Source of the DNA: Chlorobiota bacterium | GTDB taxonomy: Bacteria > Bacteroidota > Ignavibacteria > OLB7 | Assembly: GCA_021296135.1 (NCBI GenBank) | Contig: JAGWAZ010000015.1 | Location: forward strand, 1 to 33,878 | Length of the DNA stretch: 33,878 nt | Reading direction: 5' to 3' | Part shown: in pieces, positions 1 through 33,878 of the stretch | How positions within the stretch are numbered: position 1 is the stretch's first letter | Layout of the letters: every line of letters starts with the position of its first letter | Position numbers and translations under genes: made by a program | Notes under the pieces: model-generated | Told to the model about the DNA's origin: nothing | Databases searched by the model: none | Seen by the model: only the letters and a program-made list of their open reading frames with translations

Positions 1-50
1 GGTTTGGGGAGTGGTCGCGAAGGTTATTCACTCACTGTGAGCACAATATG

Positions 51-116
51 AGTTCCGAAACGTGTTCACATTAAGGGTACCGAAAGTTCCGAAATGGGGT
101 TCCGAGAGTTCCAAAA
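51..116. repeat. Imperfect AGTTCCGAAA repeat cluster
   Basis: Two exact copies of AGTTCCGAAA (51-60 and 85-94) are followed by the variants GGTTCCGAGA (98-107) and AGTTCCAAAA (107-116), all in the same orientation. Spacing is irregular (34, 13 and 9 nt), so this is not a CRISPR and not a regular tandem array. It could be a set of binding sites or the remains of a local duplication. The window edge is close, so more copies may lie to the left. Confidence 0.45.
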
Positions 117-280
117 TGAACCGCGATTATGTAACGTCTCGCCGCTTTCCCTTGGAAACAGTACCCGTTTCATCGTGTTAATTTGCACACGCGTCACCCT
201 TAACCCCTTATATTTCGTCATTTTCAACCCTTCTGTTTTCAATAATTTGAACACGCACAATAGAGGAGGAAAAGTGATCG

Positions 281-313
281 ATGAACTTCACTGCCGGCAG
301 GAACCGGCGGTAA
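281..313 (+). CDS. Possible 10-residue leader peptide
   Basis: The sequence GAGGAGGA at 263-270 is one of the best Shine-Dalgarno matches in the window, yet no long gene starts after it. ATG at 281, 10 nt downstream, opens a frame of ten codons (MNFTAGRNRR) ending at TAA 311-313. GTG at 274 would open an 18-codon frame ending at 330. A GC-rich hairpin overlaps both. This could be a translated leader ahead of the hydrolase gene at 371, or chance. No family assignment is possible at this length. Confidence 0.2.
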   Translation: MNFTAGRNRR

Positions 314-370
314 TCGTATCTTTGCGGTAATTGGGGTCACGATCACGTAATCTTTATCAGCATTCAGCTC

Positions 371-1120
371 ATGGAACGCATTCTTGATGCTTGGTATAGC
401 CCGAGCCTCGGGCGCGAAATGGAAATAGTCATATATGGACATCATGGATTTGCCCTTCTGATGTTTCCTTCGGCTGCTGCTGACTATCTCGAATATGAAC
501 GATTCTATCTGATCGATTCGATCAAACATCTGATAGAAGAGGGAAAAGTCAAGGTCTTCTCTATAAACTCAATCAACAGTGAAAGCTGGCTCAACCATGA
601 AATGCAGCCGCGAGATAAGGCAGTTCGTCACCAACAGTATAACCGTTATATCGAAGAAGAGGTGACTCCTTACATCAATAACGCAATGGGAGGGAGAACG
701 CTCACAATGACTGCAGGTGTCTCGCTGGGAGCGTTTCATGCGGCCAACGTTCTCTTCCATAGACCTGATTTGTTCGATGGAGTCATTGGTTTAAGCGGAA
801 TATATGATTTGAAGAAGTATACTAACGGTTATTGGGATGAGGATGTCTACTTCAATTCTCCAATGGATTACCTGCCAAACTTGACTGATGAGGAGATCCT
901 TGGACAACTACGCTCAAAGGAGCATCTTCATTTCCTGACAGGTTCAGGGCCGTATGAAGACCCGAACGCTACACAAGCGATGAGCGATATGCTGGCATAC
1001 AAGGAGATACCCCATAATATAGAGATATGGAGTGCAGAGTGGAGTCATGACTGGCCAACCTGGCGCGAAATGCTTCCAAATTATATGGAGCGAAAAGTAA
1101 TTGAGGGCGCAACCGCATGA
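371..1120 (+). CDS. Esterase-like alpha/beta hydrolase
   Basis: This 249-residue protein resembles the putative esterase (esterase D / tributyrin esterase-like) branch of the alpha/beta hydrolase fold. The nucleophile elbow G-V-S-L-G places the catalytic serine at S118. H226, in the stretch SHDWPTW near the C-terminus, is the likely catalytic histidine, and D197 is a candidate acid. The segment YGHHGFALLMFPS (22-34) fits the first core strands and oxyanion region. No signal peptide is evident, so it is probably cytoplasmic. The substrate cannot be read from sequence. The ATG at 371 has no clear ribosome-binding site, but the next residues fit the family N-terminus. It stands apart from the next gene by 81 nt. 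Confidence 0.75.
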   Translation: MERILDAWYSPSLGREMEIVIYGHHGFALLMFPSAAADYLEYERFYLIDSIKHLIEEGKVKVFSINSINSESWLNHEMQPRDKAVRHQQYNRYIEEEVTPYINNAMGGRTLTMTAGVSLGAFHAANVLFHRPDLFDGVIGLSGIYDLKKYTNGYWDEDVYFNSPMDYLPNLTDEEILGQLRSKEHLHFLTGSGPYEDPNATQAMSDMLAYKEIPHNIEIWSAEWSHDWPTWREMLPNYMERKVIEGATA

Positions 1121-1201
1121 AACGTATTGCCGGTTGAGATGTCAGTCGCCGACGAGAATCGTAAATATGAATTGATGATCTGAATCGTTGGAGGAGTTGA
1201 C

Positions 1202-2887
1202 ATGAACACGTTTTTGAATGTATGCTATCGGCACCTGCGCTTCTTGATGCTTGGTTTGCTCCTGCTTCTGTTTGCTACCCCTGATCTTCTTGCCCAGCAT
1301 CGTTTCCCTCATCGTTTTACATTAAATTCCCGTAATGCCGACACAGTTGCCACTCCCGATGCAACATCGTCACGTCACCGTTACCGTGTTACCGCATCGG
1401 GAACATACTCAATGTGGGAAGACACAGTAAACAGCAGTGTCGATCCCGTCTGGATTTATTCTTTCCCCGATGAAGAATGGGCCAAATCGGAGTGGCGATT
1501 CTTTCCTGAAGGCTATCCCATTTATGTGGGAGATTCCCGAATGTTTGATTCGCATGGACTACGGGTGAACGACAAACCATTCCCCAAACTTCCGTTTGAT
1601 TCAATCAATCATCGCTATTCAATGATTATTCAAGGGGATGGGCGTCCGGTCACTGCTTCCATTGTCGATTGGAACTTCCGGAACTTTGTAAAAAGGGATG
1701 CACATGGTGACAACAGTGGTTTTCTTTATGTACTGATTGAAGAGCTGCCCCTGACCGAGATAGAAATTTGTGCTATTGATTCTTCTCAATTCCCTGTGGT
1801 TCGTCTCTCGATGCGTGTGCTGAGAGATTCAGTGCAGATTGATGATCTGGCCGATAAACTGTCTTTGCGAGAGAATGGACTTCCGGTAACTATTGATTCT
1901 ATTGATTGCTCTGAACGGCTTCGGCCGCTTTCGATCGCGATGGTCTTCGACAGAAGTGGCAGTATGGATAAGCCATGGGGGGGATCGACCCGTATGGAGG
2001 AGGTGAAGAAAGCAGGAGGTTCATTCGTTGCTCGCCTTGCCGATGCAGATGAAGCCGCTATCTATTCCTTCGCAACCTGGCCAACACTCGATCAGCCATG
2101 GACGAATAACCGACCTGCTATGCAACGGGCTATCGATGGACTTCGCGCTGATGGCTACACAGCTATGAACGACGCTGTAGACCGTGCGTTGACCGATATT
2201 GAGAAACGACCAGATTCCTACAAGAAGGCGGTTGTGGTCCTGAGTGATGGGGAAGACAATGTCTCGGGCGTAGAAAACATCAGCGATGTGATCGCCCATG
2301 CCAATAGACTTGGCGTCCCCGTCTTTGCAATAGGTCTTCTTCTCGATAATGATGATTCTCTTCAGATGTTAGCACGTGAGACCGGAGGCGCTTACTTCAG
2401 CGTTCGCGATCCGTCTGCAATTGATTCCGTCTTTACACGTATCGCAGAGCAGCTCTTCGAGAAAGGATGTTGCAATATCTGGTATAGCTCTCCTCGTCCC
2501 ACGAAAGATGGTACTTGGCGTCGGGTGAAGACCAGCGTTATCTTCGAAAGCGATACGGCTGTCGCGTTTGATGATGGGTATCGTGCTCCGAAAGGAACAA
2601 GTTCAGTCGATGACAAGTCAAGTGGAGATCTTGCCGTAAATATTCTTCCAAACATGGTAACCGAGGTTGCCACTTTGATAATCACGGTCGGTTCAGGAGC
2701 AACTGTCGATGTCGAGGTTGTGAACGTCCTGGGAGAATCGGCAATCGCCATGCAGGGACTTCGACTGGAGGCCGGTATCAATCGTATCGACCTTCCTGTC
2801 AATTACCTCCCGGCCGGGAGATATTTTATGCGATTGAATGGTCGAACGATTTCCTATCGCGGAGTTCTCGATGTGTTAGGTAGATAG
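1202..2887 (+). CDS. Secreted VWA-domain protein with T9SS-like C-terminal tail
   Basis: This is a 561-residue exported protein. Residues 1-32 form a signal peptide with a leucine-rich core ending near LLAQ. Residues 33 to about 230 are of unknown type. A von Willebrand factor A domain follows (about 240-420) with a complete metal-ion-dependent adhesion site: D250-x-S252-x-S254, T320 and D349. Residues about 480-561 match the pattern of type IX secretion sorting domains (LPN start, VNVLGE, INRIDLP, LPAGRYFMRL). The protein is therefore probably carried across the outer membrane and anchored or released there, where the VWA domain would bind a protein or matrix ligand. The start is well supported by GGAGGAG a few bases upstream. 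The ligand is unknown. Confidence 0.85.
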   Translation: MNTFLNVCYRHLRFLMLGLLLLLFATPDLLAQHRFPHRFTLNSRNADTVATPDATSSRHRYRVTASGTYSMWEDTVNSSVDPVWIYSFPDEEWAKSEWRFFPEGYPIYVGDSRMFDSHGLRVNDKPFPKLPFDSINHRYSMIIQGDGRPVTASIVDWNFRNFVKRDAHGDNSGFLYVLIEELPLTEIEICAIDSSQFPVVRLSMRVLRDSVQIDDLADKLSLRENGLPVTIDSIDCSERLRPLSIAMVFDRSGSMDKPWGGSTRMEEVKKAGGSFVARLADADEAAIYSFATWPTLDQPWTNNRPAMQRAIDGLRADGYTAMNDAVDRALTDIEKRPDSYKKAVVVLSDGEDNVSGVENISDVIAHANRLGVPVFAIGLLLDNDDSLQMLARETGGAYFSVRDPSAIDSVFTRIAEQLFEKGCCNIWYSSPRPTKDGTWRRVKTSVIFESDTAVAFDDGYRAPKGTSSVDDKSSGDLAVNILPNMVTEVATLIITVGSGATVDVEVVNVLGESAIAMQGLRLEAGINRIDLPVNYLPAGRYFMRLNGRTISYRGVLDVLGR

Positions 2888-2933
2888 ATGACACCCGTAT
2901 CTTTAAGCGAATGATGTCTGTGGCATGCAACGT

Positions 2934-2963
2934 TGTAGGCACATGGGGCCGCCTGTGTCTACA
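2934..2963. terminator. Hairpin between convergent genes
   Basis: TGTAGGCACA (2934-2943) pairs over ten positions, one of them G-U, with TGTGTCTACA (2954-2963), leaving a 10-nt GC-rich loop. It lies between the end of the VWA gene and the end of the opposing metallopeptidase gene, overlapping the latter's last codons. No T-run follows on either strand, so it is not a classic intrinsic terminator. It may still block read-through or protect 3' ends in both directions. Confidence 0.4.
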
Positions 2964-3747
2964 GTTCAACCACGAGATTCTTTGCGCTCATTCCTTCGGT
3001 GCGAAGCCAGTCAACGGCTGATCGATAATCGGGCATATAGGCGGCGACCATCCGCCAGAATCTGATTGAATGGTCAAAATGGCGGAGGTGGCAAAGCTCA
3101 TGAATGACGATATAACGGAGTACGCGGGGAGGAAACAGAATCAAACGCCAGTTGAAGGAAAGATTGCCGTCTTCAGTACAACTCCCCCATTTTGTCCTCT
3201 GCTCACGGATTGATATCCGTTTCCATCGTACCCCAAGACGCTTTGCCTCTTCGTCTGCCACCTGCTTGATACGTTCTACCGCTTGTTGCCGTAGCCAATC
3301 TTTCAAGACAGGCTTGACGTGATACCCCTGAGCGCGTGGCAGATACATGGAGATTACGAGTGCATCCGGATTCTGGACAATGTGAGGAGCTGAAACGGCA
3401 AGCCGTTCAATCAGAAGACGATGCTCTTTCCCGTGAAACAGTATATGCCCGCCACTTCGCAGAAGTGTTTTACTTGATGTATCTGAGCCATTATCCCTTC
3501 CATACTCCTGAAGCTTTGCTAAGACCCAATCACCATGCTCTCGTACAAACTTGTCTGTGTTAACGTAGAGTGGGAGCCGGGCCGGCATCGTAACCACAAC
3601 ACCGTCAAACGGATTGACGTTGAGCCGTAGGTATTTTGCACGTGGATGGCGTCGCACAGTATAGGCTATTTGATGCCCGTTGATCTCAGCCACTTTGCGA
3701 GTCAGAACCGCTTTTTTATGTCTTCCTTTTTTTCTTGATGTTGGCAT
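2959..3747 (-). CDS. YgjP-like (DUF45) zinc metallopeptidase
   Basis: This 262-residue protein belongs to the YgjP/DUF45 metal-dependent hydrolase family, related to M48 peptidases. The zinc site is HELCH (H216, E217, H220) with H226 of the DHSIRFW stretch as likely third ligand. The family signature RTKWGSC (184-190), followed by the FNWRLILFP segment, is also present. The N-terminus is rich in Lys and Arg, and no signal peptide or membrane segment is visible, so it is probably cytoplasmic. It is transcribed opposite to everything else in the window. Its upstream region (3748-3940) is shared with the divergent lipoprotein gene. The physiological substrate of the family is poorly known. Confidence 0.88.
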   Translation of the reverse strand: MPTSRKKGRHKKAVLTRKVAEINGHQIAYTVRRHPRAKYLRLNVNPFDGVVVTMPARLPLYVNTDKFVREHGDWVLAKLQEYGRDNGSDTSSKTLLRSGGHILFHGKEHRLLIERLAVSAPHIVQNPDALVISMYLPRAQGYHVKPVLKDWLRQQAVERIKQVADEEAKRLGVRWKRISIREQRTKWGSCTEDGNLSFNWRLILFPPRVLRYIVIHELCHLRHFDHSIRFWRMVAAYMPDYRSAVDWLRTEGMSAKNLVVEL

Positions 3748-3940
3748 GAGCTGTCAAGCATGATAAGAGAATGCTGGAAGATACTCTCCTGAGTAATTTC
3801 GGGCTCCTTCAGAAAGTGATATAAAGAGGTAACAGCATGCGTCCAAACTACGATCTATGCCGTTCCAGGAATTCGGGGCTGTATTTTACCATTCTATCTT
3901 TCGAGTCAATATCTATAACATCTATAACGCGGAAATTATT

Positions 3941-4507
3941 ATGCCAAAAAACAATCATCTGTTAGCAATTCTTTTTCAAGGAACGTTGGTTCTTTTCGTT
4001 TCACTAATAGTCATCTCATGTTCGGATAATTCAGACGGGGAATCGGGTGAAGGGGCCAGTACAACCCTTAGTACTCCGATTGATGCTTACAACAGCCTTG
4101 TATCGGCTGTGGAAGCACAGGAATTTGGCAAGATGTACGATCTGATGGATAGTTCGGCCAAATCGAATTGGCAGGTATTTGTTGAGGTCAATCGCGCTCA
4201 GATCGACCGGCTTGATTCGACCGAACAGTGGAAATGGAGGAATCTTGAGGGGCGTAATGACATGCGCGGGATTTTTGCCGGCTACGTAGCAATGACCCCT
4301 TTGATGTGGAACCATTATCGTGGGAAACATCAGGTTATAAAGGTTGATACAGTAGTCGTGGTTGTTGCAAGGCACAACGACCAGGATGTCAACGTCGAGT
4401 ATTTCAGATGGGAGAACGGGGCGTATCATATGACCAGATCACCAGAAGCATATGCCGCTCCGACGGTTGAACGCATTGCGCTGCAACAACCACCAGCCAG
4501 CAATTAG
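3941..4507 (+). CDS. Small lipoprotein of unknown function
   Basis: A 188-residue protein is predicted from the ATG at 3941. A longer in-frame start at 3857 would place 28 extra residues before the export signal and is unlikely. Residues 1-26 form a signal sequence ending V-I-S-C, so C27 is probably lipidated after cleavage by signal peptidase II. A Ser/Gly/Glu-rich linker follows, then a soluble domain whose opening segment (TPIDAYNSLVSAVEAQEFGKMYDLM) resembles small NTF2-like or DUF4878-type lipoproteins in style. I do not recognise a specific family. Two tandem copies of ATCTATAAC (3911-3928) lie just upstream. It is followed by the str promoter and is probably transcribed alone. Confidence 0.7.
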   Translation: MPKNNHLLAILFQGTLVLFVSLIVISCSDNSDGESGEGASTTLSTPIDAYNSLVSAVEAQEFGKMYDLMDSSAKSNWQVFVEVNRAQIDRLDSTEQWKWRNLEGRNDMRGIFAGYVAMTPLMWNHYRGKHQVIKVDTVVVVVARHNDQDVNVEYFRWENGAYHMTRSPEAYAAPTVERIALQQPPASN

Positions 4508-4563
4508 CAGTGAGTGAACAGATGGACGCTAACAAACGGTAATGATAAGATTTCTTCCCTTCC

Positions 4564-4593
4564 TTGATAAAGAGGCCCGCTAATCCCTATATT
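4564..4593 (+). promoter_or_regulatory. Predicted str operon promoter
   Basis: TTGATA (4564-4569) and TATATT (4588-4593) are separated by 18 nt, which fits a sigma-70-like promoter. The block CTATATTTATAG that includes the -10 element recurs in front of rpsJ, as does GGGCTG a little downstream (4611-4616 here). Transcription would start near 4600, giving a leader of about 65-70 nt before rpsL. Confidence 0.6.
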
Positions 4594-4668
4594 TATAGAC
4601 TTTTTATTCTGGGCTGCCAGGGTGAATCAGCTATTTGTCATTTATGAGAACGTCATTGGCTTCAAAAC

Positions 4669-5043
4669 GTGCCTACAATTAATCAACTTGTCCGCAAGGG
4701 ACGCAAACTGAAAAGAGCGAAGAGTGACTCACCGGCTCTCGAACGCTGTCCGCAGCGTCGTGGTGTCTGCACTCGTGTCTATACGACAACGCCGAAGAAA
4801 CCGAACTCGGCACTTCGCAAAGTTGCCCGTGTGCGACTGACGAATGGAATCGAGGTGACTGCATATATCCCTGGCGAGGGACATAATCTTCAGGAGCACT
4901 CGATTGTGCTGATTCGTGGAGGACGTGTCAAAGATCTTCCGGGTGTTCGTTACCACATCGTTCGTGGTACACTTGATACTCAGGGGGTAGAAGATCGTAT
5001 ACAGTCCAGATCGAAATATGGTACGAAGAAGCCGAAAAAATAA
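4669..5043 (+). CDS. rpsL: 30S ribosomal protein S12
   Basis: S12 is 124 residues, the usual bacterial length, and sits at the decoding centre of the 30S subunit. Conserved segments include the N-terminus [11 protein letters not shown], the loop [12 protein letters not shown] (around 40-51, where streptomycin-resistance changes occur in other bacteria), and [11 protein letters not shown]. The start codon is GTG at 4669, chosen because PTINQL is the invariant family N-terminus. No Shine-Dalgarno sequence is visible before it. It is the first gene of the str operon. Confidence 0.97.
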
Positions 5044-5184
5044 CGGCTGATAGTCCGTCCCGCTTGAAGAGGCGGATGGATGTAAAAGATACCCTTAACG
5101 ATACCATCACAATTTATTAACTGGCGCGGCGTGCTGAATCGACAGACGTCGCGCCCGATTTTTCAGAATCATCAGCGAACAGAT

Positions 5185-5652
5185 ATGAGAAAGAAACGGG
5201 CTGAAAAGCGGCGCATCAATCCTGATCCGAAGTTCAATGACATTACGGTCGAGCGTTTCATTAACAATCTGATGCGGCAAGGCAAGAAGAGCATAGCACG
5301 AACTATCTTCTATGGTGCACTTGACGTTATTGGAAAGCGGACAGGGGAAGAGCCAGTCGAAGTCTTCCGTAAGGCGTTGACAAATGTCTCTCCTGCTGTA
5401 GAGGTTCGCTCACGTCGCGTTGGTGGGGCAACATACCAGATCCCGACAGAAGTCCGTCCCGATCGTCGCACTGCTCTTGGCATTCGATGGATCATCCGGT
5501 ATGCACGTGAGCGAAGGGAGAAGGGTATGGTCGCAAAACTTGCTGGTGAGTTGATTGCCGCCGCGAATGGTGAAGGCTCGGCTGTCAAGAAGCGCGAAGA
5601 GATGCATCGAATGGCAGAAGCAAACAAGGCTTTCTCGCATTTCCGCTGGTAA
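5185..5652 (+). CDS. rpsG: 30S ribosomal protein S7
   Basis: S7 is a primary 16S rRNA-binding protein of the 30S head and lines the E site. The frame is open from 5131, but the family N-terminus (MRKKRAEKR) begins at the ATG at 5185, giving 155 residues, the normal length. Recognisable segments are [37 protein letters not shown] and the C-terminal AFSHFRW. No good Shine-Dalgarno sequence precedes 5185. It lies 141 nt after rpsL and 134 nt before fusA. Its homologue autoregulates the str operon in E. coli; no equivalent site is identified here. Confidence 0.96.
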
Positions 5653-5786
5653 GGGTTCGCCCGAGCGTCATGCTGCGCTCATGAATAGATAGGTTGAGAA
5701 GAGTATACATATGATCGAGTCTTGAAGCTCGACTCTGAACAGGAAAGGAAAACAGTAGTTTCGCATAATCAGATCAAGTAATAACA

Positions 5787-7898
5787 ATGTCTCGCAAATA
5801 TCCTCTTGAGAGGGTTCGAAATATCGGCATCATGGCACACATTGATGCTGGCAAGACAACGACAACCGAACGTGTTCTATACTACACGGGCATTCTTCAT
5901 CGAATGGGTGAAGTCCATGAGGGTGCTGCTACCATGGATTACATGGAGCAGGAACAGGAGCGTGGAATCACGATTACTTCTGCAGCAACCGCCTGTTTCT
6001 GGAAAGGAAGCAACGGGCAGTTTCAGGAGCATCGTGTTAACATTATCGATACTCCGGGTCACGTTGACTTTACTGTAGAAGTTGAGCGTTCTTTGCGTGT
6101 TCTCGATGGTGCCGTTGCTCTCTTCTGCTCAGTTGGCGGCGTAGAGCCTCAGTCAGAGACAGTCTGGCGCCAGGCCGATAAGTACAAGGTCCCTCGCATT
6201 GCGTTTGTAAACAAGATGGACCGGGTTGGTGCTGACTTCCTGAACGTTATCGAGATGATGAAAGACCGTCTCGGTGCAAATGCTGTCCCGGTACATCTTC
6301 CAGTTGGTCAGGGAGAGATGTTCAAAGGAATTATCGACCTGATTGAGGATACAGCATACATCTTTGATGACTCTTCTCTCGGCGCCAAGTGGGATGTTAT
6401 CGACATCCCGCACGATATGGAAGAACAGGCACGCGAGTATCGTACCAAGATGCTCGAAGCTGTCGCTGAGGTCGATGATACCCTTCTGGAGAAGTATCTT
6501 GAGGGAGAGGATATTTCCGCAGATGAAATCAAAGCAGTCTTGCGACAGGCTACGCTTGAAGTGCGTATTATTCCGGTTCTGCTCGGAAGCGCGTTCAAGA
6601 ACAAGGGCGTTCAGCAGTTGTTAGATGCTGTCGTTGAGTTTATGCCTTCACCCTCAGATGTTGGAACAACACCAGGGCGTGACTATGAGATAGGTCAGCG
6701 TATGGAGCGTGAAGTCTCCGACTCCGAAGAGTTCTCGGCTCTGGCCTTTAAGATCATTGCAGATAAGTTTGTTGGCAAATTGACATTTGCTCGTATTTAT
6801 TCGGGCACATTGAAAGCTGGGTCGTATGCTTTAAACACCGTCAGTGGCAAGAAGGAACGTATTGGACGTATTCTTAGGATGCACGCCAATCACCGTGAGG
6901 ATGTTGATGAAGCATATACAGGAGATATCATTGCTCTTGTCGGTTTGAAGGAGACACGGACAGGTGATACGTTATCAAGTGACGTGAAGCCGATCGTGCT
7001 TGAGAAGATGGAGTTTCCAGAGCCTGTTATTCAGCTATCGATTGAACCAAAGACCAAAGCTGACCAGGATCGTCTTGGTGGTGCTCTTATTAAGCTTTCC
7101 GAGGAAGATCCTACGTTCCGGGTGAAGGTCGATCATGAGACCGGTCAGACAATCATTGCCGGAATGGGTGAACTACATCTTGATATTATTGTCGATCGCA
7201 TCAAACGGGAATTCAACGTTGATGCCAATATCGGTAAGCCACAGGTTGCTTATCGTGAGACATTCCGCAATGCAATCGATCAGGATACGAAGTTTGTTCG
7301 GCAGACCGGTGGTAAGGGACAGTATGGTCACGTTATTATCGAGTTCACGCCAAATGAGGCAGGTAAAGGCTTTGAGTTTGTCAGCGAGATAGTTGGTGGT
7401 GTGATTCCAAAGGAGTATTTCAAGGCAATCGAACAGGGTGTTGTCGAGGCGATGCAGAATGGTGTGGTAGCCGGGTATCCGGTTGTGGACGTGAAAGCAC
7501 GGCTTCATTATGGGTCGTATCACGATGTAGATTCATCCGAAATGGCATTCAAGATCGCTGCCTCGATGTGTTTCAAGGAAGCAATGCAGAAATCGAACCC
7601 TGCACTCCTTGAGCCAATTATGTCTGTAGAGGTTATAACTCCTGAAGAATACATGGGTGATGTCATGGGCGATCTTTCAAGCCGTCGTGGAAAGGTAGGA
7701 GGAATGACTACTCGTTCAGACGCACAGGTCATTACGTCGATGGTTCCGCTGTCGGAAATGTTTGGCTACGCCACGCGCCTTCGTTCGATGACGCAAGGAC
7801 GTGCAATCTTCACCATGACCTTCGACCATTATGATGAGGTGCCGAAGTCGATCATGGATGAGATTATCGAGAAGAGTGGAAAGGCCGTTGCAGCCTGA
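5787..7898 (+). CDS. fusA: Elongation factor G
   Basis: EF-G is the GTPase that drives translocation of tRNA and mRNA and, with RRF, ribosome recycling. This 703-residue copy has full family length with all five domains. The P-loop AHIDAGKT (17-24), the switch I region with [14 protein letters not shown] and NKMD are intact. Domain IV carries GGKGQYGHV and GGVIPKEYF, and the C-terminal domain has the PIMSVEV and RRG segments. Its position between rpsG and tuf is the classical str arrangement, which supports the canonical translocase rather than a paralogue. Several weak inverted repeats lie in the 134-nt spacer before it. The ATG at 5787 lacks a clear ribosome-binding sequence. Confidence 0.98.
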
Positions 7899-7971
7899 CC
7901 TAACGAATGATGAAATAGATAACATTACAAAAACACCGTTTCACTAATAACCTGTACAGGAGACATCAGGA

Positions 7972-9177
7972 ATGGCAAAAGAGAAATTTGATCGAAGCAA
8001 ACCACACGTGAACGTCGGTACGATCGGACACGTTGACCATGGCAAAACAACCCTTACGGCTGCTATTGCGACGGCCCTCTCCAAAAAAATTGGTGGCGAG
8101 CAACGTTCGTTTGACTCGATCGACAATGCGCCCGAAGAGAAGGCTCGTGGTATAACCATCGCGACAGCTCACGTTGAATACCAGACAGACGCACGTCACT
8201 ACGCTCACGTAGACTGTCCGGGCCACGCTGACTATGTTAAGAACATGATCACCGGTGCTGCTCAAATGGACGGCGCAATTCTTGTTGTTGCCGGCACCGA
8301 TGGTCCAATGCCACAGACAAAAGAACATATCCTTCTTGCACGTCAGGTTGGCGTACCCCGTATTGTTGTCTTCATGAACAAAGTTGATATCGCTGATCCA
8401 GAGCTTCTGGAGCTTGTTGAACTTGAGGTCCGTGAGCTTCTCTCGAAGTATGAGTTCCCGGGCGACGACGTCCCTGTTATCCAGGGATCGGCATTGCAGG
8501 CGCTTGAGGCCGCGATGAGCGACGCTTCGCTGGATGATCCGCGTTACCAGTGCATTTGGGATCTGATGGATGCTGTTGATACCTATATCCCGACACCGGA
8601 GCGTGACATAGAAAAGCCGTTCCTGATGCCTATCGAGGACGTCTTCTCGATTCCTGGTCGCGGTACGGTAGGTACTGGTCGTGTCGAGCGCGGTGTTATC
8701 AACCTGAACGAGGAGGTTGAGATGGTCGGTCTCGGCGCGAACCGCAAGACGGTTGTTACCGGTATCGAGATGTTCCGCAAGATGCTCGATTCAGCGCAGG
8801 CTGGCGACAACGCTGGCATGCTGCTGCGCGGTGTTGACAAAAATGAGTTGGAGCGCGGAATGGTTCTTTGTAAGCCCGGTTCGGTAACTCCACATACCAA
8901 GTTCAATGCGCAGATTTACGTCCTTTCAAAGGATGAAGGTGGGCGCCACACGCCATTCTTCAATGGCTATCGCCCGCAGTTCTACTTCCGCACAACTGAC
9001 GTGACAGGCGTGATGAACCTGCCGGCCGGAACAGAGATGGTGATGCCTGGTGACAACGTCGATAATATTGACGTCGAGTTGATCTCGCCGATCGCTATGG
9101 AGGAAGGTCTCCGCTTCGCTGTCCGCGAGGGTGGTCGCACCGTTGGCGCTGGCATCGTTACAAAAATCGTTGAGTAG
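7972..9177 (+). CDS. tuf: Elongation factor Tu
   Basis: EF-Tu delivers aminoacyl-tRNA to the ribosomal A site as a GTP complex. The protein is 401 residues, close to the usual 393-400. The P-loop GHVDHGKT (19-26), [12 protein letters not shown] in switch I, DCPGH and MNKVD are all present, as are domain II ([13 protein letters not shown]) and the C-terminal domain III. AGGAGA lies 15-20 nt upstream and a second weak match CAGGA is adjacent to the ATG. It is the last gene of the str operon and is followed by a very strong terminator. Only one tuf copy is in this window. Confidence 0.98.
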
Positions 9178-9204
9178 TTTCCTTCTCTGAAGAAAACTTT
9201 AATT

Positions 9205-9244
9205 AAAAGCCCTCGCGGGAACTCCCGCGAGGGCTTTTGTTTTC
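9205..9244 (+). terminator. Intrinsic terminator after tuf
   Basis: AAAAGCCCTCGCGGGA (9205-9220) is perfectly complementary to TCCCGCGAGGGCTTTT (9223-9238). This gives a GC-rich stem closed by a short loop, followed by GTTTT. It separates the str operon from the S10 cluster, so the latter needs its own promoter. The A-run on the left could also make it work in the opposite direction. Confidence 0.92.
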
Positions 9245-9443
9245 GGCTGTCAACATCAGAGGATCGAGTCGAGGATTCGGAACTAGGGCATAGCGTAGTC
9301 GCGCCAGCGTCGAAATGCTCCTTGTTCATTCACCGGTCGCAGGCCGGAGTTTGCACTGTTCGCCACCCGTCATTTGCTCTTCGACATAACTGCACATTCA
9401 CAATTCGACATGTCTTTTTGTCCGAAAAACGGCACATCGGGGC
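9245..9443. other. Non-coding gap between str and S10 units
   Basis: About 200 nt lie between the tuf terminator and the S10 promoter. I see no gene, no strong hairpin and no repeat here. The open frames crossing it have no recognisable content. Together with the leader that follows, the non-coding interval between tuf and rpsJ is about 595 nt. Confidence 0.5.
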
Positions 9444-9472
9444 TTGCATATCGAATGCCACTCCGCTATATT
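9444..9472 (+). promoter_or_regulatory. Predicted S10 cluster promoter
   Basis: TTGCAT (9444-9449) and TATATT (9467-9472) are separated by 17 nt, the optimal sigma-70 spacing. The -10 region is embedded in CTATATTTATAG, identical to the block in front of rpsL. Both are followed by R-CT-W-TTT and then by GGGCTG (9494-9499 here). Its place directly after the tuf terminator makes it the likely start of the long S10-spc-alpha transcript. Confidence 0.65.
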
Positions 9473-9479
9473 TATAGGC

Positions 9480-9772
9480 TATTTGATTTGACAGGGCTGT
9501 AAGGAGGCAAGTGAAGTTCTACGAACTCTCCGTCCTACTTGCGGAGAAAGCGGCAGAACCGAGGCAAAAAGCCCGACTTGTTCTCTTGCGTTGAAAGAGA
9601 TATCAACTCAAAGGTTGACAGGTCTTAAAGCCATCGGACGCACGTCGTCGGCCCAAATCAAAGCGAACTACAGAATAAATAAGTAAAAGTGACGCGAGCG
9701 GACTTCCGCAGTATCGCACGCGGTTTTGTCTTTGCGTCCTAATTCAACGATAACCAGAAGCGACAAAGGATC
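9480..9772 (+). promoter_or_regulatory. Long structured leader of the S10 cluster
   Basis: From the predicted start near 9480 to rpsJ there are about 290 untranslated nt. Pairings that can be read directly are GCAAGT (9507-9512) with ACTTGC (9537-9542), the inner hairpin AGTTC/GAACT (9515-9519 with 9523-9527), and CTCCG/CGGAG (9528-9532 with 9542-9546), which competes with the first. Further pairings are TCAAC/GTTGA (9603-9607 with 9614-9618) and the long-range pair GGACGC (9636-9641) with GCGTCC (9734-9739). In E. coli the S10 leader binds L4 to attenuate transcription and translation. This leader could play the same role, but I see no sequence match to that element. Confidence 0.55.
9691..9733 (+). 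terminator. Attenuator-like hairpin in S10 leader
   Basis: GCGA-GCGG (9694-9701) can pair with CCGC (9706-9709) and TCGC (9714-9717) around an ACTT loop and a 4-nt bulge. The T-rich TTTTGTCTTT begins at 9724, a few nt further on. The arrangement looks like a weak intrinsic terminator inside the leader. Its 5' side (GACGC 9691-9695) can instead pair with GCGTC (9734-9738), so two mutually exclusive folds are possible. Function as an attenuator is inferred. Confidence 0.35.
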
Positions 9773-10081
9773 TTGGTAGCCCAGGTAATTCGTATAAAGC
9801 TAAAGTCATACGATCATAATCTGATCGATAAGTCAACAGAGAAGATCATTCGTACTGTTCGCCAGACCGGCGCGATCGTCTCGGGGCCGATCCCGCTTCC
9901 GACGCAGCGCACAGTCTATACGGTCAATCGTTCGCCACACATTGATAAGAAATCACGCGAGCAATTCGAGCAGCGTATTCACAAGCGTCTGATTGATATT
10001 CTGAATTCGACTTCTAAGACAGTCGATTCACTCATGCGGTTGGAACTTCCGGCCGGCGTTGACGTTGAGATCAAGGTCTAA
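9773..10081 (+). CDS. rpsJ: 30S ribosomal protein S10
   Basis: S10 is 102 residues, normal for the family. It sits in the 30S head and also serves as NusE in transcription antitermination in bacteria. The opening [18 protein letters not shown], the central [26 protein letters not shown] region and the C-terminal [11 protein letters not shown] are diagnostic. The only plausible start is TTG at 9773; no in-frame ATG or GTG precedes the conserved core. AAAGGA ends just 2 nt before it, an unusually short spacing. A rare start codon with a cramped site suggests translation is limited or controlled by the leader. It is the first gene of the S10 cluster. Confidence 0.95.
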
Positions 10082-10135
10082 TCCGGCTCGCATTGTTCAT
10101 TCTTGATCGTTTACGAACATCAGGTAGCAGATATT

Positions 10136-10762
10136 ATGCCATCGCTATTGGGTAGAAAACTTGGAATGTCGGGACTCTTCTCCGACGATGGAGTATACCT
10201 CCCCTGCACACTTATTGAGGCAGGGCCGTGTACTGTCCTTCAGGTCAAGAATAACGAGACCGATGGATATGATGCCTTGCAACTTGGCTTTGGGCATAGA
10301 AAAGATGTTAACCTGAATCAGCCGATGCGTGGCCACCTTGAGAAGGCAAAGGCTTCGGCTCCAGCTGTTGTCAGCGAGTTCCGCACGTTTGATGATCCCG
10401 AGTATACTCCCGGAGATGTCATTAATGTCGGTGACATTTTCGAGGCTGGCGATGTCGTGAACGTGACCGGTACCTCGAAAGGAAAAGGATTCCAGGGCGT
10501 TGTAAAGCGTTATGGTTTCCGGGGCGTTGGTGGTAGAACACACGGTCAGCACAACCGCGAACGTGCTCCGGGTTCAATCGGTCAGTCAAGTACCTCTTCT
10601 CGTGTGTTCAAGGGGACACGCATGGGGGGGCGCACCGGCGGAAAACAATCAACAGTCCGAAGTATTCAGGTTCTGGCCGTGATCCAAGACGAAAATCTGA
10701 TTGTTGTAAAGGGTTCTGTCCCCGGAGCGATCAACAGCATAGTAGAGATTAACAAGAATTGA
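10136..10762 (+). CDS. rplC: 50S ribosomal protein L3
   Basis: L3 is one of the first proteins to bind 23S rRNA and reaches toward the peptidyl transferase centre. The frame is open from 10103, but the family start MPSLLGRKLGM corresponds to the ATG at 10136, giving 208 residues, the normal length. The core includes the TGTSKGKGFQGVVKRYGF loop and GSIGQSSTSSRVFKGTRMGGR, the conserved region around the methylated glutamine site of other bacteria. No strong Shine-Dalgarno sequence is seen. It is followed by a spacer containing a perfect 10-bp hairpin before rplD. Confidence 0.96.
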   Translation: MPSLLGRKLGMSGLFSDDGVYLPCTLIEAGPCTVLQVKNNETDGYDALQLGFGHRKDVNLNQPMRGHLEKAKASAPAVVSEFRTFDDPEYTPGDVINVGDIFEAGDVVNVTGTSKGKGFQGVVKRYGFRGVGGRTHGQHNRERAPGSIGQSSTSSRVFKGTRMGGRTGGKQSTVRSIQVLAVIQDENLIVVKGSVPGAINSIVEINKN

Positions 10763-10770
10763 ATTCGATG

Positions 10771-10799
10771 GGTATCGAAAACCTCTGTGTTTCGATACC
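10771..10799 (+). promoter_or_regulatory. Perfect 10-bp hairpin before rplD
   Basis: GGTATCGAAA (10771-10780) is the exact complement of TTTCGATACC (10790-10799), with loop ACCTCTGTG. The loop segment TCTGTG (10784-10789) can alternatively pair with CACAGA (10799-10804), which would break the first stem. The element ends 18 nt before the rplD start, so it could affect loading of ribosomes on rplD or be a processing site. No T-run follows, so it is not a terminator. Confidence 0.6.
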
Positions 10800-10817
10800 A
10801 CAGATTCCGATAGAGCC

Positions 10818-11633
10818 ATGAAGGTCGATATCCACGAAAAAAGCGGTAGCAAGAAAGGTTCAGTAACGTTGAACCCAAGTGTTTTCGGTATTGAGCCGAA
10901 CGTCGCGGTTATGCATCAGGCAGTAAAGATGCACCTTGCCAATCGTCGTCAGGGGACGCACAAGACAAAGGAACGTGCAGAAGTAAGGGGTGGTGGCAGG
11001 AAACCGTGGCGCCAGAAGGGGCGTGGTGTTGCACGTGCTGGTACCACGCGTTCGCCGTTATGGGTTGGTGGTGGAACGATTTTTGGTCCACGCCCTCACA
11101 GTTATCACCAGGCGATCCCGAAGAAGATGCGCCTTCTTGCACGTCGCTCGGCATTGTCGTTAAAAGCACAATCGAACGAAGTTCTCGTTGTAGAGAACCT
11201 TTCTTTTGAAGAGGCTAAGACAAGCCACTTTGCCTCCATGCTCAAAGCAATCGACATCTCCGGAAAAAAAATCCTTCTTCTTACTGCCTCTAAAAACGAT
11301 TCGGTCCTCCGCTCTGGACGCAACATCCCCAACTGCTTTATCCTCGAAGCTCGCAACGTTTCTACGTACGATCTTCTCAACAATCAAGTTCTTCTCATTG
11401 AGGAGGATGCCGTTGAGGTCCTCAACGGAATGCTTGCTGATGAGAAGAACTTTTCCTCTGAACCAGTAAAGGCTGATGCTGAGACTGAAGAAGTCGTTGA
11501 TGAGGTAGTGGTAGATGATGAGACGGCTTCCGATGAAACAACCGAAGCCGAGGAAGAGAAAGTTGAAGAGGATGTTGAGGCTGAAGGGAACGATGATGAT
11601 GCAGAAACCAATGACGAGGAGGAGAAAGCATGA
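10818..11633 (+). CDS. rplD: 50S ribosomal protein L4 with acidic C-terminal tail
   Basis: L4 contacts the nascent-chain exit tunnel and 23S rRNA, and in E. coli it also represses the S10 operon. Residues 1 to about 208 are a normal L4. They include the tunnel loop with RGGGRKPWRQKGRGVARAGTTRSP split over 57-80 and the C-terminal VLLIEEDAVEVLNGML. Residues about 211-271 are an extra tail in which roughly half the residues are Asp or Glu and which is otherwise Ala, Val and Thr. Usual L4 length is about 200-210. The tail is in frame and ends at the stop that overlaps the rplW start (ATGA, 11630-11633), so it is not a read-through artefact. No strong ribosome-binding sequence is visible. Confidence 0.95.
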   Translation: MKVDIHEKSGSKKGSVTLNPSVFGIEPNVAVMHQAVKMHLANRRQGTHKTKERAEVRGGGRKPWRQKGRGVARAGTTRSPLWVGGGTIFGPRPHSYHQAIPKKMRLLARRSALSLKAQSNEVLVVENLSFEEAKTSHFASMLKAIDISGKKILLLTASKNDSVLRSGRNIPNCFILEARNVSTYDLLNNQVLLIEEDAVEVLNGMLADEKNFSSEPVKADAETEEVVDEVVVDDETASDETTEAEEEKVEEDVEAEGNDDDAETNDEEEKA

Positions 11634-11941
11634 GAAATATCCTGAAGCGGCCGATTCTCTCTGAAAAGAGCGCCTCCTTTGAGCAAAAAGGCAAGTATGT
11701 ATTTGAGGTGATGCCTTCGGCCAACAAAATAGAGATTCGCAGGGCAGTTGAGGAACAGTACAACGTCAAGGTCATGAACGTTCACACTATGAACCTCAAA
11801 CCAAAGCATCGTGAGCGGTGGACTGGTCGCCGATATGTTACAGGCAAAACAATCGGTCGTAAGAAGGCAATTATAACGCTTGCTGATGGGCAGACAATTG
11901 ATCTGCTGGGTGGGCTTGAAGACACAAGTCAAGAGAGTTAA
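11630..11941 (+). CDS. rplW: 50S ribosomal protein L23
   Basis: L23 lies at the tunnel exit and is the docking site for trigger factor and SRP. It has 103 residues and typical segments: [11 protein letters not shown] at the start, [23 protein letters not shown], and [14 protein letters not shown]. The ATG overlaps the rplD stop by 4 nt and is preceded by GAGGAGGAG, encoded within the acidic tail of L4. Translation of L23 is therefore probably coupled to L4. Confidence 0.96.
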
Positions 11942-12011
11942 GGAAAGCAGACTTTTCCGTAGAGGCTTTGAGATAGGTTCAGAAAAAAATCTTGCAAACA
12001 GAATAGAGCTA

Positions 12012-12851
12012 ATGGGTATACGTAATAGCAAACCGATCACGAGTGCGCGTCGTTACTACTCGACTTCAACCTTTGAGGAATTAACGACAAGCAAGCCTGA
12101 GAAGTCGTTGTTAGCTCCTCTGAAGAAGAGTGGTGGTCGGAACACCATTGGGCGGATCACCTCACGCCATCGTGGAGGCGGTCACAAGCGCCGTTACCGG
12201 GTTATCGACTTCAAGCGAGACAAGCGCGAGATTGATGCGACGGTGAAGACGATTGAGTATGATCCGAACCGTTCAACGCGCATCTGCCTGGTTGAGTATG
12301 CTGACGGAGAGTTACGCTATATCCTTGCTCCCGAGAGGTTGAAGGTTGGCGATACGATTCGTGCCGGGGAGGAGATTGAGTTTAAGGATGGCAATGCCGG
12401 GCCTCTTGCAATCATTCCTCTTGGAACCTTTGTGCACAACATTGAATTGCGCCCAGGCAAAGGGGGGCAGTTAGGTCGTTCAGCTGGTGCAGGAGCGCAG
12501 GTCGTCGCGCGTGAAGGGGGCTTTACAACGCTTCGGCTTCCGTCCGGTGAGATGCGTATGGTTCATAGCATCTGTTACGCTACGATCGGTACGTTGAGCA
12601 ATTCAGATCATCTGAACATCTCACATGGAAAAGCTGGTCGAGCTCGTTGGCTTGGCATCCGGCCGCAAACGCGTGGTATGGCTATGAACCCGGTTGACCA
12701 TCCGAATGGAGGTGGTGAAGGACGTTCAAAGTCAGGGGGTGGTCGTCAACATCCACGTTCTCCCTGGGGAAAATATGCCAAGGGGCAGAAGACCAGAGAC
12801 AAGAACAAGACGAGCAGCAAGTATATCGTTCGTCGCCGGAAGCAGAAGTAG
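12012..12851 (+). CDS. rplB: 50S ribosomal protein L2
   Basis: L2 binds domain IV of 23S rRNA and is needed for subunit association and peptidyl transferase assembly. The frame is open from 11880, overlapping rplW, but the family start [17 protein letters not shown] begins at the ATG at 12012. This gives 279 residues, the normal length. Recognisable blocks are [24 protein letters not shown] (split), [18 protein letters not shown], the [12 protein letters not shown] loop and the C-terminal [13 protein letters not shown]. Spacing to rplW is 70 nt. No Shine-Dalgarno sequence is evident. Confidence 0.96.
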
Positions 12852-12917
12852 AATTTTAGTCAAGATAGATTTGCCAGATAGCTGTCACTCGACGATCGCA
12901 AAGAGATTGAAAAACTT

Positions 12918-13190
12918 ATGGCACGTTCGTTAAAAAAGGGACCATATGTTGACGTCAACCTTTTGAAGAAGGTTGAGGAGATGAAGAGTCGCAACGAAAA
13001 GAAGGTGATTAAAACCTGGGCGCGAGCATCGACAATCTCTCCTGAATTTGTTGGATTTACGTTTGCTGTCCATAACGGGAACAAATTTCTGCCCATCTAT
13101 GTCACAGAGAATATGGTTGGTCACAAGTTCGGTGAGTTTGCATCGACCCGTACCTATCGTGGTCATTCTGCAGAGAAGAAGAAGAGATAG
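12918..13190 (+). CDS. rpsS: 30S ribosomal protein S19
   Basis: S19 is in the 30S head, forms a complex with S13 and touches A-site tRNA and the inter-subunit bridge. It has 90 residues and starts with the invariant [12 protein letters not shown]. It also contains [16 protein letters not shown] and ends with [18 protein letters not shown], all standard. It lies 66 nt after rplB and 73 nt before rplV. Confidence 0.97.
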
Positions 13191-13224
13191 GTTCTGGCAA
13201 TCAAGATATCCTGAGTAGAACTGG

Positions 13225-13242
13225 GTGTGCGATTATGCACAC
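13225..13242 (+). promoter_or_regulatory. Spacer hairpin between rpsS and rplV
   Basis: GTGTGC (13225-13230) pairs perfectly with GCACAC (13237-13242) around the 6-nt loop GATTAT. No T-run follows. It sits in the 73-nt spacer, about 20 nt before the rplV start, and is one of several such hairpins in this gene cluster. Its role is unknown. Confidence 0.4.
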
Positions 13243-13263
13243 TGCCGATAATCGAATAAAATC

Positions 13264-13626
13264 ATGTTGGAAGCACGGGCTATTCGTAAGAATATCAGAT
13301 CCTCACCACGCAAGATGCGGCTTGTAGCCGACCTGGTGCGGTACAAGAACGTCAACGAGGCATTAGCGATATTGCACTACACGCCAAATAAGGCCGCACG
13401 CCACATCTCGCAGACGCTCTTCTCGGCAGTCAGCAATCTGATCTACCTTGATGAGCAGAGTGATAACCCCGGACAGGTTGATTCTGATACGGGGAACGTC
13501 TACGTCAAGACCATCTTTGTCGATCAAGGCTCGGTGATGAAAAGAATGTTGCCAGCTCCACAAGGGCGCGCATATCGTATTCGCAAGCGGCTATGCAAGC
13601 TGACAATCGTTGTCACTGCACGTTAA
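13264..13626 (+). CDS. rplV: 50S ribosomal protein L22
   Basis: L22 spans the 50S subunit with a globular domain at the exit and a beta-hairpin that forms the tunnel constriction with L4. This copy has 120 residues. It carries [13 protein letters not shown] near the N-terminus, the segment [23 protein letters not shown], and the hairpin region [17 protein letters not shown], where macrolide-resistance insertions occur in other bacteria. The ATG at 13264 lacks a clear Shine-Dalgarno sequence. The stop at 13626 lies 28 nt before the rpsC start chosen here. Confidence 0.96.
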
Positions 13627-13654
13627 GAACAAGATTGAACGAGCGAGGAATCTC

Positions 13655-14311
13655 TTGGGACAAAAGACAAATCCGATAGGCTTGAGACTTGGTATCATCC
13701 GTTCGTGGGATGCCAACTGGTACGATGAGAACAACTTCTCGGGCAAACTTCACGAAGATCTCGTCGTCCGCCACTACATTCGCAGTCGACTACAGCGGGC
13801 GGGCGTTAGCCGACTTGTTATTGACAGAACGGCTAAGCAGATGCGTCTGACAATCCACACGTCTCGTCCAGGTGTTGTCATTGGTCGGTCTGGAAAGGAG
13901 ATTGCTCAGCTTGAAGAGGAAATTCGCCAGATTATCAGCAAGGATGTAAAGGATGTAAAGATTCTCATTCACGAAGTCAAGCGTCCTGAACTTGATGCCT
14001 ATCTGGTTGCGGAGAACATTGCTCAGCAGCTTGAAGGACGCGTTTCGTTCCGTCGTGCAATGAAGCAGGCAGTCAGTTCAACGATGCGGATGGGAGCTGA
14101 AGGGATTCGTGTTCGTTGTTCCGGCCGCCTTGGTGGTGCAGATATGTCGCGTGTTGAGCAGTATAAAGAGGGACGTGTTCCGCTGCACACGCTACGGGCT
14201 GATGTCGACTATGCACAGGTAACTGCTGGCACAAAGCAGGGAGCCATCGGTGTGAAGGTCTGGATATGTAAGGGTGAGCTAATTGGAGAGGAACATACCT
14301 CTAAAGTCTAA
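13655..14311 (+). CDS. rpsC: 30S ribosomal protein S3
   Basis: S3 shapes the mRNA entry channel and contributes to the ribosome's helicase activity. The frame is open from 13610, overlapping rplV, but the conserved N-terminus [13 protein letters not shown] follows the TTG at 13655. GAGGAA lies 4 nt before that TTG. The start at 13655 gives 218 residues, in the usual range, and removes the overlap. The KH domain carries [16 protein letters not shown] with its GxxG loop. The C-terminal domain has [19 protein letters not shown] and ends near [10 protein letters not shown] structured 90-nt spacer follows before rplP. Confidence 0.94.
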
Positions 14312-14327
14312 GGGAAGAAGAGAAAAC

Positions 14328-14387
14328 GATTCCGTGTAGGGGCGATCGGCTCGCCCGAAATAGAGCGAGTATGGTTCACACAGAATC
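14328..14387 (+). promoter_or_regulatory. Branched RNA structure between rpsC and rplP
   Basis: GATTCCGTGT (14328-14337) pairs with ACACAGAATC (14378-14387) with a single mismatch. This stem encloses the perfect stem GGGCGA/TCGCCC (14340-14345 with 14351-14356, loop TCGGC). The element ends about 15 nt before the rplP start. No T-run follows, so it is not a terminator. It could be an RNA-processing site, a protein-binding site, or a brake on rplP translation. Confidence 0.55.
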
Positions 14388-14402
14388 AAGGCATAAAAGA
14401 GA

Positions 14403-14825
14403 ATGCTGTTACCGAAACGAGTTAAATACCGCAAGAGTCAGCGTGGCAGACGCAGAGGAAAGGCGTATCGTGGCTCACGCATTGAGCATGGAACTCATGC
14501 GATCAAAACAATGGAACCTGGATGGATTACCAGTCGTCAAATTGAGTCTGCACGTATTGCGATTACACGCCGGATGCGTCGTGACGGTAAAGTCTGGATC
14601 AGAATTTTCCCGGACAAGCCGATTACCAAAAAGCCTCTTGAGACTCGAATGGGATCAGGCAAGGGATCGCCTGAGTTTTGGGTAGCAGTTGTAAAACCAG
14701 GGCGTATTCTCTTCGAGGTAAGTGGCGTTCCGCATGATGTGGCATTCGAAGCCCTTCGTCTTGCCGGCCATAAGCTGCCAGTACAGACAAAAGTTGTGAC
14801 GCGCCCTGATTACAAGCCTCAGTGA
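14403..14825 (+). CDS. rplP: 50S ribosomal protein L16
   Basis: L16 contacts the A-site tRNA elbow and is a late-assembly protein of the 50S subunit. It has 140 residues and starts [21 protein letters not shown], nearly the family consensus. It contains [19 protein letters not shown] and [22 protein letters not shown] (split), then the [13 protein letters not shown] region. The ATG at 14403 follows AAGAGA. The overlapping frame at 14371-14685 is a shadow. It lies 47 nt before rpmC. Confidence 0.97.
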
Positions 14826-14872
14826 TGGCCCAGCGCTATTGAACATTTGATTGATAAACAGGTACTGAAGAA

Positions 14873-15085
14873 ATGAAGCCTTCGAAACCGGCTGATCTCC
14901 GCCACCTAACCGATGCGGAGCTTGAACAACAGATGAAGGATAACGAGAGTTCATTGGTTGATATGCAGTTCAACCTTGCGGTTGGAACTCTTGAGAACCC
15001 GTCAGCTATCCCTATACTCAAGCGTGATATCGCTCGTATGAAAACGATTTTGAACGAAAGAAGTCGATCCGGGGAGGTCGTCTAA
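14873..15085 (+). CDS. rpmC: 50S ribosomal protein L29
   Basis: L29 is a small two-helix protein at the tunnel exit next to L23, where it helps form the docking platform for targeting factors. This copy has 70 residues. It begins MKPSKPADLRHLTDAELEQQ and has the typical LVDMQFNLAVGTLENPS segment, followed by RDIARMKTILNERS. Its place between rplP and rpsQ is the conserved one, and 43 nt separate it from rpsQ. Confidence 0.95.
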   Translation: MKPSKPADLRHLTDAELEQQMKDNESSLVDMQFNLAVGTLENPSAIPILKRDIARMKTILNERSRSGEVV

Positions 15086-15128
15086 AGTTAGAATCTCTGT
15101 CGAACGAACTCTGAGGAAGACTTGATTT

Positions 15129-15542
15129 ATGACACAAGAAGAACTGGAAAATCAGACTCAAGCAGCCGAAGCAGAGCAGACTCCTGAGGAGTCGGTTGAG
15201 GTTGCCGAGGTTGATAGCTCGTCGGAAGAGGAAGCAGTAGAGAGCCAAGGTGTCGGACAGGGAGTCACCGAAGCCTCGGATGATGCCGAGTACAAACCGC
15301 ATAGGAAGATCAGGACGGGTGTGGTTGTCTCCGACAAAATGGATAAAAGTATCCTTGTCAAGGTGACTCGTCATGTACGTCATTCAATCTACAAAAAGTA
15401 CTTCTTCACATCGAAGAAGTTCATGGCGCACGACGAGAAGAATGAGTGTCGTACAGGAGATACGGTACGCATAATCGAGACACGACCTTTTAGCGCTCAC
15501 AAGCGTTGGAGGCTTGACCAGATAGTTGAACGAGCCAAGTAA
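15129..15542 (+). CDS. rpsQ: 30S ribosomal protein S17 with acidic N-terminal extension
   Basis: S17 is a primary 16S rRNA-binding OB-fold protein of about 80-90 residues. Here it has 137. The core runs from about residue 59 ([21 protein letters not shown]) to the end and is ordinary, including KFMAHDE and the [13 protein letters not shown] tail. Residues 1-58 are a low-complexity stretch rich in Glu, Ser, Ala and Val. After the ATG at 15129 there is no in-frame ATG, GTG or TTG until the GTG inside the core (codon 65). A short normal start is therefore not available and the extension is probably translated. GAGGAA lies 11 nt upstream of the ATG. Confidence 0.95.
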
Positions 15543-15548
15543 GTAACA

Positions 15549-15591
15549 TCCGGGGAATCTCTTCTCCTTCAAGAGGAATAATCCCGACGGA
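15549..15591 (+). promoter_or_regulatory. Nested hairpin between rpsQ and rplN
   Basis: Three stacked pairings can be read: TCCG/CGGA (15549-15552 with 15588-15591), GGGA/TCCC (15553-15556 with 15582-15585), and CTCTT/AAGAG (15559-15563 with 15571-15575). The structure starts 7 nt after the rpsQ stop and ends 19 nt before the rplN start. No T-run follows. It resembles the other spacer hairpins of this cluster. Confidence 0.45.
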
Positions 15592-15610
15592 AGATTGTAT
15601 AGAGGAAGTC

Positions 15611-15979
15611 ATGATTCAGGAAGAAACCGATCTGGTTGTTGCCGATAATTCCGGTGCGCGTCGGGTCCGTTGTATACGCGTACTTGGGGGTAGCAAACGT
15701 CGATATGCTGGGATAGGAGACGTGATTGTCGTCTCGGTCAAGGCAGCCCTGCCAGGGGGAGGTGTTAAAAAAGGGGATGTATCCAGAGCCGTCATCGTTC
15801 GCACGCGCAAAGAGACACGTCGTCGTGACGGGAGTTATATCCGGTTTGATGAGAACGCCGCAGTTCTGCTTAATGCTCAAGGAGAGCCTCGCGGGACGCG
15901 TATCTTCGGCCCGGTTGCTCGTGAGCTTCGCGACAGAAACTATATGAAAATCGTATCGCTTGCTCCGGAGGTGTTGTAA
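15611..15979 (+). CDS. rplN: 50S ribosomal protein L14
   Basis: L14 has 122 residues, exactly the usual length, and forms part of an inter-subunit bridge and the binding site for the silencing factor RsfS. Conserved segments are [22 protein letters not shown] (split), [30 protein letters not shown] and the C-terminal [25 protein letters not shown] (split). GAGGAAG lies just before the ATG. The stop overlaps the rplX start by one base (TAATG). Confidence 0.98.
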
Positions 15980-16326
15980 TGGGAAGAATTCGCATCAAGA
16001 AAGGTGATGAGGTGATGGTAGTCACCGGGGCTGACAAAGGCAAAACCGGTCGAGTTCTGGAAGTATTGCCGTCCTCAGGAAAGGTTCTTGTCGAAGGAGT
16101 GAACGTTCGGCAGCGTGCCTGGCGGCGTGGGGTCAATCCTAATCTTCCGGATGGTGGCATCCATGACAAAACGTTGCCAATTGACGTTTCCAATGTGATG
16201 ATTCTTGATCCTGAATCAGGTGAGCCGACTCGTATTGGAGTTCGATATCAAATCGATGCAGACGGAAATCGGCGACGCATTCGCTTTGCGAAGATTTCCG
16301 GCAAGGATATTCCGGAACAATTCTGA
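15979..16326 (+). CDS. rplX: 50S ribosomal protein L24
   Basis: L24 is an assembly-initiating protein of the 50S subunit and carries a KOW motif. Here KKGDEVMVVTGADKGKTGRVL (split at residues 5-26) is the KOW region, followed by VEGVNVRQRAW and the PIDVSNVMILDPESGEPTRIG segment. At 115 residues it is slightly longer than the usual 100-105. The ATG overlaps the rplN stop, and CGGAGGTG lies 8 nt upstream inside rplN, so translation is probably coupled to L14. Confidence 0.96.
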   Translation: MGRIRIKKGDEVMVVTGADKGKTGRVLEVLPSSGKVLVEGVNVRQRAWRRGVNPNLPDGGIHDKTLPIDVSNVMILDPESGEPTRIGVRYQIDADGNRRRIRFAKISGKDIPEQF

Positions 16327-16338
16327 GAAACTTGATGA

Positions 16339-16359
16339 CAACCGATCTTGAACCGGTTG
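16339..16359 (+). promoter_or_regulatory. Spacer hairpin between rplX and rplE
   Basis: CAACCG (16339-16344) pairs with CGGTTG (16354-16359) around a 9-nt loop, 12 nt after the rplX stop and 16 nt before the rplE start. There is no T-run. It is a weaker member of the set of spacer hairpins in this cluster. Confidence 0.35.
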
Positions 16360-16375
16360 GATTACCAAGAGAATT

Positions 16376-16975
16376 ATGGCGAACAAGAAATCAAACAGCA
16401 CCGAGAATACAACGCCGAGACTTCTTACGAAGTATCGTGACGAGGTAGTTCCGAATCTTATGAAGCAATTCGGGTACTCGAATATTATGCAGGCGCCTTG
16501 TCTGTTGAAGATAGCTGTCAATCGTGGTGTTGGTGATGCTATCAACGACAAGAAGCTGCTGCAGGATGCTGTTGACGAGATCAAGCTGATTACTGGTCAG
16601 AGGCCAACGATTATTAACGCGCGGCATTCGATATCGAACTTCAAATTACGTGAAGGAATGCCGATTGGGGTTCGGGTAACGTTGCGCGGTACAAGGATGT
16701 TTGAATTCTTTGACCGTTTTGTTTCCATTGCATCACCACGAATTCGTGACTTCCGTGGCTTCTCTGACAAGTCGTTTGATGGTCGTGGAAATTATACCAC
16801 TGGAATACGGGAGCAGATCGTTTTTCCCGAGATCGATGTCGATAAGGTCAGCAAGATTAACGGGTTTGATATTTCGTTTGTGACGTCTGCTAACACCGAC
16901 GAAGAGGCATATGCTCTTCTCAAGGAAATGGGTTTCCCGTTCCGTAAGAGGGAGCCTGAAGCTATTGCAGCGTAA
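16376..16975 (+). CDS. rplE: 50S ribosomal protein L5
   Basis: L5 binds 5S rRNA and contacts P-site tRNA and S13 in the central protuberance. This copy has 199 residues. That is about 15-20 more than usual because of a hydrophilic N-terminal segment ([15 protein letters not shown]) before the conserved [21 protein letters not shown]. The rest is standard: [38 protein letters not shown] (split), [19 protein letters not shown] and the C-terminal [11 protein letters not shown]. The ATG at 16376 follows AAGAGA. Confidence 0.96.
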
Positions 16976-17041
16976 GAGCCTGATCAGCTAAGCAGATTAT
17001 AAAGTATGATAGAGAGATAACCAGAAGCCAAAGAATAGTTC

Positions 17042-17311
17042 ATGGCACGTAAATGTCTGATGGCGCGCGAAGTTAAGCGTCGAAAACTGGTTGAAAAATA
17101 CGCCGAAAAACGGCAGCAGTTGAAAGAGGAAGGAGACTACGAGGGCTTGCAGAGACTACCGCGAAACAGTGCCCCTGTGCGACTTCGGAGCCGTTGTATG
17201 TTAACCGGACGCCCGAGAGCATATTACCGTAAGTTCGGACTCTGCCGTATTGAACTCAGGAGGCTTGCACTTGAGGGAAAAATTCCCGGAATCAGGAAGG
17301 CAAGCTGGTAA
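17042..17311 (+). CDS. rpsN: 30S ribosomal protein S14, zinc-free long form
   Basis: S14 binds in the 30S head near S3 and S10. This is the long form of 89 residues without the CxxC...CxxC zinc ribbon of the short 61-residue form. The three cysteines (near residues 5, 52 and 67) are not in CxxC pairs. The segments [17 protein letters not shown] and [18 protein letters not shown], and the end IPGIRKASW, are diagnostic. It starts [15 protein letters not shown] at the ATG at 17042, 66 nt after rplE. Confidence 0.96.
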
Positions 17312-17359
17312 TTCACATACAGAGATTGTGAAGGACGACTTGGTTAATTGAATACGACT

Positions 17360-17749
17360 ATGACTGATCCCATTTCAGATTTTCTGACACGGATACGAAA
17401 CGCATCACAGGCAGGACATCGCTTGGTCGATGTCCCTGCATCGAAAATGAAAGAAGGCTTGGCGGACATCCTGAAGGACCAGGGGTTCATCGAGGCATAC
17501 GAGCGTGTCAACGAAGGCCCGCAGGGCTTGATTCGTATGAAACTCCGTTACGTTGATGGCTCTCCTGCTATGCTGGGGCTACGTCGAGTAAGTCGTCCAG
17601 GTCTTCGACGCTATGCTGGAGTTACCGAGCTTCCAAGAGTGAGAAACGGACTCGGTATTGCAGTGATTAGCACTTCACACGGTTTGATGACCGATAAAGA
17701 GGCGCGCCGTCGCAACGTTGGTGGTGAAGTCCTTTGCTATGTATGGTAA
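17360..17749 (+). CDS. rpsH: 30S ribosomal protein S8
   Basis: S8 binds the central domain of 16S rRNA and in E. coli represses the spc operon. The frame is open from a TTG at 17348, but the family N-terminus TDPISDFLTRIRNAS follows the ATG at 17360, giving 129 residues, the usual size. The C-terminal signature GLGIAVISTSHGLMTDKEARRRNVGGEVLCYVW (split) is intact. The spacing to rpsN is 48 nt. Confidence 0.95.
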   Translation: MTDPISDFLTRIRNASQAGHRLVDVPASKMKEGLADILKDQGFIEAYERVNEGPQGLIRMKLRYVDGSPAMLGLRRVSRPGLRRYAGVTELPRVRNGLGIAVISTSHGLMTDKEARRRNVGGEVLCYVW

Positions 17750-17810
17750 AGCGCCAGGTTCTTATCGATTGAGTTGAGATATTGAACACAAACCTACTGG
17801 AACAGAAACT

Positions 17811-18347
17811 GTGTCGAGAATAGGAAAACTGCCAATTGAAATCCCGCAAGGAGTGACTGTCGGTCGCGATGGTGACGTCATTTCGGTCAAAGGGCCTAAA
17901 GGGGAATTGAGCATGCCGGTGAGCTCGGTAATGAGCATTGATATTGGCGAGAATGCAATAACCGTAACACGCCCAAATGATCTTGCACAGAATCGTTCGG
18001 CTCACGGCCTGACACGCTCACTGATTGCAAACATGGTTCAGGGAGTTTCTGAAGGATTTACAAAGAAGCTCGAAATCGTTGGCGTTGGTTTTCGTGCCGA
18101 GATGAAGGGTGCATGTCTGCAACTCAATCTTGGCTTCTCACATCCGATCTTTTTCTTCCCGCCGGAGGAAATTACGATCAATGTGCCGGAACCGACTACG
18201 ATTGAGATTGCCGGAAGTGACAAGCAGCTTGTAGGCGAGGTCGCCGCGAAGATTCGCAAACTGCGTCCGCCCGAGCCATATAAAGGTAAAGGTGTAAAGT
18301 ATGAAGGGGAATATATCCGTCGCAAGGCTGGCAAGACTGCTGCCTAA
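17811..18347 (+). CDS. rplF: 50S ribosomal protein L6
   Basis: L6 lies near the factor-binding site of the 50S subunit. It has 178 residues with the two repeated alpha/beta domains typical of the family. The N-terminus SRIGKLPIEIPQGV fixes the start at the GTG at 17811. The C-terminal signature KIRKLRPPEPYKGKGVKYEGE (split) followed by YIRRKAGKTAA is standard. No clear Shine-Dalgarno sequence precedes the GTG. The spacer to rpsH is 61 nt. Confidence 0.97.
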   Translation: MSRIGKLPIEIPQGVTVGRDGDVISVKGPKGELSMPVSSVMSIDIGENAITVTRPNDLAQNRSAHGLTRSLIANMVQGVSEGFTKKLEIVGVGFRAEMKGACLQLNLGFSHPIFFFPPEEITINVPEPTTIEIAGSDKQLVGEVAAKIRKLRPPEPYKGKGVKYEGEYIRRKAGKTAA

Positions 18348-18389
18348 CGATTAACAAAAGTTTGGGACGATTTTTTTCAGTGCAGAACA

Positions 18390-18770
18390 ATGAATAGTCA
18401 ACAAAAGAAATACCAACGTCGCCTTCGCCGGAAGCAGTCAATCCGAAATGCTGTCAAAGGCACAGCTGAGCGTCCGCGAATGTCAGTAAATCGCAGCCTC
18501 AAGCATGTCTATGCGCAGGCTATTGATGATGCAACCGGTCGTACGATAGCGGCAGCTTCTTCACTACATGATGAATTGGTCCAGTCGCTGACCGACAGTA
18601 TTGAAGGAAGCAAAAATATGGTGCTGAGTATGGCTGTCGGTAAGGCGATGGCACGTCGGCTCAAAGAGAAGAATATTGAAAAGGCCATCTTTGACCGTAA
18701 TGGCTTTCTGTATCATGGTCGCATCAAGGCAATTGCTGAAGGTGCTCGTGAAGAGGGATTAAAGTTCTAA
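18390..18770 (+). CDS. rplR: 50S ribosomal protein L18
   Basis: L18 binds 5S rRNA with L5 in the central protuberance. This copy has 126 residues. It contains [34 protein letters not shown] (split), the [13 protein letters not shown] strand-turn, and the end [27 protein letters not shown] (split), all characteristic. The N-terminal six residues (MNSQQK) are slightly longer than usual. It lies between rplF and rpsE as in most bacteria. Confidence 0.96.
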
Positions 18771-18813
18771 TAGGACACAAACGTTTATCGAACAGGATTT
18801 TTTGGAGAGACTC

Positions 18814-19329
18814 GTGGCAGAGAATCATAACAAGCCAAAGATCGGGGAGTTGGAGCTGAAGGACAAACTTGTCTACCTGAACCGAACAGCTAAAGTTGTC
18901 AAGGGCGGACGCAGGTTCGGTTTTAGTGCGTTGGTGGTTGTTGGCGATGGAAATGGTCATGTTGGTGTTGGTCATGGCAAGGCGCAAGAGGTTGCTGGCG
19001 CTATTGCCAAAGCAACCGATGCAGCGCGCAAAAGTGTGGTCAAGATCCGTTTACTCGGGGGGACTATCCCACATGAGGTCTTCGGAAAGTATGGTGCTGG
19101 CAAGGTCCTTTTGAAACCGGCAACGCCAGGTACAGGTGTGATTGCAGGTGGTGGTGTGCGTGCCGTTCTGGAGCTGGCAGGGGTTCAGGACGTACTAACC
19201 AAAAGCAAAGGATCGTCCAACCCTCACAATACCGTCAAGGCAACGCTTCACGCTCTGTTGAGTCTTGAGGATGCTAATATGACGGCGATGAGACGAGGAA
19301 TTTCTGTTGAGAAAGTATTGAAAGGATAG
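18814..19329 (+). CDS. rpsE: 30S ribosomal protein S5
   Basis: S5 lies behind the decoding site and contributes to translational accuracy. The frame is open from a TTG at 18802, but the GTG at 18814 is preferred because GGAGAGA (18804-18810) directly precedes it. That start gives a normal 171-residue protein. The double-stranded RNA-binding-like domain has [26 protein letters not shown] (split) and the region [19 protein letters not shown]. The C-terminal domain has [35 protein letters not shown] (split). Confidence 0.94.
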
Positions 19330-19335
19330 AAGAAA

Positions 19336-19416
19336 ATGAAAAATGCAAAAGGGTGAGTCATTACTTGATAGTAATAGTGCTCCTTGTACTTTTCTAATTT
19401 TGGCCCAAAATTTTTT
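19336..19416 (+). promoter_or_regulatory. Spacer with mini-ORF and U-tailed hairpin before rpmD
   Basis: The 95-nt spacer after rpsE is AT-rich. A six-codon frame (MKNAKG, stop at 19354-19356) begins at the ATG at 19336. AAGGA inside the last rpsE codons lies 11 nt upstream. Further on, AATTTTG/CAAAATT (19396-19402 with 19406-19412, loop GCC) is followed by TTTT, which looks like a weak intrinsic terminator. Mini-ORF plus U-tailed hairpin is the layout of an attenuator, but stem stability is low and function is only a guess. Confidence 0.3.
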
Positions 19417-19424
19417 AATTGACT

Positions 19425-19607
19425 ATGGCACGCATCAAGATAACGCAGGTACGGAGCACAATAGATCGTTCAGTGAAACAAAAACGAACAATCGAAGCTC
19501 TCGGCCTTAGCAAGATCAATCGTACAAAAACGTTTGACGACACACCCCAGATCAGGGGAATGATTCGTGTTGTTGAACACCTTGTGAAAGTTGAAGAAGT
19601 AAACTGA
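19425..19607 (+). CDS. rpmD: 50S ribosomal protein L30
   Basis: L30 is a small 50S protein of about 60 residues, and this one has 60. The sequence MARIKITQVRSTIDRSVKQKRTIEALGLSKIN (split) with TPQIRGMIRVVEHLVKVEE is the family pattern. The ATG at 19425 is preferred over an in-frame TTG 6 nt upstream. The stop is followed immediately by a hairpin (19608-19634) before rplO. Confidence 0.94.
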   Translation: MARIKITQVRSTIDRSVKQKRTIEALGLSKINRTKTFDDTPQIRGMIRVVEHLVKVEEVN

Positions 19608-19634
19608 TGCGCTACAGGTCTCTTCTGTAGCACA
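19608..19634 (+). promoter_or_regulatory. Hairpin directly after the rpmD stop
   Basis: TGCGCTACAG (19608-19617) pairs with CTGTAGCACA (19625-19634) with one mismatch, around the loop GTCTCTT. The seven innermost pairs are perfect. It begins at the base after the rpmD stop and ends 28 nt before the rplO start. No T-run follows, so a processing or 3'-end-stabilising role is more likely than termination. Confidence 0.5.
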
Positions 19635-19662
19635 TAGCATTTCGATCAGGAACAACGTAACT

Positions 19663-20127
19663 ATGGCGAATCATCTTGGATCTCTTAGCTCTCCAAGAGG
19701 AGCGACGAAAGCAAAGAAGCGTATTGGACGTGGACCTGGATCCGGTCGCGGCGGTACTGCTACGCGCGGTCATAAAGGGCACGAGTCCCGATCAGGCTTC
19801 AATCAGTTGAAGAACTTTGAGGGTGGTCAGATGGCCTACATCCGTCGTGTCCCGAAGTACGGGTTTCATAACCCCTTTCGCGTGGAGTACCAGGTGGTTA
19901 ACATCGGTCGCTTGCAGGAGCTTGTTGATAAAGGGAAGCTCCAGGTAGATTCGATAACGCCTGAGACATTATACCAGGCCGGTGCAGTATCCAAAAAGAA
20001 CAAGCCGGTCAAGATCCTCGGTATTGGGGAATTGTCGGCAAAGCTGGATGTAACCGCCCACAAGTTTTCCGCTTCAGCACATAAAAGTATTGAAGATGCA
20101 GGCGGAACGGTGACGATCCATGAATAA
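19663..20127 (+). CDS. rplO: 50S ribosomal protein L15
   Basis: L15 is a late-assembly 50S protein with a long basic N-terminal extension buried in rRNA. It has 154 residues. The N-terminal half contains GSLSSPRGATKAKKRIGRGPGSGRGGTATRGHKG (split) and the FEGGQMAYIRRVPKYGF block. The C-terminal domain ends with HKFSASAHKSIEDAGGTVTI. Its last codons overlap the secY start by 8 nt, so the two are probably translationally coupled. Confidence 0.97.
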   Translation: MANHLGSLSSPRGATKAKKRIGRGPGSGRGGTATRGHKGHESRSGFNQLKNFEGGQMAYIRRVPKYGFHNPFRVEYQVVNIGRLQELVDKGKLQVDSITPETLYQAGAVSKKNKPVKILGIGELSAKLDVTAHKFSASAHKSIEDAGGTVTIHE

Positions 20128-21454
20128 ATTTTTCGAGAGCCTCAGGAACGCCTGGAATATCACGGAATTGCGGGAGCGTATCATCTTTACAGCGTTGATG
20201 CTGTTGGTTGTACGTGCCGGTTCGTTTATTCCGCTTCCGGGAGTTGATTTTACCAACCTCGGAAGTATTGGAAGTGGAGGCATTGGTGGTTTGTTCAATA
20301 CGTTTGTCGGAGGGGCATACTCGAGAGCAGCAATTTTCTCTCTCGGAATTATGCCCTATATCTCTGCCTCGATTATCATTCAGTTGCTTGGCGCCGTAGT
20401 CCCATCGGTAACCAAAATGCAAAGGGAAGGTGAGGAAGGACGGCGGACAATCAATAGCTGGACGCGTTACTTGACAGTTGCCCTCTCCTTCGGTCAGGGA
20501 ATGGCAATAGCTTTGACAATTCAGGGAGGAGGAGTTGGTGGAGCCCCACCTGTGCCTCCGGAGATCTATGGTTTCCCCTTTATCCTGACCGCAGCGGTCA
20601 TTATGACTGCAGGAACTGTTTTCCTGATGTGGATAGGTGAGCAGATAACGGAAAAGGGAATCGGCAATGGCATCTCGTTAATCATCTTTATCGGAATCAT
20701 TGCTGACTTGCCGAATGGAATTATTGCGGAGTATCAGGCGATTTCTTCCGGAACGCGGAATCTCGTTGTTGAAATGTTGATTCTTGCAGCCCTGCTCGGC
20801 GTTATCGCTGCGGTTGTGATGTTTACGCAGGCTGTCCGTAAGATTCCTGTTCGCTATGCAAAGCGGCAGGTGGGTAAGCGGACTGTTGGAGGACAATCAT
20901 CGCATATTCCAATCAGTATGGTGATTGCCAACGTGATGCCAATTATCTTTGCGCAGGCATTGATGTTTGTGCCACAGGGTGTCAGTCAGGTCGCTGCCGA
21001 TAGCGCTATTGGTCGTTGGTTAAGCGTGAATTTTAATTATGGTACGTGGCTCTATTCTCTGGCACTTGCGTTGATGGTTGTCTTCTTCACGTTTTTCTAT
21101 ACCGCGATTGTCTTCAGTCCACGCGATGTTGCAGACAATCTGAGAAAACAGGGAGGCTTTATTCCGAACGTTCGTCCGGGCAAGCCAACAGAGGAATACC
21201 TTGATGGAATTCTGACGCGAGTAACTGTGCCGGGATCAATTTTTCTGGCCATTGTGGCAATTCTTCCGGCCTTTGCTTCTCAGTGGGGAGTGTCGGCAAC
21301 GTTTGCACAGTTCTTCGGTGGAACAAGTCTCTTGATTGTTATTGGTGTAGCCCTTGACACGCTGAGACAGATTGAGTCCTATCTCGTAATGCGTCATTAC
21401 GATGGCTTTATGAAGAGTGGAAAACTGAGAGGACGAAAAGCTGTGATGGGATAA
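20120..21454 (+). CDS. secY: Preprotein translocase subunit SecY
   Basis: SecY is the channel subunit of the Sec translocon in the inner membrane. It has 444 residues and about ten hydrophobic segments. The plug and first helix region reads AGSFIPLPGVDF. GIMPYISASIIIQLL follows, then the cytoplasmic loop with KIPVRYAKRQVGKRT, and PRDVADNLRKQGGFIPNVRPGKPTEEYL (split), which binds SecA and the ribosome. The ATG at 20120 lies within the end of rplO. No adk gene follows; map comes next, an order seen in several FCB-group genomes. Confidence 0.97.
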   Translation: MNKFFESLRNAWNITELRERIIFTALMLLVVRAGSFIPLPGVDFTNLGSIGSGGIGGLFNTFVGGAYSRAAIFSLGIMPYISASIIIQLLGAVVPSVTKMQREGEEGRRTINSWTRYLTVALSFGQGMAIALTIQGGGVGGAPPVPPEIYGFPFILTAAVIMTAGTVFLMWIGEQITEKGIGNGISLIIFIGIIADLPNGIIAEYQAISSGTRNLVVEMLILAALLGVIAAVVMFTQAVRKIPVRYAKRQVGKRTVGGQSSHIPISMVIANVMPIIFAQALMFVPQGVSQVAADSAIGRWLSVNFNYGTWLYSLALALMVVFFTFFYTAIVFSPRDVADNLRKQGGFIPNVRPGKPTEEYLDGILTRVTVPGSIFLAIVAILPAFASQWGVSATFAQFFGGTSLLIVIGVALDTLRQIESYLVMRHYDGFMKSGKLRGRKAVMG

Positions 21455-21530
21455 GAGCTGGGATGAGGTAGGAGGGAAGAACGAATAGGATTGATCTGGT
21501 TGTGAAACATTGATGTTATCTTGAAGATTA

Positions 21531-22370
21531 ATGACTGCTCGTAGTTCTCAACGTGTTAATCCGGTAAAGCGACCTGATGAGATTGAAGCTTTAAGGGTTG
21601 CCGCCGAAGTTGTTTCGGGTGTTCATAAGATGCTACGAGAGCGGATTGTTCCGGGAGTTGTAACCTCGGAGCTTGACAACTGGGCCGAGGAGTATATCCG
21701 CGATCAAGGTGCCACTTCGGCGTTCAAAGGGTATGTGATGGGGGATGATGAAGATAATCCCTATCCGGCAACCCTTTGCATTTCGATCAATGACATTGTT
21801 GTGCACGGTATTCCTGGCGACACTCTCCTGAAAGAAGGAGATATCGTTGCGGTAGATGTTGGAGTGGTAAAAGACGGATATCATGGAGACTGTGCGTTTA
21901 CCTATGGGGTTGGCGAAATTGATGAGTCGAAACAGCGGTTGCTTGAGACCACTGTGAAAGCACTCTATCTCGGAATTGAGCAAGCAGTACCCGGCAATTG
22001 GGTGTACGACATTGCGGGAGCTATTCAGAAAGAAGTTGAACGTAAGGGGTACGGCGTCGTTCGGGAATTGGTAGGGCATGGGATCGGGCGTTCATTGCAC
22101 GAAGATCCAGCTGTGCCAAACTTTGTGCCAAATCCCTTTGTGAGACACAGGTTCCAGAATCAAAAGTTAGTGGGGGCGATGGTGATCTGCATTGAACCTA
22201 TGGTCAATGCTGGTACCTACAAAGTGGATACTGAAGATGATGGCTGGACAGTACGGACGCATGACGGATTGCCTTCTGCTCACTTCGAGCATATGGTTGT
22301 TGTCAGGGAGGGAGAGGCTGAGATATTGACGAACCATATTCCCGAACCAGTAACTGAATTGGTGACATAA
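21531..22370 (+). CDS. map: Methionine aminopeptidase, type I
   Basis: This enzyme removes the initiator methionine from nascent proteins after deformylation. It has 279 residues with the pita-bread fold. The five metal ligands are D109, D120, H183, E222 and E253, spaced as in E. coli except for about six extra residues between H183 and E222. H92 in VVHGIPG is the substrate-contacting histidine. The short N-terminus without a zinc finger marks type I. It sits between secY and infA, as in many bacteria. The start at 21531 has no obvious Shine-Dalgarno sequence. A GGAGGGA sits about 60 nt upstream but is too far to serve. Confidence 0.96.
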
Positions 22371-22414
22371 GGGTCAGAAAACTATTTGAAGGAATAGAGA
22401 GCGGCTGTATTAGT

Positions 22415-22633
22415 ATGGCACAACAGTCCACAATTAAAGTTGATGGTGTCGTTACCGAGGTGCTGCCAAACGCATCGTTTCGAGTAAAACTCGAAAACGA
22501 TCATGAGATACTGGCACATATTTCGGGAAAGATGCGGATGTATTACATCAGAATTCTTCAGGGAGACAAGGTAACGGTTGAGTTATCTCCCTATGACCTT
22601 TCAAAGGGTCGCATAGTTTATCGGTATAAGTAA
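22415..22633 (+). CDS. infA: Translation initiation factor IF-1
   Basis: IF-1 is a small OB-fold protein that occupies the ribosomal A site during initiation. It has 72 residues, the usual size. The pattern is clear: [35 protein letters not shown] (split), then [31 protein letters not shown] (split). It lies 44 nt after map and 47 nt before rpmJ, the common location in this cluster. Confidence 0.97.
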
Positions 22634-22680
22634 GTACATGAGCCTCTGAGAGGGTTAGGGCGTATTCGAGGAGCAGAGAT

Positions 22681-22797
22681 ATGAAAGTACAAGCATCAGT
22701 GAAGAAAATATGCGACGGTTGCAAAATCGTTCGGCGTAAAGGTGTTGTCAGGGTCATTTGCAAAAAGAACCCTAAACACAAGCAACGTCAGGGATAA
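22681..22797 (+). CDS. rpmJ: 50S ribosomal protein L36, zinc-binding form
   Basis: L36 has 38 residues here: [20 protein letters not shown] followed by [18 protein letters not shown]. The zinc ligands C11, C14, C27 and H32 are all present, so this is the zinc-binding (C+) form. GAGGAG lies about 8 nt upstream of the ATG. It is too short for most length cut-offs but unmistakable, and it sits in its usual place between infA and rpsM. Confidence 0.97.
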
Positions 22798-22832
22798 GTC
22801 GAGAGCGCAACCATTTATTATAGTAGCAGATT

Positions 22833-23210
22833 ATGGCACGCATTGCAGGAATTGATCTTCCAAAAAACAAACATTCGTATGTCGGGCTGACCTATATCTA
22901 TGGTATTGGGCAGACTTGTGCGAAAGAGATTCTCGATAAGGCAAACGTTGAGCATTCAAAGAAGATCGGCGAGTTGGGTGATGAAGAGGTTAGCCGGATT
23001 CGCTCGATCATACAGAACGAGTACAAGGTTGAGGGGGCAGCTCGCAGTGAAGTGCAGTTGAACATCAAACGGTTGCAGGACATTGTCAGTTATCGCGGTT
23101 TACGTCATCGTCGCGGCTTGCCTGTGAATGGTCAGCGAACACGGACGAATGCACGGACGAGAAAGGGGAAGAAGAAGACGGTTGCAGGCAAGAAGAAGGC
23201 AACGAAGTAA
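22833..23210 (+). CDS. rpsM: 30S ribosomal protein S13
   Basis: S13 lies in the 30S head, contacts L5 and P-site tRNA and pairs with S19. It has 125 residues. The N-terminal region is [26 protein letters not shown] (split), and the C-terminal tail is [23 protein letters not shown] (split) followed by a Lys-rich end that reaches the tRNAs. It is the first gene of the alpha-type block, 35 nt after rpmJ. Confidence 0.97.
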
Positions 23211-23221
23211 GAGAAATAACT

Positions 23222-23237
23222 CTCCCCATGCTGGGAG
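23222..23237 (+). promoter_or_regulatory. Small hairpin between rpsM and rpsK
   Basis: CTCCC is read here as the paired bases 23222-23226, complementary to GGGAG (23233-23237), with a 6-nt loop. It is only about five pairs and is not followed by T-rich sequence. It is listed for completeness as one of the spacer hairpins in this cluster. Confidence 0.25.
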
Positions 23238-23255
23238 TCCATATAGTCAGATAGT

Positions 23256-23639
23256 ATGGCGAAGACACAGAAACGGAAGAAGAAAATCGTTGCTGATTCC
23301 AACGGCAAAGCCTTTATCAAAGCAACGTTTAATAATGTCATGGTTACTGTGACCGATATCTATGGTAACACATTGAGTTGGAGTTCTGCCGGTCGGAATG
23401 GATTCCGTGGTTCGCGCAAAAACACTCCTTATGCAGCTCAGGTGTGTGCCGAGAACGCAGGACGGGAAGCCTACGATATGGGCTTGCGTCGTGTGGATGT
23501 TTTTGTAAAGGGGCCTGGTTCAGGACGTGAGGCAGCGGTACGTGCTCTGCAAACAGCAGGTCTTGAGATCCTGACGATCAATGATGTAACACTGTTACCC
23601 CACAATGGCTGTCGGCCGCCAAAGCGGAGACGTGTTTGA
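23256..23639 (+). CDS. rpsK: 30S ribosomal protein S11
   Basis: S11 forms part of the 30S platform near the E-site mRNA. It has 127 residues. The central [29 protein letters not shown] (split) and the C-terminal [18 protein letters not shown] are nearly invariant in bacteria. The N-terminus is short and basic. Its stop is followed one base later by a strong 11-bp hairpin, which separates it from rpsD. Confidence 0.98.
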
Positions 23640-23640
23640 T

Positions 23641-23669
23641 CGTTCTTTCTCTCATTTTGAGAAAGAACG
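23641..23669 (+). promoter_or_regulatory. Perfect 11-bp hairpin between rpsK and rpsD
   Basis: CGTTCTTTCTC (23641-23651) is the exact complement of GAGAAAGAACG (23659-23669), with loop TCATTTT. It starts two bases after the rpsK stop. CTTTTT follows about 7 nt further on, too far for an efficient intrinsic terminator but possibly enough for a partial one. The homologue of the next gene product, S4, autoregulates its own mRNA in E. coli and Bacillus, so a regulatory role is worth considering. That is inference. Confidence 0.6.
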
Positions 23670-23733
23670 GAAATACTTTTTAGAAACAACGATTATTCAC
23701 CGGAACAAAAGCTCTCATAGCATTAGTTGATTT

Positions 23734-24366
23734 ATGGCCCGATACACCGGAGCAGTATGTAAACTCTGTCGACGAGAACGACAGAAGCTTTTTCTGAAAG
23801 GAAGTAAGTGTTATACCGAGAAATGCCCAATGGAACGTCGCGCATATCCTCCGGGGCAGCACGGACTTGATTCTCGTCGATCAAAGGCAACCGAATATGG
23901 AATTCAGTTGCGTGAGAAGCAAAAAATCAAACGGTCATATCACCTGCTTGAAAAGCAGTTCCGCCGGACGTTTGAGAAAGCAAACCGTCAACGTGGTGTT
24001 ACGGGTGAGAACTTGATCAAGCTGCTTGAGAGCAGACTTGACAACACTGTCTATCGTCTCGGTCTTGCTTCCTCTCGTTCAGCTGCTCGGCAGCTTGTGT
24101 TGCACCGGCACTTCTTGGTGAATGGTCGTCCTGTGAATATTCCAAGCTACTATCTGAGGCCGGGGGATATTATTCAGGTACGTACTAAAAGCAAAAAGAT
24201 CGACGTGATTCATGAATCATTGCGTCGGGTTACAGAACAACAAGTGCCGTCATGGCTTCAGCTTGACAAGGCAAATCTGAAAGGAACCTTACTTTCAATA
24301 CCGGAACGAGAAGAAGTGCCATTGAACGCAAACGAGCAGCTTATAGTTGAGTTGTATTCAAAGTAG
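23734..24366 (+). CDS. rpsD: 30S ribosomal protein S4, zinc-binding form
   Basis: S4 nucleates 30S assembly by binding the 5' domain of 16S rRNA and affects decoding accuracy. It has 210 residues. Cysteines C9, C12, C26 and C31 form the N-terminal zinc site known from the C+ form. The S4 RNA-binding domain follows, with [34 protein letters not shown] (split). The C-terminus ends [16 protein letters not shown]. The gene is preceded by a 94-nt spacer with a strong hairpin and followed by a 147-nt spacer before rpoA. Confidence 0.97.
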
Positions 24367-24431
24367 TCCTGAGATTAGGAGTTAAACCGGACGACCTGAT
24401 TTTAAGGTGTAGCTCGGTGTTGCAGGGAGCA

Positions 24432-24444
24432 GTTAAAATTTAAC
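24432..24444. promoter_or_regulatory. 13-bp palindrome upstream of rpoA
   Basis: GTTAAAATTTAAC is a perfect inverted repeat with a single central base, 70 nt before the rpoA start in a 147-nt spacer. It could be an operator-like site or chance in AT-rich sequence. I do not see a convincing promoter next to it. A TTGCAG at 24419-24424 has no suitably placed -10 partner. Confidence 0.25.
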
Positions 24445-24513
24445 AAAGGTTCTAACGTAGTGAGATAGCGGCGTAACATAAAAGCGCTAAATTTCTTTTT
24501 CAAAACAGTATTC

Positions 24514-25545
24514 ATGACGATGACAGCAGAATCAAAGCAGATGAGTTTGACAACCATCTCAATCATGCAGATGCCCGAACGGGTTCACCTCGAAGAATCG
24601 ACTCGCACCGACAGCTACGGTCGCTTTGTCTTGCAACCCTTGGAAGAAGGGTACGGGACGACAATCGGCAATTCCTTCCGGCGCGTATTGCTGGCCTCAA
24701 TTCCGGGGTCAGCTATCAGCGCTGTCAAAATCGAAGGTGTTCTACACGAGTTCCAGACAATCCCGGGAGTTACCGAGGATATGGCGGAGATCGTGTTAAA
24801 TCTCAAGGAGATTCGTCTTAAACAGATTGACAAAGAGTCGGATTCGATAACCTTTAGTGTTTCCGGTCCGGGCATCTTCACCGGTAATGACATTCAGAAG
24901 TCAACCAATGATTTCGAGGTTCTCAATCCGGATCATCACATTGCCACTCTGTCTGAAGGGGTAACCCTTCAGGTTGAGCTACGCATTGGTTATAGCAAGG
25001 GATATGTTTTGGCAGAGGATCAGGTTCTCACCGATACACCAGTTGGGATGATTCCGATCGACTCAATTTTCACGCCGATTCTTAACGTTCGTTATCAGGT
25101 CGAGCCGACTCGTGTCGGTCAGAAAACTGACTATGAAAAGCTGACGCTGGAGATAACAACCGATGGTTCGATAACGTCTGAGGAGTCTCTTGTTACTGCA
25201 GCGAAGATCATGCGGGATCATATTCAACTCTTCCTGAACTTCGATGCTAAGGAGGCACAGATCCAAGAGGAGGAAGAGTCTCGAGAGGCAGAGCTCAATC
25301 GTATACGACGTATCCTTAACATGACAGTTGATGAGCTTGAACTTTCGGTTCGCTCACACAATTGTCTGAAGGCTGCAAACATCCATAGGATCTCCGATCT
25401 TGTGTCACAACAGGAAAGCGATATGCTAAAGTTCCGCAATTTCGGTCGGAAGTCCTTGACAGAGCTAACCGAGGTAATCCATGGGTTTGGTTTGACATTT
25501 GGAATGGACGTTGATAAGTATTTGAAAGACGAGAAGGAATCGTAA
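24514..25545 (+). CDS. rpoA: DNA-directed RNA polymerase subunit alpha
   Basis: Alpha dimerises to begin RNA polymerase assembly, and its C-terminal domain binds UP elements and activators. It has 343 residues, against about 330 in E. coli. The N-terminal domain carries RFVLQPLEEGYGTTIGNSFRRVLLASIPGSAI (split) and continues to about residue 245. An acidic linker (QEEEESREAELNRI) leads to the C-terminal domain with LELSVRSHNCLKAANIHRISDLV (split) and FRNFGRKSLTEL. Either the ATG at 24514 or the one at 24520 may start the protein. The first 15-20 residues (MTMTAESKQMSLTT) are not conserved. Confidence 0.97.
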   Translation: MTMTAESKQMSLTTISIMQMPERVHLEESTRTDSYGRFVLQPLEEGYGTTIGNSFRRVLLASIPGSAISAVKIEGVLHEFQTIPGVTEDMAEIVLNLKEIRLKQIDKESDSITFSVSGPGIFTGNDIQKSTNDFEVLNPDHHIATLSEGVTLQVELRIGYSKGYVLAEDQVLTDTPVGMIPIDSIFTPILNVRYQVEPTRVGQKTDYEKLTLEITTDGSITSEESLVTAAKIMRDHIQLFLNFDAKEAQIQEEEESREAELNRIRRILNMTVDELELSVRSHNCLKAANIHRISDLVSQQESDMLKFRNFGRKSLTELTEVIHGFGLTFGMDVDKYLKDEKES

Positions 25546-25557
25546 GTGAATGCTCAG

Positions 25558-25626
25558 GTTATGCCCTGGCAGTGTAGAATCAATAGAGGGCTAACCTACA
25601 GAGTTCGATCAGGCGGATATACCGCC
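25558..25626 (+). promoter_or_regulatory. Structured spacer between rpoA and rplQ
   Basis: Two hairpins can be read. GTTATGCCCT (25558-25567) pairs with AGGGCTAAC (25587-25595) with one bulged T. GGCGG/CCGCC (25612-25616 with 25622-25626) pairs around loop ATATA. The second ends 18 nt before the rplQ start. There is no T-run, so these are probably not terminators. They follow the pattern seen in other spacers of the cluster. Confidence 0.45.
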
Positions 25627-25644
25627 ACAGAATAGAAAAGGGGA

Positions 25645-26382
25645 ATGAGACACAGAGTTGTAGGCAGAAAGCTCAGCAGAACCGCAAGTCACCGACGTGC
25701 ATTGCTGCGTTCACTCTCCACTGAGCTTCTTCGCCATAAAAGAATTGTCACCACCGAGGCAAAGGCTAAAGAGGCCAGCCGCTTTGTTGAAGGGCTAATC
25801 TCCAAGGCTCGTCGGGCGTGGAACTCCCAACAGAATGGGGGCACGGTAAATCATCACGCACGGCGGATGATAGGTCGTAACATTAAGGATAAGAAAGTCC
25901 TGCGTGAGCTTTTCTCGGATATTGCTGAAAAGGTTGCAGATCGACCTGGAGGGTATACCCGCGTTGTTCGTATTGGGCGGCGCAATGGTGATGGTGCTGA
26001 GATGGCAGTTCTTGAACTTGTTGATTACAACCTTGATCGTGATGAGAGTGCTGTTCGCAGCCGCTCGAAGAACTTGATGTCACGGGCAGAACGGGTTCGT
26101 CGCAGCCAGGAGAAACAGAAGCAGATGGCAGAAGTCGCCGAAGTTGAAGAAGTCGAAGAGGCAACCGAGAAGCTTGAGGGGACCCCTGAGGTTGAGGCGA
26201 CCGAAGATAGTGAAGGAGCTCCAGCCTCCGAAGCTGAAGAAAGCGTAGCGGAAGAAGCTGATGCCGTTGAAGAGTCAGCCTCTGAGCAGACCGATGAGGC
26301 CTCAGACGAATCAGAATCAACCGATGGTTCTGAAGAGGAGCAGGCACAGGGAGACGAAGAAGAGAAGCAGGGAGGGAAATAA
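25645..26382 (+). CDS. rplQ: 50S ribosomal protein L17 with long acidic C-terminal tail
   Basis: L17 lies near the tunnel exit at the bottom of the 50S subunit. The core, residues 1 to about 129, is standard: [22 protein letters not shown] (split), [16 protein letters not shown], and [27 protein letters not shown] (split). A basic linker follows (about 130-160). Residues about 163-245 are dominated by Glu, Asp, Ser and Ala, with no hydrophobic core, so they are probably disordered. L17 is usually about 116-130 residues, and some Bacteroidota have longer acidic forms. This gene ends the cluster, followed by a terminator. The reading frame is closed by TAA at 26380-26382. Confidence 0.95.
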
Positions 26383-26438
26383 TTCCTGATTCCTGAGGGC
26401 ATTAATCAAATCCGATCAGATATCAGCATTATGTATAT

Positions 26439-26484
26439 AAACGAGCCGAAGGCGTCTGCAGGATCGCTTTCGGCTCGTTTTCAT
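26439..26484 (+). terminator. Intrinsic terminator after rplQ
   Basis: ACGAGCCGAA (26441-26450) pairs perfectly with TTCGGCTCGT (26469-26478), and flanking A and T bases extend the stem to 12 pairs. TTTTCATTATTT follows. It closes the S10-spc-alpha transcript. It ends about 25 nt before the engB start, so engB must be served by a promoter overlapping this region or by read-through. Confidence 0.85.
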
Positions 26485-26507
26485 TATTTGTAGAGATATA
26501 GAGCTAT

Positions 26508-27101
26508 ATGATAGCCGCGTTGCAGGCTGAGTTCATTACGAGCGCAACCACCAGAAAGGGTTTCCCCGAAACACAACTACCCGAAGTTGCCTTTGTCGGG
26601 AGGTCAAACGTTGGCAAGTCTACCCTGTTGAATGCTCTTGTGGGAAGAAAGAAGCTCGCTCGCATTAGCTCTACTCCAGGCAAGACTCGCCAGATCAATT
26701 TCTATCGCATCAACGAAAAATTCCACTTCGTTGATCTTCCTGGATATGGTTATGCCAAGGTATCAAAGACCGAAAGAGAGGCTTGGAGAAAAACTATCGA
26801 AGACTATCTTACGCATCGGGAGCAATTGCGTCTGGTAGTCTCATTGATTGATATACGTCACGACCCTACCCGCCGTGATCGCGATCTGATCGAGTGGCTC
26901 GATTTCCTTCAACGCCCTTTCATTATTGTCCTGACAAAATCAGATAAAGTGAAGAAAGGGGAAATCACCTCCCGATTGAGCCAGGTAGATAGTCAGTTCG
27001 GTCATTATACAAGTTTCCTGGAGGCCGTATCATTTTCCATTACAGATTATGAATCTCGATCTAATGTTCTAAAGGCAATAGTAGGTCGTGCGAGGTTATA
27101 G
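26508..27101 (+). CDS. engB: Ribosome-biogenesis GTPase EngB (YsxC/YihA)
   Basis: EngB is a Ras-like GTPase needed for late assembly of the 50S subunit. It has 197 residues, the usual length. The P-loop GRSNVGKST (31-39), the switch I stretch ISSTPGKTRQINFY, DLPGYGYAKV (G3) and TKSDK (G4) are intact. The downstream part VSFSITDYESR fits the G5 region. Its place just after the ribosomal cluster is suggestive, but it lies behind a terminator. A short purine stretch (TAGAGATATAGAG) precedes the ATG. The next gene follows after 63 nt. Confidence 0.95.
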   Translation: MIAALQAEFITSATTRKGFPETQLPEVAFVGRSNVGKSTLLNALVGRKKLARISSTPGKTRQINFYRINEKFHFVDLPGYGYAKVSKTEREAWRKTIEDYLTHREQLRLVVSLIDIRHDPTRRDRDLIEWLDFLQRPFIIVLTKSDKVKKGEITSRLSQVDSQFGHYTSFLEAVSFSITDYESRSNVLKAIVGRARL

Positions 27102-27164
27102 GCAATGGCATTAGAATGGTAGAATCCCGAAGATTAATTGATATCCACATAATAATGTTTTGCA

Positions 27165-28307
27165 ATGAAAACACGACTTTTTACGCCCGGGCCAACACCA
27201 GTACCTGAACATATTATGGTGACAATGGCTCAGCCGATGGTTCATCATCGAACCGATGAATTCAAGGATGCATTTGTTGAGGTTAATGAGAATCTAAAGT
27301 ACCTTTTCTGTACCGAACAACCAGTTCTAACCTTAACCTCAAGTGGAAGTGGTGCTATGGAGGCTGCAATTGTGAACACTCTTTCCAGGGGTGATCACAT
27401 CATTACGGTTAATGGTGGAAAGTTTGGAAAACGTTGGGGCAAAATCAGTGAGGTATATGATTTGATTAATCATCAGATTGATGTTGAGTGGGGCAGCGCT
27501 GTTTCGATTGAGCAGATCCGTGCTGAGCTTGACAAGGCACCAGATACTCAGGCAATCTTTCTGACTCACAGTGAAACCTCTACAGGCGTCTTTACCGATG
27601 TAGAGGCAATGGCACAAGAGATTCGTTCAGACTTCGATGGGTTGATTATTGTTGATGGGATTACCGCCGTTGGTGCTCACGAAATGCGATTTGACGATTG
27701 GGAGCTTGATATCGTTGTTACCGGTTCGCAGAAGGGCTTGATGATCCCACCCGGTCTCGCTTTCATTGCATTGAGCGATCGTGCCTGGAAGTCGACGGAG
27801 AAATCGGATCTCCCATCATTCTACTTCGATCTCGGCCAGGCTCGAAAAGCATTCGAAAAGGGGGATACTGCATGGACTCCTGCGGTGACGCTCATTATGG
27901 GGTTGAAGGAATCGCTTGCGATGATTCGTCGAGAAGGACGGGAAGACGTCTGGAAGCGACATGCTCGTCTGGCTGCTGGCCTTCGTTCCGGATTGACCGC
28001 TCTTGGATTCAAGCTTTTTGCTTCTCCTCCTTCAAACGCTGTAACCTCGGCTTATCTTCCGAAGGGTCAGGAGAAGTTCCAGAAAGTCATGAAGGAGAGA
28101 TATGGTATAACCATGGCGGGTGGGCAGGAGCATCTGAAAGGAAAAATCTTCCGAGTATCACATCTGGGTTACTACGATGAAGGAGATATGCTGACTTTCC
28201 TTCACTATGCCGAACGAACATTGAGCGATCTTGATATCGCCTTCGAAGCAGGAGTTGGGGTAGCAACTGCACAGCAAACGTTTTCCACTCTTCTTTCCAC
28301 ACAGTAA
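27165..28307 (+). CDS. Class V aminotransferase, probable phosphoserine transaminase role
   Basis: This 380-residue PLP enzyme belongs to the class V aminotransferases in the alanine/serine-glyoxylate (serine-pyruvate) branch. The PLP lysine is K190 in the TGSQKGLMIPPG segment, and D164 in IIVDGITAVG is the residue that contacts the pyridine nitrogen. The N-terminus TPGPTPVPEHI and the SGSGAMEAA phosphate-binding turn are typical. It is followed after 11 nt by serA, so it probably converts 3-phosphohydroxypyruvate and glutamate to phosphoserine, as related archaeal enzymes do. A glyoxylate-linked activity cannot be excluded. It is not of the classical SerC sequence type. Confidence 0.85.
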   Translation: MKTRLFTPGPTPVPEHIMVTMAQPMVHHRTDEFKDAFVEVNENLKYLFCTEQPVLTLTSSGSGAMEAAIVNTLSRGDHIITVNGGKFGKRWGKISEVYDLINHQIDVEWGSAVSIEQIRAELDKAPDTQAIFLTHSETSTGVFTDVEAMAQEIRSDFDGLIIVDGITAVGAHEMRFDDWELDIVVTGSQKGLMIPPGLAFIALSDRAWKSTEKSDLPSFYFDLGQARKAFEKGDTAWTPAVTLIMGLKESLAMIRREGREDVWKRHARLAAGLRSGLTALGFKLFASPPSNAVTSAYLPKGQEKFQKVMKERYGITMAGGQEHLKGKIFRVSHLGYYDEGDMLTFLHYAERTLSDLDIAFEAGVGVATAQQTFSTLLSTQ

Positions 28308-28318
28308 TTATTAATATA

Positions 28319-29944
28319 ATGCAGTACAAAGTATTGATAACTGATAACGTAGATCAGGGATGTGATGAGATCCTTGCAGGTCAGGGTTTAGAGGTTGTAC
28401 GTGCCCTTGGCAAGAGCGAGGATGAGTTAGCAGAACTTGTGGGCGATTTCGATGCAATGGTCGTACGAAGCGCTGTCAAGGTCAGGCGGCCCCTCATTGA
28501 AAAAATGAGCCGTATGAAAGTCATAGGTCGTGCCGGTGCTGGGGTTGACAACATTGATGTTGAAGCTGCTACCGAGAAAGGAATTCTTGTGATGAACACC
28601 CCGGGAGGCAACACGATTTCCGTTGCCGAGCACACTGTGGCGATGTTGTTATCCCTTTGCAGAAAAATTCCTGCTGCCAATAGGTCGTTGCAGAACGAGG
28701 AATGGAACCGGAAAGCCTTTGTCGGAACAGAGTTGCTCGGGAAAACGGTCGGTGTTCTTGGGTTGGGCCGAATAGGACGCGAAGTGGTCAAGCGACTTCA
28801 AGGGTTTGATGTTACGTTGATTGGATACGATCCAATGCTTTCCCTGGAAGCCATTAAGGCCATGGGCATTGAACCTGTCGATTTTGAATCGCTTGTTTCC
28901 CGATCTGATATCCTTTCTTTGCATTTACCTCTGAACGATGAAACAAGAGACATGATCGGAGAGGACGAACTTTCACGGCTGAAAGAAGGCGCTTTTATTG
29001 TCAATTGTGCTCGTGGAGGAATCGTCGATGAAAAAGCTCTTCTCGCTGCACTGGATCGAGGACAGATTAAGGGGGCTGCCTTCGATGTCTTTATCAATGA
29101 GCCGGTTTTGTTCCCGAACGAGCTGATAAATCATGCACACGTTGTAGCCACACCTCATATCGCAGCTTCAACGTCGGAGGCACAAAAGCGTGTTGCCCTC
29201 GCCGTTGCCCGGCAGATTGCTTCGCTGCTCAATGGAGGAGAGGTTGTGGGGCTTGTTAATGCCGGCGGTCTTGGAGACGCACTCCAGCACGAGTTTACTC
29301 CTTTTGCGAAGGCCGCTATAAGTCTTGGTCGTGTAGTTCGGGAGCTTCTGGGATCCGAGAACTTGACGATTTGGGGGGAGGTTTTTGGAGAGAATACTTC
29401 ACACATGATTGAAGGCCTGGAGGCCTCGCTGTTTGTAGGCCTTCTTGAAGGTAAAGCGCCGGTTGTCAACACTGTCAACGCAGGGATGATGGCAAAGAAC
29501 AGGGGAATCGAAAGCAGGTTTTCAGGGGAAGGCCCTCACAAGAGCTATCACTTCCTTCTACAAGCTACGGTTCAGCATGGAGACAACGACAACATTGTCC
29601 GAGCAGGTGTGACGCTGTTTGGAAGTGGAGAGCCACGCCTTGTGATGCTCAACGATCACTGGCTTGATATTCGCCCTGAAGGCCCAATGTTGTTGGTCGA
29701 TCATGATGACAGACCAGGAACTCTTGCCGGAATATCTACGATTCTTGGTGAGGCGCAAATCAATATCGCGGATCTTTCTCTTGGAAGGGCTGAGCAAGGG
29801 AATGGAGCAATGACCCTCATCAGAGTCGACACACCTGCTGACCCATCGACTTTGCAAAGGGTTTCCTCCGTCGAAAATGTGCGCCGTGTACAAGCCTTGC
29901 AACTCAATCACAAGTCACTTCCAACTTCTGAAACAATAGCGTAA
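28319..29944 (+). CDS. serA: D-3-phosphoglycerate dehydrogenase, long form
   Basis: SerA oxidises 3-phosphoglycerate to 3-phosphohydroxypyruvate with NAD, the first step of serine synthesis. At 541 residues this is the long form. Its parts are a substrate- and NAD-binding core (1 to about 310), an intervening ASB domain (about 315-465), and a C-terminal ACT regulatory domain (about 470-541, starting LLVDHDDRPGTLAGI). The Rossmann motif is GVLGLGRIG (145-153). The catalytic residues are R232, E261 and H280. It lies 11 nt after the aminotransferase gene, which makes a two-step serine pathway operon likely. Serine feedback through the ACT domain is possible but not proven. No clear terminator follows. 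Confidence 0.95.
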   Translation: MQYKVLITDNVDQGCDEILAGQGLEVVRALGKSEDELAELVGDFDAMVVRSAVKVRRPLIEKMSRMKVIGRAGAGVDNIDVEAATEKGILVMNTPGGNTISVAEHTVAMLLSLCRKIPAANRSLQNEEWNRKAFVGTELLGKTVGVLGLGRIGREVVKRLQGFDVTLIGYDPMLSLEAIKAMGIEPVDFESLVSRSDILSLHLPLNDETRDMIGEDELSRLKEGAFIVNCARGGIVDEKALLAALDRGQIKGAAFDVFINEPVLFPNELINHAHVVATPHIAASTSEAQKRVALAVARQIASLLNGGEVVGLVNAGGLGDALQHEFTPFAKAAISLGRVVRELLGSENLTIWGEVFGENTSHMIEGLEASLFVGLLEGKAPVVNTVNAGMMAKNRGIESRFSGEGPHKSYHFLLQATVQHGDNDNIVRAGVTLFGSGEPRLVMLNDHWLDIRPEGPMLLVDHDDRPGTLAGISTILGEAQINIADLSLGRAEQGNGAMTLIRVDTPADPSTLQRVSSVENVRRVQALQLNHKSLPTSETIA

Positions 29945-30317
29945 CCTTTGTAACAATGAAGGTTATATTTCTCGCGAGAATGCAATTGGTGGCACACAAT
30001 CTTGTCTCCTTATTGCGGAGTCAAATACTATTAATTGACGAGTAACAATTCCGTATGGTTCCGTGTAGATTAGCATGATTTCGCACAAGAATCTATCAAG
30101 AAGTCTTAACATCCTGTTTTGCAGGTTTCGATAAAGAGATTATATTCGGCAGTACAATGTAATGCTCTCCAGATGGACGTGATTTTATTACCTGCCGAAA
30201 AAGTAAGAGAGGGGAGTCGAATGCAGTCATCGAGTCCCGAAAACCAAACCAGATTCAGACTACGGTTCATACAAACCATACATTCATTACGCATCACGAT
30301 AAACAAGGAGTAGTTGC
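29945..30317. other. Intergenic region upstream of the TonB receptor
   Basis: No convincing gene lies in these 373 nt. A 64-codon frame (30119-30313) has no recognisable content. The region contains a 12-bp palindrome TTCTCGCGAGAA (29969-29980), a weak CTCC/GGAG hairpin in the stretch that follows, and a promoter-like pair described separately. The transcript leader before the receptor gene would be about 160 nt. Confidence 0.5.
30119..30146 (+). promoter_or_regulatory. Predicted promoter of the TonB receptor gene
   Basis: TTGCAG (30119-30124) and TATATT (30141-30146) are separated by 16 nt. The -10 hexamer TATATT is the same as in the two ribosomal promoters of this window, which gives some support. 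The wider CTATATTTATAG block is not present here. Confidence 0.45.
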
Positions 30318-33300
30318 ATGAAACGCTTGCTACTATGTCTTGCGGGTATATTTCTTGCAGTACCACTTGCACTGCAAGCCCAGACATCAGGAACACTAGA
30401 AGGGACTGTGACAGACGAAAATGGCGAAGGGATTCCTGGGGCTACAGTTCTGGTGATCGGTACAAGCCGTGGAGCGAGTACTGATGTCAACGGCAAGTTC
30501 CTTATTGCCGGTATACGTGCGGGTAACTATGTGGTCGAGATAACCTCAATTGGAACTTCGGACACACTCACTCGTCAGGTGAGTATCTCAGCAAACAGGA
30601 CAACACGTGAAAATTTTCAGTTCGGGTCGACTGGAATAGAGAGTGAGGTTGTTGATTATGTCAAGAAAAGGGAAAGGGTTGATCCTGAAACTACAGGTGC
30701 GGTGCGGGAGCTAACGGGTGACGAACTTCTCAGAGGAAATACTCAGTCAACGTTTGGCGAGATTGCCCGAGAGGCAACCGTTAATACCTCAGGTGGAGGG
30801 TTTAACATAAGGGGTGGTCGTGGAAACGAAACTTCAATCCGGCGTGATGGTATCGAAATCACCGATCCCGTTACTGGTGGAGCCGGTCCTTTAGGGATTA
30901 ATCTTTTTCCCGACGTGGCGCAGGTTGCTGTAGAGCGTGTTCAGATCATCGCTTCCGGCTTCGAGGCTGAGCACGGCGATGTCCTTTCAGGAACAATTAA
31001 CATTGTCACAAAAAACGGACGCAACAATCGATTCGATGGGATCCTGTCCTATCGGACTGGTTTGCCGTTTTTATACGGCTCAAGTAGCCCGATTACTGTC
31101 AAACTTGCCGGCACTGACAAGGATACGGTATTGCCTGGGTATAAGTTGCAGTCAAGTGGTAACCGGGTCTTCGAGTTTGGATTCGGAGGTTATGTCCCGG
31201 GAATAAAGAACAATACAGGAAACAACGCCTTGCGGTTCTATCTCTCGGGACGCTACAATCCGCGGACACGAAATGGAGGGTATGCAGTGATGGATATGTC
31301 GGACGAGTTCGCAGCAGCTCGAGTTACAAAAGCACAAGAGGTTTGGGGGTACTCTCTGGAGCCGACCGATCTCGGTGCAATAGAGCGTGATATCAAAGTT
31401 CGGAACGTTAATGCGAAGCTTCGCTATGACATCGGAGCCCTAACGTACGTCGAGCTTGGTGGTGAGGTCGGTCTGACTACAGGAGAGAGTAATCGTTGGA
31501 GACATCTTTATCGTCGTGACCACCCCGTGTTCTCTCGTGTTGAGGATGATGGCCAGGTTGTCTATGACACAAACTTCGCTCTTATGGAACGGGACATCCA
31601 GGCGACAGACTACAATACCGTGATCAACAGGATTTTGGGTAAAGTATGGAAAGGGCTGAGTGGTGGTTCCAGCTATTTTGAGCTTGAAGGAGCATGGGTT
31701 GTCAACAGATTTGAAATTGGCAAGAAAGACGAAAGTAAAGATTATGGCATCTTCGATCTTTATGACATTCCGGACATTGTAGATCAGTATAATCTTGCGG
31801 TCTTCGATCCATCAAATCCGAGTCTTGTACCAAACGATAATGGTCTAATTGACATATACGAGCTTCCTACTTCCGGAATAAATCCATTAACAGGTCTCTA
31901 TGAAGGCGGGGAGTCCCCGGGTGCAAGTCGTAATCCATATGGAATGATTGCGAGTGGCAGCGGCTTTTTTCCAACGCATGGTAATTCCCGGTCGTTGGAA
32001 CTCCGTGAATCAACAACGATTACGACCGAGGGAACATATGAAACAAACTTCCAGCTCGGAGATGCCCTAAAGGATGAGGATAACGTTCGCACGAAATTGC
32101 GGGCCGGCTTCGACTTTGCATACTATTCGCTGCGTCGTCATGAGAACAACCTCCCATGGGATGTTAGTCCATTCTTTGATGTCTATGGTTTTGACGCCAC
32201 ATATTTTGCCTCGATAGACCCTACAGGCCGTCTGAGAGATTTTCTTGCGCAGCCCTTTCATCCGTTCAAAGGCGCGATCTGGGCGCAGACACGTTTCAAC
32301 TACAAGACGATCGTTTTCAATACAGGCCTTCGTTTTGATTTCTTCAATCCTAACACTCAGGCAGCGCCATTGACGCGCCAGACGCCCGGAGAGCTTCTTG
32401 CTTCGCTCGATACGGTTGGCGATGCCACTATGAAGTTTCAAGTTAGTCCACGCATTGGTATTAGTTATCCGATTACCGACAACGCGAACTTCCGCGTCAA
32501 TTTTGCAATGATGTTCAAGATGCCGGAGATGAGGCTCCTCTACGACAATGCCTATGGAGATGCAAGGCGTGGAAATCGGTTGTTCGGTAATCCCGATATC
32601 GATCCTGAGAAGGTTGTCATCTATGATCTCGGCTATGAGGCACGGCTTAATGATAACTTCTTTGTCGATGTCTCGGCGTTCAATCGCGACATCTTTAATC
32701 AGAGTGGGGTGACCTATGTTCCGGCTGTGCCTTCACCATATATACTACAGACAGTTCAAGAGTATGGCAATGTCAGAGGTCTTGAGCTTACGCTCGAGAT
32801 GAGGCGAGCCGGTCCAAACGATCATATTCGAGGTCGATTGAACTATACACTACAGCGTGCAGCCGGCACGGCTTCCTCCCCTATATCGAACTATCGGACG
32901 CTTATCGGATCGGCTGATCCGTACACCGGTGAGAGACGCGATAACCCACTGACTGAGTTTCCACTTGACTATGATCAGACACATACCTTCAATGCGACGG
33001 TCGGTTTTGTCTGGTTAAACGATCAAGGTCCGGCTCTTGGTGGAATGCATCTGCTGGAGAATACAGATATCTCTTTTACAGGGTTGTATGGGGCGGGGCG
33101 GCCTTTTACCCTGGGTATCGACAGTGATGGTGGCGAGCAGGTCGGTGAGTTCAATGCTAATCGATTCCCCGCACAGTTTAACTCAGAGGCTCGAATCAGT
33201 CGCACGATATACTTAAGCGACATTTTTGGGGAGTCAGTTGGTCGGACAAATCTTGAGATTTTCCTCATAGTATCGAATTTGTTTAACACGACGGGGCCGG

Positions 33301-33611
33301 TATCGTTCTATACAAGAACAGGTACTCCGGATCGAAACGGAACTTCTCTTGACAGACTTCTTGGTGAGTTCCCTGTTGTTTCATACTTCGACAAAGAAGA
33401 CCCAAATCGTCCTGAGACGGTCGGCACAAGTCAATTTGATCAGTTTGGAACACGACACTACAATCCATACGCTGACATCAATCTCGATGGCGTAGTAACC
33501 CAGGCCGAGAAGTATGCTGGATATCAGCGTTATGTTGCAACGGTCCAATCGTTGCGTGGCAACTATGATCTACCTCGAACCTTTACACTGGGAATGCGCC
33601 TTCGCTTTTAA
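30318..33611 (+). CDS. TonB-dependent outer-membrane receptor with CarboxypepD_reg-like domain
   Basis: This 1097-residue protein is an outer-membrane receptor of the Bacteroidota style. Residues 1-22 form the signal peptide (cleavage after LALQAQ). Residues about 25-103 form a carboxypeptidase-regulatory-like beta-sandwich (GTVTDENGEGIPGATVLVIG, then DVNGKFLIAGIRAGNY). A plug follows to about 235, with GFNIRGGRGNETSIRRDGIE and SGTINIVTKNGR. The rest forms the 22-strand barrel, ending in RTFTLGMRLRF with a terminal Phe. An EF-hand-like loop occurs at 1053-1064. AAGGAG lies 7 nt before the ATG. No SusD gene is visible; the next gene is only partly in the window. The transported substrate is unknown. 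Confidence 0.92.
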   Translation: MKRLLLCLAGIFLAVPLALQAQTSGTLEGTVTDENGEGIPGATVLVIGTSRGASTDVNGKFLIAGIRAGNYVVEITSIGTSDTLTRQVSISANRTTRENFQFGSTGIESEVVDYVKKRERVDPETTGAVRELTGDELLRGNTQSTFGEIAREATVNTSGGGFNIRGGRGNETSIRRDGIEITDPVTGGAGPLGINLFPDVAQVAVERVQIIASGFEAEHGDVLSGTINIVTKNGRNNRFDGILSYRTGLPFLYGSSSPITVKLAGTDKDTVLPGYKLQSSGNRVFEFGFGGYVPGIKNNTGNNALRFYLSGRYNPRTRNGGYAVMDMSDEFAAARVTKAQEVWGYSLEPTDLGAIERDIKVRNVNAKLRYDIGALTYVELGGEVGLTTGESNRWRHLYRRDHPVFSRVEDDGQVVYDTNFALMERDIQATDYNTVINRILGKVWKGLSGGSSYFELEGAWVVNRFEIGKKDESKDYGIFDLYDIPDIVDQYNLAVFDPSNPSLVPNDNGLIDIYELPTSGINPLTGLYEGGESPGASRNPYGMIASGSGFFPTHGNSRSLELRESTTITTEGTYETNFQLGDALKDEDNVRTKLRAGFDFAYYSLRRHENNLPWDVSPFFDVYGFDATYFASIDPTGRLRDFLAQPFHPFKGAIWAQTRFNYKTIVFNTGLRFDFFNPNTQAAPLTRQTPGELLASLDTVGDATMKFQVSPRIGISYPITDNANFRVNFAMMFKMPEMRLLYDNAYGDARRGNRLFGNPDIDPEKVVIYDLGYEARLNDNFFVDVSAFNRDIFNQSGVTYVPAVPSPYILQTVQEYGNVRGLELTLEMRRAGPNDHIRGRLNYTLQRAAGTASSPISNYRTLIGSADPYTGERRDNPLTEFPLDYDQTHTFNATVGFVWLNDQGPALGGMHLLENTDISFTGLYGAGRPFTLGIDSDGGEQVGEFNANRFPAQFNSEARISRTIYLSDIFGESVGRTNLEIFLIVSNLFNTTGPVSFYTRTGTPDRNGTSLDRLLGEFPVVSYFDKEDPNRPETVGTSQFDQFGTRHYNPYADINLDGVVTQAEKYAGYQRYVATVQSLRGNYDLPRTFTLGMRLRF

Positions 33612-33629
33612 TGAAGAATATGCCGGGCG

Positions 33630-33665
33630 CTCGTTCCTCTATTCTTGGGGGAGCGAGTTGTCATT
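33630..33665 (+). terminator. Probable terminator after the TonB receptor
   Basis: CTCGTTCCTC (33630-33639) pairs with GGGGAGCGAG (33648-33657) over ten positions, two of them G-U, with an 8-nt loop. TTGTCATT follows, a weak T-rich tail. It lies 18 nt after the receptor stop codon, where termination would be expected. Confidence 0.5.
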
Positions 33666-33681
33666 CCTGGATGTTCATTGC

Positions 33682-33707
33682 ATACATCGATGTATATAAT
33701 AATTATA
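33682..33707. promoter_or_regulatory. Two adjoining palindromes upstream of the last gene
   Basis: ATACATCGATGTAT (33682-33695) is a perfect 14-bp palindrome. It is followed at once by TATAATAATTATA (33695-33707), an inverted repeat with one central base. The second contains a TATAAT hexamer that could be a -10 element. Such symmetry suggests a dimeric repressor or activator site overlapping a promoter for the gene at 33767, which lies 60 nt downstream. The regulator is unknown. Confidence 0.4.
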
Positions 33708-33766
33708 TATACCGAATTAATCGAAATACAAATCGTTCATAATCATAACATAGAGACGTGGAAATC

Positions 33767-33878
33767 ATGAGTCTACATGCACTACTACGCTTCTTGCCGA
33801 TCCTTCTTTTTGCCTGCGGATTAGCTCTTTGGGAGACTGAGCCTTTGGAGGGAAAAACGAAAGATGGCAAGGATAAGC
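33767..33878 (+). CDS. Start of a secreted or lipoprotein gene, truncated by window edge
   Basis: A frame opens at the ATG at 33767 and is still open at the right edge (37 codons seen). The first residues, MSLHALLRFLPILLFACGLA, form a hydrophobic export signal. L-F-A-C at 14-17 resembles a lipobox, though Phe is unusual at that position, so it may be a lipoprotein or an ordinary secreted protein. A hydrophilic Lys/Asp/Gly-rich stretch follows. Only a weak purine stretch (GTGGAAA) precedes the start. No family can be named from this fragment. Confidence 0.55.
   Translation, partial: MSLHALLRFLPILLFACGLALWETEPLEGKTKDGKDK

Follow-up and report, generated by a model that had tools for sequence, protein, structure and literature searches.

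A probable family-specific, structured leader RNA upstream of rpsJ in the S10 operon of a Chlorobiota bacterium

Few ribosomal-protein operons are as large as the S10 operon. In a Chlorobiota bacterium (GenBank assembly GCA_021296135.1), a stretch of 33,878 nucleotides of contig JAGWAZ010000015.1, which was analysed as a whole and is referred to here as the window, carries rpsL, rpsG, fusA and tuf (4669-9177), followed by rpsJ at 9773 and the genes for L3, L4 and L23. A preliminary description of this DNA had proposed that the long untranslated stretch before rpsJ is a switchable leader with two sets of mutually exclusive pairings and an attenuator-like hairpin, and that it could be a distinct class of ribosomal-protein leader. 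The locus thus raises the question of whether a structured RNA precedes rpsJ, how far it is conserved, and by what means it may act on the operon.

The region between tuf and rpsJ

The untranslated stretch is bounded by a promoter-like element and the rpsJ start codon, and the features of the locus are as follows.

9467..9474, + strand: promoter -7-like element TATATTTA; TATATTTG stands at the same place in four relatives, so that the element occurs in 5/5 family genomes
9475..9772, + strand: proposed S10-operon leader RNA, 298 nt; blind covariance-model match at 9474-9562, leader in 5/5 family genomes
9765..9770, + strand: Shine-Dalgarno-like AAAGGA, separated by 2 nt from the TTG start codon (from the sequence)
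9773..10081, + strand: rpsJ (S10), first gene 3′ of the leader; TTG start, S10 by NCBIfam at 162.6 bits
10818-11633: L4, encoded in the same operon (protein-family match)

The untranslated stretch that had been described before rpsJ is real and measures 298 nt from TATATTTA to TTG, and from its sequence the leader probably begins slightly upstream of the position first given for it (9480). TAnnTTTG is presumably the Bacteroidota -7 element; a sigma-70 scan returned no site in the window and listed the element's site in two of the loci (L003 and L004). The TTG start of rpsJ and its tight ribosome-binding site, with a 2-nt gap between AAAGGA and TTG, are likewise as previously described. By comparison of sequences such a start is not unusual in the window's class: among the four codons read, the 25 loci from other families have GTG in 11 cases, ATG in 9, TTG in 3 and none of these in 2. 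Downstream of tuf, a very stable hairpin with A and T tracts (9204-9239, -30.5 kcal/mol) is likely the tuf terminator; the same hairpin gives a weak, sub-threshold match to Rfam His_leader. Elsewhere in the window, 1202-2887 encodes a VWA-domain protein with a below-cut-off match to a type IX secretion tail, and 30318-33611 a large protein with partial, below-cut-off matches to TonB-dependent receptors.

The genome set comprised 99 genomes including the window's own, with four others of the same family (G001-G004) and 94 of the same class; the family sample is five genomes only, two of which (G002 and G004) are very similar. Thirty loci were compared, five from the family and 25 from other families of the class. 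The EF-Tu C-terminus ends 21-124 nt before rpsJ in 25/25 other-family loci, and in many of these (L006, L008-L031) the tuf-rpsJ spacer contains a GC-rich hairpin. Within the family tuf and rpsJ lie 595 nt apart in the window and farther apart in G003 (about 1.26 kb) and G001 (about 2.1 kb), and none of rpsL, rpsG, fusA and tuf was found in the ~7 kb upstream of rpsJ in G002 and G004. The leader keeps to rpsJ despite these differing upstream genes (tuf in the window, G001 and G003, not in G002 and G004). Leaders of 410-419 nt precede rpsJ in the four relatives, versus 298 nt in the window, and begin with TATATTTG followed by CAGGCT. These gene orders and sequences are read most simply as a loss of the tuf-rpsJ linkage in the family, together with the gain of a promoter and a leader.

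In the rRNA leaders of G003 and G002 (L128, L129) the sequence after the TAnnTTTG promoter is GGCTCT or GGCCCC, which resembles the start of the S10 leader, and a start sequence common to rRNA and S10 transcripts might point to a shared growth-rate control. Upstream of 16S in the same two genomes stands GTTCTTTGACA, which we take to be boxA. In all five S10 leaders TGTCT lies 46-64 nt before the start codon (window: 9726-9733). A boxA/NusE element in the leader was nevertheless judged unconvincing, as TGTCT is the sole pentamer that the final 80 nt of the five leaders share, and when four leaders were shuffled, some shared pentamer still arose in 97 of 2000 cases.

Conserved structure and its distribution

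Comparative evidence for a structure comes from the four relatives, in which seven helices were drawn by reading the sequences and then counted on a sequence-only MAFFT alignment (A4). Two-sided changes were found in 13 of 43 pairs (shuffle mean 5.8, with 0/500 shuffles reaching 13), standard pairs fill 93.5% of the cells of the seven helices (shuffle mean 85.5), and the structure shows 23 further pair types, a number reached by 3/500 shuffles. Sliding the helices by 1-3 columns left 0-3 two-sided pairs and 27-46% of cells paired, in a control that is biased in favour of the counted structure because that structure was derived from the same four relatives. Covariation in relatives, on which the preliminary description had staked its case beforehand, is thus present and favours the structure.

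The first domain, at the 5′ end of the relatives' leaders, is a three-way junction formed by the long-range closing helix H0, the arm P1/P2 and a second arm; four of the eight pairs of H0 covary in the relatives. The strands of H0 are GTGTGAGT/ACTCGCAC in G001 and GCACAGGT/ACTTGTGC in G003; G002 and G004 have GCACAGGT/GCCTTTGC, with one mismatch. Inside this domain P1 is present and P2 covaries at two pairs, and the bases AAC and AAAGYGG, unpaired between P1 and P2, are near-invariant in the five leaders. The relatives carry in addition a second junction, in which Hg encloses He and Hf. RNAalifold run on five rows, which used no hand-drawn input, predicted H0, P1, P2 and Hb with a covariation term of -0.04; on four rows it returned P1 and P2 and did not return H0. 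Folded as single sequences, the relatives gave z values of -1.43 (G003), -0.44 (G001), -2.12 (G002) and -2.03 (G004). The comparison of sequences makes it very probable that a conserved structured leader lies upstream of rpsJ.

The distribution of the leader was traced with two covariance models. R1, a model of the 5′ domain with 89 positions and 11 pairs, was derived from the four relatives with the window left out. In a search of 32 sources totalling 135 kb it scores 28.6 bits in the window (9474-9562, E 8.3e-5), and the next unrelated match scores 11.3 bits. Across 391 genomes of the class and at E up to 0.1, R1 matched all five family members, in each case at rpsJ, along with ten of the remaining 386 genomes. 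These ten matches are weak (E 0.001-0.1), and two of them (L119, L121) fall inside long ORFs; one scores 29.8 bits, slightly above the window, whose own genome-wide E is only 0.0018. The case for the R1 match in the window therefore lies in score and position taken together. Among 395 genomes of the phylum R1 gave no match at E up to 0.001, a cut-off at which the window itself was also missed. R2, which models the second junction of the relatives with its helices Hg, He and Hf, found the four relatives and nothing else across 197 class genomes, and had no match in the window. At the level of sequence and model matches, the window's leader is a reduced version, without a match to the relatives' second domain.

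Known RNA families did not account for the leader. Rfam 15 at gathering thresholds gave 0 matches in the window, and in a permissive search of the five loci, up to E 5, no match overlaps the leader. A misplaced known RNA was rejected on these grounds, and rnpB sits elsewhere (contig C18, 271.2 bits).

Predicted folds of the window's leader

Folded alone, the window's sequence is not unusually stable relative to dinucleotide shuffles: 9480-9790 has a z of -1.41 (7/100 shuffles as stable) and 9475-9772 a z of -0.69 (23/100), and so the sequence of the window is by itself no proof of a leader structure. When the five leaders are cut just after H0, at a point chosen by hand, all five take as their minimum-energy fold a three-way junction of which P1/P2 forms one arm. 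In the window this fold pairs 9506-9512 with 9576-9582 (H0) and 9499-9504 with 9584-9589 (its extension). The predicted elements of this fold are the following.

9499..9512, + strand: H0 5′ strand, core GCAAGT 9507-9512, extension 9499-9504; core probability 0.94 in a transcript to 9600
9516..9520, + strand: P1 5′ strand GTTCT, partner 9555-9559; probability 0.98 in a transcript to 9600
9524..9526, + strand: P1-P2 internal loop, AAC opposite AAG at 9548-9550, candidate protein-binding site; near-invariant in five leaders
9527..9547, + strand: P2 hairpin, 9527-9533/9541-9547; CTCCG/CGGAG probability 0.998-0.999, covaries in relatives
9555..9559, + strand: P1 3′ strand AGAAC (predicted fold; P1 present in relatives)
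9560..9575, + strand: second arm of the three-way junction, short (minimum-energy fold), about 100 nt longer in relatives
9576..9589, + strand: H0 3′ strand, core ACTTGT 9576-9581, extension 9584-9589 (predicted fold; the homologous helix covaries)

In the window, P1 is offset in register from the R1 model. The same junction topology arises in 71 of 1000 shuffles in which P2 is kept and the flanks are shuffled, and the predicted probability of H0 falls from 0.83 to 0.26 once the start region is added; for full transcripts to +30 it is 0.25 in the window, 0.22 in G001 and 0.99 in G003. Because of the shuffled topologies and the H0 probability of only 0.25 to +30, the fold of the window is supportive and not decisive. 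Within 9501-9594, AAGGAGG (9501-9507) is followed after 3 nt by a GTG, the first codon of a 27-codon ORF, VKFYELSVLLAEKAAEPRQKARLVLLR, whose codons overlap P1 and P2. A leader peptide was rejected, since this ORF is found in the window only and no counterpart with such a ribosome-binding site was seen in the four relatives.

All complementary segments named in the preliminary description are present in the window, at the positions given below.

9507-9512, 9537-9542, 9528-9532 and 9542-9546, + strand: first set, GCAAGT, ACTTGC, CTCCG and CGGAG (from the sequence)
9694-9701, 9706-9709 and 9714-9717, + strand: second set, GCGA-GCGG, CCGC and TCGC (from the sequence)
9691-9695, 9734-9738, 9636-9641 and 9734-9739, + strand: alternatives in the second set, GACGC, GCGTC, GGACGC and GCGTCC (from the sequence)
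9724-9733, + strand: T-rich run (from the sequence)
9691..9738, + strand: GCGG/CCGC and GACGC/GCGTC, two hairpins in local competition around the T-rich run (in predicted folds of transcripts of increasing length)

With regard to the first set, the pairing of CTCCG with CGGAG holds up well and is the conserved helix P2. The competition proposed for it does not: GCAAGT/ACTTGC and CTCCG/CGGAG share only base 9542, and GCAAGT/ACTTGC has a probability of 0.000 and costs 5.3 kcal/mol. The best-supported partner of GCAAGT is the 3′ strand of H0 (9576-9581) and not ACTTGC, and a pseudoknot of GCAAGT with the P2 loop had no consistent counterpart in the relatives when these were read by eye. The second set survives in part. 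GCGG/CCGC does compete with GACGC/GCGTC in the window's predicted folds, the growing transcript passing locally from GCGG/CCGC (0.83, to 9733) to GACGC/GCGTC (0.97, to 9740), whereas GGACGC/GCGTCC has a probability of 0.001-0.035. No counterpart of this competition was found in the relatives, where the region aligns poorly.

Possible control of the operon and known S10 leaders

A distinct S10 leader class was borne out by the position at rpsJ in 5/5 family genomes, the covarying fold and the want of an Rfam family; the specific switch and attenuator put forward with it were not. From sequence comparison we favour, with reservation, an S10-operon leader RNA that acts in cis and belongs to a class that the searches made found only in the window's family. 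Autogenous control by a protein of the operon is a reasonably likely function: an operon-encoded ribosomal protein in excess over rRNA would bind the 5′ domain and lower expression of rpsJ and the genes downstream, its likeliest site being the conserved AAC/AAG internal loop that separates P1 from P2. L4 in particular may be the ligand, although this is a tentative assignment, and L4 is the first candidate solely because of the analogy with E. coli. In the window, L4 carries an acidic tail (the model for this protein stops at residue 203 of 271), which is lacking in the L4 proteins of G001, G002 and G004. The lack of a conserved intrinsic terminator makes translation initiation or mRNA stability likelier than termination as the controlled step.

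Control by termination would follow the pattern of transcription attenuation described for E. coli, with a bound protein shifting a terminator hairpin (9693-9722) and its T-rich run against GACGC/GCGTC. The -10.8 kcal/mol hairpin adjoins GTTTTGTCTTT, the local refolding predicted for the growing transcript involves the same segments, and the E. coli leader offers a precedent (PMC10931766). Against this, 25 of 200 shuffles equal the stability of the hairpin, and nothing comparable exists in the four relatives, the best hairpins being -4.1 (G001) and -2.0 kcal/mol (G002), with none in G003 and G004. A standard terminator scan was blank on the leader strand of all five leaders; it also missed the tuf terminator, and for this reason an own hairpin scan was made with that terminator (-30.5 kcal/mol) as positive control. 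The attenuator-like hairpin of the preliminary description thus finds no backing, and attenuation is an improbable mechanism. A second form of switching, in which a protein-stabilised 5′ three-way junction would compete with a long-range fold covering the start codon, is a model of similarly low probability. In the predicted alternative the region of the P1 3′ strand (9552-9561) pairs over 10 bp with CGGTTTTGTC (9721-9730), and GGGCT (9494-9498) covers AGCCC (9778-9782) at the start codon; the window's predicted global fold shifts to this alternative when the start region is included. The 10-bp duplex stands out from shuffles in the window, where a fraction of 0.022 match it, but not in G001 (0.42), G002 (0.32) or G003 (0.09); the fraction is 0.032 in G004, but there the best duplex is located elsewhere. 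Pairing between the 5′ end and the start region is no better than in shuffles in any of the five leaders (0.25-0.88).

The leader might instead be structured without having a specific ligand, serving mRNA protection or a fixed rate of translation. Large changes in length (298 against 410-419 nt) are tolerated in the inner part of the leader, and a sequence-level check against the rRNA of G003 brought up no mimicry: the conserved leader motif is absent from 16S and 23S, the best R1 score is 5.5 bits (E 1.9), and the 9-mers common to leaders and rRNA, counted without a shuffle control, are scattered and differ between leaders. Missing mimicry does not exclude an r-leader, as r-leaders with no apparent rRNA similarity are described (PMC7247131), and the near-invariant unpaired AAC and AAAGYGG between P1 and P2 suggest a binding site, which makes a ligand-free leader rather unlikely. 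The RNA could also be the product of an independent small RNA gene that merely lies upstream of rpsJ, as its own promoter-like element and elaborate fold would allow. Such a gene is very improbable, given that the RNA stands directly upstream of rpsJ on the same strand in 5/5 genomes despite differing upstream genes, and that no convincing terminator separates it from rpsJ.

A cis-acting leader with feedback by a protein of the operon would have parallels elsewhere. In E. coli, L4 binds the S10 leader, and this leader acts on transcription as well as on translation; the L4-type control and its site are reported to be not widely conserved, the control not even among gamma-proteobacteria (PMC10931766). 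The present leader resembles this system, known from E. coli and a few other gamma-proteobacteria, in that the S10 operon has a 5′ UTR that is long and structured and through which feedback by an operon protein is possible (PMC10931766). It differs in having neither an Rfam match nor a conserved terminator and in belonging to a distant lineage. The rpsJ leaders of Firmicutes/Clostridia (PMC7247131) and the rpsJ motif of Peptostreptococcaceae (PMC11109978) share the presence of a structured element in the rpsJ 5′ UTR. These belong to another phylum, and a structural difference from them is judged through Rfam only, where no match was found. Some r-leaders of Bacteroidetes/Chlorobi, such as those of L13 and S6:S18, are also limited to one lineage, and at least the Chlorobi S6:S18 motif is likewise without apparent rRNA similarity (PMC7247131). 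Unlike the present RNA, which reaches 419 nt and has two junctions in the relatives, these leaders precede other operons. In the open-access literature searched, no S10 leader described for this group was found, which does not establish that none has been published.

A leader confined to one family, in which the tuf-rpsJ linkage is broken, would be a newly evolved control of the S10 operon. In the window it would provide a compact RNA of about 115 nt with which to find the operon protein that acts as the sensor, if there is one.
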